Of a stretch of 64,000 nt of DNA, positions 1-64,000 are shown in pieces. Made by a program: the position numbers and the translations under genes. Source of the DNA: Promethearchaeota archaeon (GTDB taxonomy: Archaea; Asgardarchaeota; Lokiarchaeia; Sigyniarchaeales; SOKP01); contig JAHPZI010000021.1 of the NCBI GenBank assembly GCA_019058295.1, forward strand, positions 169,167-233,166, written 5' to 3'. The notes under the pieces are model-generated. The model was not told where the DNA came from and searched no databases. It saw only the letters and a list, made by a program, of their open reading frames with translations. Position 1 is the stretch's first letter; the number at the start of each line of letters is the position of its first letter.

Positions 1-2
1 GG

Positions 3-902
3 GGCCTTATTGAATCGTACTCATGTGATAATGAGGAAGAGTATGATGATGCATTTGAAGAGTGCTTTGAGCTCCTAAGGAATGAAATCATAGATGTATT
101 TATTATTTTAGAGGAAGATTTCTCTGAAACAATAGAGAACGAAACTGATACAACTCTTACTTATTACATCGATGGATCAGATTTAGAGGCGGTTGATGCA
201 ATTGATGTGGCGATTCAGGAACCGATTGGTTTGTTTAAAATTAAGGCGCGAAAGACGGCTAATTTTGTAATAATGGTTCCTTATCTGGAGTATGAAGTTC
301 CTTTTTGGGAGACTCAGGTACTCAACTATGCCCTATCCATAGTTTTATCAATGCTTATTCTAGGATTGTTAATGAATCTTACTTCTTTATCAATTGTGTC
401 TGAAGGACCGCTCCCACGTATGATGCTTACTCCAACAGCAAAAAAAGAAATAATCTTAAGTAAACTGATTGCAAATTCTATAATAATGTTATTACAGGTA
501 ACAATTATATTTGCTATGTCAGCGATATTTGGGATGTTTTCTTTAGGATCATTGTTTAGTCTCTATTTGATTTTAATTGCAATAGGTTTTTGTGGGATTT
601 GCATTGGATTATTCATTTCCTCAATAAGTAAGACGGAACAACAAGCAAACCAAATTTATATAATGCTTTTTATCGCTTTATTGATGTTTTCAGGCTCATT
701 CTTAAGAATGGATACATTACCACTCGCAATGCAAGTCATAATCAATGCGTTGCCATTAAGTCATGCCGTTCCATTAATAAATGAAGTTACTAAAAAAGGC
801 TTACCTATTGATTTATTCCACTTTTTTAGTTTAAATTTGATTTCTTTGGGGTTCATAATAGGAGCATATATTGCGTATAGATTTAAAAAAGTGGAGGTCT
901 GA
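3..902 (+). CDS. ABC-2 type transporter permease, truncated at the left window edge
   Basis: Frame is open from base 3 (GLIESYSCDNEEEYDDAFEECFELLRNEIIDVFIILEEDF...) into the called ORF. Extracytoplasmic domain followed by C-terminal TM block with ABC-2 motif 'LPRMMLTPTAKKEIILSK'. The called GTG at 207 is internal. Confidence 0.85.
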   Translation, partial: GLIESYSCDNEEEYDDAFEECFELLRNEIIDVFIILEEDFSETIENETDTTLTYYIDGSDLEAVDAIDVAIQEPIGLFKIKARKTANFVIMVPYLEYEVPFWETQVLNYALSIVLSMLILGLLMNLTSLSIVSEGPLPRMMLTPTAKKEIILSKLIANSIIMLLQVTIIFAMSAIFGMFSLGSLFSLYLILIAIGFCGICIGLFISSISKTEQQANQIYIMLFIALLMFSGSFLRMDTLPLAMQVIINALPLSHAVPLINEVTKKGLPIDLFHFFSLNLISLGFIIGAYIAYRFKKVEV

Positions 903-908
903 TAAATA

Positions 909-2141
909 TTGGATGAGAATAATCATAATACGAGTAGCATCGACACGTATGAAGGTGGTTTTTTAAAATTAAAAATTCGATTATTTCGATTGGTAAAACA
1001 GATAAAAAAAGAATTCCAGCTTTTAAAAACCGATAAAGTAAATCTATTTATTGCCCTCGCACTACCACCACTAATAATATGGATGTTCGCTTCCATGTCT
1101 TCTGCTGGTGCCTCAGAGATCATTCCAGTTAAATGTACTGTTGTTAGCTACGATTCCGAAGTATATGTCAATCAAGATAACTATACTATTACAACTTTTT
1201 GGGATAATTTTACTGAAAGATATTTAGACGCGGTCGAAAAATCTAAATATTTGGACCTTGTTGATTTCTACGATGCAAGTGAAGAAAAATATGCTATGGA
1301 AACGGCAAGAGATGATTTACGTGATAGTAAAATTGGAATTATAATTGAGATTCCTGTAGAGTTCTCAGAGTTTTTATCTACAGGTTTACCTGGTATAATC
1401 GAATGTATACCAGATTCCTCAGAAATATTCTATATTCAAGAAAAACTCAATGCCGTTGAGGATTCAATTGATCTTTTTGTGGAAGATAACAATTTAGACC
1501 CTCAATTCGTCCGTATGGAATACGACGAGTACTCAGTGCCATCTGATTATAATTTCAGATTCAATTATAGCATGATTATATTATTTTCATTTATGATTTT
1601 TGGTATTAGCACTGTACTTACTATTTTAGTAGTTGTACAAGAAAAACCTATACCTCGTCTTTTGCTAACCCCAGCTAAAAAACATGAAATTCTCTTGTCC
1701 AAATATATTACATATTTAATTATTTTAGCGCTCCAAGTATTTCTAATTCTTTCAACTGCACTTCTTAATGGTCTCTATGTGGCTGGCTCGTTGTTTGATA
1801 TATTTTTAGCCTTATTCATTTTAGGCTTAACGGGCGTCTCTTTAGGAATGTTTATCAGCACTGTTAGCAAAACTAAGACAGAAGCTAATCAATTATTCTT
1901 CGCCGCGTTCATTGTCATTGTCCTTTTGAGTGGGATTTTTGTTCCCATAGAATCTATGCCTGAATATTTACAAATAGTGGCGTTTATCTTACCATTATCT
2001 CATGGAAAACCAATGATAAATGGAATCTTATCAAAAGGGAAATCAGTCTTTTGCTTCGACTTTTTTGCTTTGCTTATTTTAAGTATTGCATTTATATTAC
2101 TTTCATTTTTGGTAATTAAAAGAAAAAGATATGAGGTGTAA
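909..2141 (+). CDS. ABC-2 type transporter permease
   Basis: N-terminal TM, ~170-aa extracytoplasmic domain, C-terminal 5-6 TM block, 'IPRLLLTPAKKHEILLSK' as in the preceding ORF. Start TTG 909, or in-frame ATA 906 after GGAGG. Confidence 0.88.
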   Translation: MDENNHNTSSIDTYEGGFLKLKIRLFRLVKQIKKEFQLLKTDKVNLFIALALPPLIIWMFASMSSAGASEIIPVKCTVVSYDSEVYVNQDNYTITTFWDNFTERYLDAVEKSKYLDLVDFYDASEEKYAMETARDDLRDSKIGIIIEIPVEFSEFLSTGLPGIIECIPDSSEIFYIQEKLNAVEDSIDLFVEDNNLDPQFVRMEYDEYSVPSDYNFRFNYSMIILFSFMIFGISTVLTILVVVQEKPIPRLLLTPAKKHEILLSKYITYLIILALQVFLILSTALLNGLYVAGSLFDIFLALFILGLTGVSLGMFISTVSKTKTEANQLFFAAFIVIVLLSGIFVPIESMPEYLQIVAFILPLSHGKPMINGILSKGKSVFCFDFFALLILSIAFILLSFLVIKRKRYEV

Positions 2142-3167
2142 ATGATCGAAAAATCTGCTGAAATAATGGTAAATGTTGAAAATTTAAATGTTAAATTCGG
2201 AGACAAACAAGTTGTTCATAATGTATCTTTTCAAGTGAAATCCGGAGAAATAATCGGTTTATTTGGTATCAGCGGTGCTGGTAAAACAACAATTATACGA
2301 GTACTTACGTGCCAGCTCAATAAAAAGAACTGGAATGGTAACGTAAAAGTCACGGATTTAAATCCCGCACAAAGTAAAAATCATCCGAAAATCTTAAGCA
2401 ATATTGGATATGTTCCTCAACTTGAAGGACTCAATCTTTACTATGAGTTGTCACCTATGACGAATGTAGAAATATTTGCATCAACATATGGATTGAAAAA
2501 AAAAAATGCGAAAGAAATAGCAAAAGAACTATTTTCGATACTTGACATTCCAGAAGATACTTGGAAAAAACGGCTAAAAAAATTAAGCGGAGGAGAAAAA
2601 AAGAGAGTTTCCGTAGCGATTGGTTTAATCCATCAGCCTAAAATTCTATTTCTTGACGAGCCTACGACTGGTGTTGATGCCGCAAAAAGATATGAAGTTC
2701 TTTCATATTTAAAAAAGTTAAATCGAAAATTAGGGACGACAATGTTTCTTATTACACACGATATGGAGGCAGCTTTAATATGTGATAAAAGCGCGATTTT
2801 GAGAGATGGAAAATTATTAGAATTCGATTCTAATGATAATCTCATAGCATCACTCCCGAGTGGTGGCTTATTAACTAGATTAACTATTGAAGATCTTACT
2901 GAGAATAAAATAAAAATTATTAAAAATTTTACACCCGTACAAAAAACTATACGTGTAGGAAATGAAATAATTGAAGTGTTTATTGAGGATTTTGAAGAAA
3001 ACCTTCAAAAATTAATTGAATATACGATAAAAAACAATTTAAAAGTTACGTCCATGAGTAAGGATAATGCTACTTTTAGAAGGTATTTCCAGATTAGAAT
3101 CCAAGAAGAAGAGGAGAAAGAAAGGACATTAAGAGAAAGCGTACAGATAATGGAAGGTGAGGCATAA
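2142..3167 (+). CDS. ABC transporter ATP-binding protein with DrrA-like C-terminal extension
   Basis: Walker A GISGAGKTT, signature LSGGEKKR, Walker B ILFLDEPTTG, H-loop THD. Confidence 0.93.
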   Translation: MIEKSAEIMVNVENLNVKFGDKQVVHNVSFQVKSGEIIGLFGISGAGKTTIIRVLTCQLNKKNWNGNVKVTDLNPAQSKNHPKILSNIGYVPQLEGLNLYYELSPMTNVEIFASTYGLKKKNAKEIAKELFSILDIPEDTWKKRLKKLSGGEKKRVSVAIGLIHQPKILFLDEPTTGVDAAKRYEVLSYLKKLNRKLGTTMFLITHDMEAALICDKSAILRDGKLLEFDSNDNLIASLPSGGLLTRLTIEDLTENKIKIIKNFTPVQKTIRVGNEIIEVFIEDFEENLQKLIEYTIKNNLKVTSMSKDNATFRRYFQIRIQEEEEKERTLRESVQIMEGEA

Positions 3168-6100
3168 TAGAGAATAAAGCAAAACGAAAATTAAAAATAT
3201 TATTATTATTATCAGCATTATTCGCTTTACAAATTACCATTTTAGCTGTAATAAACTATCCTTGGATAAAATATTATGATGATGATGAACTTCAAGATTT
3301 GAAAGAAGATATGATGGAATTTTCATATTCACACAAAAATTCTGATTCTGATCTTTTTATTGAACCTGAAATCGACGCAAACTTCCGTGCAATTGATTCA
3401 ATTGATTTTTCTCAGGTTAATCCATATTTAACCGATTTAATTTCTCCTAGGTCAATTAGTTATATTAAGGATTATGATGAGTTCTTTTTTGATTATTTAT
3501 TTGAAAAACAGAACAATAATGGTTCATTTTCTGATATTGGTGGGTTAGGCAACATGTTTTCAACTTATGAGGTAATAGAAATTATAGATTTATTAAATCC
3601 TACTTATTTTTATTTAAAATCCGATGAAATTGGGAAAATTTTAACTTATATCCAAAATTGTCTTGTAGAGAATGGATGGGGTTTTAAATATAATGAATAC
3701 GCCCCTTTACCCGATATTATATCTACATATTGTGCAATTCATATGGCTAATATATTTAACGCCAAATCCATTCTTAGTAATCCAAATATTACTAATTATG
3801 TAGAACTAAGCACTTGGGCTGGTGAACCTGTTGAGCAATTGTATTATAGAATTAAAGCTTATTTAGAATTAGGGCAAAAATTCAATCAATTTCAAAATGA
3901 TACTATTGCAAATTATCTTAAGAGTCTTAGAAACATCGATGGTGGATACTCTAACGTTGGAGGAGCCAACGTTCAATCTACTTTTTATGCATTATCATCA
4001 ATGTATAGTTTAAATATTATGCCAGATGAAGCTAATGAAACACTTCAGTTTGTCCTTAATTGTGGGAAGTTAGATGGAGGTTTTGGATCAGATCCTTATT
4101 TGAACAGTAGTTCAGATTTTACATCTGGATGGGCTGCCATGAAATCAATAGATTTACTCAAAGATAAGGTTAATTTACCAGGTGTGAATATCGAAACCTA
4201 TATTCAAAATTATTATAACTGGTTATACACCCATCAAGCAAAGAACGGATTATTTGGGCAAACTTCACTTGAAGCAAATTATTTAGGAGCATTATCGATA
4301 TATCTCGTCGAGCCTGATAATTTTACTGATTATGTTGATATAGATAATATGTGGGACTATGTTGAAGATTGTTATAATAAAGGAGATGGAGGGTTTAGCT
4401 CTCAACCTGGTGGAAGTACAAGTTTATTAGCAACTTATCATGCAATTAATCTTTATGAAATATTACTTATTTATTCAGATATTTCTCTTCCTGATAGAAA
4501 AGATATCATTGATTATTTAGTTGATCTTCAAGATGATGATGGAGGATTTGAATTAGGGATTGATATAAATGAAATTATGTCACTTTTTGGACCATTAAGT
4601 CAAATGTTTACAGATCTAATTGAACCAGATGCACCAACTATTGAAAGTACATATTGGGGTGTAGTATCGCTAAAAATTTTAGATGCTTTGGATAAGATAG
4701 ATGAGGAAAATTTAATTCATTGGATTTCAGCAGCCCAAAGCGCTGATGGGGGTTTTCCAATAGTTTTAGGGTTTCATAGCGACACTATTTCAACTTATTT
4801 TGGATTAAAAACTTTAAAAATTTTAAAAATAGAACCTATGTCAACAATTGCGGCAATAGAATTTTTGAAAAAAGCCCAAGATGAAGATGGAAGCTTTGTT
4901 CCGATCCCTGTAATCTCAGATCTTTTTGAGTTTCCATCGACATTTTTCGTATCATATTTCGCAGCAATGGGACTATACGAATATGATTTTCAACCAGAAA
5001 ATATTGAAGATTTAATTGATTGGTACGAAGATTGTCTCAGTTCTAACACAGGAGGAATTGGAGACTTTCCTATGTTTGGTGGAGATTTAAGAAATACTCC
5101 ATATGGTATAATGCTCATTGAAGAATTAAGTTATGACCAAAGTTTTAACCCAAAACCTTGGAACGATTTAATTACTTCAATCTTTATTATAGAAATTTTA
5201 ATATTACTTTTATTTGGCATGCTAAAGATTATTTCCTTATTAAATGTAACAGTTTCCAAAAAATTGAAAGAAAGATTTGGAGTCGGTGAAAAATATAATA
5301 TATCATATTTGGAAAAGTTCCCAGCCATTTTATGCGATAGTGTAAATATTTTTGCTGGTAGAAAGTTAATAGTTGAGTCTGTGTCGATGAAATTAAAGCA
5401 TGGAGAAATTTTAGGAGTCTTAGGAGAGAGTGGTGCTGGTAAGTCAACATTTGTAAAATCACTTTTAGGAATGCGAAAATATAATGGAAAAATTCAGATT
5501 TATGGTATGAATGTCAAGAAGAAACATAAGAAGATGCGACCAATTTATGGTTATGTCCCCCAAGATCTTGGTAAAATTTACCTAAATTTCACGACTTTGC
5601 AAAATATAATGTATTTCGGAAAGCAATACGATATGACAGAGAAATTGATTATGCAAAAAACAAAGCGGATATTAACCGCTTTAGAAATTGAAGATAAAAT
5701 GCATGAAAAGGTTAAAAATTTATCTGGTGGTCAAAAAAGACGTGTATCCATTGCTATGGCATTAATTCATGATCCTATTATCATTTGGATGGATGAACCG
5801 ACTAGTGGATTGGATCCAGTTGTGAGGGAAAATCTTTGGCTAGCATTGACTAAAATTAATGAACAATTTAATTCAACCTTAATAGTTGTAACTCATTATC
5901 CTGAAGAATCTCAATTTTGCCACCGCGTTGCCATATTTGGGAGAATGAGAGGGATGATAGATTATGGCCGTCCTAAAGATTTATTAGCTCAATTACCAGG
6001 TAAAGGAAGAACTGTAGACTTATATTTTAATGAGGTAAATGAAAATGCGATTGAAAGGCTCGAATCCATTGAAGGTATTGATAAAGCTCTTGAAAATAAA

Positions 6101-6265
6101 GCGGGAACTGATTTTTCTTTACTTTCCGATTTGAATATAAACTCGATAGAAGAAAAAATTAAATTAAATTTTGGTAATGATTCTATTAAAGATATAAATC
6201 AGAACGATACAAAGATGGAACAATATTTTAGATATAAAGCGATGGAGGTTCCAAAATTAGAATGA
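3167..6265 (+). CDS. Membrane-anchored alpha/alpha-toroid (prenyltransferase/squalene-cyclase-like repeats) fused to ABC ATPase
   Basis: Repeats such as 'LRNIDGGYSNVGGANVQSTFYALSSMYSL', 'KLDGGFGSDPYLNSSSDFTSGWAAMKSIDLL', 'SADGGFPIVLGFHSDTISTYFGLKTLKIL'; then TM 'LITSIFIIEILILLLFGMLKIISLL'; then ABC ATPase (GESGAGKST, VPQD, LSGGQKRR, IIWMDEP, THYPEE). Frame is open upstream of called TTG 3299 to 3161 and encodes a TM helix (KRKLKILLLLSALFALQITILAVINYPW). Proposed start ATA 3167, 7 nt after AGGTG. Confidence 0.82.
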   Translation: MENKAKRKLKILLLLSALFALQITILAVINYPWIKYYDDDELQDLKEDMMEFSYSHKNSDSDLFIEPEIDANFRAIDSIDFSQVNPYLTDLISPRSISYIKDYDEFFFDYLFEKQNNNGSFSDIGGLGNMFSTYEVIEIIDLLNPTYFYLKSDEIGKILTYIQNCLVENGWGFKYNEYAPLPDIISTYCAIHMANIFNAKSILSNPNITNYVELSTWAGEPVEQLYYRIKAYLELGQKFNQFQNDTIANYLKSLRNIDGGYSNVGGANVQSTFYALSSMYSLNIMPDEANETLQFVLNCGKLDGGFGSDPYLNSSSDFTSGWAAMKSIDLLKDKVNLPGVNIETYIQNYYNWLYTHQAKNGLFGQTSLEANYLGALSIYLVEPDNFTDYVDIDNMWDYVEDCYNKGDGGFSSQPGGSTSLLATYHAINLYEILLIYSDISLPDRKDIIDYLVDLQDDDGGFELGIDINEIMSLFGPLSQMFTDLIEPDAPTIESTYWGVVSLKILDALDKIDEENLIHWISAAQSADGGFPIVLGFHSDTISTYFGLKTLKILKIEPMSTIAAIEFLKKAQDEDGSFVPIPVISDLFEFPSTFFVSYFAAMGLYEYDFQPENIEDLIDWYEDCLSSNTGGIGDFPMFGGDLRNTPYGIMLIEELSYDQSFNPKPWNDLITSIFIIEILILLLFGMLKIISLLNVTVSKKLKERFGVGEKYNISYLEKFPAILCDSVNIFAGRKLIVESVSMKLKHGEILGVLGESGAGKSTFVKSLLGMRKYNGKIQIYGMNVKKKHKKMRPIYGYVPQDLGKIYLNFTTLQNIMYFGKQYDMTEKLIMQKTKRILTALEIEDKMHEKVKNLSGGQKRRVSIAMALIHDPIIIWMDEPTSGLDPVVRENLWLALTKINEQFNSTLIVVTHYPEESQFCHRVAIFGRMRGMIDYGRPKDLLAQLPGKGRTVDLYFNEVNENAIERLESIEGIDKALENKAGTDFSLLSDLNINSIEEKIKLNFGNDSIKDINQNDTKMEQYFRYKAMEVPKLE

Positions 6266-8013
6266 GTCTTACTCGAGTGCCACAATTAGAGGTTCTAAGA
6301 TTAAAAATTGTTGATGCAATTCGATTTTCGGAAAAATATTGGATGATTTATAGAGAAAGAACCTTTGGAATTGCTACTATTTTAGATTTAATTTATAAAA
6401 GATTATATATTGAAATCTTATTTTTCACCAATGAGGATGTAAAGAAACGCGGTGTTCCCCTCATAAAAATATATACCCCAACAGAGACTGAATTTGATTT
6501 TATTGAAATTATAGTGGATCCAGATATTGATAAAGATGGACTTGTTAGCCCTAAAAAAATAATAGAAAGAGTTAATAAGCTGATTAAAAAAGAGTTAGAA
6601 TATCATTTAAACATATTGGATAATGAAATTCAATTAATTGATGAGCATTTTGAAAACAGTCCAGTTTATGGGAATCCTTACTTCAGAAAGATAAGAATTT
6701 ATCTTCCGGATCTAATTATTAAATTCAAGATTAATTTAGAAAAATACCCTCTTGAACCAAAATTAATGGAAAAAAATCAAATTATAATTGAAAAATATAT
6801 AAAAACATATATAGATCGTTTTAAAGAGATATTAAGAGAGAAAATTACAGGTGTAGGCAGGCAAAAAGTAAAAAAGATGAAATCCTTTATGGAAGATCTT
6901 TCTATAAACACAGATGTAATTAAAGGTTGGGATGCTGAGAACCCGCCTCATGTCTTCCAAATAATTAGATCATTATTTAACTTAAAGGAGGGTACACAGA
7001 GTCTCGTACTTAATAATATATCTTCTGGAGACGATATTAAAGATATAATATTTAGGATTCATAGAGGTCAATCAATTGGAATCTTTTACGATTTAGAATC
7101 ATCAAGTGAATTGAGATCAACTTCACCAATCATGAAATTATTTAATATGATAGCGGGATCTCAATTAATAGATTCAGGAGATATCAAATTATTTGGAAAA
7201 CATATACAGTTGGCTACGAATGATGAGTTGAAAAAAATTGTTATAACTTCGCATTTAATTGATGAGAGAATATTAAATATGTCTATTAAGAAAGCAGTAC
7301 AGTACAATATTAAAATAAAACCAAAATGGAAAATCAGAAAGAGAGCTTTTAGCACTAAAGTAAAATATGCTGGAATTTTTAGTAAAATTGACGAGATTAT
7401 ATCGTTGCCTCCAAAATACAAGACTAAAAAGAGCTTTATAAACTCCGCATTAGAAGTAACAGGACTATTAAACAGAAAAAAAGAAAAAGTGTCTAAACTT
7501 TCTAATATAGATCGTTTATTATTATCAATCTCAAGAGAACTTCTAAAATCACCTGATATAATTATGTTCTCTGTACCTCCACGCAAGTTAGAACGGATTC
7601 AAGGTGAAAATTTTAACGATTTTATGAATAAAATAAAAAAGAAGTTTCACGTTATCTTAATAATTCATGGTCGTAAAAATATTGTTTCAAACTGCGATAA
7701 AATCCTTATGGTTTCTGGAAAAATTGCTGAACTTGGCACTGTCAATGATTTTATTTCTAAGATTCCCAATTTTGGTGAAATCATCACGATTGAATTAAAT
7801 AACCCTGATATTGACGCATTGAAAAAAATGCTAGAAATTAAATCAGCAACCTTTATTACAGAACGTGTTAACGAAAAATACAAAATCTTTTCAAGAAAGA
7901 ATCCAGATCAATTGATAATTAAATTAATGGAAATCGTTGGCCCGTATATTTATAATTATAAAAAATATAAAGCATCAATGCTTGAATATTTAGAATTTTT
8001 TAATTTAAATTAA
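6262..8013 (+). CDS. Degenerate ABC ATPase-like protein with long N-terminal extension
   Basis: ABC-like 'GQSIGIFYDLESSSELRS' in place of a Walker A, 'LSNIDRLLLSISRELLKSPDIIMFSVPP' at the signature/Walker B position, 'VILIIHGRKN' at the H-loop; C-terminal tail like the two preceding ATPases. Overlaps the upstream stop. Confidence 0.72.
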   Translation: MSLTRVPQLEVLRLKIVDAIRFSEKYWMIYRERTFGIATILDLIYKRLYIEILFFTNEDVKKRGVPLIKIYTPTETEFDFIEIIVDPDIDKDGLVSPKKIIERVNKLIKKELEYHLNILDNEIQLIDEHFENSPVYGNPYFRKIRIYLPDLIIKFKINLEKYPLEPKLMEKNQIIIEKYIKTYIDRFKEILREKITGVGRQKVKKMKSFMEDLSINTDVIKGWDAENPPHVFQIIRSLFNLKEGTQSLVLNNISSGDDIKDIIFRIHRGQSIGIFYDLESSSELRSTSPIMKLFNMIAGSQLIDSGDIKLFGKHIQLATNDELKKIVITSHLIDERILNMSIKKAVQYNIKIKPKWKIRKRAFSTKVKYAGIFSKIDEIISLPPKYKTKKSFINSALEVTGLLNRKKEKVSKLSNIDRLLLSISRELLKSPDIIMFSVPPRKLERIQGENFNDFMNKIKKKFHVILIIHGRKNIVSNCDKILMVSGKIAELGTVNDFISKIPNFGEIITIELNNPDIDALKKMLEIKSATFITERVNEKYKIFSRKNPDQLIIKLMEIVGPYIYNYKKYKASMLEYLEFFNLN

Positions 8014-8025
8014 ACATAAAAAAAT

Positions 8026-8850
8026 GTGAGTAAAAAAATGATAAAAAGTTTTTACATAATGAAACAAAATGGATTGTTGATATATTCAAAGAATTACACG
8101 AAAGAAGACTTTGAAGATAATATCATGATTGGTTTTTTTGCTTCAATCGCAAATTTTAGCAGAGAGGCCTTACGGAGTGTGATAAAATATATCGATTTGG
8201 GTCAAGATAATAAATTAATATTAGCTGAACAACAAGATGAAAAATTAGTGGCTGCAGCAATAGTTAATTCTTCAGACGATAATGACCTTATTACTAAAGT
8301 TCTTAATAACATCATGCACGAAATTATCATTATGTTTTCACCAGATTATGAATCTGACAAAATAGATATAAACGAAATGGAAAAAATAATAGATGGAAAT
8401 ATAAAAAATAAAACTAGCTTATCTACAATAAAAAGACTTGTTCTCTCGTGGATTATTTTAGTACCTATTACCATCTTAATTGCCATCTTAAATCTAATGG
8501 CAACTTCGTATTATTTTCAATACATTTTTTTTGAAGAGCGCACATATTCTCAAGAAGAATTAATTACTGAAGTAATTCCTGAAGTAATGGTTATATCAAT
8601 GGTAATTGTAGTAATTGTTTTTGTACTTCCAAATCTTATCTCCGGCTATATTACTTTAAATCGGAATTTAGCATTTTTAAATTCGGGGTTATATCTTGTA
8701 GTAATACTCATTGCCTATTTATATTCAGTAGATCCGCTATTTTTCTTTGTTATTCTTTTCTATTTACCTGCTGCTATTTTCACATCAAATGTTTTTGCAT
8801 ATATTGGTTTTAGATTAGGAATTAAAAAAAAAATTGTAAAAAAAAAATAA
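8026..8850 (+). CDS. Longin/roadblock-like N-terminal domain plus ~4 TM helices
   Basis: 'SFYIMKQNGLLIYSKNYTKEDFEDNIMIGFFASIANFSREAL...' resembles the Asgard longin-like pattern; C-terminal hydrophobic helices. 12 nt after the previous gene. Confidence 0.65.
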   Translation: MSKKMIKSFYIMKQNGLLIYSKNYTKEDFEDNIMIGFFASIANFSREALRSVIKYIDLGQDNKLILAEQQDEKLVAAAIVNSSDDNDLITKVLNNIMHEIIIMFSPDYESDKIDINEMEKIIDGNIKNKTSLSTIKRLVLSWIILVPITILIAILNLMATSYYFQYIFFEERTYSQEELITEVIPEVMVISMVIVVIVFVLPNLISGYITLNRNLAFLNSGLYLVVILIAYLYSVDPLFFFVILFYLPAAIFTSNVFAYIGFRLGIKKKIVKKK

Positions 8851-8867
8851 GGCAAAAAAAAAAGAAT

Positions 8868-10232
8868 TTACTTTTCTTCTGATACTTTTACAAATTTAAG
8901 GACCAATAGTCCCAGTAGCATAATAATCCCCATAGCAAGTAAACCTAAACCCCACGCGTATTTACCAATCACATCAGCACTCAGTAAAATAGCTCCAAAA
9001 ATTATAGGCCCTAAGGATGCCGATGCCTTTCCACTTATGCTTGTAAAGCCAAAATACTCCCCAAATTTTTCTTTAGGTGAGATCCTTGTCACCATGATTC
9101 TGTTTGCGGTCCAAGTGCCCCCAAGTGCGGGTCCAGCGACGACCCCCATTATAATACTAAGCATGAAAGGATAATTTAAGCCAATATCGATATAACGAAA
9201 GGCAAAAATTAAATAAATACCTAATATCAGAGAGATTGCCCATAAAAAGCATACTAAATAAAAGCAAATTTTTGGACCATGTTTTTCTCCAAACTTTCCA
9301 ACGAAATAAGTAAAGATTACAGCTGAAAATGTTGCTATTATTATGAAAAGCACACCAAATATATCAGAAGCTTTACCTCCTGTTCCAATAATAAGACCAT
9401 CAGTTATAAGAGGCATCATAAAGATAACTAAAGTCTGTGCGATATTACCAATTAAAAAATACGCAAATATATAGATGACCATTGGTTTATGTTGTTTTAT
9501 ATCCTTAAGTGTGGCTTTTAATTGTCTGAAGGAATCACCAATTCTTTTACCAACGGGAGGAATTTGTCCTGTTTTTTGTTTTTCACGAACTATGAAAAAT
9601 GGAATCATCAGAACGAGAAAAAGAACCATGGGTAAAACAAATGTTATCCAATAACCAGCGTAACCGTATGAAAGATCTCCTTGAGTTGGATCACTTACGA
9701 CATCACCCCACATAATCATTAATGGTAGCAGAACAATTAAAGAGATAATAGTACCAAAATATCCCCATGCAATCCCAAACCCAGAGACTTTTCCTATATC
9801 TTCTTTTTTAGCAATAAAAGGAATCATGGCATCGTAGAAAATCAGACTTAATTGATAAGAAACATTCGCAAGGACGTAAAAGATTAGTACAACGATTAGA
9901 CTATGGAAAAAACCGAGTAGACTCGCAAAAAGAATGCAAAGTCCGCCCAAACTTATAACATACGGTTTCCGTTTCCCACTTTGATCACCAAAGGCGCCAA
10001 CGATAGGAACTGTAATCGCTAATCCTGCTTGCATAAGACCTTGAACAAGCCCAAAAATAAAGCTTGCTTGACCATAAGTTATTCCATCTTCCAGCTGAGC
10101 AATGACCATTATATATCGAAAAATGATTAAGCTTACAATTACCATTGAATAAATCGTATTTGCCAAATCATACATAGCCCAGAAAAATACATTTTTTTTA
10201 TCAGTTTTAGTTTCTACTTCCACTTCATTCAT
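8868..10232 (-). CDS. MFS transporter, UMF1/Atg22-like
   Basis: 12-TM pattern; 'FFWAMYDLANTIYSMVI', 'VGAFGDQSGKRKPYV', 'GGTWTANRIMVTRISPKEKFGEYFGF'. Confidence 0.85.
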   Translation of the reverse strand: MNEVEVETKTDKKNVFFWAMYDLANTIYSMVIVSLIIFRYIMVIAQLEDGITYGQASFIFGLVQGLMQAGLAITVPIVGAFGDQSGKRKPYVISLGGLCILFASLLGFFHSLIVVLIFYVLANVSYQLSLIFYDAMIPFIAKKEDIGKVSGFGIAWGYFGTIISLIVLLPLMIMWGDVVSDPTQGDLSYGYAGYWITFVLPMVLFLVLMIPFFIVREKQKTGQIPPVGKRIGDSFRQLKATLKDIKQHKPMVIYIFAYFLIGNIAQTLVIFMMPLITDGLIIGTGGKASDIFGVLFIIIATFSAVIFTYFVGKFGEKHGPKICFYLVCFLWAISLILGIYLIFAFRYIDIGLNYPFMLSIIMGVVAGPALGGTWTANRIMVTRISPKEKFGEYFGFTSISGKASASLGPIIFGAILLSADVIGKYAWGLGLLAMGIIMLLGLLVLKFVKVSEEK

Positions 10233-10336
10233 ATTGAATCATCTTACGGTATTTCTAATTTAAAAATATGGTTTAATTTATTTAAAGATGATAATAAAAA
10301 AAAGAAATTAAATAATGAGAAAACTATAATTATTTA

Positions 10337-11488
10337 ATGGAGTATAATCTAAGAGATTTTTTTCTTCCACCATTATTCATATCGTTGGGGCTTGGTTATC
10401 AAATTTTCATATATTTTTTATATCAATATTATAAGGCTAAAAAAGAGAAATTAGAATTTACTGAAATTTTACTAGCTTATGGATTAATATTTGGATTAAC
10501 TCTAACAGGATTTTTCATTCGTATAATAAATCTTTATTATACAAGAGAAATTAATATTGAAATCTTTCATTTCTTAACGAAAATAACTTTTCTTATCCTT
10601 TATTCAGCTTTAATGTTGTTTTTCATTATAATATCAACCAAATCCTTCCAAAAAATCATAAACTCAATTTTTACAAAAATTTTAGCAATTTTATTAATTA
10701 TACCAATGATTACAGTCTTTTTATTTCAACCTGAAAACCTTTTATTTGGTCTCATTTCTGGAATAACTCTCGGGATATCATATTCATATATCTTTTATTT
10801 TCATACTAGACTGATTAAAATTTCTACAGGTGATATAAAAAAAAGATTAAACCTCATACTTTTAGGATTAACATTATGTGCGATACAACATTTTATTGGA
10901 GGATATTTCCCCAGTTATGTATTATTTAAAGGTTATAGTGAGCACCTTCAATTAATTTCTGCTCCAATATTTGTTTGTGGATTAATTATTGTTTTTTTAG
11001 GCGTTTTTAGATTTCCCGCCTTTCTTGAATTTGGATGGAAAGAATCTCTACTATATGTTTTTATTATAAATCAAAGTAATTTAAAAGTAATTTACACATT
11101 TGATTTCAAAGAAATCATAAATCAACGTGGAAAACCAATAAATAAACTTTCGGATATCAATGAAATTAAGCAGTTTTTTTCAAGCGGGATTATTGGAATC
11201 AATAAGATTATATCAGGTATAACAAACTCAAAATCTGAATTTATTGAATCAATTAGACAAAAAGATTTCATAATTCTTTTGAATCGTGGAGATGAGCCTC
11301 AATCTTATATAATTTATTGTATATTAGTTAGTAAAGATATGAACAGCCTTAGATATTTTTTAAAAACAATTAAAAAGGAATTTGAACAGATCTATAAAAA
11401 TATACTCATTAATATGAATGATCTAGAAGGCAAAGAAGAAAAAATATTCTCAAATTTTGATGCGATTATGAAAAAATTAATTGAATAA
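10337..11488 (+). CDS. Multi-TM (~7-8) protein with C-terminal longin-like cytosolic domain
   Basis: N-terminal TM helices, then 'FPAFLEFGWKESLLYVFIINQSNLKVIYTFDFKE...FFSSGIIGINKIISGI...IILLNRG...YIIYCILVSKDMNSLRYFLKTIKKEFEQIY'. Confidence 0.65.
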   Translation: MEYNLRDFFLPPLFISLGLGYQIFIYFLYQYYKAKKEKLEFTEILLAYGLIFGLTLTGFFIRIINLYYTREINIEIFHFLTKITFLILYSALMLFFIIISTKSFQKIINSIFTKILAILLIIPMITVFLFQPENLLFGLISGITLGISYSYIFYFHTRLIKISTGDIKKRLNLILLGLTLCAIQHFIGGYFPSYVLFKGYSEHLQLISAPIFVCGLIIVFLGVFRFPAFLEFGWKESLLYVFIINQSNLKVIYTFDFKEIINQRGKPINKLSDINEIKQFFSSGIIGINKIISGITNSKSEFIESIRQKDFIILLNRGDEPQSYIIYCILVSKDMNSLRYFLKTIKKEFEQIYKNILINMNDLEGKEEKIFSNFDAIMKKLIE

Positions 11489-11497
11489 GAAAAATTT

Positions 11498-12586
11498 ATG
11501 GGTATTAAATTGATTTTAAATGAATTCCCTATAAAAGGACCCTTAAAAGAACCATTATTAGTATTAGAATCATTAATAGTTTTTTCTTTTATAGAACTGG
11601 CAGTTATATTTTGGATGAGAATTAGAAAAAGTGAATTAAAAAAATCACTGGAAAAAGGATATATCTGGTTATTTCTTGGTTATTCTCTTTTGAGGTTTTT
11701 TACAATAGTTGGGGATTATTATGTTGATGGTTTTCATTTTAGAACTTTATTTTTAAATGTAGGCTATTTAATTCAAATGGCATTTTTAATTAATTTTGTA
11801 AGAATTATGGAAAATTACAAAGTTTTTATTAGAAAATACTTATTTACTAAGATTTGTTTGGTTTTAATTTTTATTTATTTCATAGTTTTATTCATTGATA
11901 GTAATTATGTGATCTTTTTTTTAATTTCATTTTGGATATTTTTTTTAGTATTCTTTATAATTTATTTGAAGGATTTAGGATCAAAATTTAATAATAAAAT
12001 AGATTTAAGAAGTTTTAAACTAAATTTGCTTAAATTTTATATAGGAATGATTTTAATAGTTGTAGGATCTGCTACAACTATGGACTTTGTGATCGAGATT
12101 TTTGGATTTGGTATCCGCCTTATAGGAAATATCCTTCAACTAATTGGGGTAATTTTTATTTCATTTTTCTTTTTTTCTATTCCTTCTTATAGTGAATATG
12201 ATTGGCAAGATAAAATTATTAGCGTTTTTATAATGCATAAATCTGGTCTTTTTATCTATAAAAAGTCTTTTAGAGAAAAAGCCTCTCCAATTGATGAATC
12301 AGTCATTACAGGTGCATTGACAACTATAGAAATGATGTTAGAAAAAGTAAGCCACATTGATAGTATTTCTATAATTAAAAAGAAAGAAAAAATTCTAATT
12401 TTTCAACCAGGGAGATTTATTTATGGGGTTTTAATATGTGAGGAAGAGTTAGAATCCCTTAAAATTTTATTGAGTAAATTTATTAGTAAAATTGAAACAA
12501 TTTATTCTAATGTTCTTGAGGATTGGGATAGAAATTTAAATGTTTTTACGCCAATTGAAGGCATCGCGAAGGAAATTTTTTATTAA
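11498..12586 (+). CDS. Multi-TM (~7-8) protein with C-terminal longin-like domain (paralogue of preceding ORF)
   Basis: Same layout: TM helices, 'FSIPSYSEYDWQDKIISVFIMHKSGLFIYKKSFREK...ALTTIEMMLEKVSHIDSISIIKKKEKILIFQPGRFIYGVLICEEELESLKILLSKFISKIETIY'. Confidence 0.65.
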   Translation: MGIKLILNEFPIKGPLKEPLLVLESLIVFSFIELAVIFWMRIRKSELKKSLEKGYIWLFLGYSLLRFFTIVGDYYVDGFHFRTLFLNVGYLIQMAFLINFVRIMENYKVFIRKYLFTKICLVLIFIYFIVLFIDSNYVIFFLISFWIFFLVFFIIYLKDLGSKFNNKIDLRSFKLNLLKFYIGMILIVVGSATTMDFVIEIFGFGIRLIGNILQLIGVIFISFFFFSIPSYSEYDWQDKIISVFIMHKSGLFIYKKSFREKASPIDESVITGALTTIEMMLEKVSHIDSISIIKKKEKILIFQPGRFIYGVLICEEELESLKILLSKFISKIETIYSNVLEDWDRNLNVFTPIEGIAKEIFY

Positions 12587-12748
12587 TAGCAAAATTTTCA
12601 ATCAGAAATATTATTTCAGTTATAAGAATTATGGACTTTAAAATATGGTTAATAAAAACAAGTATTACTTATCAATAAATATTAAATTTTTAAATAAAAA
12701 TCAATATTAGAAATATGAGTACAATTTAAGAGTTCTTGGAGGATAACT

Positions 12749-13288
12749 ATTTCATCGGATTATTCTTTTAAAATCTGTATATTTGGAGATACGGGAGTTG
12801 GGAAAACCTCTTTAATTTCTAGATATCTAGGTGAACAGTTCGAAAAAGATATTGGAAAAGATATGGAAAGATCAATGGGAGTGGATATTAATCATAAAAA
12901 TATAGTAGTAGATGATATAAAGGTTTCATTGCAGATATGGGATTTAGTAGGTGAGGAACGATTTAGAACTATGTTACCTTTTTATTTACGTGGATCATCT
13001 GGTGGTATTTTCATGTATGACACTACTCGGGAGGAAAGTTTGAACAAGATAGATGAATTGCTTAATATATTTAAGGAAAGTAATGCTGGAATGCAGGTTC
13101 CAATTATAATGGTTGGAGGAAAATCAGATCTTCAGGAAATGAGAACTGTTTCTATTAAAAAAGCGGATAGTATCTCAAAATCCCATGATTTTTATGATTA
13201 TATTGAATGCTCTTCTAAAACGGGGGAAAATGTTGAGTTCTTATTCAATACACTAACTAGACTAATTTTAAAGAAGATTGGTTTGTAA
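12749..13288 (+). CDS. Ras/Rab/Arf-superfamily small GTPase
   Basis: With the upstream frame: ISSDYSFKICIFGDTGVGKTSLISRYLGEQFEKD...; P-loop GDTGVGKTS, switch II DLVGEERFR, GKSD at the NKxD position, SSK at the SAK position. No ATG/GTG/TTG between the in-frame stop at 12716 and the P-loop; GGAGG is 6 nt before ATT 12749. Confidence 0.88.
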   Translation: MSSDYSFKICIFGDTGVGKTSLISRYLGEQFEKDIGKDMERSMGVDINHKNIVVDDIKVSLQIWDLVGEERFRTMLPFYLRGSSGGIFMYDTTREESLNKIDELLNIFKESNAGMQVPIIMVGGKSDLQEMRTVSIKKADSISKSHDFYDYIECSSKTGENVEFLFNTLTRLILKKIGL

Positions 13289-13504
13289 AATTTAAAATTA
13301 GCAATAAATTTATCTAAGTTTGAATAATATTTTTGTCTTTTAGGTTAATTATTTTTAAAAATTGAACAATAATTTTATAAAAAAAAGTCTTCTTTTTTAT
13401 GAAAAGCTTTTAAGAAAAATTAAAATTCAGTATTTAATTTACCAAGATAATAAAAATTTTATTATAATTCATAAAAAACAAATAAAATATAGGTATGAAT
13501 AATT

Positions 13505-14989
13505 ATGTCGTATAAGGCACCCGATGAGAAAGATTTAGAAGCAATGATTGGGATTGTGGGAAAGAATTATGCCACCAACAATAAAGCAATCACCGCTTCT
13601 TATCTGGCTAAATCGGTAATGGGTCTAGAAAGTCAAATCCCAGATATTGTAGTACGACCAAAATACACGGAAGAAATACGCAAAATATTAATCTATTGTA
13701 CAGCAGAAAAAATCGCAGTAAGTCCTATTTCTGGAGGACTCTCTGGTGGGTTCGCGTGCCCAACAATTAAACCAGCAGGCGTTGTATTAGATTTAGGTAG
13801 AATGGATAGAATAATAGAAATCGATGAGGCGAATCGATACGCAATCATTGAGCCTGGTGTCACTAATGGAGGTCTATGGGCTTATATGGAGAAATATCAT
13901 CCTGATTGGGCTCCTCCTATAGCTGATGGTGCTCCTCCCGCTGCAACTGTAATGGGTGATGCTATTGATAGAGGATTCTCGCTTTATACATCAAGTGTAG
14001 GACCTCAAGGAGATAATTTTATGTGTGGAGAAGTCGTATTTCCTAACGGAGATGTTGTAAGAACAGGTTCTTGGGCGCTTCCTTTTGCAAAACCTTTCTA
14101 CAAATTTGGTATCGGTCCAGACATGTGGTCGTTTTTAATGGGAAGCCAAGGATCTTTAGGTGTAGTAACTAAAGCTGCTGTTAAGATTTATCCTCACCCT
14201 AAGCATAAAACGGTTGTAGCATGGGGAATGTCTAATCCATACGATATGCAAGATTTAACTCTCGAGGTAGGACACCAAGAATTCGGAATCAGCCATAACA
14301 CCGTAATGGTCCAAGGTGGGAATTATCCACTCGTCATGGCACGCTGGCCAAAAGATAAAGTTCCACATGAATACGCTGCCTTCCAAAAGATGGGGATTCC
14401 AGAATGGTGGATGAATTGGGAATGCTGGGCTCAAACTCAAGAGGAATTGGATTACGTTGTCAAACGGATAAATTCGATGGCAGAAGATTTCAAAAAGAAT
14501 CGTGCTAAGGATGGGGCTGCTATGAAACCTTGGGAATTGCATCCTAAACAAATAGCCAGTAGGATGAAAAAGCCAAATAAAATCGCAGTACCTTATAGTT
14601 TTTGGGACGCAGGTTTCTTATTTATTACTTGGTATACTCCTTGGAATGAATGTGCTGAATTTGCTGAGATGTATAATGCAGAAATGGAGAAACGCGATAT
14701 TCCTCCAGTAATGTGGATTGCGAGCATTGAACGATGTAGACAAGCAATTTGTATGCCAATTATTTGTTTCGATTCTACTAAAGATGAAGATTTTGAAAAA
14801 GTACAAGATCTAAACGCTGTGACAACTGAATATTCATTGAAGAGAGGATGGCTTAATTACAGGCCTGATCCATTTATCCACATTCAAGCGTATTACCAAG
14901 CAGGTATGTATTGGAAATATTTAAGAGCGTTTAAAAAGTTAGTAGATCCTAATATGATAATGCATCCAGGAAGACTTGCTCTTCCATAA
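13505..14989 (+). CDS. FAD-linked oxidase (GlcD/VAO-type)
   Basis: PCMH-type FAD-binding region 'PDIVVRPKYTEEIRKILIYC...SGGLSGGFACP...GVVLDLGRMDRIIEID', C-terminal 'YWKYLRAFKKLVDPNMIMHPGRLALP'. Confidence 0.88.
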   Translation: MSYKAPDEKDLEAMIGIVGKNYATNNKAITASYLAKSVMGLESQIPDIVVRPKYTEEIRKILIYCTAEKIAVSPISGGLSGGFACPTIKPAGVVLDLGRMDRIIEIDEANRYAIIEPGVTNGGLWAYMEKYHPDWAPPIADGAPPAATVMGDAIDRGFSLYTSSVGPQGDNFMCGEVVFPNGDVVRTGSWALPFAKPFYKFGIGPDMWSFLMGSQGSLGVVTKAAVKIYPHPKHKTVVAWGMSNPYDMQDLTLEVGHQEFGISHNTVMVQGGNYPLVMARWPKDKVPHEYAAFQKMGIPEWWMNWECWAQTQEELDYVVKRINSMAEDFKKNRAKDGAAMKPWELHPKQIASRMKKPNKIAVPYSFWDAGFLFITWYTPWNECAEFAEMYNAEMEKRDIPPVMWIASIERCRQAICMPIICFDSTKDEDFEKVQDLNAVTTEYSLKRGWLNYRPDPFIHIQAYYQAGMYWKYLRAFKKLVDPNMIMHPGRLALP

Positions 14990-15007
14990 AAAAAGAGGTG
15001 AAAAAAA

Positions 15008-16396
15008 ATGGCTAAAACTGGAATGGATAGATTAAATGAATTAAAAAAAGAGATATTTAAATGTATACACTGTAAAGCATGCAGATTTGCTTATTCTGGA
15101 GAACCTAGTAGAAAAGGTATTGGTGAACATAAAGGTAAACAAGGTACTGTATTATATGAAGGGATGGTAGATTCCTGTCCTGCGGGTATAGAATATGGAT
15201 GGGAAGCTTTTTGGAATGCAGGGAAAATCTGGATTGCTCGCTCAATTTTATCTGGCGATTTAGAATTTTCTGAAGAAGTAAGAGATGTGATTTTACCATG
15301 TATCACATGCGGTCAATGTTCTGCGCAATGTGAAAATAAGATCCCTACAGTAGATATAATTGAATCCTTACGGGCTGCTTGTGTAGAATCAGGAGTTCCT
15401 TTAATAGAGAAGCACGCTTTAGTAGATAGACTAGTGAAAGAAAGAAACAATCCTTATGGTGGTCAAGCAGCTGAACGCTTTAAATGGGCTAAAGATGCGG
15501 GCCTAGGTAAGTTTGTTAATAATAAAGACGCAAAAATTGCATATTACGTCGGTTGTACCGCAAGTTATAGACAAGTAGAAGTCGCTATCGCAACAGCAAA
15601 ACTATTTGAACAACTAGGGATGAATTTTACATTAGTAGAAGATGAGGTTTGCTGTGGAAGCCCATTCTTTAGAATTGGTGAAGTTAATACAGCTCAAGAA
15701 TTAATGAAAAAGAACCTTGAAGCTTTTAAAAATGTCAAAAAAGTATATTTCTCTTGTGCAGGTTGTTATAGGACCTTTACAATTGATTATCCTAAATGGA
15801 TGGCTGAAGGAGAAAAGCTTCCCTTCACAACGCAACATGCCTTTGAGTTAGTTGCTAAATTAATTCAAGATGGGAAGATTAAATTCAAACCAAATGCTGA
15901 TCTTAAGGGTAAAGTGGTAACTTATCATGATCCATGCCACACAGGAAGACATTTCGCCGTAGATATGGAACAAGAAATGATTAAAGAATCTAAAAATCTT
16001 ATGTTCGACAGCAGGAAAATTAAACAAAGAATCGATGAATGGTTTGAAATCCCGAGAATTATTCTCAAACAACTTGAAAAAGATGTCGGAATCGTATTTA
16101 AAGAGATGTATCGTATTAAACTTAACTCAATGTGTTGTGGAGCCGGTGGAGGAGTACGGGCAGGATATCCCGATTTCTCAATAAGGACTGCAAGTCTAAG
16201 ATGTGACGAAGCTAATGCGGTAGGTGCCGATATCTTAACAACCGAATGCCCCTTTTGCTGGAGAAATTTGACAGACGCAAATGAACTTTACAATCATGGT
16301 ATGACGGTAATGGGCGTACTTCAAATGATAACTGAATATGATCTTTTAGATATTCAGCAAAAACCAACTGAAGCAGATTTATTAGGTAAGAAATAG
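15008..16396 (+). CDS. Fe-S oxidoreductase with CCG domains (GlpC/HdrD-like)
   Basis: N-terminal Cys motifs (CIHCKAC; CITCGQCSAQC), CCG motifs 'VEDEVCCGSPFF' and 'LNSMCCGAGGG'. Start ATG 7 nt after AGGTG. Confidence 0.88.
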   Translation: MAKTGMDRLNELKKEIFKCIHCKACRFAYSGEPSRKGIGEHKGKQGTVLYEGMVDSCPAGIEYGWEAFWNAGKIWIARSILSGDLEFSEEVRDVILPCITCGQCSAQCENKIPTVDIIESLRAACVESGVPLIEKHALVDRLVKERNNPYGGQAAERFKWAKDAGLGKFVNNKDAKIAYYVGCTASYRQVEVAIATAKLFEQLGMNFTLVEDEVCCGSPFFRIGEVNTAQELMKKNLEAFKNVKKVYFSCAGCYRTFTIDYPKWMAEGEKLPFTTQHAFELVAKLIQDGKIKFKPNADLKGKVVTYHDPCHTGRHFAVDMEQEMIKESKNLMFDSRKIKQRIDEWFEIPRIILKQLEKDVGIVFKEMYRIKLNSMCCGAGGGVRAGYPDFSIRTASLRCDEANAVGADILTTECPFCWRNLTDANELYNHGMTVMGVLQMITEYDLLDIQQKPTEADLLGKK

Positions 16397-16466
16397 TATA
16401 CGAGCCTTTTGCTCGTTAAATTTTATTTTATTTTTTTTTATATCTTTTTTTAGAAATTTAAAGGTC

Positions 16467-17651
16467 TTATTTTAAAAAGTCTTCAAGGAGATTGTAGACT
16501 GTTTCCAAAATTTTTAAATCCGGTAAAAATGTAAGCCTTATATGGTCTTTACCATAAGTGCCAAAACCAGATCCATAGACGCCACAGATTCCTGTTTTTC
16601 TAACTAGATCTATAACAAATTCCTTATCATTCTTCCATTGAGTGTATTCATTGAAATCTATTTTCGGAAATAAATAAAAAGCTCCTTCTGGTTTTATGCA
16701 TGAGATGCCTTCGATTTGTCGTAGTCTCTTATAGGAATAATCACGTCTTTCTTTTAATTTCTTGACCATATCTTCAGTATGAGTGTCTGGTTTTTTTAAT
16801 GCTTCTATAGCTGCGAATTGTGCTAGAGAATTTGCGCATAATCTTGCTCGTGCCATCTTTTCTAAGCCTTCTTTCAACTCATTAAGTTTTCCTTCAGGGT
16901 CGTGATAATAAAGATAACCAATTCTCCATCCAGTAGCAAGATGAGCTTTTGAAAAGCCATTCATTCCTATAATAGGAACATCTTTACTAAGGGATGCGGG
17001 ACATGTATATTCTTTCTCATAGATAATCTGATCGTATATTTCATCTGATACAATTGGTAAGTCAAATTCTCCGGCAATATCTATTATTTCTTTTATCTTT
17101 TTACTGCTATAAACTACTCCAGTTGGATTATTTGGGGAGGCTAATAAGATAGCTTGGGTTTTATCCGTTATTTTCTTTCTTAAATCATCGATATTAGGGT
17201 CCCAATCGTTACTTTCGTCAAGTTCATATTCAACGGGGATACCGTCAAAAAACTTAGCATAATTAATATAAACTGGATATGATGGTCCAGGAATTAATAT
17301 TTCTTTATTTTTCTCAATTAAACCTGCAAAAACGAAAAATATCCCCTCAGTGACACCAGAAGTAATTAATACATCATCAGCTGTAATTGTTATATTGTTT
17401 TTATGATTTTCAAATTTGCTAATTTCTTCGCGAAGCGCGTATACGCCCAAAGAATCAACATAAAAATTTTGGCCCTTAAATGTTGCACTGGCTAAAGCTT
17501 GTGAAATATAATTAGGGGTCTTAAAATCGTATTTTACAGGATCCCCGATATTTAGGTGGTAAACTTTTCTGCCACTCTTTGCAACTTCATTAGCAACAAC
17601 GGCAACATCCCTTATCGCATATTCTAAATCGGTAATTCTCCTTGAAACCAT
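16467..17651 (-). CDS. PLP-dependent class I/II aminotransferase
   Basis: 'NIGDPVKYDF', 'ASPNNPTGVVYS', 'VSDEIYDQIIY', 'GFSKAHLATGWRIGYL'. Confidence 0.92.
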   Translation of the reverse strand: MVSRRITDLEYAIRDVAVVANEVAKSGRKVYHLNIGDPVKYDFKTPNYISQALASATFKGQNFYVDSLGVYALREEISKFENHKNNITITADDVLITSGVTEGIFFVFAGLIEKNKEILIPGPSYPVYINYAKFFDGIPVEYELDESNDWDPNIDDLRKKITDKTQAILLASPNNPTGVVYSSKKIKEIIDIAGEFDLPIVSDEIYDQIIYEKEYTCPASLSKDVPIIGMNGFSKAHLATGWRIGYLYYHDPEGKLNELKEGLEKMARARLCANSLAQFAAIEALKKPDTHTEDMVKKLKERRDYSYKRLRQIEGISCIKPEGAFYLFPKIDFNEYTQWKNDKEFVIDLVRKTGICGVYGSGFGTYGKDHIRLTFLPDLKILETVYNLLEDFLK

Positions 17652-17860
17652 TTAAATTCACTGGAGGAATATAAAAAATTATAACAATCTGAAATTATTA
17701 CTTTATTTTAATAATTGTTATTTTGCAGTAAAGTAATTGGTATTAAAATAATGTTATTATTTACATAAGATTAAGTGGGGGAAACATAAAAATAAAAGAC
17801 CGTATCATCATTAATATTTAGAAGAATTTTAATAAAATTTTTCCGAGGTTTTTTAGATAA

Positions 17861-20800
17861 GTGATAAAAGAGAGTTTTATTTTTAAGGAAGACTTGGTTG
17901 AAGGGAAATCATTATATCCTTATGTCACGATATTTAAGAAGGAACCGTTTAAATCCTTTTTTTCAGTGAAAAGGAGAGAGATTGGACGATTTTATATTAG
18001 TAATTATGATGAGGTCATAAAATATTATCAATTTTTTAAGAAAAAGATACTAAATGAAAGAATTTTTAACATCGAAAATGTTTACTATTTCCTCTTATTA
18101 AGAAAGTATTTGAAAGAGGATAAGAAAGAAAATAAGAAAGAATTATATGATTATATTAAAAAATGTATATTTACAAAAGGGAATGATAAATTAGGATTTA
18201 AATTTTCTCCCTATTCAGATCAAAAAGAACCGGATATTTGGTCCACTTATTTTGCTTTAGCAAGCATGAAATTATTAGGAGTTTTGAAGGAATTTCTTGC
18301 TTCAAAGGGACAAAAACATGTCGCCCGAGAAATTAAAAACTTTGTCCTCCCTCACAATAAAGGTGATAGATTCTTACACTGTTTTGATGAAAATTGCGAA
18401 ATTTGCAAAAAGACATCCTCTGCAAGAACACTATATTTCGCATTGGAGATTTTAAGGCTTTTAGGAATAGATACAAGATTAAGTAAAGACTCGTTTCGCT
18501 CCCATTTAACTGATAAAAAGCGAGATCCATCGTTGGTTTTCAAGTTGTTATGTTTTAAGCTTTTGGATCTTGATTCTAATGTTAATGATAAAGCTCTTCA
18601 ATATCTTCATCAATTTCAAAAAGAAAATGGCGGTTTTAGTTTTAAAAAAATAGATGGAAGAATAAATACAACATTTTGGGTAGTTTATGCTCTCGATATA
18701 TATTCTTGGTTAATAGATTATAATCCTATTGCAATCTATTCTTTTATAAACTCTAAACTAAATGAAATATTAAGGGAGGATTCTCATCGAAACTTTATTA
18801 AAATGATGGAACTCTCCAAATTGATTATATTATTATCAATAATTTGGAAAAAATTCATTTCCGAAATTGAAAGAGTTATATTCAAGAAACTAGAACAAGA
18901 TAAATATATTGATTTTAATCAAATTCAAGCTCCCTTAGGCTTAACTCATGGAATTAATGAGGTTATTTCTTATATCAATCACAATTATACGTTTAATTTG
19001 AAATTACAAGATAATACTAAAGAATTTCTCAATTTTACTCGTAATCTTACTCAGGGCCAAAGGATGATAGTTGAAGATTTTTATGAGCAACTTAGCAACA
19101 ATAGAGACGTTTCTCTTTCTAAAATCATGAAAAAATATAAAGTTTCTAACGCTTTTGAACATCTAAAATTAAAGGAAGACATTTTTCCTTTAATAAATAA
19201 AATGATAGAGAAGAATTTTTTTAAAGGTAAAATTACAAAAAAAGGCATCCGTAAAAAATATTACTTTCATCTCGACGTATTATTAAAAAAAATAATTATT
19301 TCTGACACTAATATAATTTTGGCTCAACTACTTAATGAAAAAGAGAAATTGAAGGAAATTAAAAACAATATTTTTAACATGATTTTAAAATTGAAGAATG
19401 TATCCTCTCAAATAAAAGAAGAAATCGAATCTTATTTAATTCTAAATGAAATTGATCTCGCTAAAGAAAGGTTAAAATACATTATAAGAGACGCTTTAAT
19501 GGAAGCCGATTTCTTAAACGAAAATATTGAAAATTCATTTAATGAAGATTTATATTATACTAATATTCAAACTGTTTTTAATTCAGAGATAACCCGCTGG
19601 AACGAATTATATTCCATTTTAAGTAAAGAACTGAAGGCCACAGAATTGTTTCTGTTGAAGAAAATTACAGAAAAGGAAGATATAAGAAAGTTTAATAATA
19701 CAATTGAGAATTTAGAAAATAAAATTTTCATATTTAAAGAATCAATCAATAGAAATATAGATGAATTTAGAAATAATTTAAGAGAAGTCAGTGAAAAATA
19801 TTCAGATACAGAATTATCTGTTGTTATTCAAGATTTTGAAAAGATTAGAATGAATGTAAGCGAATTTGATAAAAAATTTTATGAAATTTCTCAAAAAATA
19901 ATCACAGAAGAACCTGAGATTATACAAAATCGAAAGAAAATAATAAATCAGTGGATTGAAATAAAGAAGGAATTAGATGACATCTTTAACTATTATTCTA
20001 ATGGCTTTACCTTCTTCAAAGAGAATGAGACAAAAATTAATGATCTGAAAAATACAATTATTCAAGATATTGAACTTATAAGTGAAAAAACCAAGCTTAA
20101 AACAAAAGAAAGTCAATTTAAAGAAGCATTTGATTTTATTAAAAAGGAAGCAGATAATTTATTAAAAACTAAAACAAGTGAAATTAAAGAGCTCCAAAAG
20201 ATCATTAATAAAGCAATAATACCTAAACAGAGATTATATTTGTTATATAAAGAATTACATAATAGGCTAGAGGATTTAGAGGAAAATCTACTTACAGAAA
20301 TAGGACAACATGTTAAATCCCTAAAAAATAAAGTTGTAGAAGAAAGAAATAGAACAAAAATAGAGGATTTTGATAATTTTGTTTCACAAGAGATCTTTAA
20401 TTTCAAAGAGATCTTCAATAATTATAAAAAAAACATAGGTCAGTTAAGTGATAAAGGAGTTAAAGATATAATTAATGGATTTAATGATATTCAAAATAAG
20501 TTTAATGATGTAGATCGATTATATTTAAAAAAATTAAAAAAATGTAATGAATTAATTGAAAATTTTAACGAAAAATCCAATTTGACCATTATTCAATGGG
20601 ATAATTTTAAAAAATATTTTAATCACGAAATAGATATCTTAAAAGAAGAATACATCAATGAGATTATTACACGAAAAATTAATTCTATCTCAAACGAGAG
20701 AAAAACGAATACAATAAAAGTTATCGAATTAAAAAAGGAACTTGGCTTAAAATGTAATGATCTAATGTCTAGGATAAAAGAGATGATTGAGATTTCTAAA

Positions 20801-22303
20801 TTAAATGCAAAACTTTATGATGCCGAAAAATGTGTTTTATTATATACAGATCATTATTATAAAAACAAGGAATTAAAGAATTATATTGACAATAAATTAT
20901 TAAAATTAGTACGAGAGAGAATAGGGAAAATACTTGCCTTGTATGACTCCAGCATAAGAAAAAGAACATTAAGCGTAAATATATTAGAACTTCAAAATCG
21001 AATTAACGAGTTGAATTTTGAAGAAATTGTTCGAGAGCAATTTAAGCAAAAAGTCACGGAACTCCAAATCGATCAAACGCGAATGGAATTTATTGAGACT
21101 AAAAACTATTTTGAAGGTGTTTTAGAAAATAACATATTTGCAATAAATAAAATAAGAAGCAACCTTGAATTGTTTATTAATAAGCAAAATTTTATAACAC
21201 AGGAATTTAATGATTTGGAAACAGAGTTGAAGGCACAAAATTCAAAGATTTTCAAAGATATTGAGAAATCACATGGAGAATCGTATATTAAAATTAAGGA
21301 AAGCTTTGAAAATGAATGGAGAAAACTAGGAAATAAATTTGATCAAACTCAGCAAAGAATTGAAGAAGACTTAAAATCATCGTTAAGCAATATTAACGAT
21401 TCAAATAAAATGGGACTTGAACTTAGTGAATATTTTGTTAAGAAAAAAAGTGAGTTTTTAAAAGATTATAAAGATAAAAAAGAAAAAATTAGCACCGAAA
21501 TAATTATTTTAAAAGATGAGGCTTTCCTTGGAAAATTACTCAACTTCATTAACGAACGAAAGGTGCGTATAAGCCAAATGCTAGGAACACTCCAAATTAG
21601 AGTTGAAGAGGACATAGATGCACGAGAATTTAAGAGGGCCTCCTATAAGATAAATAAACGAGCAGACAATATCTATAAACATATAAAATTAATTAAAAAG
21701 AATATAAAGAATTTAACGAAAGAATTTAATAAATATTCCAAAGATTTTGAAACAAAAAGCAAATATATTTTAAAAGACTTTGAGAGGTTTCTCATCGAAT
21801 ATTATGAAGCTTTAACTGAAAAAATTAAAAGTTTAGAGCAATTAATAATTAAATCATATATATCAATGGCCATAAAAGCTGTGACTAATGAGTTTCTCAC
21901 GCTTAGTTTTTTAGCCAATGAGCTCAAAATAAAAAAGCATAATCTGCAAGAACATTTGATTTTCCTAATAAGCAGTGGCGAGTTAAAAGGCAAATATGAT
22001 CCGCGCTTGGGATTATATTATGAAAATCCTGATGTTTTAGATAAATTAGATGAGGACGAGTTAGAAGTTTTTAAGAAAATGAATTTCCGAGTTTATATGT
22101 TTTGGAAACGATTTAAAAGCTTTACTAGTTTATACGGTCCAATTATTGGTTTTTTTGCGTCTTTATTAGCAATAACTTATTATATTTTTATATTTTCTGG
22201 TGGGAATCCCGTCACCTTTGCAATTCCTATTTTGTTTGTCTTAGTAATCGTTTTTTATTTCTTTTTCAAAAGGGGCAAAGAAGAAAAAGTTAAGCTTGAA
22301 TGA
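17861..22303 (+). CDS. Giant toroid-repeat + coiled-coil protein with winged-helix-like segment and C-terminal TM helices
   Basis: N-terminal repeats ('EPDIWSTYFALASMKLLG', 'ENGGFSFKKIDGRINTTFWVVYALDIYSWL'), ~900 aa K/E-rich helical region, 'LTLSFLANELKIKKHNLQEHLIFLISSGELKGKYDPRLGLYY', then two TM helices. Confidence 0.75.
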   Translation: MIKESFIFKEDLVEGKSLYPYVTIFKKEPFKSFFSVKRREIGRFYISNYDEVIKYYQFFKKKILNERIFNIENVYYFLLLRKYLKEDKKENKKELYDYIKKCIFTKGNDKLGFKFSPYSDQKEPDIWSTYFALASMKLLGVLKEFLASKGQKHVAREIKNFVLPHNKGDRFLHCFDENCEICKKTSSARTLYFALEILRLLGIDTRLSKDSFRSHLTDKKRDPSLVFKLLCFKLLDLDSNVNDKALQYLHQFQKENGGFSFKKIDGRINTTFWVVYALDIYSWLIDYNPIAIYSFINSKLNEILREDSHRNFIKMMELSKLIILLSIIWKKFISEIERVIFKKLEQDKYIDFNQIQAPLGLTHGINEVISYINHNYTFNLKLQDNTKEFLNFTRNLTQGQRMIVEDFYEQLSNNRDVSLSKIMKKYKVSNAFEHLKLKEDIFPLINKMIEKNFFKGKITKKGIRKKYYFHLDVLLKKIIISDTNIILAQLLNEKEKLKEIKNNIFNMILKLKNVSSQIKEEIESYLILNEIDLAKERLKYIIRDALMEADFLNENIENSFNEDLYYTNIQTVFNSEITRWNELYSILSKELKATELFLLKKITEKEDIRKFNNTIENLENKIFIFKESINRNIDEFRNNLREVSEKYSDTELSVVIQDFEKIRMNVSEFDKKFYEISQKIITEEPEIIQNRKKIINQWIEIKKELDDIFNYYSNGFTFFKENETKINDLKNTIIQDIELISEKTKLKTKESQFKEAFDFIKKEADNLLKTKTSEIKELQKIINKAIIPKQRLYLLYKELHNRLEDLEENLLTEIGQHVKSLKNKVVEERNRTKIEDFDNFVSQEIFNFKEIFNNYKKNIGQLSDKGVKDIINGFNDIQNKFNDVDRLYLKKLKKCNELIENFNEKSNLTIIQWDNFKKYFNHEIDILKEEYINEIITRKINSISNERKTNTIKVIELKKELGLKCNDLMSRIKEMIEISKLNAKLYDAEKCVLLYTDHYYKNKELKNYIDNKLLKLVRERIGKILALYDSSIRKRTLSVNILELQNRINELNFEEIVREQFKQKVTELQIDQTRMEFIETKNYFEGVLENNIFAINKIRSNLELFINKQNFITQEFNDLETELKAQNSKIFKDIEKSHGESYIKIKESFENEWRKLGNKFDQTQQRIEEDLKSSLSNINDSNKMGLELSEYFVKKKSEFLKDYKDKKEKISTEIIILKDEAFLGKLLNFINERKVRISQMLGTLQIRVEEDIDAREFKRASYKINKRADNIYKHIKLIKKNIKNLTKEFNKYSKDFETKSKYILKDFERFLIEYYEALTEKIKSLEQLIIKSYISMAIKAVTNEFLTLSFLANELKIKKHNLQEHLIFLISSGELKGKYDPRLGLYYENPDVLDKLDEDELEVFKKMNFRVYMFWKRFKSFTSLYGPIIGFFASLLAITYYIFIFSGGNPVTFAIPILFVLVIVFYFFFKRGKEEKVKLE

Positions 22304-22304
22304 A

Positions 22305-24455
22305 TCAATCGTAATCTTTAATAAATTGAATATATTTAGGATGTTTCTTCAAATATCCTAAATGACAGGCTTGATTTAAGTGAGTATGAAATTTATTATC
22401 TTGTATATCTTCCTCTCGAGCGAGATCTTGGAACTCTGAAAATTTCATTTTGCCATTTTCACTTAATTTAGCAATATTAATTAAAGTCTTAATATTCCTA
22501 TTTAAATAACATTTTCTTTCTCTTGAAGTTAGTGTTTTTTTCCCTTTTAACTTTAAAATGTTTTTTCTTAATTTTGACTCATCTATTCTAATCAAATCTG
22601 CAACGAAGGATAATCCATAATTTTTAAGTTTCTTATATTCTGAACTTTTTGCAAAGTTATCAATCTCTATAATAATTTCTTCAATTGAACGATCTGCCAA
22701 GACTTCTTTTTCCTTTTCTCGGCGTTCTTTAAAATTGTTGATAATATCTAACTCTGAATAATTACTAACCTTAGGAGAAAACTTGATTTTTTCTCGCTTT
22801 AAGTTTTTATTTAATTCTAATTGTGTAGGTTGCAATAAGATCGAGTTCATGTTATTTTCTTTTCTCTTAGCAACTATATGAAACGGAATGTCAACTGTAT
22901 TTTCTGTTAAAAGGATATAACACCTTCCCGACGCAAATCTACCGGTTCTTCCCCGTCTCTGAATTAATCTAATTTCTGAGGGGACTGGTTCGTAAAAGAT
23001 TATTGCGTCAACATTCGGAATATCTAATCCTTCTTCTGCAACGCTCGTTGCGATTAATATATTTATTTTATCTTCTCTAAATTCTTGTAAAATTTCAATT
23101 TGTTTGAGTTGAGGGAAGCCAAAATCGTCTATTTTCGTCGTCTGACCAATAAATTTCTCAATGACAAGATGATTTTTATATTCCTCTCTCAATTTATTTT
23201 TTAGAAACTCTGCCATTTCTCTATATTGTGTAAATATAATGATTTTTTTATTTTGAAATTCCTCTAATTCCTCTCTAATAATTGAAAACAATTTATTTAT
23301 TTTAGGATGTGATAAATTTGAAAGTCCTACTTTTTCAATTATGGAATTTATGAATTTATAATTCTCAGAATTTATAATTCTTTTAGCAGATAATATATCT
23401 TGATCTGCTTTATATTTCAGTTTCTCCAAAAAAGATTTAAAAAGCGAAATGTCCTGAGTCTCTAATAAATCTTTAGCGTGAAGCATAGATATGCAACTTG
23501 AGCAATAAGAAAATATGGATTGGATGTTTAATTTTTTTACTTTTATAATATCTATTATTTTAGGATCATGATAATATAGATGTTTTAAGAGATCATCATC
23601 AGATATTTTAGAATCACGATAATTCCCGTATTTTAAGGAATAGGTTAAATCATGGCTTATTCTCAAAAAATCTAATTTTGAATAATATTTCTTATATGGA
23701 TTTATCAGGTCGCGCTCTATAAAAAATCTTAAAAATTTCTTAAATAGGTGATCCCAAACCGTACTTAATTCAATCAATTTGATGGATAATTCTATTCTTT
23801 CTAAAAATGTATCGATCTCATAAATGTAATCTTTGACATCATTATCTTCATAATACTTAAAGACTACATTTTCTATGTATAAATTATCGCATATCTGTTG
23901 GATATGTTCATAATCCTTTCCAGGGGATGCGGTTAATCCTAATATTAAAGGATCAGTGCAACTATTAATATATTCACCAGAAATAAAATAATATGCATAA
24001 TTTCCTTTACAGCGATGAGCCTCGTCAAAGATTATCAATGCTGTTTCTTTTAAATTATATCTTCCTCGTTCTATATCATTCTTAATAATCTGGGGAGTTG
24101 AAACGATAATTCGAGATTCTTTAAATAAAAGAATACGCTTTTCAGGGCTTATTTTTCCAGTTAAAGATACTATTTCTTCTTCATTAATTGCTAAAAATTT
24201 CTTACAAGAGCTCTTATGCTGTGAAACCAAAGGCCTAGTTGGAGCAAGTATTATCACCTTTCCCTTAGAATACCTTCTAAGTGTATTTGCCACTAACAGG
24301 ATTCCAATTATCGTTTTTCCTAACCCTGTAGGCAAAATTACTAACGAATTCTTGTTCTTACATGCATGAAAAATATTATTTTGATAATGTCGGTAAAAAA
24401 TCTTATTCTGCTTTAAAAAAGTACCATTAAAATATTCGGGAAAATCAGTATGCAT
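22305..24455 (-). CDS. Hef/FANCM-type SF2 helicase
   Basis: 'LPTGLGKTIIGILL', 'LAPTRPLVSQH', 'STPQIIKND', 'IIFDEAHRCKGNYAY', 'LTASPG', 'FTQYREMAEFL', 'ATSVAEEGLDIPNVDAIIFYEPVPSEIRLIQRRGRTGR'. No ERCC4 nuclease domain downstream. Confidence 0.92.
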   Translation of the reverse strand: MHTDFPEYFNGTFLKQNKIFYRHYQNNIFHACKNKNSLVILPTGLGKTIIGILLVANTLRRYSKGKVIILAPTRPLVSQHKSSCKKFLAINEEEIVSLTGKISPEKRILLFKESRIIVSTPQIIKNDIERGRYNLKETALIIFDEAHRCKGNYAYYFISGEYINSCTDPLILGLTASPGKDYEHIQQICDNLYIENVVFKYYEDNDVKDYIYEIDTFLERIELSIKLIELSTVWDHLFKKFLRFFIERDLINPYKKYYSKLDFLRISHDLTYSLKYGNYRDSKISDDDLLKHLYYHDPKIIDIIKVKKLNIQSIFSYCSSCISMLHAKDLLETQDISLFKSFLEKLKYKADQDILSAKRIINSENYKFINSIIEKVGLSNLSHPKINKLFSIIREELEEFQNKKIIIFTQYREMAEFLKNKLREEYKNHLVIEKFIGQTTKIDDFGFPQLKQIEILQEFREDKINILIATSVAEEGLDIPNVDAIIFYEPVPSEIRLIQRRGRTGRFASGRCYILLTENTVDIPFHIVAKRKENNMNSILLQPTQLELNKNLKREKIKFSPKVSNYSELDIINNFKERREKEKEVLADRSIEEIIIEIDNFAKSSEYKKLKNYGLSFVADLIRIDESKLRKNILKLKGKKTLTSRERKCYLNRNIKTLINIAKLSENGKMKFSEFQDLAREEDIQDNKFHTHLNQACHLGYLKKHPKYIQFIKDYD

Positions 24456-24614
24456 CTTAACTTTAATTCTTATTCAGTACTTTTAAACCCCCCTACAGTT
24501 ATGAATTTTCGAAACATAATGAGAATAAAAAAAAAACATTATATGAAAATTATGAAAAAATGTGGAAATTTATGACTTCAAACACCAATTTTTTTATGAG
24601 ATAGAATAAAATAA

Positions 24615-25628
24615 TTAGAAATGAAATTCTGTCCCAACAAAGCCTGATGTATGAGAAGGATGAGAGCCCATGATTTTATTAAATCCAAATCCCGTACAAT
24701 GCATACCACATATTACCTCTGGATTTAGTTTTTCAAAATATTTTACCTTTTCCTCAATAACCTCAACAGGGTTCCATTCTTCGTGGAATCCACCTATTAA
24801 GGCGTAAACTTTATCCGTCCCAGTTAATTTTTGTCCATGTTTAATAGTATTTATAATGCCTGTATGCCCACAACCTGTTATCACAACTAAACCTTTATCT
24901 TTCACATTAATGTAAATTGCAGTTTCATCCCGAAAGTAATTTTTTTCAAACTCTTTTCTGCTTTTCTGGATGTAAAATCCTTTTGTTACCTCGTCTTTAT
25001 CAAATAATTCAATTTCTCCGCTCGTCACGATGCCATTGTACAATTTAACGGGTTCATTAGTTTCAATTATTTTTATATTATGCTGGTTTGCTAAATTGTG
25101 AATTAAAGTTTTATTTAACTGTGGTATCTTTCCTGATAATTTAATTTTTCCTTCGTTTTTTAATTCCTTTACTGAAGTTAACAGCTCTTCAGGTGGAAGT
25201 TCCTCCCCTGAATTAGTTATAGCCCAAAAGTTTTGCAAATAGCAATTTGGATTTAAATACATTTCACATCCTTCTTTCAATTCTGGAATTACTTTATTTA
25301 AACCACCAAAATGATCTAAATGCCCATGACTTAGGATTAATTTTTCAACATCGTTTAAATTTATATTTAACATTTGACTATTATCTATTATAGTTTGTGG
25401 TAAACCTCCAGTATCTAATAAAAAAAGATGACTTGAATCATCATCTTTTATTTCAATACTCAATGCAAATCCATGTTCCGCCTTAAATCTACTGGCTGCC
25501 GTCCCTGGTTGAATAACTTTGCCTTTAAATTTATCTTCTGTCAAAACTGTTAAACTAACTTCATTAGTAGTTAAAACTTTCATTGTAACCTTCCCACTTT
25601 CTATCCCTTCAGAAATATCATTACTCAT
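24615..25628 (-). CDS. MBL-fold hydrolase (dihydropterin aminobenzene phosphate synthase-like)
   Basis: 'LDTGG', 'LSHGHLDHFGGL', 'VVITGCGHTGIINTI', 'ICGMHCTGF'. Confidence 0.85.
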   Translation of the reverse strand: MSNDISEGIESGKVTMKVLTTNEVSLTVLTEDKFKGKVIQPGTAASRFKAEHGFALSIEIKDDDSSHLFLLDTGGLPQTIIDNSQMLNINLNDVEKLILSHGHLDHFGGLNKVIPELKEGCEMYLNPNCYLQNFWAITNSGEELPPEELLTSVKELKNEGKIKLSGKIPQLNKTLIHNLANQHNIKIIETNEPVKLYNGIVTSGEIELFDKDEVTKGFYIQKSRKEFEKNYFRDETAIYINVKDKGLVVITGCGHTGIINTIKHGQKLTGTDKVYALIGGFHEEWNPVEVIEEKVKYFEKLNPEVICGMHCTGFGFNKIMGSHPSHTSGFVGTEFHF

Positions 25629-25716
25629 TTGATCTATTCCTCATTTTAGATTTTGAATGAATATTCATTATATTAAATAAAAGTAATATTGTAAAAAAAA
25701 TTTCATAAAAAGTGAT

Positions 25717-27792
25717 CTATTTTTCACGCTTTGCGAATGCATAGCTATCGTAACTTTTACCCTTCCCGAGAACTACATTTAGATTATGTCGAGCAGAAGC
25801 ATTATAGGGATCTATTTCAAAAACTTTTTCAAAGCATCCGACAGCCTTATCAACTTCTTTTTTATAACCATACATAATTCCCATATTTATCAATGCGATA
25901 ATGTCATTTGGAGTTTTTTCTAACAATTTTTCATAACTCTCAAATATCATATCTAGATCTATATCAAATATCATATCTGGATTTATTTCAATTAATTTTT
26001 GAAAACTCCTCGCAGCTTTTTCGTAATTCTCTTGAATATAATAGATTTGCCCTTTATTTTTAATAGCTTCAATATATTTAGGATCCAACTTCAATGCTAC
26101 GTCATAAAAAGCTATGGCTTTTTCGAATTGTTTTTGTTTAGAATTTGCATTAGCTAGCCCCACCCAGGGCTCTACTATATCTGCATTTACTTTTATTATT
26201 TCTTCGTAGCATTCAATTATTTTATCGAAATTTTGAGTTTTTTCGAAATATTTTATAGCTTTTTCGTATTCTTTTTTAGAAAAAAACGTGTCGCCTAAGC
26301 CGTTCCATGCTTCTTGATATTCTGGTTCCAGATTTATCGCTTCTTCATAGCACATAATCGCTTCATCATATTTACGTTTATGTTGCCGTATTTTACCCAT
26401 GTTGACCCATATTGATGGAATATTAGGATTTAGATTGGTGGCTCCTTCAAAATAGGAAAATGCTTTATCGTATTTTTTCTTTTTAAGATAGAGAGCCCCC
26501 CTATTATTTAAGGCATCAACATAATTTGGATTTAGCTTTAAAGCTTTATCATAAGCTTGATTTGCATTACTATAGTCTTCTTTAGCCATAAATGCATTTC
26601 CTAAGCTATTCCATGCAATTGGTTCCTTTTTGTCTAGAGTAAGTGCTTTATTATAACATTCAATCGCCTTATCATATGAATTTTTAGCAGCATATACGTT
26701 TCCCTTATGAGTCCAAATGAGTGCGCTGCTCTCTAGTTCAAGGGCTTTATCATAAGATTCGATGGCTTTATCAAAATTATTAATGGCGACATACGCAGAG
26801 CCCATGTTATTTAATGCCTTAATATTAGAAGGATCCAATTCTATTACTTTTTCATAACAAACAATTGATTTATAGTGAAATTTTAGATAATCGTAAATAG
26901 AAGCTAAGAGCATCCAAGCTTCTTTATTTTTTTTATCCAATTCAATGGCTTTTTGATAGAAATCAATAGATTTATCAAATTCTTCCTTCGATTGATAATA
27001 ATTTCCCATATCGCACCATTCTCTTGGAGATTTTAAAGTTGATTTTCTTAATTCGAGAAAGTCTTCTAAATTCTTTCTTGCTTGGTCATTATTTGGATCT
27101 AATTCTAAGATAAATTCAATGCATTCGATTGCTTTATTATACTCTTTCTTGGCAGCAAATGTAGCAGCCATATTGTTCCAGGAATTAATATCAGTTGGTT
27201 TTAATTTAAGTATTTCCGCATAACATTTGATGATATTATCATAATCTTTTATTTTCTCAAAATTTTTAATGGCCTCATCATAATTTTTCTTATTTTTTTC
27301 TAAATGTCCTAAATTTTTCCATGCTTCATTAGAGTTTGGATCAATCTCTAGTGCTTTTTGAAAGCAATTAATTGCTTTACGATAAGATTTTTTATCATTC
27401 GTTTTGGAACCATATACTTTGCCCATATTGTTCCATATATCGGGAACTTTTGGATTTAAGCTAATAGCTTTTTCAAAATATTTAATTGCTTTTACATAAT
27501 GATTTTTACTGGCATAGAGATTCCCAAGAGAACTCCAAGCATGTGGATCATTATTGTCTAATTCAACTGCCCTCTCATAGTGTTTTTTTGCTAAATCAAA
27601 AATTTTTAAATGAGCGTAAGCATGTCCTAAATTTAGAATCGCAATGTAATGATTAGGATCAATCTTTAGCGCTTCTTCATAACAATCAATTGCCTTATGA
27701 TATATCCCCTTTGCGGCAAAGGAAACTCCTTTATTAGTCCATTCTTTAGCAGTGTTCAACTCGGAATTAGTAGTATTTATCATTGGAATCAT
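25717..27792 (-). CDS. Tetratricopeptide repeat protein (many tandem TPRs)
   Basis: Repeats such as 'ALNNMGSAYVAINNFDKAIESYDKALELE' across the whole protein. Confidence 0.95.
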   Translation of the reverse strand: MIPMINTTNSELNTAKEWTNKGVSFAAKGIYHKAIDCYEEALKIDPNHYIAILNLGHAYAHLKIFDLAKKHYERAVELDNNDPHAWSSLGNLYASKNHYVKAIKYFEKAISLNPKVPDIWNNMGKVYGSKTNDKKSYRKAINCFQKALEIDPNSNEAWKNLGHLEKNKKNYDEAIKNFEKIKDYDNIIKCYAEILKLKPTDINSWNNMAATFAAKKEYNKAIECIEFILELDPNNDQARKNLEDFLELRKSTLKSPREWCDMGNYYQSKEEFDKSIDFYQKAIELDKKNKEAWMLLASIYDYLKFHYKSIVCYEKVIELDPSNIKALNNMGSAYVAINNFDKAIESYDKALELESSALIWTHKGNVYAAKNSYDKAIECYNKALTLDKKEPIAWNSLGNAFMAKEDYSNANQAYDKALKLNPNYVDALNNRGALYLKKKKYDKAFSYFEGATNLNPNIPSIWVNMGKIRQHKRKYDEAIMCYEEAINLEPEYQEAWNGLGDTFFSKKEYEKAIKYFEKTQNFDKIIECYEEIIKVNADIVEPWVGLANANSKQKQFEKAIAFYDVALKLDPKYIEAIKNKGQIYYIQENYEKAARSFQKLIEINPDMIFDIDLDMIFESYEKLLEKTPNDIIALINMGIMYGYKKEVDKAVGCFEKVFEIDPYNASARHNLNVVLGKGKSYDSYAFAKREK

Positions 27793-27993
27793 TATAATTT
27801 TAATTATTCAATAATAAACTATAAATCTATATTAAATTATGAAAATTGAAATTTAAAAGATTTTAGTTTATTAAATTAAATCCTCGATCATTTATTAGGT
27901 TAAGAAAGATGGTCTTTGAGTTAAATTGTGTTCCACATATTTTATTATATAATTTTTGAAATGAAAGGAAATAAAATGGAATTAAAATATTAA

Positions 27994-28824
27994 TTAAGTA
28001 AGATCTACTAATTCATCTATTCTTTTTATTGAATTTTTTATGAAATTATCGTCATTTAATATTAGTTCAATTGCTTTTTGAGGGCATATATCTACACATC
28101 GACCACATCCTCGGCATTCTTCGTTAATAACCGCTCTTTTATCAATAATTTGAATTGCATTAGCGAAACAAACGCCTTTCGTACAAGTACCACATCCTAT
28201 ACATTTATCAGTTACTTTTATTTCTACTCCTGGCATCTTTTTAAGAGCATTACCTACAAATTTTACCTTTGGGGCATATCTAGTTATACAGCAACAAGGG
28301 CAACAATTGCATATTGTAAGTAGTTTACTACCTGGTCCAATTCCGAGCCATTTTGCGTCTAGTTCATTTCGACCTATTACATGTACTAATCCGGCCTCGC
28401 GACATTTTTTAAGATGCTCTAAAGCTTCTTCCTTAGTAACCAATCTCCCAAATGCAGGATTAATTCCTACTACAGGTTCACCCATAAATAGGCACCCTAA
28501 TTTTCTAGGATAATCTTCACATTTCAATGATTCTCTACAGATACAAAAATTCATTATCCAATGATATTTTGCTTTATTAACGAAATATTTTACAACTTCT
28601 GAAGGTAAAACCATATCTGTTGGTTTTCCAACTTCTTGATTTATGGCGATTACTTTATCTTTTGTTAGATAAATCATCTCATCGTTCACTGTTGATTTAT
28701 CAATACGCTTTTGGATAAAGGAAATTTTAGTTAATTTTGTTAAAAAATCAGCATGGCGATAAAGTCTTTTGAGCATATTTACATATCTTACAGATCTACC
28801 AGTTTTTTTCTTACTTTTTCCCAT
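27994..28824 (-). CDS. 4Fe-4S ferredoxin-type iron-sulfur protein
   Basis: C-terminal 'CIGCGTCTKGVCFANAI' and 'CRGCGRCVDICPQKAI'; further Cys clusters 'CICRESLKC' and 'CNCCPCCC'. Confidence 0.85.
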   Translation of the reverse strand: MGKSKKKTGRSVRYVNMLKRLYRHADFLTKLTKISFIQKRIDKSTVNDEMIYLTKDKVIAINQEVGKPTDMVLPSEVVKYFVNKAKYHWIMNFCICRESLKCEDYPRKLGCLFMGEPVVGINPAFGRLVTKEEALEHLKKCREAGLVHVIGRNELDAKWLGIGPGSKLLTICNCCPCCCITRYAPKVKFVGNALKKMPGVEIKVTDKCIGCGTCTKGVCFANAIQIIDKRAVINEECRGCGRCVDICPQKAIELILNDDNFIKNSIKRIDELVDLT

Positions 28825-28882
28825 TTTTAATCAATATTTTATTATTATGTACTTAAAATATTATTTTATGATTAGCAAGAAT

Positions 28883-29638
28883 TTAGGTTTGATTTGAAAT
28901 TTCAGAGGATTTCCATCCGCTAGATCGTCTAAAAACAATCATTCCAACCGCAAAAGCTAATACTACTCCAGCAATCTCGTCAATTATGTAGTGCTGCTTC
29001 ACAAATAATGTTGATAGCACAACTCCGACTGCTATGATAAAAGCAATAATTGCTATAATTTTTCTCTTAAAAGTTGGATTTATTTTATAATACTGATACC
29101 AAGTGAAGAATAAAATAGTCGACATTCCAGCATGCATACTTGGTACGCAATTGAAACTTGTCTCGTGCGTATAATATAAGTACATTACATCTGCGAAAAA
29201 ATTGCCTTGAATTTTATTAGACAAAAGCTCTTGTCTCCACCAGTAAGTTGATACGGGAAAAATGATATAGATAATGGTTGCGATAGCATTCATTATAACT
29301 ACAGACCATCCTACACCGTAACCTTTCTCTTCATCAAGTAAACCGAAATAGAATAAAGTTATAATTACCATTGGATAAAATAAAAAAACATAGAAAATGA
29401 CCATTTCTGGAACAAATGGAATAAAATTTTCACCAAGAAAATCTAATCTATACCCTGTACCTTCAGGATATAAACTACCCGTCCAAGAGTACAAAATAAG
29501 CATTATGATAATTCCATATAAAAAAGCCATTAAAAATAAATTTCCTAAAATAAAGGTAAGTTTTCGGCTTCTTTTTGTAGATTTTCCCTTAAAAAAAACG
29601 GTTTCTACACCCTTTTGAAATTTGTCATGAATTTTTAT
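28883..29638 (-). CDS. PAP2-family membrane phosphatase
   Basis: 'SFNCVPSMHAGMSTILFF' and 'FVKQHYIIDEIAG'. The frame upstream of called ATG (29530) adds MKIHDKFQKGVETVFFKGKSTKRSRKLTFILGNLFL from an ATA codon at 29638, 7 nt after AGGTG. Confidence 0.78.
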   Translation of the reverse strand: MKIHDKFQKGVETVFFKGKSTKRSRKLTFILGNLFLMAFLYGIIIMLILYSWTGSLYPEGTGYRLDFLGENFIPFVPEMVIFYVFLFYPMVIITLFYFGLLDEEKGYGVGWSVVIMNAIATIIYIIFPVSTYWWRQELLSNKIQGNFFADVMYLYYTHETSFNCVPSMHAGMSTILFFTWYQYYKINPTFKRKIIAIIAFIIAVGVVLSTLFVKQHYIIDEIAGVVLAFAVGMIVFRRSSGWKSSEISNQT

Positions 29639-29676
29639 TGTTAATCACCTTTTATTTTTTATCTCCTAATAAACTG

Positions 29677-31395
29677 TTAAATGATTTTTTGGTATTGGAA
29701 TGTTTGGTGTCCCTTTAATATTACAAATATCATAAAAATAAGAATAGTTACCGCTCCGATAAAAAATAGAATAACTAATCCTATAATAATAGTACTAAGA
29801 TAAATTGGCGCATACAACAAACCAACTATGCCATATATAAGACAAATTACAAACATTCCGATTAAATTAAAAATTAAGATCAACCAATACAAGATACTCT
29901 TTCTTCCATCATACTCTCTTATTAACATTAAAAGACGTATAACAGCATATATTATTAATCCTATAGTTAAAAATGATATACTTGTCTGAAAAATTAGGAG
30001 AAACAATATTTCAAGGCCATATATTAATAGAGTTAAAACAAATATTATTAACTCAATTATGAGAAAAATTATAGCCGCTGCGATAGAGATAACAAAGAGA
30101 GCAATTGTAAGCCCATCATAGAGTTTTTTAGGAATTGGTGATAAAGTAATTGGTGGTGAATTGAATTGTCCTATATTAAATCCACAATTCATACAAAAGC
30201 GGGCATTAATCGTAACTGGCTGACCACAATTAGTGCAAAATTTAGCAGGCTTTTGTTGTGAAAATTGGGTATATTCAGAATGGTAACTATCATTAAACGA
30301 TGTACATATAATATCTTCATTAACAACTATAATACCTGTTTCGGGGCAACGATAAGTTCTTTTTGCAATTTTATTTGCTCGCCTTAAAAAGCCTAGCAGT
30401 AAAGCAAAAGACAAAGAACTTAATACTACATATACAATAATTTGAAGGATTAGATCTAAATCTGTGCCTTGGGCGTTAATTGTATAAACGTAAAGTAGAA
30501 TCCAGACGGAAGAAGTATTCCATAGAAAGTGTATAGAAACGGGGATGAGCCAAAGAGGGATGAATCGCTTTAAAAATTTTATGAATTGACTTCCCATTGG
30601 GTGGTTCTCTTCTCCTCGCTCAAATCGAAGTCTTTCTGCTCTTCCTGCCGCAAATCCTCCAATTGAACCACCTAATATGTGGATTGGAGCCCAGTTCCTA
30701 ATAGTTACCTGAAGATAAATATCAAAATAAAGATCAAAGGCATTTCCACCATATAAAATAGTATATCCAAGATATGATATAAGTTCTATTATCTCAAATG
30801 TTATTCCTATTATCATACCGAAAAGAAATCCATTTAATTCGTTTCCAAGCATACCCTTTCCTTTTTGTTCAGAATTTCTGTTCCTCTGTAATACAATGAA
30901 AAATGCTAAGATACTGGGAAGAGATTTCAAAAATTCTTCCCCAAGTGCGGGTGTAATCCCAATAGCACCAACATTATAGAATACTACAGCTAAAATTTCG
31001 TCTCTTGTAAAGTAATAAATACCATTTGCTGCAAGAAACCAAAGCTCCCCGATTCCCGAATTCCAATATGCTGCGAAATTAACTACACAAATCCCCATAA
31101 GGAAAAGCATTAATAAGTATTTATTACGACCACTGATTAATTTTTCACTTGGAGGATATTTTTTTGTTTTCCAAATATAAAATAATATCCATAATAGGTA
31201 GATGGTTAATGGTCCGATTATCATGTAGCTAATGATCGTAATTAATTTTGCAGATGTAGGTATTTGATTGGATAATAAGACTAAAATCACAGTTATAGCG
31301 TAAATACCACATCCGATCATTGAAATTAACCAAATTAATTTCTTGTGGAGGGCAAGTTTGATTTTTTCGGGTTTATAAGGATTATCACTACTCAT
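29677..31395 (-). CDS. PrsW-like intramembrane protease with zinc-ribbon insertion
   Basis: Multi-TM; 'TPALGEEFLKSLPSI', 'GITFEIIELISYLG', 'HILGGSIGGFAAGRAE', 'HFLWNTSSV'; zinc ribbon 'FCTNCGQPVTINARFCMNCGF'. Confidence 0.75.
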   Translation of the reverse strand: MSSDNPYKPEKIKLALHKKLIWLISMIGCGIYAITVILVLLSNQIPTSAKLITIISYMIIGPLTIYLLWILFYIWKTKKYPPSEKLISGRNKYLLMLFLMGICVVNFAAYWNSGIGELWFLAANGIYYFTRDEILAVVFYNVGAIGITPALGEEFLKSLPSILAFFIVLQRNRNSEQKGKGMLGNELNGFLFGMIIGITFEIIELISYLGYTILYGGNAFDLYFDIYLQVTIRNWAPIHILGGSIGGFAAGRAERLRFERGEENHPMGSQFIKFLKRFIPLWLIPVSIHFLWNTSSVWILLYVYTINAQGTDLDLILQIIVYVVLSSLSFALLLGFLRRANKIAKRTYRCPETGIIVVNEDIICTSFNDSYHSEYTQFSQQKPAKFCTNCGQPVTINARFCMNCGFNIGQFNSPPITLSPIPKKLYDGLTIALFVISIAAAIIFLIIELIIFVLTLLIYGLEILFLLIFQTSISFLTIGLIIYAVIRLLMLIREYDGRKSILYWLILIFNLIGMFVICLIYGIVGLLYAPIYLSTIIIGLVILFFIGAVTILIFMIFVILKGHQTFQYQKII

Positions 31396-31595
31396 AGATA
31401 AAATCCAATTAATGAAATAATTTTCTTTTAATTTATTTTTTATATCTTAAATTAGTTATTAGGTTTTTTTATAATAAATATATCTTTTCTTATAGGTAAA
31501 TATGAATTCTAAAAAAAAGTTATTCAATATACTACTAAAACGAGTTGGTATTAAGAATAAGGAAAAAAAAAAAAATTATATTATATGTTTGTTGC

Positions 31596-31612
31596 TTGAT
31601 CTTTTAGATCAA
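31596..31612 (-). terminator. Hairpin followed by T-tract downstream of the histone gene
   Basis: Palindrome TTGATC-TTTTA-GATCAA just past the histone stop; T-tract on the minus strand (A-tract 31563-31575 on plus). Confidence 0.4.
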
Positions 31613-31616
31613 AAGC

Positions 31617-31832
31617 TTAGAAGTATTTAATTGCTAAAAGTATGTCATCTCTTGTGACTTTTTTCCTCTTAGCGTGTTTGGTTAATGAAAGGGCTGTTTT
31701 TGTTATTTTCTCAGCTGAGGATCCCATCCAATCAACTAATTCGTCTACTGCATCTCGAGCAACAATAATAGCTCCATTGTGTTTCATAAGGCGTCTAATT
31801 GGACTCCAGCTGATATAATCTCTACCTGCCAT
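31617..31832 (-). CDS. Archaeal histone
   Basis: 71 aa: 'SWSPIRRLMKHNGAIIVARDAVDELVDWMGSSAEKITKTALSLTKHAKRKKVTRDDILLAIKYF'. Confidence 0.95.
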   Translation of the reverse strand: MAGRDYISWSPIRRLMKHNGAIIVARDAVDELVDWMGSSAEKITKTALSLTKHAKRKKVTRDDILLAIKYF

Positions 31833-32380
31833 ACTAATTCATTCCTCCACTTTTTATTTTTTTTTTATTTTAGGTTTAATTTTTATTTTAATTGTTACAT
31901 AAATGAAGATCAAATATGTATTTAAAGATTTTGATATTATCATAAATTTATGAAGAAAAAAATGAAAATGATTAAAAAATTTTGTCGGAAGATATATCAA
32001 TGATCAATCTGGTGTAAGTTCGTGAGTTTCTGCCAGATTTTTAAATTTGTGAAAAAATGAATCCAGATTGCTATGATTGTTCAGAATTGTATATTAATTC
32101 ACCAATTTGGCTTTAAATCAGAAAATAGAATTAAAAATAATTAAATTCCGATACGCTGATTCATGAATTTTTATAGTATCTATGAGTTAATAAAAATGAT
32201 TTTGTTATAGAAAAAATATAATTCTCGAAATATTTCTATTATAGTTTACAGAAATAACTGAAATTGAAGCTAATTAAATTTTATAGATAAACAAATAGAA
32301 AACGGGTAAGCTTAATTATAAATTACAATTAATTAAAGTATTATAATTTCATATTGCTGAGCGAAAGGTGTAAAATAAAT

Positions 32381-33628
32381 TTGAATGATCAAGAAGATAA
32401 AATATTAGATCAAAAGGACAGAAAAAAGTTCGATTTTTTAGGAGATAATCCTGTTGAACGGATTGAAGCGACAACGGAAATACCTATAATGTATTATGCA
32501 TTGAACACTACTCCGAGAAAAGAGCATCCGTTTAATGTTTATAATGATATAAAATCTGAACCAACCGCAGTAGGAAAGACCCTTGAGGTTGTTGTTGATT
32601 CAGTAAATAAAGTTGCAGATGAATTCATAAGACGAGATATAAGTCATATAGTCGGAATAGGAATGGGAACTAGTCAGTTTGTTATGCAATCGTCTGGTCC
32701 TGCATTTTGGGAATGGGCACACATTACATCAGAGGATAGAGATTCTGTAGAATGTCTTACCGTCGATAAACCCTATGATTTTCAACATACTGCTCTGTTT
32801 GCTTACAGTGGTAGTGGGAGCACAGCGGACACAATCGCAGCAACAAAAAAGATCCATGAGAAGGGAGCATATTGTATTGCCTTAACATCAGTAGCAGAAA
32901 GCCCGATCACTAAGGAGTGTGATGATACAATTGCCTGCGCAGGGGGCTTTGATACTGGGGGATCTGATACATTTCATTATGCAACTAGATTAGCGGCAAG
33001 CTTATTATTAGCTATAGTTCTTGGAGAAAAGAAAGGGATAAGCGATATTAATTTCACAGATCTGAGAAAGAAATTATATGAAATACCGAAATTTATGGCA
33101 GAAAGATGGGAGTATAATGAAGAACGATGTAAAAGTGTAGCAAAATATTATTCTCATGTAAGAAGTATAATTATTGTCGGGGCAGGTCCTAATTTTGGTA
33201 CTGCTGAAGAAATGGAACTTAAGTTCGAAGAAATGGCACATATCCCTGCAAAATCTATGGTTCCAACGAGGCATCTTCACGGTGCTATAGGATTAACTGA
33301 TGAAAAAATACTGACAATTCTGCTCTATCCCAAAAATAATTCAGAAAAATGGTTTGACCAAATTGCTAAATTTACGCAGATGATTAAAAGTCCATGCATT
33401 GCAATTTTACCGGATGATGAAGATAAAATCGCACCATTGATGGATTGGGTATGGAGAACACCCGTTGATACCGAGCATCTTTTTGCTCTGTATGTAGTTC
33501 CAATCATTCAATTATATCCATACATGTGTGCTGTAGAACAAGGTGATATTAATCCCGACTGCCAAAAATCGAATATTCCTAAACACGCAAGAGCCTGGTC
33601 CATGATATTAAAACCAGGTGGTCATTGA
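32381..33628 (+). CDS. SIS-domain sugar isomerase/aminotransferase-like protein
   Basis: 'ALFAYSGSGSTADTIAATKKIHEKGAYCIALTSVAESPITKECD', 'KSMVPTRHLHGAIGL'. Start probably TTG 32381 (ORF track gives 32354). Confidence 0.82.
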   Translation: MNDQEDKILDQKDRKKFDFLGDNPVERIEATTEIPIMYYALNTTPRKEHPFNVYNDIKSEPTAVGKTLEVVVDSVNKVADEFIRRDISHIVGIGMGTSQFVMQSSGPAFWEWAHITSEDRDSVECLTVDKPYDFQHTALFAYSGSGSTADTIAATKKIHEKGAYCIALTSVAESPITKECDDTIACAGGFDTGGSDTFHYATRLAASLLLAIVLGEKKGISDINFTDLRKKLYEIPKFMAERWEYNEERCKSVAKYYSHVRSIIIVGAGPNFGTAEEMELKFEEMAHIPAKSMVPTRHLHGAIGLTDEKILTILLYPKNNSEKWFDQIAKFTQMIKSPCIAILPDDEDKIAPLMDWVWRTPVDTEHLFALYVVPIIQLYPYMCAVEQGDINPDCQKSNIPKHARAWSMILKPGGH

Positions 33629-34573
33629 CTGGGGTTTAAAATCGGCATTGTAGGTCCTTTAAATGTGGACTTAATAATGCGTGGGAGCGCTCCAACTGAT
33701 ATTAACGAATTGAACAACTGGGCGGGACCTTCTGATGTACATTGCCTTACTGCTGGGGCTGCTGGATACATATCACAAAATCTTAAGAAATTGGGTAATG
33801 ACATTCATATAGTATCCTGCCTTGGTGATGACCCGTTTGGTGTCATGATACTGAACTCGCTAGAGAAAATTGGGATCAATCCTCAGTTTATTCAAATTGA
33901 AAAAGGAAAACTTGGAGCAATCGGGATTTTTATATTGCTATTTGAAAATAAAAAAAGACCGTTCACCTTCAGGTTGCCTACTCATCATGGATGGCCTCCT
34001 AAATTCGATAAAAAGACTAAAAAGCATTTATTAGATGTTGATTTATTCCATTCTGCAGGATATCTTCATTTTTCTGATTTATGGAATACTGAAATCCTTG
34101 ATCTCTTCAAAGAGGCTAAAAAGAGAGGCATTAAGACGTCTATCGATCCCCAATTCCCTTTAATCGATCTGAAACCTCCTTGGATTAAAATGATGGAATC
34201 GTTAATTCAATATATTGATATTATAATGGTTGACGAAAATGAGGCTCTAAATTTAACAGGAAAAAATAATGTAGAAGATGCGGCGGAAGAACTTTTTGCT
34301 GCCGGATTTAAAATAATAGCAATAAAGCAAGGAGCCAATGGTGTCTTGGTAAAAAATTCCACCGAAAAACAACAAATTCCTGCAATCCCTCCTAAAAAGT
34401 TTATCGATAGCATCGGAGCAGGTGATTCTTTTGATGCGGGATTCCTTCAAGGGTTATTGGAAGAAAAAGATTTAATCACTGCAACAAAAATGGGTGTTAC
34501 AGCAGCAACCATGAGTATTGAAGGGACAGGAGGCACTGAAACGTTTCCTGAAAGGAAAGATTTGAAATTTTAA
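33629..34573 (+). CDS. PfkB/ribokinase-family carbohydrate kinase
   Basis: 'TAGAAGYISQNLKKLGNDIHIVSCLGDDPFG', 'DSIGAGDSFDAGFLQGLL'. N-terminal strand 'FKIGIVGPLNVDLIMRG' lies before called GTG 33665; only CTG 33629/ATC 33641/ATT 33647 available after the in-frame stop at 33626. Confidence 0.85.
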   Translation: MGFKIGIVGPLNVDLIMRGSAPTDINELNNWAGPSDVHCLTAGAAGYISQNLKKLGNDIHIVSCLGDDPFGVMILNSLEKIGINPQFIQIEKGKLGAIGIFILLFENKKRPFTFRLPTHHGWPPKFDKKTKKHLLDVDLFHSAGYLHFSDLWNTEILDLFKEAKKRGIKTSIDPQFPLIDLKPPWIKMMESLIQYIDIIMVDENEALNLTGKNNVEDAAEELFAAGFKIIAIKQGANGVLVKNSTEKQQIPAIPPKKFIDSIGAGDSFDAGFLQGLLEEKDLITATKMGVTAATMSIEGTGGTETFPERKDLKF

Positions 34574-34710
34574 ATTTTTTCTTTATAAATTTCCAAGGAA
34601 TTTATTTATAAATTCTTCCACATAATGCGATAAATCTGAAAAAGAAATAATAATTGTTACATTTTTTAATTTTCCTTGTTTGTTATAACTTAGAATAAAG
34701 AAAAACGATT

Positions 34711-35400
34711 TTGTTAGTAATGTCTAAAATCCTTGAAGAACTAGAAGAGCTATTTAAAAGTGAAACAATAAAACCCTCCTTTGAGATTGTTCACGTAATT
34801 TTAGCAATATTTATATTTGGAGAAAATCGAGATGGAATTGGTAGATATCGTCTTGAGAAGGAATTATTAATCGGTTCGGGAACCTCTAAATCTCTCATTA
34901 AGAGATTGAATAAAAATATTAATTTTATTTCGGTTTTGGATGAAAATATAAGGAAGGGCCATGTTTTAACTAAGGAGGGGTTAGACTTCATGGAAAAGAT
35001 AAAACAGATAATCCCTTTTATCAGAGAGGGTGATCTTTCAATTTTACAGGAAACGATTATCGATATGGAAAATAATAAAGTATGCTTCTGTCAAGTCAAG
35101 AACTATGGTGATAAATTGACTAACGGTATAGAGCAGAGAGATGCTGCTATAAAGGTTGGTGGTCTTGGGGCAACATGTCTTGTTTATGATGGAAAACAAT
35201 TAGTTTTTCCATCTGGTTATAATGTCAATACAGAACGGGCAGATTCGATCGTTAACGAAAGTGTTTATGAATATTTTAAAAGAGAAATCAATAAATTAGA
35301 TTCAAAATTAGAACCTAACGATGTATTAATTATTGGATTAGGAGAAAATTTTGAAAGTGCAAGGTTAGCAACAGTTAATGCTGCACTAACATTATTTTAA
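34711..35400 (+). CDS. DUF4443-like archaeal protein with N-terminal wHTH
   Basis: 'YRLEKELLIGSGTSKSLIKRL...VLTKEGLDFMEKI' wHTH; C-terminal 'EQRDAAIKVGGLGATCLVYDGKQLVFPSGYNV'. Confidence 0.6.
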   Translation: MLVMSKILEELEELFKSETIKPSFEIVHVILAIFIFGENRDGIGRYRLEKELLIGSGTSKSLIKRLNKNINFISVLDENIRKGHVLTKEGLDFMEKIKQIIPFIREGDLSILQETIIDMENNKVCFCQVKNYGDKLTNGIEQRDAAIKVGGLGATCLVYDGKQLVFPSGYNVNTERADSIVNESVYEYFKREINKLDSKLEPNDVLIIGLGENFESARLATVNAALTLF

Positions 35401-35422
35401 TATAAATTAATTAGGGAATAAT

Positions 35423-35899
35423 ATGAAATTATTGGAAGATATTAAATTCATCATAGATGATAAGATTTTAAAGAAACTAACTAAATGTGTGAAAAATGCC
35501 AGTCCTTACGAAGCATGTGGGCTAATTTTTGGTGAAATTAATGAAAAAAAAGTAGAAGATGGATTTCAATATCATTATTTAGGGCAAAGATTTGAATGTA
35601 TTAAATCGACCAATAAGTCTACTGTAGCCTTCTTAATAGATAATATAGAAGAATTGAATGAACTATATAAAACGGCTGCTGAAAAATATAATAAACGGCT
35701 AATTAGCATTTTTCATTCCCATCCGGCTGGTTCCTCTCCAAGTGGCGTAGATACGGATAACATGAAACATTTAAATGAATTTAAGCTTTTTAAAAACTTA
35801 ATTTGGACAATTATGAGTGCTGGAAATTACGATCTAAATGGATTTATTTACCTTAATGAAGAATTTTTCCAAATTCTCGTAGAAATAAATAAAGAGTAA
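35423..35899 (+). CDS. JAB1/MPN/Mov34 (JAMM) metallopeptidase
   Basis: 'SPYEACGLIFGEI' and 'LISIFHSHPAGSSPSGVDTDNMKH' (JAMM HxHPx...SxxD). Confidence 0.88.
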   Translation: MKLLEDIKFIIDDKILKKLTKCVKNASPYEACGLIFGEINEKKVEDGFQYHYLGQRFECIKSTNKSTVAFLIDNIEELNELYKTAAEKYNKRLISIFHSHPAGSSPSGVDTDNMKHLNEFKLFKNLIWTIMSAGNYDLNGFIYLNEEFFQILVEINKE

Positions 35900-35945
35900 A
35901 ATTTGGGCGGATAAAAAATTCAGTGATGCCAAACCGATTTAAAAA

Positions 35946-37169
35946 TCATTTTTTTCGAAATTTCTCGCTGTCTCTTCCTTTTTTTGGAATGACCTCTTCA
36001 CCTATTACTTCTTGTTCTCCTTCTTTTCTAAAAGGTTTTACGGGTTTAGACTCATCGAGCGCCATGTCACATGCCCAACACGCATTCTCCAGATTCACTA
36101 AGGCATTATAACATTTTTGGCAGTAAAATATTTCACATCCTCGGCATATAAAATTCATTCCTAGAATATTTCCCTTACATACCACACAAATTTTCTTTTC
36201 CTTAGATATTGATACTTCTTCTTCAGTGAGTTTTTGAGATTTAACGAACATAGCTAAGATGTCTGGGGCATCTTTATCTAATTCGTGTGATTGTTGGTGT
36301 TTTGCAAGTTTTACAATTTGATAGATAGAATAAGAAGTAAACAGGAGGAGCATGGTTTCGAAACCTAAAAGCATAAGGAGAAACTCAAATGGTAAATGTT
36401 TGGTTATAGCAATGCTTATAAACCATACAAATGTAGAGATAAAGTAGCCAGAGATCATTGTCCAGTAAAGTATAGACCGTCTAAAGTATTGCGGGCTAAT
36501 CCTTGTAGGGGCGATAAACACGAGAGATCCTATAATGTAAAAGATAGGGGCCAGTTCTATAGGAGTGATTTCAAGTTCTTTGACTACTTTAGAGTCGAAA
36601 CCCTGACCTATTATGACGAGCAAAAGTCCAAACACCATTATCATTGAGATGGCTTGATATTCAGCTCGAGATCTTTTAGCGAATATGAATAACATGAATG
36701 CAAGCATAGTAACATTTAGAAAAATTGCCACATACTCAACGTTTATAGCTAAATCAATGGGTAAAAAGAGGATTAAGAAGATTAACACAAAATTTATTAG
36801 TATTAGCAGATATCTCATTCGCTTAAGCAAGCTTTCAGCAAAAAAATACATAAAAGTAATACCAATTATATATGATATATGGGCCATTTTAACTAACATG
36901 AGATATGTTTGATTATTTGTATTATAAGTTCCATAAAAAGTAGTGCCAATAAAATTTCCGGGCACATATAAATCACTTATAAAGAAGAAAATCCTCATAA
37001 AAGCAATGCCTAAGAATGTAAATGAGATTCCTAAAAAAATCTTTTTTTCTTCACTTTTTTCTTTTTTTTGAGCTAGAACTATGAAGTAAATAGTTATGAG
37101 AAATAATATTGAAATTGACACTCCCCATAACGCACGTTCTATAGGATTATATATTGGAAAATTAGTCAT
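35946..37169 (-). CDS. Multi-TM protein with C-terminal RING/FYVE-like treble-clef zinc finger
   Basis: ~7-8 TM helices, then 'CVVCKGNILGMNFICRGCEIFYCQKCYNALVNLENACWACD' (C-x2-C-x10-C-x2-C-x4-C-x2-C-x10-C-x2-C). Confidence 0.75.
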   Translation of the reverse strand: MTNFPIYNPIERALWGVSISILFLITIYFIVLAQKKEKSEEKKIFLGISFTFLGIAFMRIFFFISDLYVPGNFIGTTFYGTYNTNNQTYLMLVKMAHISYIIGITFMYFFAESLLKRMRYLLILINFVLIFLILFLPIDLAINVEYVAIFLNVTMLAFMLFIFAKRSRAEYQAISMIMVFGLLLVIIGQGFDSKVVKELEITPIELAPIFYIIGSLVFIAPTRISPQYFRRSILYWTMISGYFISTFVWFISIAITKHLPFEFLLMLLGFETMLLLFTSYSIYQIVKLAKHQQSHELDKDAPDILAMFVKSQKLTEEEVSISKEKKICVVCKGNILGMNFICRGCEIFYCQKCYNALVNLENACWACDMALDESKPVKPFRKEGEQEVIGEEVIPKKGRDSEKFRKK

Positions 37170-37389
37170 TTTTTTTTATTTTTTAATTTAATTTCATTAA
37201 TTATTAGGGTTTTATTCCACTATGATTTTTAGGTTAAGTTAAATTTAACAGTATTGTATTTAATAATTATTATTACAATGCTGTATAAAAATCCTTTCGA
37301 AAAAAGTTACCGGATTTTCTGTAAAATCTCAATTTTTTTGAATTATTACTGGATTATATAACGCCCTAAAATTTTATAATCCAAATTAT

Positions 37390-38022
37390 TTATTGAATTT
37401 GATTATAACCATCTTTATCTATGGAACATATTTGTATCTTAAATCCTGAAGCAGCATCTCTTTCCCTTGACGCTGAAATGGCGGTCTTTATTAAATCTAT
37501 CCCTTCAGTTATAGACATTTCTTTCTTCCAATCTGCTTCTAATACGCCCAAAGAAAAAGGAGAACCGGAGCCAAAAGAGATATATTTATCTTCTTCAAAA
37601 AGTGTGCCTAATAAATCTATTCCATAAAGCACACCCTTCTTCTCTTCAAGAGAATACCCGCCTACAATCATCAGTGAGAGAAAATAAGACCGTCCTGAAA
37701 AGAGTATGTTTCTTGTTGTATTTGCTATATATTTAGGTTCGGGTACTTGGCCCTCCTCTACTTGTTTCAATCTGGATAATGCTTGTATTTGATTAATTAC
37801 ATATTGGCAATCAGCAACACCACCAGATATAGTAGCGGCAGTATATTTATTGATTTCAAATAATTTGCGCGCCTGCTTCGTTGCTACCATATAACCAGCT
37901 GTTGCTTGAGACTCGGTGCCAATTACGACTCCTTCTTTTACAATTAAACCTACGGTTGTAGTGCCTGATATAACTTTTTTTAAGTTATCTTCATCTAAAT
38001 TGGTAGAATTATTTTCCATCAT
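37390..38022 (-). CDS. psmB: 20S proteasome beta subunit
   Basis: 'SGTTTVGLIVKEGVVIGTESQATAGYMVATKQARKLFEINKYTAATISGGVADCQ', 'SFGSGSPFSLGVLE'. Confidence 0.93.
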   Translation of the reverse strand: MMENNSTNLDEDNLKKVISGTTTVGLIVKEGVVIGTESQATAGYMVATKQARKLFEINKYTAATISGGVADCQYVINQIQALSRLKQVEEGQVPEPKYIANTTRNILFSGRSYFLSLMIVGGYSLEEKKGVLYGIDLLGTLFEEDKYISFGSGSPFSLGVLEADWKKEMSITEGIDLIKTAISASRERDAASGFKIQICSIDKDGYNQIQ

Positions 38023-38091
38023 ATCATTTTATTTAAAAGAACAGAACTAAATATATTTTTCTTTTAATATTTTAAACCTAAAATTTTTGAT

Positions 38092-38571
38092 TCATTTCTC
38101 CTCTCGTGTCTGAGTGTTATCCACTTGATCCATTCGTTTAATGTCAATAAAGATCATAAGGCCGCTTCCAATGGCTCCACCTAGGGCTCCAAATAATGTT
38201 CCAAATAACAAGATTATTATAAAAAGAATCCATCCGTACCCTAACTCACCAAAAATTAAGCCCGCAAATTGATCTAAATTAGCGTAAGCATTTCGAGTAA
38301 TAATAGCAAAGGTCATATAAATTAACCAGACTATTGTAACTCCTAAAGCACCACTATATATTCCACGTTTCATCTTTTTATTAAAAATTCCAGCAACCAA
38401 CCCTGGAATTATAATTAACTGCCATATTTCTACAAATGTAAGAAAAAATGTAATAATAACCGCAAAAAAAGTCCCAATTAAAAAATTTATTCGAGCTAGT
38501 TTGATTTCTGGATTAATCTCTTTGTTTTCAGAACCAATATTAAGTTTTCTTCTTATTTTCTTGAGAGCTAT
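38092..38571 (-). CDS. Small membrane protein, Gly-rich TM helices
   Basis: Frame open back to the stop of the upstream gene (TGA 38580-38578), adding IALKKIRRKLNIGSENKEINPEIKLARINFLIGTFFAVIITFFLTFVEIWQLIIIPG before the called TTG. Proposed start ATA 38571, 7 nt after AGGTG. Confidence 0.6.
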   Translation of the reverse strand: MALKKIRRKLNIGSENKEINPEIKLARINFLIGTFFAVIITFFLTFVEIWQLIIIPGLVAGIFNKKMKRGIYSGALGVTIVWLIYMTFAIITRNAYANLDQFAGLIFGELGYGWILFIIILLFGTLFGALGGAIGSGLMIFIDIKRMDQVDNTQTREEK

Positions 38572-38577
38572 TTTTAT

Positions 38578-41421
38578 TCACCTTTTTTTGATCCATTGAA
38601 CCAATGAATGATTCCACTCTTTAATTTTTGAAATCTTCTCTTTCTTTTTGATCCATTGAATTAATATATTTCTCTCCTCTTTAATTTTTGAAATCATCTC
38701 GTTCTTTTTGATCCATTGAACTAATACATTTCTCTTTTCATTGATTTTTGGAATTATAGCATTCTTTCTTATCCAGCGAATCTCTATGATGCTAATAATC
38801 CCAATAATTAAGAAAATTATTGTAAAAGCTATCCATTTGAGAGCTTTTTCAGCCGGAATAAAATGAAGTTGAGATTCAATTTTACTTTCAGGAAAATCTT
38901 CAATATCATCATAAAAATATTGAGGATGATATTCTCCTTCTAAAAATAATTTTAATTGGTCGTCGTAATGTTTGGAGTTTGAGTAACCACGTTGTCCAGA
39001 GGGAATTACACTTAAACAATTTTCAAGATCGCTAAAGTCGATAATCATTCTCTCTGAAGCTCCTCCTCTTGCGCTTCCTTCCCCATCGCTTATATCTACC
39101 CAAGAAGGAGTAATAGTATATCCTTCTCCATCCAATTCATAAGGCCCTTTACTAAAAGTTTCTATTTCTAAAAGATGTTCAAAATACCCTTTATGTAGTT
39201 TTCCCCACTCCCAATCATCTACGTCATCTGAATCGTAGAAATCTTCAAGCCAATCAACCGTATCTAATAATGCTCTTAGAATAATATCATCTCTCTTTTC
39301 AACTTTGAGGGTAAAAATATCGTCAAACCATATTGAATTTGGATCTTCCCTGGTTAATTTTTCTAACACATTTAATTGAACATACTGATAAGCATCTAAC
39401 GCATCAAATTCGTCTTCAAATGTATACTCCATATAGAAATCGCGCCATTTGCGGTATATTGTAGGAGCAGATTTATCTTTATCCATGTCAAATTGCCAAG
39501 ATTTAAGATGTGTATAAATTTGATTTATAATGGGAGCTTTTTCAAAAAACCCACTATTTTCAATTACATTGATTAAATAGGGTGTAAAAGATTCTGCGGC
39601 AGTGGATGTTATATCTAGTTGGATTTGTTTCATCGTTTCTACGCTTACACTCCCATCTTCAGAACCATTAAGTAATTCATTAATTCGTCTCGCTCGATAG
39701 CCTGCAGCATATTCTTGTTGAAGGAAATACTTTTTATATTCAGGACCTACAGCTATTTGGTTTGCAGAAGCCAGATAATGCTGGTCTGGATTTTCTGTAT
39801 GGGGTAATTCTTCAAAAGGAATGTATCCAATCCATTCGCCTTCGCTGCTCGATCCATCGTATGGGAAGGTTCCATTTTCATTTCCAGCTCTTATAGGCAC
39901 TACTCCAGTTGGTCTAATTCCGATATTACCGTATATATCGCCATAGATCATATTCTGAGCGGGATTGACAAACCATTTTGAAGCTTCGTCAAATTCTGCT
40001 CTATTTGTCGCAAAAAAGAATTCATAAAATGCTAGAGCTTCGTATGTTATAGCATTAGCAGTCCATCTGGGGGCTATTACTATATTTTCATAATCAAGAG
40101 AGTCTGGAACCGCATCATCTAAGAAATCGTTTAAGACAGGACCATGCACGGTTTCTTTCACTTTAAATTCCACTGGATCTTTATCTTTTACGGGAATCTC
40201 ATATTCTCTTGTTGTATATTTTTTTACCTGGCCATTATGAATATAATGATTAGAATCTATCTCATTGTAATAGTACCAGTCTAAAACATCATATCCCGTG
40301 TTGGTGAAGCCCCAAGCGATATGTTCGTTATGTCCAACAATAACGAGTGGCACTCCTGGAAGTGTGAATCCATAGATATTTATCTCCGGATCTTCACACA
40401 CGCCGTGGAATTCGTACCAAATACCTGGCATTGTCCAAGCCAAATGCATATCATTGCAGAGAATCGGAAAGCCTGTATCACTTTTTATGCCGTCGACTGC
40501 CCAGTTGTTCGATCCTAGGATATTCTGTTTTTTTAGATTTATTAATTGGTTTTCTGATTCAATATTTTCAACATTGGTTAGAAAACGTGATATAGCATTT
40601 AACGCTGAAGAACTTGGGTTTGGTTCATTATGTAGATTTAATGTATCTTCGTAAGATCCATAATTAGGGCAGATTGGTATTTGATATGGCTGAAAAGGAC
40701 TATATAATTCATTATATCTCTGTTGTCCTAATGCCTCAAAATTGATCAATCTATACAAGTCATTGTAATCCCAAGTAAGCATATACGCCATGTACTTTGC
40801 GAAACATAATGAATCTGTCATTGTCCATTCAGTTGGCTTAAAACCCAATATTGCAAATTCGATGGGGAGCTCATTTTGGTGGGTATCTATATAGTAATTA
40901 ATTCCATCGACATATCGTTTAAAAGAATCTAAAAAATCAATTTCCCCTCTTTCGTCTTTTTCTTCTAACATTTCAAGTGTTTTTTTCGCCCAATATTCCA
41001 TTCCTAATGCTAGATTGTATTTATCGGATTCTAACATCATCTCACCCGCAATTTCAGATAATCTTCCTCTGATAAGCCTTCTAACCATCTCCATTTGAAA
41101 TAATCTATCTTGGGCATGGACATACCCCGCCGCAAACATTAAATCCTCTTCGTCTGACCCGTAAATGTGAGGTATGCCCCAGACATCACGATAAACCGTG
41201 ATTTCATCATTTAGATCCTCAACATATAATGTATCGTGCTCTGGAACCTCTCCTGGGACATTCCATACACCATTACCCGGAAAAAGGATATTTCCAAGAG
41301 GAGCAACAGGAGATCCAGTAAGCATTGCAATTAATGGAAGGGAAAAAACTGAGTAGGTTAATCCAGTAATAAATCCAACGATAATTAGTTTTTTAACAAT
41401 TACTTTTTCTTGCTTTTTCAT
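38578..41421 (-). CDS. Penicillin acylase (Ntn-hydrolase) family protein, membrane anchored at both ends
   Basis: 'VYRDVWGIPHIYGSDEEDLMFAAGYVHAQDRLFQMEMVRRLIRGRLSEIAG', 'ILGSNNWAVDG' (nucleophile Ser), 'GHNEHIAWGFTN', N- and C-terminal TM helices. Confidence 0.93.
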   Translation of the reverse strand: MKKQEKVIVKKLIIVGFITGLTYSVFSLPLIAMLTGSPVAPLGNILFPGNGVWNVPGEVPEHDTLYVEDLNDEITVYRDVWGIPHIYGSDEEDLMFAAGYVHAQDRLFQMEMVRRLIRGRLSEIAGEMMLESDKYNLALGMEYWAKKTLEMLEEKDERGEIDFLDSFKRYVDGINYYIDTHQNELPIEFAILGFKPTEWTMTDSLCFAKYMAYMLTWDYNDLYRLINFEALGQQRYNELYSPFQPYQIPICPNYGSYEDTLNLHNEPNPSSSALNAISRFLTNVENIESENQLINLKKQNILGSNNWAVDGIKSDTGFPILCNDMHLAWTMPGIWYEFHGVCEDPEINIYGFTLPGVPLVIVGHNEHIAWGFTNTGYDVLDWYYYNEIDSNHYIHNGQVKKYTTREYEIPVKDKDPVEFKVKETVHGPVLNDFLDDAVPDSLDYENIVIAPRWTANAITYEALAFYEFFFATNRAEFDEASKWFVNPAQNMIYGDIYGNIGIRPTGVVPIRAGNENGTFPYDGSSSEGEWIGYIPFEELPHTENPDQHYLASANQIAVGPEYKKYFLQQEYAAGYRARRINELLNGSEDGSVSVETMKQIQLDITSTAAESFTPYLINVIENSGFFEKAPIINQIYTHLKSWQFDMDKDKSAPTIYRKWRDFYMEYTFEDEFDALDAYQYVQLNVLEKLTREDPNSIWFDDIFTLKVEKRDDIILRALLDTVDWLEDFYDSDDVDDWEWGKLHKGYFEHLLEIETFSKGPYELDGEGYTITPSWVDISDGEGSARGGASERMIIDFSDLENCLSVIPSGQRGYSNSKHYDDQLKLFLEGEYHPQYFYDDIEDFPESKIESQLHFIPAEKALKWIAFTIIFLIIGIISIIEIRWIRKNAIIPKINEKRNVLVQWIKKNEMISKIKEERNILIQWIKKKEKISKIKEWNHSLVQWIKKR
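38581..38775 (-). repeat. ~3.3 copies of a 60-bp tandem repeat encoding the C-terminal tail of the acylase
   Basis: 'TTTTTGATCCATTGAA...' recurs every 60 bp at about 38586, 38646 and 38706, with a diverged copy near 38766; encodes repeats like 'VQWIKKNEMISKIKEERNIL'. Confidence 0.88.
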
Positions 41422-41617
41422 TTTAAAGATTAAAAAAATCTATTTGTTTTATTTATAACTCTAATTTTTATACCACTATTATAATTACATTTAAAAATAT
41501 TTTAAATTAAATTTTTTGGCTTAAAATTAATTTATTGAATATTGAATATGAAAAAACTTTAAAGATATTGTTTATTAGCAATAATATTGAATTAGAATTA
41601 GAACGGTTTAATTCCTA

Positions 41618-41995
41618 ATGGCAAGAAGTCAGTGGAGAAGCAGAAGAAAATTTACGGGAAAGAAATATAGACATTCACGTAAAAAAAGAAAAAGAGAATT
41701 AGAAAGACCTCCAATTAACACAGTAATTGGGACAGATCGAAAGAAAGAGCAACGAGTAATGGGAGGTAATAGTAAGCTAAAGTTGTTTTCTTCTGTTTTT
41801 GTAAATGTGACTGACCTTAATACCAATAAAACTTCGAAAGTGAAAATATTAAAATTTGAAAGCAACGAGGCATCTTTAGATTTGAATCGAAGACACATTC
41901 TTACACGGGGAGCTGTGGTTGAGACTGAACTTGGTAAAGCAAAGATTACTAGCCGTCCAGGTCAACACGGAGTTTTAAACGCAGTTTTAATATAA
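41618..41995 (+). CDS. rps8e: 30S ribosomal protein S8e
   Basis: 'SQWRSRRKFTGKKYRHSRKKRKRELERPPINTVIG...SRPGQHGVLNAVLI'. Confidence 0.93.
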   Translation: MARSQWRSRRKFTGKKYRHSRKKRKRELERPPINTVIGTDRKKEQRVMGGNSKLKLFSSVFVNVTDLNTNKTSKVKILKFESNEASLDLNRRHILTRGAVVETELGKAKITSRPGQHGVLNAVLI

Positions 41996-42221
41996 ATCCT
42001 TCTTAAAGAAGTTCTTATTTTACCAGTATCATAATCATTCTTTTTTTAGGCATTACTATGCCAAGATCATTCAATAATATGATGAAATTTAAGTTATGAG
42101 GATTTGTAAATACAATTCTAATTGAAAATTTTCTTGTCAAAAATCAATCCTTATGATTTTAAATAAGACACGAATCTTATTTAATATGTAAAATTTATAA
42201 TTTTTCTAATAATGAGGAGGG

Positions 42222-42650
42222 GTGTTTTTGTTAATAGAAGAGATAGGTATAGTTTCCAGGGGTTTCGTTCTTTATAGAAAAAATTTTCAGGAAGAAATAA
42301 ATGATATACAAGATTTTAAAAAAGGTGCTTTTTATTCTGCGATAATTTCTTTCAGTAAAAGTTTATTTTCAGAAGAATTATCCTATATTGAAGCGACAAA
42401 ACACATTACGTTCTTTAGTAGCACTCAGATCGAATCCTTTGAAGAGGATTATTATGAGAATCTTATTGCATACGCCATATTCAATATTAAAAATAGAAAG
42501 AAAACTGAAAAAACCATTACTAAGAAAATCAAACCAATAGTAGATGAAGTTTTAAATAGATTCAAAGAGAAATATAATAAAACGAGTTTGGTATATCTAG
42601 ATCAGTTTGAAGATTTTAATCCAATACTCGAAATAGCATTAAAAAACTGA
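42222..42650 (+). CDS. Small longin/roadblock-like protein
   Basis: 'IEEIGIVSRGFVLYRKNFQEEINDIQDFKKGAFYSAIISFSKSLF...ATKHITFFSS'. Start TTG after GAGGAGG. Confidence 0.6.
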   Translation: MFLLIEEIGIVSRGFVLYRKNFQEEINDIQDFKKGAFYSAIISFSKSLFSEELSYIEATKHITFFSSTQIESFEEDYYENLIAYAIFNIKNRKKTEKTITKKIKPIVDEVLNRFKEKYNKTSLVYLDQFEDFNPILEIALKN

Positions 42651-42655
42651 AAAAA

Positions 42656-43027
42656 TTATTCCTGAATCTTTATATTTTTCACATTTGCTTTTTTCCCTTC
42701 AATTATTTCGGTATTTTTACTTTCACAATGTTGACATTGAAATAATTGAAGACCCGTCAGATATGATTCTTGACTTAAGCTTACAGTTGAAATCTCCCCA
42801 CATTCTCGACATTTAATTTTTCCGGGAACAATCTCAATTATTAACTCTGCTCCTTCAGCAATTGAGCCATGTGTAGCCATTTTAAATGATTGCTTAAGTA
42901 ACTCTGGCACAATTAATGTCAGCTCCCCGATTTCTAAATATACTTCGGAAATCTTTTTGGCATTATATTTAATCGCTGTAGCTTCAGCAACCTTGAATAT
43001 CTGCATTGCAAAACCAAATTCATGCAT
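42656..43027 (-). CDS. hypA: Hydrogenase nickel incorporation protein HypA
   Basis: 'MHEFGFAMQIFKVAEATAIKYNAKKISEVYLEIGELTLIVPELLKQSFKMAT', CxxC...CxxC zinc site. Confidence 0.9.
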   Translation of the reverse strand: MHEFGFAMQIFKVAEATAIKYNAKKISEVYLEIGELTLIVPELLKQSFKMATHGSIAEGAELIIEIVPGKIKCRECGEISTVSLSQESYLTGLQLFQCQHCESKNTEIIEGKKANVKNIKIQE

Positions 43028-43039
43028 GAATAGTTATCT

Positions 43040-43330
43040 TTAGCCTCGCATTTTTCTTATTTCTCTTGCTACTTCTAATATTACTTTAGATTTTTTCTTT
43101 CCTTTTGTATTAATGAGAACCCTTCCAGGATTTTCCCACCACGTTTTAGGATACTTATAATTTCCTTCTATTTCGACTTGATATCCCAATCTTTTTGCTG
43201 CTGCTGCGATTTCTTTATGAGTAACTTTATCAATTGCAAGTTTGGTAGGAAGTCGTCTTCCATCACTTCTACTTCGCTTTGCATCAAAGTACTGAGGCCA
43301 AAAAATAAGAAATGGTTTCCTTGATCTCAT
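43040..43330 (-). CDS. srp19: Signal recognition particle SRP19
   Basis: 'FLIFWPQYFDAKRSRSDGRRLPTKLAIDKVTHKEIAAAAKRLGYQVEIEGNYKYPKTWWENPGRVLI'. Confidence 0.92.
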   Translation of the reverse strand: MRSRKPFLIFWPQYFDAKRSRSDGRRLPTKLAIDKVTHKEIAAAAKRLGYQVEIEGNYKYPKTWWENPGRVLINTKGKKKSKVILEVAREIRKMRG

Positions 43331-43417
43331 AAAATATTGTGCTAAATTTTACTATTAAAATAAAAAACTCTCTAAAAAATTTAAAAATTATTAGTCTGAA
43401 AAATAAGATAAGATTGT

Positions 43418-43996
43418 TTATTTCTTTCCTTTACTATCGTTCGAGACCGATGCAACTTTAGATGCTTCCAGAGAGAATGCAATTCGCCGTTTATAAGGGT
43501 TGAGCTTATTGATTTCCTTACTAGCTTTGAGCGCAAGAGCTTTAATGTTTTTGGTCCGGGTTTGATATGCCTCATCTGAAAGTTCTATAAAATTAAGACA
43601 TCCATAGAAGCAAAAATCGACACATTTTGGAGAACCTCCACATAAATCGCATTTGATCGCTTTCAGCTCATTGTTAAAGTCAAGGGCTCCAAATGGGCAG
43701 GCATCAACACAAGCACCGCAATCAGTACACTTTTCTTGGTCTACAGCAACAAGTGTGTCTCCTTGCTGAGTTTTAGTCTTGAAAATAGCTCCTGTCGGGC
43801 ATGCAGCCAAACACATTGCATCTTCACATTGTAAGCAGACAGTTGGTCTAGACCATCCTTCCAATCCATTGGTAGCGACCCTTATGCGTGAATGGCTAGG
43901 AATAAACTCTCCTTCTTTGACACTAGAGCATGCCAATTCACACATATGGCATCCTGTGCATTTTTCCGATTGAATAGTCAATACTCTATTGCCCAT
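43418..43996 (-). CDS. 4Fe-4S polyferredoxin, likely partner of the adjacent AOR
   Basis: CxxCxxCxxxC clusters 'CTGCHMCELAC', 'CLQCEDAMCLAACP', 'CTDCGACVDACP', 'CDLCGGSPKC'; abuts the AOR gene. Confidence 0.9.
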   Translation of the reverse strand: MGNRVLTIQSEKCTGCHMCELACSSVKEGEFIPSHSRIRVATNGLEGWSRPTVCLQCEDAMCLAACPTGAIFKTKTQQGDTLVAVDQEKCTDCGACVDACPFGALDFNNELKAIKCDLCGGSPKCVDFCFYGCLNFIELSDEAYQTRTKNIKALALKASKEINKLNPYKRRIAFSLEASKVASVSNDSKGKK

Positions 43997-43998
43997 AG

Positions 43999-45816
43999 TT
44001 AAATCCTCATGATTGGCTCAGTGTTGAATCCATATTTATCAATTATTTCTTGAGTTGGTATGCCCTCGCTATCCCATCCTCGGCATAAATAGTATTCCGT
44101 TCTCATTTTCAAAAAATTATCATTTCCAATAATTTTCCCTGCCGCTGGACCATCGGGAAGACTTTCTTCTATTATACGTTTGGGCAACATATCATCTTTA
44201 AAGTTAAAACCCTCCCGAATATTGATACGTCTGATCATTGTCTCAACAATCTCTGCGTGGTTTTTGAGGTCATTTCCAGAGTAATTAAAGCCAGTCACAA
44301 CATTAAAATATTTAGCCCAATCGTTAGCAGTAAGTTGCATTCTTGTTCCGATCATGTCGCAAACTAAAAGCGAATGCATTATACACCTTTGAGTCATCAA
44401 TCCTCTTACGATTTCTGCCTTTCCTTCAATGATGAAAGGATTTGCACCAGTCATAATTTCTACTGCAGGAGGCCAAGCCCTACGATGGCAAGCGCCTCTA
44501 GGTGTCACTGAATATGTAATGGTTGTTCCCCAACCCGCACGTGGATCATAGGCCGGAAATTCCAAACCTTTGCATTGTATAGCAAATTCTTCTGTATTAT
44601 GCCCTAGTAATCGAGCCATCTCTTTCACTCCCTTAGCACAAAAAGCACCGAAACCTTTTTTATGAGCAATTAATTCCAGTAATTCAACTACAGCCATATA
44701 ATTGCCGAAATTTAATTCCAAGCCCCCTGTATCCTCTTTAGTCAAAATACCTCGTTCATAACATTCCATAGCAAATCCAATTACACCCCCCGCAGATATT
44801 GTGTCCATACCTAAATCATCACAGAGATAATTTGCTTTCATAATTGCCGGTAAATAATCTATTTCTAGATTAGCACCTAGCAAAGCGAGAGTTTCATACT
44901 CTGGTCCTTCAATTTTGAGATCTTTAAAAATACCTTCCTTAACTTGCGTTATACTAGCACATCCTCCGAAGCAGGCATAACATGCTCGATCCCTTACTGT
45001 GAAATCGATGACACGGTCCTTGTCGATGTTTCCAATAGCTTTCTTGAATTGACCTCTGGAAAAATTTCGAGTAGGAAGCATGCCCGCTGTGTTAGTAAGA
45101 CTTAAAGTCATTGGAGTGATAATTTTAAATTTACATCTCTTTTGATGTTTAAATATGAGTTTATAGAGTCCTTCCATATCAGCACAATTAATACCTCCAG
45201 TCCCTTTAACGGCAATGTATTTAAGGTTCTTAGACCCCATTACCGCACCAGCACCACCACGGCCAGCTTTTCGAAAAAAGTCACTCCCAACACAAGCAAA
45301 TGGGATAAGATTCTCTCCAGCAGGACCAATTGAAAGACATCCACATTCCGGATGGAAGTTTTTCCTAACGTAAGTTTCTGTTTCAAAAGAACCTTTCCCC
45401 CATAGATGAGTAGCATCTAGGAACTCCACTTTATCATCTTTAATAACCAGTGAACTTGGAGATTTAGCTTTACCAGTAATTATTAGTCCGTCATATCCAG
45501 CAAATTTAATCTCTGGAGTCATTCTGCCGCTGGAATAAGATTCCAGCCAACCTCCACTTGCAGGAGATTTGGTAATAATTAGATGTTTGCCAGAACCTGG
45601 TGCCATTGTACCTCCCAATGGACCAGTAAGGACCATAAAGACATTTTCAGGATCTAATGGATCAGTTTCTGACGGAATAAGATCCCAATAGAGTTTTGCC
45701 CCTAAGCCACGACCTCCGATATACTTTGTTAATATTTCCTCAGGAATAGGAACAGTTTTATGCGTTTGTTGGCTAAGATCAATATGTAAGAGTTTTCCTT
45801 TATAACCTTGAAGCAT
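43999..45816 (-). CDS. Aldehyde ferredoxin oxidoreductase family (tungstoenzyme)
   Basis: 'GGRGLGAKLYWDLIP', 'VLTGPLGGTMAPGSGKHLIITKSPASGGWLESYSSGRMTPEIKFAGYDGLIITGKA', 'RKAGRGGAGAVMGSKNLKYIAVKG', 'CYACFGGCA'. Confidence 0.95.
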   Translation of the reverse strand: MLQGYKGKLLHIDLSQQTHKTVPIPEEILTKYIGGRGLGAKLYWDLIPSETDPLDPENVFMVLTGPLGGTMAPGSGKHLIITKSPASGGWLESYSSGRMTPEIKFAGYDGLIITGKAKSPSSLVIKDDKVEFLDATHLWGKGSFETETYVRKNFHPECGCLSIGPAGENLIPFACVGSDFFRKAGRGGAGAVMGSKNLKYIAVKGTGGINCADMEGLYKLIFKHQKRCKFKIITPMTLSLTNTAGMLPTRNFSRGQFKKAIGNIDKDRVIDFTVRDRACYACFGGCASITQVKEGIFKDLKIEGPEYETLALLGANLEIDYLPAIMKANYLCDDLGMDTISAGGVIGFAMECYERGILTKEDTGGLELNFGNYMAVVELLELIAHKKGFGAFCAKGVKEMARLLGHNTEEFAIQCKGLEFPAYDPRAGWGTTITYSVTPRGACHRRAWPPAVEIMTGANPFIIEGKAEIVRGLMTQRCIMHSLLVCDMIGTRMQLTANDWAKYFNVVTGFNYSGNDLKNHAEIVETMIRRINIREGFNFKDDMLPKRIIEESLPDGPAAGKIIGNDNFLKMRTEYYLCRGWDSEGIPTQEIIDKYGFNTEPIMRI

Positions 45817-45877
45817 TTATTTCATCTTTTTTTTAATATTAGATGTTATATTATCGAAAAATTTAATTTTTCTTTGA

Positions 45878-46696
45878 TTATCTAATCTTTTCTGTGAATT
45901 TAGGGGAAAATCTCTGGTTAATAAACTCTACTATTAGATTAAAACGATAGCTATTAATTTTTGGTTTAAATAATCTCTTTGAAATTTCTTTTATTAAGTC
46001 TTTTTTCGAAATATCATCTATGTCTTCAAGGATGTCTAAAGCACATTCCGCTTCTTTAGTAAAATCTGAAACTATTTGTTGGAACACAAATGTTTGTTCT
46101 TGTTCATCAATGATTTCTAATGCTTTATTTACAATATTTTCTTCGAATTTTAATTTCTGTTCCCACGGAATCTGTAAAATCTGTTTATTTACATCTAATA
46201 ATAATCCATCCTTTGTAGTAATCTCAATGCTATCATAATCGGTTTCTTTATATATATGTATTGTTCTCCCACCCGTATATCTCTCTGGTAATATGGAATT
46301 GGCAATTTTATTTAAGAAATTAGAACTATATTTAAAATCTTCGCCTATTACAATAAAGATAGGATAATTAAATATTTTTGCGTGTATTAAACTATAGAAT
46401 TCATATGTACCAAATATGTTCATCATTTTTTTTAGAGTTAATTCTTCCATAATTTGTCTCTCATCCTTTTTCTTGGGCATCGTCATACTAATGTCAATTT
46501 TCTCGTAGCCTCGAACTTTGCCCTCGGAGTCAAAAAAAATTATGAATTGATGATCAGGACACACTACTCCTTTAGGTATTTGAATTTTAATGGTCCCAAT
46601 TTTCTTTTGAGAAAATACAATACTTGGAATATCAAGATTATTAGATTTTTTACAAATAGGACAAGTAACATTTACTTTTTTGTATCGTTCACTCAT
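45878..46696 (-). CDS. Zinc-ribbon protein of unknown function
   Basis: 'VTCPICKKSNNLDIPSI...GVVCPDHQFIIFFDSEGKVRGYEKIDI', then a helical domain. Confidence 0.6.
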   Translation of the reverse strand: MSERYKKVNVTCPICKKSNNLDIPSIVFSQKKIGTIKIQIPKGVVCPDHQFIIFFDSEGKVRGYEKIDISMTMPKKKDERQIMEELTLKKMMNIFGTYEFYSLIHAKIFNYPIFIVIGEDFKYSSNFLNKIANSILPERYTGGRTIHIYKETDYDSIEITTKDGLLLDVNKQILQIPWEQKLKFEENIVNKALEIIDEQEQTFVFQQIVSDFTKEAECALDILEDIDDISKKDLIKEISKRLFKPKINSYRFNLIVEFINQRFSPKFTEKIR

Positions 46697-46785
46697 ACAA
46701 TAATTAATCTATTCACACTAATTTAAATTTTAGTGTTTAAGCCTTTAAAAATTTTAAAAATTATTGGTTTAAAAAAATTGAGATG

Positions 46786-46868
46786 GTTAAAAATAAATTT
46801 TTACGAAGATTTTTAATAATGTCCTACATAACTTTCAAATCCATCGTCTTTAAGGGAGGGTGGTCTAG
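46786..46868 (+). pseudogene. Partial copy of the tRNA-Pro(GGG) promoter and 5' end
   Basis: 'GTTAAAAATAAATTT' and 'GGGAGGGTGGTCTAG' are identical to 47527-47541 and 47595-47609, with the same 68-nt offset. Confidence 0.6.
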
Positions 46869-46954
46869 ATTGATATATAAGAATTTAAATATTATTCATG
46901 AGAAAAATAAATTAAGCTAGTTATTTTTGTTTATTAAAAAGAAAACGCAAGGTG

Positions 46955-47521
46955 ATGAAAATTAACGATAAAATAAAGATATTAATTGATAAATTTAGAA
47001 ATGATTTCGAATTTTCTTCGCAAATTACTTCTATCTTGGAAGATATTTCAGACAATGTTAACGTTATAGAAGACGAAAATTTATTAATCCAAACAATAAA
47101 GAATATGATAGATCAGACTAATTATTCTCTTATTTTATATACACCTGTTGCTAATCAAGAGATCTTAACTCTTACAGCAGAGACTGCTTTCCAAAGAAAA
47201 AAAGTGAGATTTTTACTCGTATGCAATTGGGATTTACAAGTATATGGCAAAATCATTAAAAAAATGCGAATGTTAGGAAATATTCAATTTCGAAATATAG
47301 AGGGGTTATTTAATTATTATTTATGTTCTCGAGATGCTAGTGAATGGTTGTTTGGTAAAAATGAAGATGAATTAATATCAATTCATAGTGAAGATAAAAA
47401 TAAATGTAAGGTCTTTAATGAAATATTAACTCATTTTGTTGGATTAACAAATCCGATAGGAGCTAGAGAAACGAGGAAGAAAGCTAAAAAGGAAAAAAAG
47501 AAGAAAAAAATGTCTAAATAG
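46955..47521 (+). CDS. Hypothetical protein resembling a TrmB-like/PLD-like effector domain
   Basis: 'LLIQTIKNMIDQTNYSLILYTPVANQEILTLTAETAFQRKKVRFLLVCNWDLQVYGKIIKKMRMLGNIQFRN', Lys-rich C-terminus. Confidence 0.45.
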   Translation: MKINDKIKILIDKFRNDFEFSSQITSILEDISDNVNVIEDENLLIQTIKNMIDQTNYSLILYTPVANQEILTLTAETAFQRKKVRFLLVCNWDLQVYGKIIKKMRMLGNIQFRNIEGLFNYYLCSRDASEWLFGKNEDELISIHSEDKNKCKVFNEILTHFVGLTNPIGARETRKKAKKEKKKKKMSK

Positions 47522-47594
47522 AGATAGTTAAAAATAAATTTAAATATGAATTCAAAATATTGCCTACATGCTTTTTAAAATCCTCTCTTCACAT

Positions 47595-47698
47595 GGGAGG
47601 GTGGTCTAGCTTGGTATGATACTCGGCTGGGGCAAATTATTGCTTTTGCATAATTTACAGATGCCGAGTGGTCGGGGGTTCAAATCCCCCCTCTCCCA
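47595..47698 (+). tRNA. tRNA-Pro (anticodon GGG) with a 30-nt canonical intron (47633-47662) between positions 37 and 38
   Basis: Acceptor GGGAGGG/CTCTCCC, T-arm GGGGG-TTCAAAT-CCCCC, anticodon stem CTCGG/CCGAG, loop C-T-GGG-G. Intron CAAATTATTGCTTTTGCATAATTTACAGAT folds into a hairpin and fits a BHB motif. Confidence 0.9.
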
Positions 47699-47850
47699 TA
47701 TTTTATACTGTACATCATGGAGATATTTATGAATATTTGCGAAATTGTAAAATTAGTTATGTTATAAAATATAGAACAAAAATTTATTAGATCATTAAAA
47801 AATACTTAAGTAGATAAATTCTTTAAAAAGGTTTGCTAAGAGGGATTTTC

Positions 47851-48660
47851 ATGGATTTAGATCTTCATACTAAAGTGAAATTAAATAGTGGAATAGAAAT
47901 GCCAATTCTTGGATTAGGGACATGGGCACTCACGGGAAAGTCCGCATATCAAGCAGTTATATGGGCATTAGAGGTGGGATATCGGTTGATTGATACTGCT
48001 ACGCTTTATGGAAATGAACGAGAGATTGGAAAAGCTTTAAAAGACACAGATATCCCCCGAGATGAAATATTTATTACAACTAAGGTTTGGCAAACAGATT
48101 TGGGGTATGAAAAAACTCTTTCAGCACTAGAAACGAGTCTTAGAAAATTAGGTCTTTCTTACGTTGATTTATATCTAATTCATTGGCCAGCATCGGAATT
48201 GATACACGAATCCTGGGAAGCATTGCAAAAATCGTTAAAAGATGAAAAAACTCGTTCTATAGGAGTGAGTAACTACGAAATACAACATCTAGCTGAACTT
48301 TTTGACAGATCTGATGTAATACCAAGTGTAAATCAAGTGGAATTCTCACCATTTCTTTTCAAAAAAGAGCTATTAAAGTATTGTCAATCTAATGATATAT
48401 CTCTTGAAGCATATTGTCCATTAACCCGAGGAAGAAAGCTAGATCATCCAAAATTGATAAAAGTTGCAAAAAAATACAATAAAACAACTGCTCAAATTCT
48501 TATTCGTTGGGGGTTACAGCATAGAGTCATTGAAATACCCAAATCTGAAAATCAAAATCACATTATTGAAAACGCAGATGTGTTTGATTTTAAAATAGAC
48601 AAAATAGATATGAAAACTCTCGATAATTTGAATGAAGATTATTCAGTTGTATATCTATAA
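47851..48660 (+). CDS. Aldo/keto reductase
   Basis: 'MPILGLGTWAL', 'GYRLIDTATLYGNEREIGKAL', 'VDLYLIHWP', 'RSIGVSNYE', 'VNQVEFSPFL'. ATG 47851 is 7 nt after AGAGG. Confidence 0.95.
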   Translation: MDLDLHTKVKLNSGIEMPILGLGTWALTGKSAYQAVIWALEVGYRLIDTATLYGNEREIGKALKDTDIPRDEIFITTKVWQTDLGYEKTLSALETSLRKLGLSYVDLYLIHWPASELIHESWEALQKSLKDEKTRSIGVSNYEIQHLAELFDRSDVIPSVNQVEFSPFLFKKELLKYCQSNDISLEAYCPLTRGRKLDHPKLIKVAKKYNKTTAQILIRWGLQHRVIEIPKSENQNHIIENADVFDFKIDKIDMKTLDNLNEDYSVVYL

Positions 48661-48690
48661 AAAATTCTATCTTTTTAATATCAAGGATAT

Positions 48691-49551
48691 TTAATATCCT
48701 AAAGCAGACGCTATTATTAATGCTCCATATATTTCTGTTGGTTTTCCTACTCTGGATGTATCTATTATTACTTTATCTAAACCCATATAAATTGCCCCGT
48801 AAGCCTTACCACCCCCCAAATGAACTAAGGTGCGATATATTAGATTTCCAGAGATTCCCTCCGGAGCTATAATAACATTTGATTTATTATAAATAGCATT
48901 TTCAATTAGAATTTCATCGTGGTTTATTTCTAAATTTGGATGTTGTTTTTTAAGCAGATCAACTACTTCCTTAGCATTATTAATTGATTTATCTACTCGG
49001 GAATCACGTCCAAGATCTCCTAACCTACCACCACTTAAGATGCTAATTTTAGGAATAATATTTAAAGCTTCTAATTCTTCAATAGCTTTATTGACAAATA
49101 ATACTTTACTTTCAATATTCTTACATTCATCTATTCCAACTGGACCATAAAAGAACTGAAATCCATCATGTGTTTCCATTAATGCTAATCGAAATATCTC
49201 AGAAATATTAAATTTCTTTTTTAAATTAGCTAAAAATTTACTTGAGCTCATATTACCTCTCACGATTGCATGAATCTGGTTTTTATTTAAAGAATTAAAA
49301 ATAGTCTCTTCTGGTTCATTAGATTTAATAAATTCGATTTTTTTATTATGGATCTCATAAACACTGCTACGTTTAATATCCTGAATTGCCTTTTCATTGC
49401 CAAAAAGAACTATTATGGATTGATACTTTTTTAAAAACTGTAAAGAAGCCTCATAAATCTTTTTATTATGATTTTCTAAATCTCCTAAACAAATTCCAAT
49501 AGCAACTTCATGATTTTTTGCTATTGATTTAATTATCTCTAGAATTTGCAT
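48691..49551 (-). CDS. MtxX-like (methanogenesis marker 4/phosphotransacetylase-like) protein
   Basis: 'HAIVRGNMSSSKFLANLKKKF', 'ISILSGGRLGDLGRDSRVDKSINNAKEVV', 'NVIIAPEGISGNLIYRTLVHLGGGKAYGAIYMG'. Confidence 0.75.
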   Translation of the reverse strand: MQILEIIKSIAKNHEVAIGICLGDLENHNKKIYEASLQFLKKYQSIIVLFGNEKAIQDIKRSSVYEIHNKKIEFIKSNEPEETIFNSLNKNQIHAIVRGNMSSSKFLANLKKKFNISEIFRLALMETHDGFQFFYGPVGIDECKNIESKVLFVNKAIEELEALNIIPKISILSGGRLGDLGRDSRVDKSINNAKEVVDLLKKQHPNLEINHDEILIENAIYNKSNVIIAPEGISGNLIYRTLVHLGGGKAYGAIYMGLDKVIIDTSRVGKPTEIYGALIIASALGY

Positions 49552-49586
49552 AAAAAATCAAAAAATTATTTATAGGCTAAATATAA

Positions 49587-50708
49587 TTAATAAAAAATCA
49601 TATATAAAAAAGCAATAATGAGAGTTAAACTATTATAAACCCCATGAGTTACGGATACTGCAATTAGATTTTCTTCACGCCACCGATACATCCCTCCAAT
49701 CATAAGACTTATGGCGAGATATGGGGGAAATAATAAAAGAAATGATATAAATAAATCTCCGAGGTTCTCTGAGATAAGAAAGATGCTAATCAGGTGTATT
49801 CCCGCAAAAATTAATGCGGTAATAATATATCCCCAGTTTTTACTTAGAACTCTTGAAAGCCCTCGTTGCATAAAACCTCTGAATGCAATTTCTTCACATG
49901 GACCTACGACTAAGATCATCATCAAAATCATAAGAATTAAAACAATTAAGTCATATATTGTAATAGTTCCATATGATTCGGCCTCAGGAGTTACTCGTAC
50001 TCCAAATAATTCTAATATAATTTGAATAAGTAAACTAACCCCTACAACTACAACCACTCCAACAAAAGCAAATCCTATACCGATTCCTACTTCTTTTGCA
50101 ATTTCTTTTCCATCATAACCTCTTGTAGTGAAGCCCAACACAGTTAAACGATTTTTAAAAGTAGGATTCTGTATATATCTACCTGCCCACCAAATAGGGA
50201 ATAAGATTAGGATTAATTCTACTAGAGTTATGATAACTAGAAAAAAGGGATTGAGAACGATATTGATTACGGTATTGACATCATTAACGATTAATACCAT
50301 TAAAATAATAATTCCAAAGAGAATTCCCTGCATCGCAATAAAACCGAGTATAGGTATTGATATAGACGCCCACCCGGTCCATAATCTTCTCTCCTTGGTA
50401 TCAAGAAGTTTATCATCTGCGACGAGTCCATATGGGGCATCATAATGAACCAGAGAGTTATCCTTGGTGTCAAGAATTGCCTGGTTAGACATAACTTTAT
50501 CTGGTTTGTAATAAGCAGTGGGAGAAGGGTAAACTTTAGGCTGTACATATGGATTTGCTTCTTGACGTGAAGGTAATGTCTTATGCTGTTTTATATAATA
50601 TAAGTCTACACCACATTTAATACAATATCTTAATCTTTCGATACTTGGAAGCTCATAGCCGCAGCTTGGACAATACTTCCATTCAATTTTTTGATCGTTA
50701 TCTGTCAT
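49587..50708 (-). CDS. CPBP (CAAX-like/Abi) intramembrane protease with N-terminal zinc ribbon
   Basis: 'WKYCPSCGYELPSIERLRYCIKCGVDL'; 'GPCEEIAFRGFMQRGLSRVL', 'ALIFAGIHLI', 'VTHGVYNS'. Confidence 0.88.
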   Translation of the reverse strand: MTDNDQKIEWKYCPSCGYELPSIERLRYCIKCGVDLYYIKQHKTLPSRQEANPYVQPKVYPSPTAYYKPDKVMSNQAILDTKDNSLVHYDAPYGLVADDKLLDTKERRLWTGWASISIPILGFIAMQGILFGIIILMVLIVNDVNTVINIVLNPFFLVIITLVELILILFPIWWAGRYIQNPTFKNRLTVLGFTTRGYDGKEIAKEVGIGIGFAFVGVVVVVGVSLLIQIILELFGVRVTPEAESYGTITIYDLIVLILMILMMILVVGPCEEIAFRGFMQRGLSRVLSKNWGYIITALIFAGIHLISIFLISENLGDLFISFLLLFPPYLAISLMIGGMYRWREENLIAVSVTHGVYNSLTLIIAFLYMIFY

Positions 50709-50805
50709 TATTAAATTAAAAGAATAAATTAAAATTCAAATATATTTACTTTTCAAATTATAAAATAATTCAATATTTAATGTTTAAAAAATAAAGTGTA
50801 GACCG

Positions 50806-52569
50806 TTATTTGTGTGAGTAATAACAAAATAATTCTCTATGTTCTAACTTGACTGGATTGACAAACGCGTACCGTTCCAGTTGTATAGTCTTATTCATTG
50901 GAATTTTGAGTAAGTTTATTTCGCCATAACCATTAGAAATTGAACCATCCGGCTTAAGAATTTGCACATTTATTTTTTCATCTTCGGGAACCCAATGAAT
51001 AATGGAATAATCTCGATTTAATTCTAAACTATGGTAATAGGCTTTGATGTTTTTATTTTTTAAATCCACAGAGAGAATCTGAATATTTACACAATCTTTT
51101 AGGCGAATAATTTCTCCCGCTTTTAACTTCTTTGCATCTGATGAAGCAATAAAAATCTTTAATTGTTTATCCTTAGATTTTCCTTTAATTATTCTTTTTC
51201 CCTTTTCAGGACTGGAGGGTAATAGGAAGGGTTCTGCTATATATTCCTCAAATGGGACCTCATCGATCTCAATTAAAATTGGATCTTCAACGAAAAAATA
51301 TCTATCTGAAATCTCATCAATTATATCCTTATTTTTTGAATAGAGCCAATTAACTGAAAATGTTATTCCTGTCATTGACATGCCAAGGTCTAATAATGCT
51401 TCTTTTAGAGCTTCAGGACGTATCCCCCGCTTTTTTAGAGATTGTAAACTCCATGTTCTTGGATCATCCCAACCTTTATATAGACCATTTTGGATATTAT
51501 TTCTCGCGGAAGTTTTGCTTAATTTTATATCTGGGAAATTTATTCTGCCATAATGAAGAAATTCCGCTTTTTTCCATTTAAAATGTTCCCAAATAAAGTC
51601 TTCTATAAAATCTTCCTTTATTAAATCTGCTCCACGTAAAATATGTGTGACCCCGATAAGATGATCATCGATTGCCCAGGAAAACTCTAACATAGGCCAC
51701 ACGATATATTTATTTCCGACTTTTGGATGTTCTGCCTCAGATATTCTCATAATAATTTGGTCTCTTAATGCGGGATCTTTTTGATCCATTCCCGTTTTTA
51801 ATCTAACAACAGCATCTTGTTCATGATACTTCCCATTAAGCATTTTATTCCATTCTTTCAAATTAATTTCTATCGATTGTTCTCTATGCGGGCAATTCTC
51901 TTTTTTATTTTTATATTTTTCTTTAAATTTTTTGGCAGAACAGAAGCAAACATATGCTACATCATCTTTTATTAGTTTCTCGGTATACTCGTAGAAAATG
52001 TCTATCCTATCGCTTTTATAATATACTTTTGAATATTTAACACCAAGCCATTCTAATCCTTCTTTTATTAAATCGTAAGCTTCAGGAAGTACATATTTTG
52101 CCTTAGGACTGTCTCTTAATGATTTTGGACTTCCTATGGTATCGTCATAGAATAGAATTAGTTCACCACCATGTCTCTTAACATATTCATTATTTAAAAC
52201 AATCATTCTTGCATTACCAATATGTAATGCCCCGCTAGGATAAGGAGCTAAACGCATTATAACTTTATCATAATTATCTACATTAGGTAATGTAGGAAGC
52301 TCTTTTTTTTCTTCAATTTTTTCCTTTTTTTCTAAGGCTTTCGGGTCTAATTGTAATAATTTTCCTTTTTGTTCTTCAAGGCTTAATTTGGAAATTTCCT
52401 CAATAATTTGATCTAATACAGGAATAACAGTTTTGGCTTTAGATCTTAAATCTTTTCTTTTCGCCATTAACTTTCCCATAATAGCCTTTTTATTAGGCTT
52501 TCCACCAAATTCTATAGCATTTTTTAAACCGCTAATCCAAAGAATCTTTTTTATCTCTTCATCATCCAT
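50806..52569 (-). CDS. gltX: Glutamyl-tRNA synthetase (archaeal GlxRS type)
   Basis: 'MRLAPYPSGALHIGNARMIVLNNEYVK', 'LILFYDDTIGSPKS', 'DIKLSKTSARNN' (KMSKS-like), C-terminal beta-barrel. Confidence 0.93.
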   Translation of the reverse strand: MDDEEIKKILWISGLKNAIEFGGKPNKKAIMGKLMAKRKDLRSKAKTVIPVLDQIIEEISKLSLEEQKGKLLQLDPKALEKKEKIEEKKELPTLPNVDNYDKVIMRLAPYPSGALHIGNARMIVLNNEYVKRHGGELILFYDDTIGSPKSLRDSPKAKYVLPEAYDLIKEGLEWLGVKYSKVYYKSDRIDIFYEYTEKLIKDDVAYVCFCSAKKFKEKYKNKKENCPHREQSIEINLKEWNKMLNGKYHEQDAVVRLKTGMDQKDPALRDQIIMRISEAEHPKVGNKYIVWPMLEFSWAIDDHLIGVTHILRGADLIKEDFIEDFIWEHFKWKKAEFLHYGRINFPDIKLSKTSARNNIQNGLYKGWDDPRTWSLQSLKKRGIRPEALKEALLDLGMSMTGITFSVNWLYSKNKDIIDEISDRYFFVEDPILIEIDEVPFEEYIAEPFLLPSSPEKGKRIIKGKSKDKQLKIFIASSDAKKLKAGEIIRLKDCVNIQILSVDLKNKNIKAYYHSLELNRDYSIIHWVPEDEKINVQILKPDGSISNGYGEINLLKIPMNKTIQLERYAFVNPVKLEHRELFCYYSHK

Positions 52570-52731
52570 TAATGTTACTCATCTTATTAGATATTTTAAT
52601 GAAATTATTAACCAAATTTTAAACAATATATAATTAATATTATCTATCAAAAAATTATTAAGAATTTTTAAATATGAATAAAAAAACACAAATATAATAA
52701 AAGAAGATATAATAAAAATAGGTGTTTTAAA

Positions 52732-53016
52732 ATTTATTATCGAGGATATATTCTAGTCCGTCTAAAAATCATTGGTACTGAATGGAAAGTAGTGGAAAAA
52801 TTGAAAGGTTTAAAATCCACCGACCCTGGTGAAAATTGGATGGTAACATATTCTACACCAGTCTATGGTGGATGGGATCTGATTATCGAATGCTCATTTA
52901 GTAATCTTCAAGATTTAGATAAAATTGTTACTTTTTGTAGAGTTGATGATGAACTTGGTCAATGGATAGAAGAAACAACTACATTAGTTTCATCGCGTCC
53001 TGATTGGACAAAATAA
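52732..53016 (+). CDS. Stand-alone Lrp/AsnC RAM-like ligand-binding domain protein
   Basis: Reading upstream of called GTG 52792: (I)YYRGYILVRLKIIGTEWKVVEKLKGLKSTDPGENWMVTYSTPVYGGWDLIIECSFSNLQDLDKIVTF. ATT 52732 lies 7 nt after AGGTG. Confidence 0.6.
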   Translation: MYYRGYILVRLKIIGTEWKVVEKLKGLKSTDPGENWMVTYSTPVYGGWDLIIECSFSNLQDLDKIVTFCRVDDELGQWIEETTTLVSSRPDWTK

Positions 53017-53169
53017 ATTTTACAATTTTTTTAACTATTTTTAATTTATGTAAAGTATATATAATAAATTAAAGAGAATAGATTACTATAGGAATGTCTT
53101 AGTATTCAAACTCGTTTTCCCAAAAGATTAGGCGGGATATAAATTAAAATTCTTTTATTTTTGATTATT

Positions 53170-54693
53170 ATGAGCGAAAAAATGAATGTTTTGTTTATAG
53201 TATGCGACGCAAATCGATCAGATCATTTAGGCTGTTATGGAAATCAAATTTTAAAAACACCAAATCTGGACAAATTAGCGGATGAGGGTATACGATTCAC
53301 AAACTGCTTTTGTACAAATCCAATATGCATGCCAAATCGTGCGACGATGATAACAGGTTTATATCCAAATGTCCACGGTGTGCGGAGTAATGGAATTAAT
53401 TTACGAGAGGATATCCCAACCATAATAAAGACTTTACAAAAGCGTGGATGGCATACAGCAGCTATGGGAAAAATTCATCATCAATTTTGGATGGCTCCAT
53501 TTAAGCTTAAATATAAGTCTGCAGAAAGTCTTGTTAGTTGGGTGGAAAATACTGGAAAAGATCCAGTAAGGAACAATTTTCCTCTTCCTTATTATGGATA
53601 TGAAGAGGTAGAAGTGATTTCAGGCAATGGCTCAGTTTGCGCCGGTCATTATACTGAATGGTTAGAAGAACGAGCTCCAGATATCGCTGAGGATATGAAA
53701 AAAAGGGTTAAAAATTATGATAATCTTTTCAGTCTTTTCTGTAAAGAGATACCTGAAGAATTTTATAATACTACATGGGTTAAAGAACGAACACTAGCAT
53801 TTCTTGAAAGATATGCTCGAGGAGACTATGGAAATAAACCATTTTATTTGCATTGTTCATTCCCCGATCCTCATTATCCTTTATATCCACCAAAGAGATT
53901 CCAAGATATGTATAACCCAGAGGATATTCCACTTCCGACCAATTTCGATGATATCACTAATTTATACAACCATGAATATTTAGGACAGCATCTAAAAAAG
54001 CCACCATTTAAAAAAGCCTTTATACGCGAGTCGACAGAAGATGAGGTAAGGAAGATTACAGCTTTAACTTACGCTTCAATTGGATATGTAGATGCTTGTA
54101 TAGGCCAAATTTTAGCGTCTTTAGACAACTTAGGCTATGCAGATAACACTATAGTAATCTATACGAGCGACCATGGAGATTTAATGGGAGATCACGGGTT
54201 ATTATTCAAGGGTCCTTGCCCTTTTAATGGTGTATTGCAATTACCAATGATATGGAAAGTGCCTGGTCTAATAAAACCTGGAAGTGTTTCAGACTCATTA
54301 GTGAGTTCAATTGATTATCCAAAGACAATTCTAAATCTCTTAAAGATTCCAGAACATCACCATCCTCCAGATATGCAAGGTTTTGATATGACACCAATTT
54401 TAAAAAACTCTAATGAAAGAATAAGAGATTATTGTTTAATAGAGAATGATGAAGAAATTGGACCTCTCATCTCCAGATTAAGACACCTGATTACTGAAAA
54501 CTACAAGTTAACAATATATGAAGGAATGGAGAATTTTGGAGATATTTATGATCGTAAAAAGGATCCTGAAGAATTACATAACTTATGGTATGATAAGGAT
54601 TTTAAAGAAAAGCGATTCGAATTGGTTAATAAATTACTTCAAGAAAACCTTAAAGCACAGAGTAAATATCCAAAACGGATTGCTGGAACTTAA
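53170..54693 (+). CDS. Sulfatase family protein
   Basis: 'MNVLFIVCDANRSDHLGCYGNQILKTPNLDKLADEGIRFTNCFCTNPICMPNRATMITG', 'YTSDHGDLMGDHGLLFKG'. Cys formylglycine motif CMPNR. Confidence 0.93.
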   Translation: MSEKMNVLFIVCDANRSDHLGCYGNQILKTPNLDKLADEGIRFTNCFCTNPICMPNRATMITGLYPNVHGVRSNGINLREDIPTIIKTLQKRGWHTAAMGKIHHQFWMAPFKLKYKSAESLVSWVENTGKDPVRNNFPLPYYGYEEVEVISGNGSVCAGHYTEWLEERAPDIAEDMKKRVKNYDNLFSLFCKEIPEEFYNTTWVKERTLAFLERYARGDYGNKPFYLHCSFPDPHYPLYPPKRFQDMYNPEDIPLPTNFDDITNLYNHEYLGQHLKKPPFKKAFIRESTEDEVRKITALTYASIGYVDACIGQILASLDNLGYADNTIVIYTSDHGDLMGDHGLLFKGPCPFNGVLQLPMIWKVPGLIKPGSVSDSLVSSIDYPKTILNLLKIPEHHHPPDMQGFDMTPILKNSNERIRDYCLIENDEEIGPLISRLRHLITENYKLTIYEGMENFGDIYDRKKDPEELHNLWYDKDFKEKRFELVNKLLQENLKAQSKYPKRIAGT

Positions 54694-54699
54694 TTAAAT

Positions 54700-55992
54700 T
54701 TATCGCATCTCTCGCTTTAACTTTTTTACCAATTCTTTCAGTTCTTTGGCACCATTAAGGTAACTATTCTTTGCGATAAAGGAAGGTTCTTCTTTTGCTT
54801 GTCTTTTAAAGATATTTGCTTTTAGAGCATAGGTTTCTAAAAGAATATCTTTTTCAATTAAATTACTTCCCTTAATTATAATATCAAGGATATGTAAGGC
54901 TAGTTGAAGCTTGCCATTTTCATGCAGATTTTTGGCATGATTAAGATATGTTTTTGCATCGTTTATTTTTAAGAATTCCTTAGCAATGTCTTCTGATTTT
55001 GCAGGGAAAAGATCAGTCGGATTTCCAGTATTATACCAACCATGATAAAGTCTGTAGGTGGCATGTATAGCAAATCGGTAGCAACCATAGGTGGGCCTTA
55101 AAAATTCGTGATTCTTAAATTTATCTGGATAAATTTCAAGCATCTCATGATATATCTGTTCAAACCATTTTCCCTCATTCATCCTTTTAACTACTTCATC
55201 ATGGACAAAGTGCATTGCTTCAGCTCTGATTGATAAGGCCTTTTTAACATTTTCTTTACCTTCATAAAGTTGTCCATGACCAGGTAGGATATATTCGGCA
55301 TCCTTCTCCAACATTTTTTCCATAGCCAGAGCCCAGTGCTTTGGATAGCGTTGGACTTTGTTTGGGTTGCCTATGTTCGGAAACCCTGGATTCATGCACA
55401 GGTCGCCAGAGAAAATAACTTTCTTTTCGGGGAAAAACAACCATAAGCTATCATCTGTTTCACCCTTATCGTGATAAACCTCAAAATTATATTTTCCTAA
55501 TTGAAAGGAATAAGAGGCATCATTCCCAATAAGAACGATTGTTGGATCAAGCGTATCGTGAGCTGAAACAATACCCTCTCGTTGTTTAACGCCTGCAGAA
55601 GCAAATTGTTGACTGTTTAACCAAATATGATATTTATCTAATAGTCGATATTTTTCAAATCTCTCTAAAATATTTTCGTGGCCAATTACTTGGGGCATTT
55701 CCCAGCCTTTTTCTTTAATTTCCTCTATAATCGAAGCGAATCCAAAGGCATGATCAAAATGCCCGTGTGAGTAAATAATATATTTTACAGGTTTATCAGA
55801 AAATTCTCGAAGCTCTTTAAATATAATTTTATGAAATTGTCTTGGTGCTATATCAAAAAGTATCAACCCTTCATCAGTTTCTATAACACCAACATTACCA
55901 AAAGAGGGCAGAATTTTACATGTTCCATCCGCAAATGTTTTAGGTGGAAAATTTCCCATAAAATTATTCATATCTTCTTTAGTTGTATTCAT
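54700..55992 (-). CDS. MBL-fold alkyl-sulfatase-like hydrolase
   Basis: 'YIIYSHGHFDHAFGF', 'VIFSGDLCMNPGFPNIGNP', 'EYILPGHGQLYEG', C-terminal alkylsulfatase-like helical region. Confidence 0.8.
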   Translation of the reverse strand: MNTTKEDMNNFMGNFPPKTFADGTCKILPSFGNVGVIETDEGLILFDIAPRQFHKIIFKELREFSDKPVKYIIYSHGHFDHAFGFASIIEEIKEKGWEMPQVIGHENILERFEKYRLLDKYHIWLNSQQFASAGVKQREGIVSAHDTLDPTIVLIGNDASYSFQLGKYNFEVYHDKGETDDSLWLFFPEKKVIFSGDLCMNPGFPNIGNPNKVQRYPKHWALAMEKMLEKDAEYILPGHGQLYEGKENVKKALSIRAEAMHFVHDEVVKRMNEGKWFEQIYHEMLEIYPDKFKNHEFLRPTYGCYRFAIHATYRLYHGWYNTGNPTDLFPAKSEDIAKEFLKINDAKTYLNHAKNLHENGKLQLALHILDIIIKGSNLIEKDILLETYALKANIFKRQAKEEPSFIAKNSYLNGAKELKELVKKLKREMR

Positions 55993-56109
55993 TATTGTTT
56001 CCCTTATTAGTATTAATTAACATTTAATTGATAGATTGTTTAATCTTTCATTTTTTATATCTATTTTTTGAGAAAGACAAACATATGTAATATTGATTAA
56101 ATAAAAAAA

Positions 56110-57075
56110 TTAGGATTTTGATAACATTCTAACGGATTCTTCAGCTTCTTTCATAATACGCTCAATTAATTCTTTAACCGTAGGGATATCGTTAATTAGC
56201 CCAACACCTTGACCGCAAGCAATGATTCCAGCTGTTAAATCGCCCTCTTCGTACATCAATTTTGATTTAGCTCCTGCCGCAGCATTGAATATCTCCGATT
56301 GATCACCTTTCGATGCTTCTATTTCGAGCACTCTTTGAGCTGCCTTGTTACTCCAGACTCTATGTGTTGCTCCGATAGTTCTCATAATTATAGATGTATC
56401 GTAGATCGTGGCACTCAGAAGAGCTTGTTTTAGATTTTCATGGATCGGACATTCTTTTGTGGTCAGAAGACGTGTACCTATTAAACCTCCCTCTGCTCCT
56501 AATGCTAGTATCGCAACTAATCCTCTTCCATCTGAAATACCTCCTCCTCCCACAACGGGAATATCTATTGCATCAACAGTGGCGGGGGTTAATACAAGAG
56601 TTCCGATATCAAACTTTCCTGTGGCTCCACCATTTTCCCAACCGACGACCTCAACAATATCGGCTCCAAGAGAAGCTGCTTTTTTTGCATATCTTACACC
56701 AGCACATTTATGGATCCATGTTATATCATTTTTTTTGAAAAGAGGGATGTACTTTTCAGGTGCTTGATGACCAGATGTTTCAATAATTTTGACCCCTTCC
56801 TCAATCATGGTTTTAACTAAATCAATTTGCTTTACGGGTTTTAACATGGGAAATAAATTTAGATTTACTGCAAATGGTCGATCAGTTAAACTCATAAGTT
56901 CTCTAAGAGCCTCACGTAAGGGTTCAGGTTTGCGAAACATTACTGATGCCATTATTCCGAGCGCACCGGAATTTGAACATGCAGCAGCAAACTCTGGATA
57001 TGAGATATTCATCATATTACCGCAAAAGATAGGATACTTTAAATGTAACATTTCTGTTACTCTTGTTTTAAACAT
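56110..57075 (-). CDS. Nitronate monooxygenase/enoyl-ACP reductase-like flavoprotein
   Basis: 'LHLKYPIFCGNMMNISYPEFAAACSNSGALGIM', 'DIPVVGGGGISDGRGLVAILALGAEGGLIGTRLLTTKECPIHENLKQAL'. Confidence 0.9.
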   Translation of the reverse strand: MFKTRVTEMLHLKYPIFCGNMMNISYPEFAAACSNSGALGIMASVMFRKPEPLREALRELMSLTDRPFAVNLNLFPMLKPVKQIDLVKTMIEEGVKIIETSGHQAPEKYIPLFKKNDITWIHKCAGVRYAKKAASLGADIVEVVGWENGGATGKFDIGTLVLTPATVDAIDIPVVGGGGISDGRGLVAILALGAEGGLIGTRLLTTKECPIHENLKQALLSATIYDTSIIMRTIGATHRVWSNKAAQRVLEIEASKGDQSEIFNAAAGAKSKLMYEEGDLTAGIIACGQGVGLINDIPTVKELIERIMKEAEESVRMLSKS

Positions 57076-57206
57076 TTTACAACACCTATAGAATTTGATT
57101 TTATAAAAAATGGTTTTTTCTGTTAATTCTAATTATTTTGTTAAATTATAAAACATTAACTATTATAATTTAAATCTTGATATAATATGGAATATTTCTA
57201 AAGAAC

Positions 57207-58337
57207 ATGCAAAAATTAACTTCTAAAGATTACTATGATAAAGTTTTAGGATCATGGATAGGGAGAGTTGCGGGAGATTTTGTAGGTGAACCTGTTGAAT
57301 TTTGGCCTTATGAAACAATTATAGAGAAGCATGGTGATATTGATTATTATCTCAAGCCTATAGACCTTAATTATGTTAATGATGATGAAATGTACGAGAT
57401 CTGTGCGTTAGTTGCTCTTGAAAAACATGGGATTAATATTACAGCAAAGGAAATTGCTCAGGAATGGATTGATCTCCTTTATAAATTTAATTTCACCGCA
57501 GAGGAAGTTGCTCTGAAAAACCTTAGAAATGATATTTGGCCACCTAATTCTGGGATGCATAATAATATTTATTATGATGCAATCGGAGCGCAGATGCGGG
57601 CAGATATTTGGGGACAAATTGCTCCAGGATGCCCAGAAATTACTAAAAAATATGCTGAAATGGATGCTTCAATAAGTCATGCGGGTATTGGTATTGATGG
57701 GGAAGTTTTCGTAGCAATTTTACTCTCTCATGCATTTATTGAAAATGATATAAGAAAAAATATCGAAATGAGTCTAAAATTCATACCCTCCGCTAAAGAA
57801 AATTTTTATACTCAGATGGTCCATAAAGCATTGGAAATTTATGATCAATTTCCCGAAGACTTTAGAAAAGCAAGGGAAAAATTGATTGAATATTGGAATC
57901 ATGTAAGAAAAAAGGAATTACCTATTACAGGAGTACCGGGTTCTAAATCAGAAAGTTTGCTATTAAGAAAAAGAAGAATGTTCTTATACAAATACCAGAG
58001 AGCGGGCGTCCATGTTTTACCTAACATTGGGATAATGATCCTTTCTTTACTATATGGGGCTCAAGATGAGGATTCTCTTGGAAAATCTATTTGTACAGCT
58101 GCCATGATGGGGCTTGATACTGATTGTAATTGCGGAAATATAGGTGCTATTTTAGGTGCTCAATTGGGGGCAGATAAAATTCCCTCCAAATGGAAAGATC
58201 CTTTGCAAGATACGTTTTCTACTTATGTAAAAGGATATGAAAAATGGAAAATTACTGAATTAGCTAAAAGAATTACTGAAATTGGAAAAAAAGTTGTTAG
58301 AGAAAAATGTCAAGATAAAATTAAAATAATTGAGTGA
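57207..58337 (+). CDS. ADP-ribosylglycohydrolase family protein
   Basis: 'GSWIGRVAGDFVGEPVEFWPYE', 'VNDDEMYEICALVALEKHG', 'GLDTDCNCGNIGAILGAQLGADKIPSKW'. Confidence 0.88.
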   Translation: MQKLTSKDYYDKVLGSWIGRVAGDFVGEPVEFWPYETIIEKHGDIDYYLKPIDLNYVNDDEMYEICALVALEKHGINITAKEIAQEWIDLLYKFNFTAEEVALKNLRNDIWPPNSGMHNNIYYDAIGAQMRADIWGQIAPGCPEITKKYAEMDASISHAGIGIDGEVFVAILLSHAFIENDIRKNIEMSLKFIPSAKENFYTQMVHKALEIYDQFPEDFRKAREKLIEYWNHVRKKELPITGVPGSKSESLLLRKRRMFLYKYQRAGVHVLPNIGIMILSLLYGAQDEDSLGKSICTAAMMGLDTDCNCGNIGAILGAQLGADKIPSKWKDPLQDTFSTYVKGYEKWKITELAKRITEIGKKVVREKCQDKIKIIE

Positions 58338-58342
58338 TTGTA

Positions 58343-59965
58343 ATGAGTTTAGATTTAATTATAAGGAATGGTACAATAGTAGATGGTACAGTAAATCCGG
58401 GTTATCAATCAGATATAGGTATTTCCAAAGGTAAAATTATGAATATAAAACCCAGTCTTACTGCAAAAGCAGAAAAGGAGATTGATGCGACAGGTCATAT
58501 CGTATGTCCAGGATTTATAGACATGCATTCCCATACAGATTTGGTACTTATTCTTTTTCAGAAAATGCAATCGTCAATCTTTCAAGGAATTACGACATCA
58601 GTTGTTGGAATGTGTGGTACTGGTCTTGCACCTGTACATCCTGATAAAATTGAAGAATTTAAAAGTATCTTTAGGAGTTATATACCCCCTGGAATAGATA
58701 TTAAAATTGAATGGAATTCTTATAGGGAAATGCTCGAAAGAGTGGAGAGATATCGCTGTCCAGGAAATCTTGCTTTTGTAGTAGGTTACGAGAATATAAG
58801 GATCGCTGGAGGACAAGGTACCGAAAATAGACCTCCAACTAAAGAAGAATATGAGGCAATGAAAGATTATGTGAGAGAGGCAATGGATGCTGGTGCTTTT
58901 GGAATGAGCACAGGTCTGATTTACGCACCACAAGTTTTTGCCACTACTGAAGAATTAATCGAATTATCAAAAGTAGTTGCGGAATATAAAGGGCTTTATT
59001 TTTCCCATATTCGCAATGAAGGAGGAAAAGTAGTTGAGGCTGTTAAAGAATTTATTGAAATTGTAGAGAAATCAGGTTGTGCGGGAGGGGAAATAGCGCA
59101 TCATAAAGTTGCTGGAAGGACATATTGGGGGCTAAGTAAGAAAACATTGGAGTTAATTGACGAAGCTAATAAGCGTGGGTTAAGCATAACTTGCGATTCA
59201 TATCCCTATACTAGAGGAATGTCAACTCTTGTTACGGCTCTTCCGCCATGGGTACATGAAGGTGGTATTGAAAAAATTTTGGAGCGGTTAAAAGACAAAT
59301 CTTTACGAGAGAAAATAAAAAAGGATATTGAAAAGGGTTTAGAAGGCTGGGAGAATTGGATTCAAGTTAATGGTTTTGATCATATCTATATATCTTTTTG
59401 TAAGACAGATAAGTGGAGAGATGTAAGTGGTAAGAACATTTCTGAAATTACAAAGATGAAAGGAATGGAAGATGATTGGGAGACATTTTTCGAAATCTTA
59501 ATAGATGAAAATGCAGGTATATCAATAACTATTGAAAGCCAAGGTGAGGAAGATATTACAAGAATCATGAAAAGTAAATATCAGATGGTTGGAACCGATG
59601 GTATGGCAATTCCGAAGATCTCTGCCTTACCAGCTTTACATCCTCGTTTATATGGGACTTATCCAAAAGTCTTTGAGAAATATGTTCGAGAGAAAAAAAT
59701 CTTGACCTTGGAACAAGCTATTCGCAAAATGACTTCCTTCCCAGCTGAACGATTAGGATTAAGGGATCGAGGCATTTTAAAAGAAGGTATGGCTGCCGAT
59801 ATTGTAGTATTCAATCCAAATACTATTAGAGATAATTCAACTTATCTAGATACTCATCAATATCCTGATGGAATTCCATATGTCATAGTAAATGGAGAAA
59901 TAGTTGTTGAAAAGGGAAAACAACTTCGAAATTATCCAGGAAAAGTGTTGCGTCGTCCCACTTAA
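58343..59965 (+). CDS. N-acyl-D-amino-acid deacylase (D-aminoacylase, amidohydrolase superfamily)
   Basis: 'DLIIRNGTIVDGTVNPGYQSDIGISKGKI', 'CPGFIDMHSHTDL', 'GAFGMSTGLIYAPQVFATTEELIELSKV', 'VGTDGMAIP'. Confidence 0.93.
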   Translation: MSLDLIIRNGTIVDGTVNPGYQSDIGISKGKIMNIKPSLTAKAEKEIDATGHIVCPGFIDMHSHTDLVLILFQKMQSSIFQGITTSVVGMCGTGLAPVHPDKIEEFKSIFRSYIPPGIDIKIEWNSYREMLERVERYRCPGNLAFVVGYENIRIAGGQGTENRPPTKEEYEAMKDYVREAMDAGAFGMSTGLIYAPQVFATTEELIELSKVVAEYKGLYFSHIRNEGGKVVEAVKEFIEIVEKSGCAGGEIAHHKVAGRTYWGLSKKTLELIDEANKRGLSITCDSYPYTRGMSTLVTALPPWVHEGGIEKILERLKDKSLREKIKKDIEKGLEGWENWIQVNGFDHIYISFCKTDKWRDVSGKNISEITKMKGMEDDWETFFEILIDENAGISITIESQGEEDITRIMKSKYQMVGTDGMAIPKISALPALHPRLYGTYPKVFEKYVREKKILTLEQAIRKMTSFPAERLGLRDRGILKEGMAADIVVFNPNTIRDNSTYLDTHQYPDGIPYVIVNGEIVVEKGKQLRNYPGKVLRRPT

Positions 59966-61113
59966 TATTTCCCAAATTCTTGTATAGCTTTATAAAGTGC
60001 AACAATATTTTCTGGTGGTTGATCTAATAGAAAATTGGTAGGGCCTGGAATATAACCTCCTTTTTTACCTAAAGTCTGTATACTTTTTTTAACTGAATTT
60101 CTTACGGATTCAGGCGATTCATAATTTAACATTTCTGAATCATCAATTGTTCCAACGAGAGTAATTTCTGGGTATTTTTCTCGATACATTGAGAGATCAT
60201 TATTTTTTGGTTTTAAAGATTCTACACCATCAATGCCAATTTCAACAAAATCCGGAAAAATTTCGTGAAGATTTCCACAACTGTGTAATATGAATTTAGC
60301 ACCCCCATCGTGAGCCATTTTTACGTAATTAGCTAATATTGGTTTGATAAATTTGCGCCAATGTTCCGCAGGCATTTGGAGACCTATGTTATATCCATAG
60401 TCATCTCCACACATTACAACCTCAGGTTTAGTTTTCATTATCATTTTCATCAATGGCTCTTCCATGGTTTCCCATTGAAATTCAATATGTTGTTGAAGGT
60501 AACTTGGGTCCTTTCTGGCAAAACGCGCAAAATTTGCATGTCCAATTCCAAAAATACAATTTTCGAATGGACCAGGTTGACCTTGAGAAACTACAATATC
60601 ATATTTTTTTAACATGTTCCTTCGAATTTTAGCAAAGTTACTAACACTATCCTGACTCGGTCTTAAATCGTTTGCTTTACTCCAATATTCTTCAATATTT
60701 TCTTTTTTTAAAAGTGCAGGACCTGAGAACCACCAGTGTGGAATTCCCTCATCACGAATAACAACCTTGAAATAGCCCCCATTGTTAATAACATAATCAT
60801 TTAAGGTTTCTAATTTTATCGGTAATCCTGTTCCAGTGGTTCGCCAACATAAATCAATCTTTGCGTCTAAACCTCCTGGTAATATCTCAGGTGGAGAGAA
60901 CTTTGCTATAATTGCATACATAAACGGAGGAGTATATGATACTTTATCCTTATCTAATTGTTTCATGTCCTCATCAGTTAAAGCAAACGGAGATTTCATG
61001 AATTTGTCAATAAAATCAAAGTCTCCACCTAAACAAAAACTTGGAACTCTATCGGGAATTTTTCCCTCTAAAACCGTTAAGATTCTCTCAAGAGCAGACA
61101 TTTTTTCCGTCAT
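59962..61113 (-). CDS. Uroporphyrinogen decarboxylase/methyltransferase (MtaA/CmuA-like) family
   Basis: 'ERILTVLEGKIPDRVPSFCLG', 'VMCGDDYGYNIGLQMPAEHWRKFIKPILANYVKMAHDGGAKFILHSCGNLHEIFPDFVEIGIDGVESLKP'. Confidence 0.85.
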   Translation of the reverse strand: MTEKMSALERILTVLEGKIPDRVPSFCLGGDFDFIDKFMKSPFALTDEDMKQLDKDKVSYTPPFMYAIIAKFSPPEILPGGLDAKIDLCWRTTGTGLPIKLETLNDYVINNGGYFKVVIRDEGIPHWWFSGPALLKKENIEEYWSKANDLRPSQDSVSNFAKIRRNMLKKYDIVVSQGQPGPFENCIFGIGHANFARFARKDPSYLQQHIEFQWETMEEPLMKMIMKTKPEVVMCGDDYGYNIGLQMPAEHWRKFIKPILANYVKMAHDGGAKFILHSCGNLHEIFPDFVEIGIDGVESLKPKNNDLSMYREKYPEITLVGTIDDSEMLNYESPESVRNSVKKSIQTLGKKGGYIPGPTNFLLDQPPENIVALYKAIQEFGKY

Positions 61114-61115
61114 TC

Positions 61116-61481
61116 TTAGCCAGCAACACCCAATAATTTTGCTAAAACTGTTAAAATCTCAAAATTATTCAATTTAACTTTACCTTCCGCAATTGCATCC
61201 CTTATCCCAGCTGGTCCTTTATAAAGTATTTCGGTAGAGAGAGCCAAATATTCATCACATTCAATATTATCTAAATCCTTAGGATCTTCTATATCTTCTA
61301 AAAGTTCGATTTCAAAATCTTGTTTATCAACCCTAACCATGAATGCTGGAGGAGAATCAGTTAAAAGCACAACTACTTTAAGTGGTAAATTCGGGAAAAC
61401 TTTCTCTAATCTTCTAAAAGTTCGAAGAATCCATAATGCAGAGTATATCATTGCTGGAAATCCTTCAAATAGAGGACACAT
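61116..61481 (-). CDS. SCP2-like (sterol carrier protein 2 fold) small protein
   Basis: 'VVLLTDSPPAFMVRVDKQDFEIELLE...DEYLALSTEILYKGPAGIRDAIAEGKVKLNNFEILTVLAKLLG'. Confidence 0.5.
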   Translation of the reverse strand: MCPLFEGFPAMIYSALWILRTFRRLEKVFPNLPLKVVVLLTDSPPAFMVRVDKQDFEIELLEDIEDPKDLDNIECDEYLALSTEILYKGPAGIRDAIAEGKVKLNNFEILTVLAKLLGVAG

Positions 61482-61535
61482 TTTTAGAATTTTTTAATTT
61501 AATTGGTTTTTAACCTTATAAAATAGGAGATATAT

Positions 61536-62201
61536 TTAATATTTTTTCTCAATAATAGCTTTTATAGCATCTTTAAAAATTGTCGTACCCATTTGCTTAT
61601 AACCCTCAACTGAAAAATGAAGACCATCTATGTAAGCGCACTCTTTTTTTAAGTTTCCTTCCTCATTTTTCATTCCAATATATAAATCTGCAAAGGGAAT
61701 CTTATTATTTTTAAAATAATCCCGCAACATATTGTTAAGAGCAATTTTCCTTTTGTTATAAGCTTTGTTGGATTGTTCCATTCTTATTGGAGGAATGGTT
61801 CCTCCTATTGAAAATATTTTAAATTCTCTGGAAATTTCGTGTAATTTTTTAATATTTTCAAATATTTTCTCGTTTGGGATGCCCCACCCTAAATCATTAG
61901 TACCTCCAATAATTATTGAATAATTAGGTTTTGGCTTATATCTAAGTAAATCATAATTAATTCTTTGTAGAAAATTGCTTGTTAGCTCCCCGGGAATTCC
62001 TTTATTAACGAAAAGCAAGTCATTACTAGTTTCCTCATCTATTTTCCGTCCCTTTCCTTCAATGTATTCTATACATAATTTTTTTAACCAAAATTCGTAT
62101 TGAGAATTGTAATTACCATAACCCTCAGAAATTCCATCTGGTGCAGGGTCATAACCAGGATAACCAGCCGTTAAGGAATCTCCTAGACATAAAAATATCA
62201 T
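61536..62201 (-). CDS. SGNH/GDSL hydrolase
   Basis: 'IFLCLGDSLTAGYPG', 'IIIGGTNDLGWG', 'YIDGLHFSVEGYKQMG'. Confidence 0.9.
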   Translation of the reverse strand: MIFLCLGDSLTAGYPGYDPAPDGISEGYGNYNSQYEFWLKKLCIEYIEGKGRKIDEETSNDLLFVNKGIPGELTSNFLQRINYDLLRYKPKPNYSIIIGGTNDLGWGIPNEKIFENIKKLHEISREFKIFSIGGTIPPIRMEQSNKAYNKRKIALNNMLRDYFKNNKIPFADLYIGMKNEEGNLKKECAYIDGLHFSVEGYKQMGTTIFKDAIKAIIEKKY

Positions 62202-62206
62202 AAAAA

Positions 62207-62878
62207 TTACTCTGCTTCTATTTTTAATAATTTTATAATATCTTTAATACTAACAAATGATAAATCTTTTACAATTAAATCTGCAATTAATAACTCTTTT
62301 TCATCATGGGTTGTTGTAATGGCAATTGATTTCATACCAGCTCTTTTTGCAGCTTCAATACCTACTGGAGCATCTTCAATTACTATACAATTTTCAGGTT
62401 TAACATTAATATTCTCTGCAGCGATTAAAAATACGTCAGGTTCAGGTTTACTTCTTGATACTTCAGCAGCAGTTATAATAACGTCAAAGTATTTTTTAAT
62501 TTTTAAAGTATTTAATAATAATTCAACATTTTCAGGAGGACCGCTTGAACCTACAGCTAATTTAAATCTCTCGTCTTTAAGAGTTTTTATTAATCCAATT
62601 GCTCCCGGTAAGGATTCTAATTTATCTTTTACCATTTCTCGATAATAAAATTCTTTCAGATTTGCTCTCTTAACAACTTCTTTATCATCAACTTCATCCC
62701 CTAACAATTTACGAGTGATAATTACGCTTTGTTGGCCAAAAGTATCTTCAAAAAATTCTCTCGTAAATTCGACGCCTATTTCATTAGCCATTTTTACCCA
62801 ACTCTCGAAATGGATAGGTCCTGTATCAGCCAAGACTCCGTCCATATCAAAGATAACGCAATAATCACTATAAGACAT
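62207..62878 (-). CDS. HAD-superfamily hydrolase (beta-phosphoglucomutase-like)
   Basis: 'CVIFDMDGVLADTGPIHFESW', 'LAVGSSGPPENVELLL', 'SKPEPDVFLIAAENINVKPENCIVIEDAPVGIEAAKRAGM'. Confidence 0.93.
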   Translation of the reverse strand: MSYSDYCVIFDMDGVLADTGPIHFESWVKMANEIGVEFTREFFEDTFGQQSVIITRKLLGDEVDDKEVVKRANLKEFYYREMVKDKLESLPGAIGLIKTLKDERFKLAVGSSGPPENVELLLNTLKIKKYFDVIITAAEVSRSKPEPDVFLIAAENINVKPENCIVIEDAPVGIEAAKRAGMKSIAITTTHDEKELLIADLIVKDLSFVSIKDIIKLLKIEAE

Positions 62879-62961
62879 AATTTTATCTATAACGTCAAAT
62901 TATTTAATTATTATAAAGAATTAAAATAGGCTAATAATTTTTTGCGATACAATAACAGAAT

Positions 62962-63036
62962 GACCCTGTAGCCTAGCATGGATGGGGCGTTAGCTTGCGG
63001 AGCTAAAAATCGAGGGTTCAAATCCCCCCAGGGTCA
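62962..63036 (+). tRNA. tRNA-Arg (anticodon GCG)
   Basis: Acceptor GACCCTG/CAGGGTC, A73; D-stem GCCT/GGGC; anticodon stem TTAGC/GCTAA with loop TTGCGGA; T-arm GAGGG-TTCAAAT-CCCCC (A50-C64 mismatch). No CCA encoded. Confidence 0.85.
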
Positions 63037-63067
63037 TATTGTAATCTAATGCTCATTAGAGATTACT

Positions 63068-64000
63068 TTAGTTTTGGTTTTGGTTTTTTGATTCTTGAAC
63101 AAGAATCCAATAATTTTTAACCATTTCTTCCAAGTTAGTAAAGCTAGGAATGTTATTATTAGCTAACAACTGTGATATATATGCAACTTCCTTTGCCTCA
63201 CCAATCAACCAGAAGAAAATCGGTTTTGAGATTTGATTTGTATTTTTTATCATTTCATCAACATTATATTGTTGTCTAAAGCGTTTTGAGCAAAAGAGCA
63301 TATTGAAAAGGCCTTCTATCTCAGGTTCGCCCAGTATTGCATCATATACTAATTTTAATAAAACTGAGCGATTTATATTATTTTTCTGGGCTTTCTCCAT
63401 TGCTGGCCAAATATCTATGAGACTGAATCGATTTGGGGGCATCCAGGAGGGGAATATCTCTTCAAGGGTTTTATATGCCTTATCTCTAAAAAGGGGTAGA
63501 TTTAAACCATGTTGCATAAGAAGATCCGCAAGAATTGTGCCAGCTCCTCCTGATCCAACTATTATTGCGACGCCACCACCTTTTTGGGGTAGTTGCTTCC
63601 CTGTATTATACATCATTGAAAATGTTCTGGCAAACTGAAATAATTCATGGAAGCTGTGAGCTCTTATTACGCCAGACTGTTTGATTATAGCTTCAGTCAA
63701 TTGTGAGTTTTCTGCAAGAGATCCTGTATGGCTTAAGGTTGCCTTTTTTCCTTGAGACGTTAACCCGCCTTTAACTAAAATTAAAGTCTTCTTCGGGATG
63801 GTTTTCGCTTTTCTGCATAATTCAATGAATTTTCTCGGATCTTTAAATGATTCTAGATATATTGCAATAACATTGACGGTAGAATCTTCAAGAAAATATT
63901 CAAGAAACTCTATTTCACTTAAATCTGGTTTATTTCCAATTGTACATGAATATCTAAAACCGATATCAGGATATTTCTCCATTATATACATTAAATACCC
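63068..64000 (-). CDS. ADP-forming acyl-CoA synthetase-like CoA-ligase domain protein, truncated at the right edge
   Basis: 'SRKFIELCRKAKTIPKKTLILVKGG'-type region (KTLILVKGGLTSQGKKATLSHTGSLAENSQLTEAIIKQSGVIRAHSFHELFQFARTF, GGGVAIIVGSGGAGTILADLLMQHGLNLP); frame open to the window end. Confidence 0.82.
   Translation of the reverse strand, partial: GYLMYIMEKYPDIGFRYSCTIGNKPDLSEIEFLEYFLEDSTVNVIAIYLESFKDPRKFIELCRKAKTIPKKTLILVKGGLTSQGKKATLSHTGSLAENSQLTEAIIKQSGVIRAHSFHELFQFARTFSMMYNTGKQLPQKGGGVAIIVGSGGAGTILADLLMQHGLNLPLFRDKAYKTLEEIFPSWMPPNRFSLIDIWPAMEKAQKNNINRSVLLKLVYDAILGEPEIEGLFNMLFCSKRFRQQYNVDEMIKNTNQISKPIFFWLIGEAKEVAYISQLLANNNIPSFTNLEEMVKNYWILVQESKNQNQN

What the first reader, a model, noticed from the sequence alone, without database searches (positions are those of the whole stretch)
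10337..13288. Two tandem multi-TM/longin-like fusion proteins next to a Ras/Rab-like GTPase: a candidate transmembrane GTPase-signalling module
Two paralogous receptors-in-layout (7-8 TM helices plus a C-terminal longin-like cytosolic domain) are followed on the same strand by a small GTPase. Longin and roadblock folds are established GTPase regulators or GEF subunits (e.g. Mon1-Ccz1, Ragulator, MglB). The layout suggests a 7TM-coupled GTPase switch analogous to, but not homologous with, GPCR signalling.
Basis: partly seen in the sequence, partly recalled or inferred. Interest (0 to 1): 0.77.

Follow-up and report, generated by a model that had tools for sequence, protein, structure and literature searches.

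The report
Membrane longin pair with Rab-like GTPase
Lokiarchaea carry a recurring gene set of two seven-helix membrane proteins, each ending in a GTPase-platform (longin) domain, often next to a Rab-like switch protein that has no lipid anchor, which suggests how these relatives of eukaryotes might control small GTPases at a membrane.

Summary
Window genes A (10337-11488) and B (11498-12586) are full-length homologues. AlphaFold models give each seven TM helices plus a C-terminal longin fold, and charge distribution puts the longin in the cytosol. A and B form a tandem pair across Lokiarchaeia (54 pairs collected). A Rab-like GTPase lies within 300 bp of a pair in 12 of 29 sequence clusters (expected 0.2-0.4), in four gene arrangements and from at least three GTPase lineages; it is by far the commonest neighbour. 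None of 26 linked GTPases has a C-terminal cysteine. Related longin domains also cap PAS/histidine-kinase-like, MFS-like and TPR proteins, as an exchangeable output domain would. Best reading: A and B form a membrane-embedded longin heterodimer that recruits and regulates a cognate non-lipidated Rab-like GTPase, in the manner of TRAPP or Mon1-Ccz1 longin pairs. Whether it is a ligand-gated receptor-GEF (the GPCR analogy) is open: no ligand, exchange activity or interface was tested. I found no published description. Two paralogous pairs in the same genome have no GTPase beside them.

The parts
10337..11488 (+). gene A, 383 aa: 7TM + C-terminal longin protein (first of the tandem pair)
   Evidence: ORF; family alignment A2; AF2 model; directly upstream of B in 54 collected pairs
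10337..11008 (+). A, seven-helix membrane region (residues 1-224), N-out/C-in
   Evidence: AF2 helices 2-37,43-69,74-99,110-129,135-162,165-188,198-223; K+R bias
11036..11485 (+). A, cytosolic longin domain (residues 234-383)
   Evidence: AF2 secondary structure; Foldseek VAMP7 longin, Bet5/Trs23 complex, Mon1-Ccz1; best PDB sequence hits VAMP7 longin, not significant
11498..12586 (+). gene B, 362 aa: 7TM + C-terminal longin protein, starts 9 bp after A stops
   Evidence: ORF; alignment A1; AF2 model
11546..12178 (+). B, seven-helix membrane region (residues 17-227)
   Evidence: AF2 helices 17-44,50-75,79-107,115-133,135-165,171-193,204-227; conserved D73, R82, D196, R207 near the outer loops
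12203..12580 (+). B, cytosolic longin domain (residues 236-361)
   Evidence: AF2; Foldseek AP sigma, COPI zeta, MglB, LAMTOR, TRAPP Trs23; Pfam Sybindin/Fuz_longin among members; PDB profile best hit 3cue_A Trs23 E 0.008
12738..12742 (+). Shine-Dalgarno-like GGAGG of the GTPase gene
   Evidence: sequence; conserved in L048 and L049
12749..13288 (+). Rab-like small GTPase, about 179 aa, probable ATT start
   Evidence: Pfam Ras 2e-38; PDB Rabs E down to 7e-29; no ATG/GTG/TTG in frame upstream of the P-loop
12785..12808 (+).
12938..12958 (+). GTPase switch II WDLVGEE, Glu at the usual catalytic Gln position

Best explanation
A and B are two subunits of an integral-membrane longin heterodimer. Their seven-helix bundles sit in the cytoplasmic membrane and present a pair of longin domains to the cytosol. 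The longin pair forms a platform that binds the Rab-like GTPase encoded nearby, which has no lipid anchor, and so brings it to the membrane and controls its nucleotide state, most likely as a guanine-nucleotide exchange platform as in TRAPP (Bet5-Trs23) and Mon1-Ccz1. The membrane bundle may also sense something and pass the signal to the longin pair. Shown here: fold, topology, A-then-B pairing, recurrent linkage to Rab-like GTPases, absence of a C-terminal Cys, and reuse of the longin domain on other input modules. Inferred: A-B dimerisation, GTPase binding, direction of regulation, signal sensing.
For: Longin fold of both. B profile best solved match is the TRAPP longin subunit Trs23 (3cue, E 0.008), and B members touch Pfam Sybindin and Fuz_longin_1. 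Each A gene located had a B directly downstream on the same strand, gap mostly 0-40 bp (54 pairs). GTPase within 300 bp in 16 of 44 pairs with known flanks and in 12 of 29 65%-identity clusters, expected 0.2-0.4; GTPase density 21 per 100 kb within 1 kb against roughly 0-7 per 100 kb at 2-8 kb. Four arrangements: downstream same strand, downstream convergent, upstream divergent, upstream same strand. Linked GTPases belong to at least three lineages. Rab-like GTPase is the commonest neighbour family, 28 loci against 9 for the next. A free longin-like protein is a further recurrent neighbour in 6 loci. None of 26 linked GTPases has a C-terminal Cys. The longin also caps PAS/HisKA, MFS-like and TPR proteins.
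Against: No complex was modelled and nothing was assayed. Two paralogous pairs of this genome (L009, L010) and several lineages (L054/L055/L058, L057, L071/L072, L079, L083, L207/L210/L211) have no GTPase beside them. Single 7TM-longin proteins in a more distant Asgard family (f8) also lack one. Longin domains have roles outside GTPase control (SNAREs, coats). The switch I Lys used by Mon1-Ccz1-type GEFs is Glu in the window GTPase and Lys in only a minority of linked ones (read; mechanism in PMC12383261).
Confidence: 0.6

Rival explanations
1. Receptor-GEF (a stronger form of the best explanation): the seven-helix bundle of B and/or A binds an extracellular or membrane ligand and switches the longin pair so that it loads the GTPase with GTP. 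This is a GPCR-like signalling unit of unrelated sequence, with a small GTPase in place of a heterotrimeric G protein.
For: N-out/C-in seven-helix topology; the longin is attached to PAS/HisKA, MFS-like and TPR inputs, as an exchangeable output domain would be; conserved charged residues D73, R82, D196, R207 at or near the outer side of B; lineage-specific expansion to about seven tandem copies plus two GTPases in L067; A bundle weakly resembles rhodopsin/GPCR folds.
Against: No ligand-binding site or sensor family recognised; Foldseek matches to GPCRs are not significant (E 0.03-0.16) and seven-helix bundles resemble one another generically; no exchange assay.
Confidence: 0.3
2. Effector or scaffold: the GTP-bound GTPase binds the longin pair to regulate what the membrane bundle does (transport, lipid handling, assembly); information flows from GTPase to membrane protein.
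For: Some longin/roadblock platforms act as scaffolds rather than exchange factors (Ragulator, as reviewed in PMC10933270); MFS-like longin fusions could be GTPase-regulated transporters; switch II Gln is replaced in 16 of 26 linked GTPases, compatible with slow hydrolysis.
Against: No enzyme or transporter signature in the 7TM region; unlinked GTPases of the same clade have the same Gln change, so it is not special to linkage.
Confidence: 0.2
3. A and B act without the GTPase: the longin domains serve A-B assembly or other partners, and the GTPase is a neighbour of convenience.
For: More than half of the clusters have no GTPase within 300 bp; these genomes are rich in small GTPases, dozens per genome.
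Against: Enrichment is far above the background density, recurs in four arrangements and at least three GTPase lineages, and is specific among neighbours.
Confidence: 0.15

Closest known systems
TRAPP core longin heterodimer Bet5-Trs23 (TRAPPC1-TRAPPC4), GEF for Ypt1/Rab1
   Same: Two different longin domains; Rab-family partner; B's best profile match among solved structures is Trs23
   Different: TRAPP is soluble and peripheral and needs Bet3-type subunits; here each longin is fused to seven TM helices. Exchange activity not tested.
Tri-longin Rab GEFs: Mon1-Ccz1, Fuzzy-Inturned, BLOC-3
   Same: Heteromeric longin pairs acting on Rabs; Foldseek hit of A to Mon1-Ccz1, Pfam Fuz_longin_1 in two B members
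   Different: Three longins per chain, no integral membrane region; their catalytic switch I Lys is absent from the window GTPase
MglA-MglB and Ragulator-Rag (roadblock platforms)
   Same: Roadblock/longin dimers binding small GTPases; Ragulator holds non-lipidated Rag GTPases at a membrane
   Different: Roadblock fold with an N-terminal helix, not longin; anchoring is by lipid or partner proteins, not by a 7TM bundle
G-protein-coupled receptors
   Same: Seven TM helices, N-out/C-in, associated with a GTPase
   Different: No detectable sequence homology; GTPase is Rab-like, not a heterotrimeric alpha subunit; the platform is a fused longin domain; ligand dependence unknown
Asgard longin and Rab proteins described by Tran et al. 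2024 (PMC10933270)
   Same: Same protein classes; Asgard Rabs without a prenylation motif
   Different: That paper states that MK-D1 GTPase genes do not generally lie in operons with roadblock or longin genes and, in the passages searched, describes no membrane-embedded longin pair; here a conserved linkage is shown

Membership tests
Longin-domain protein | beta-beta-alpha-beta-beta-beta-alpha-alpha fold of about 120-140 residues | tested here: met
   AF2 secondary structure of A and B; Foldseek hits to AP sigma, COPI zeta, VAMP7 and TRAPP longins
Longin-domain protein | significant match to a curated longin family | tested here: inconclusive
   Sybindin E 0.0035, Fuz_longin_1 0.0099 at best, weak; none for A
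TRAPP / tri-longin Rab GEF | two different longin subunits made together | tested here: met
   A and B distinct subfamilies in tandem; physical dimerisation not testable here
TRAPP / tri-longin Rab GEF | Rab-family substrate | tested here: inconclusive
   Rab-like GTPase linked in 12 of 29 clusters; binding not shown
TRAPP / tri-longin Rab GEF | catalytic Lys/Arg in the substrate's switch I (Mon1-Ccz1 type) | tested here: not met
   Glu at that position in the window GTPase; Lys in only about 8 of 26 linked GTPases (read; mechanism PMC12383261)
TRAPP / tri-longin Rab GEF | accelerates nucleotide exchange | not testable with these tools
   needs purified proteins
GPCR | seven TM helices, N outside, C inside | tested here: met
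GPCR | homology to a GPCR family | tested here: not met
   no GPCR family among the Pfam hits listed for A, B or their 78 family members; Foldseek E 0.03-0.16 only for A
Rab-like small GTPase | complete G domain with P-loop, switches and G4/G5 motifs | tested here: met
   GDTGVGKT, WDLVGEE, GKSD, SSK; Gln-to-Glu and Asn-to-Gly departures noted
Rab-like small GTPase | C-terminal prenylation cysteines (eukaryotic Rab) | tested here: not met
   no Cys in the last 8 residues in any of 26 linked GTPases

The most novel reading that the evidence does not exclude
Lokiarchaea have a ligand-responsive receptor-GEF system unrelated in sequence to GPCRs: a seven-helix heterodimer whose two fused longin domains directly load a cognate, non-lipidated Rab-like GTPase at the membrane. 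It would be a prokaryotic transmembrane GTPase-signalling pathway that uses the same GTPase-platform fold as the eukaryotic TRAPP and Mon1-Ccz1 complexes.
Probability: 0.3. Interest if true: 0.95.

Novelty: new variant of a known kind. Interest (0 to 1): 0.76.

Why it matters
Asgard genomes carry dozens of Rab-like GTPases but no prenylation motif or prenylation machinery, and it is an open question whether these GTPases ever work at membranes and who regulates them. Dey, Thattai and Baum (PMC4917890) proposed looking at operon neighbours, membrane proteins among them, to find out; Tran et al. (PMC10933270) found operons of little help in MK-D1 and called regulator-GTPase matching difficult. 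Here is a recurrent, statistically strong match between particular Rab-like GTPases and an integral-membrane longin pair. It gives named pairs for binding, exchange and localisation tests, and suggests that longin-pair control of Rab-like GTPases at a membrane may predate lipidated Rabs.

Tried and rejected
Roadblock fold for the C-terminal domains: rejected, since the AF2 order of elements is longin. GPCR or rhodopsin homology: not supported, matches only for A and not significant. Known 7TM sensor families: single weak 7TMR-DISM_7TM hits among members, E 0.0073 and 0.15, and one DUF3522 hit, E 0.15, not pursued. A single origin of GTPase linkage: not supported, the tree needs several changes and at least three lineages. 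The GTPase's Gln-to-Glu change as a mark of linkage: rejected, unlinked relatives share it. Alignment-based scans of genome contigs failed for lack of conserved stretches; a single-protein scan found three named records. A longin-only alignment failed on wrong coordinates and was replaced by HMMs built in Python. Literature searches found no description of 7TM-longin proteins; subscription papers were not covered.

Full report
What is there. The window lies in a Lokiarchaeia-type Asgard genome: G000 is unnamed, but close relatives in the named collection are Candidatus Lokiarchaeota and Lokiarchaeia MAGs. Gene A (10337-11488, 383 aa) and gene B (11498-12586, 362 aa) are separated by 9 bp and are homologous along their length: an iterative search started from either one recovers the other. 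Neither matches a Pfam family at its cut-off. The third gene is a complete Rab-like GTPase. Its only plausible start is an ATT at 12749, six bases after GGAGG, kept in two orthologues. The ATG-started ORF at 12863 would lack the P-loop.

Fold and topology. AF2 models built on 41 (B) and 37 (A) sequences show seven TM helices and a C-terminal strand-strand-helix-three strands-helices domain, which is the longin order. Nearly all of B's listed matches in the PDB library are longin or roadblock-fold proteins or complexes containing them: COPI zeta, AP sigma, MglB, LAMTOR and TRAPP Trs23. A matches VAMP7 longin, Bet5-Trs23 and Mon1-Ccz1, and its membrane bundle weakly resembles rhodopsins and GPCRs, E 0.03-0.16. 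A sequence profile of B finds Trs23 first among solved chains, E 0.008. Averaged over the families, the loops inside carry more Lys/Arg than the loops outside if the N-terminus is outside and the longin is in the cytosol.

The pair is the unit. The same A-then-B pair occurs three times in this genome; the C8 copy is interrupted by a masked stretch. All 38 A genes located in the first set of loci had a B directly downstream on the same strand; 54 pairs were collected in all. Some lineages have extra copies: a third B-like gene in L062 and L068, and an array of about seven in L067. Full-length 7TM-longin relatives reach other Asgard families; 96 of 228 genomes of the phylum have a match at 1e-12, in the f8, f10 and f21 families mostly as single genes.

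The GTPase linkage. Counting all pairs with known flanks, 16 of 44 have a Rab-like GTPase within 300 bp and 22 within 1.5 kb. After clustering at 65% identity, 12 of 29 clusters have one within 300 bp, against an expectation of 0.2-0.4 from a density of one such GTPase per 40-82 kb. Inside the fetched loci the density falls from 21 per 100 kb in the first kilobase to about 0-7 per 100 kb at 2-8 kb. Pairs with a GTPase but a short flank were kept in the denominator, a small bias. The linked GTPase sits downstream on the same strand (window, L048, L049), downstream convergent (L052, L066), upstream divergent (L053, L056, L061), or upstream on the same strand (L064, L073, L074, L076, L077, L200-L202). 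In L066 two GTPases alternate with two pairs. In the GTPase tree most linked members fall in one clade, while L066/L067 and L074/L059/L060 form separate lineages; on the B tree the label also needs several changes. Rab-like GTPase is the commonest neighbour family, found in 28 loci against 9 for the next. A free longin-like protein of about 150 aa recurs in six loci.

What the parts suggest. None of 26 linked GTPases has a C-terminal Cys, in line with the reported absence of prenylation in Asgards (PMC10933270, PMC4917890). The longin domain of this family is also found at the end of multi-PAS/HisKA proteins and a PAS-HisKA-HATPase protein, of MFS-like 12-TM proteins, of TPR proteins, and within very large proteins with one to three TM segments. 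That pattern fits an exchangeable output domain and makes a GTPase-regulating role more likely, though it proves none. B keeps charged residues near its outer loops (D73, R82, D196, R207), while A keeps fewer. This would suit B as the sensing subunit, which is a guess.

Mechanism. I take as most likely (0.6) a membrane-embedded longin heterodimer that recruits and regulates a cognate non-lipidated Rab-like GTPase. Within that, receptor-driven exchange (about 0.3 overall) and effector or scaffold use (about 0.2) cannot be separated here. The Mon1-Ccz1 catalytic mechanism is not simply shared: the switch I Lys is Glu in the window GTPase and Lys in a minority of linked ones (read; mechanism in PMC12383261). 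Against the whole idea stand the pairs without a neighbouring GTPase, two of them in this same genome; these may use GTPases encoded elsewhere.

Novelty. Longin pairs as Rab platforms are known, and Asgard longins and Rabs are known. Integral-membrane 7TM-longin pairs with linked Rab-like GTPases were not found in the open literature searched, and the closest paper says GTPase-regulator operons are not general in MK-D1. I therefore file this as a new variant of a known kind, with a categorically new reading (a receptor-GEF) left open.

Noticed in passing
12738-12808: The GTPase gene seems to use an ATT start codon behind a GGAGG motif, conserved in two orthologues (L048, L049).
   Followed up: partly
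8026-8850 +: 274-aa protein with an N-terminal longin-like domain (E 3e-7 to the B longin HMM) followed by about four TM helices, next to an ABC/prenyltransferase-toroid gene set; a differently built membrane longin.
   Followed up: partly
35946-37169 -: 407-aa membrane protein whose N-terminal half matches the B membrane region (E 2e-12, but strong composition bias) and which ends in a Cys-rich, zinc-binding-like domain instead of a longin.
   Followed up: partly
3299-6265 +: Fusion of prenyltransferase alpha-alpha toroid repeats with an ABC-transporter ATPase domain.
   Followed up: no
17861-22303 +: 1480-aa protein: prenyltransferase toroid repeats, long coiled-coil-like stretch, PCI-like domain and C-terminal TM helices.
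   Followed up: no
L066 and L067 (same relative, G054): L066 alternates two GTPases with two A-B pairs; L067 has about seven tandem 7TM-longin genes followed by two GTPases on the other strand.
   Followed up: partly
L013:2022-4926: Several roadblock-like small proteins beside a GTPase-like gene in the window's own genome, not far from a PAS-HisKA-longin protein.
   Followed up: no
L076:5293-6858 and 10102-11655: Two 517-521 aa proteins with a central Ras domain flank a GTPase-A-B set.
   Followed up: no
L064, L071, L072, L073, L200, L201: A free longin-like protein of about 150 aa lies beside A-B pairs, with or without a GTPase.
   Followed up: partly
L223:241-9336: 3031-aa protein with one longin domain at 2430-2553 and about three TM segments; no Pfam hit.
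   Followed up: no
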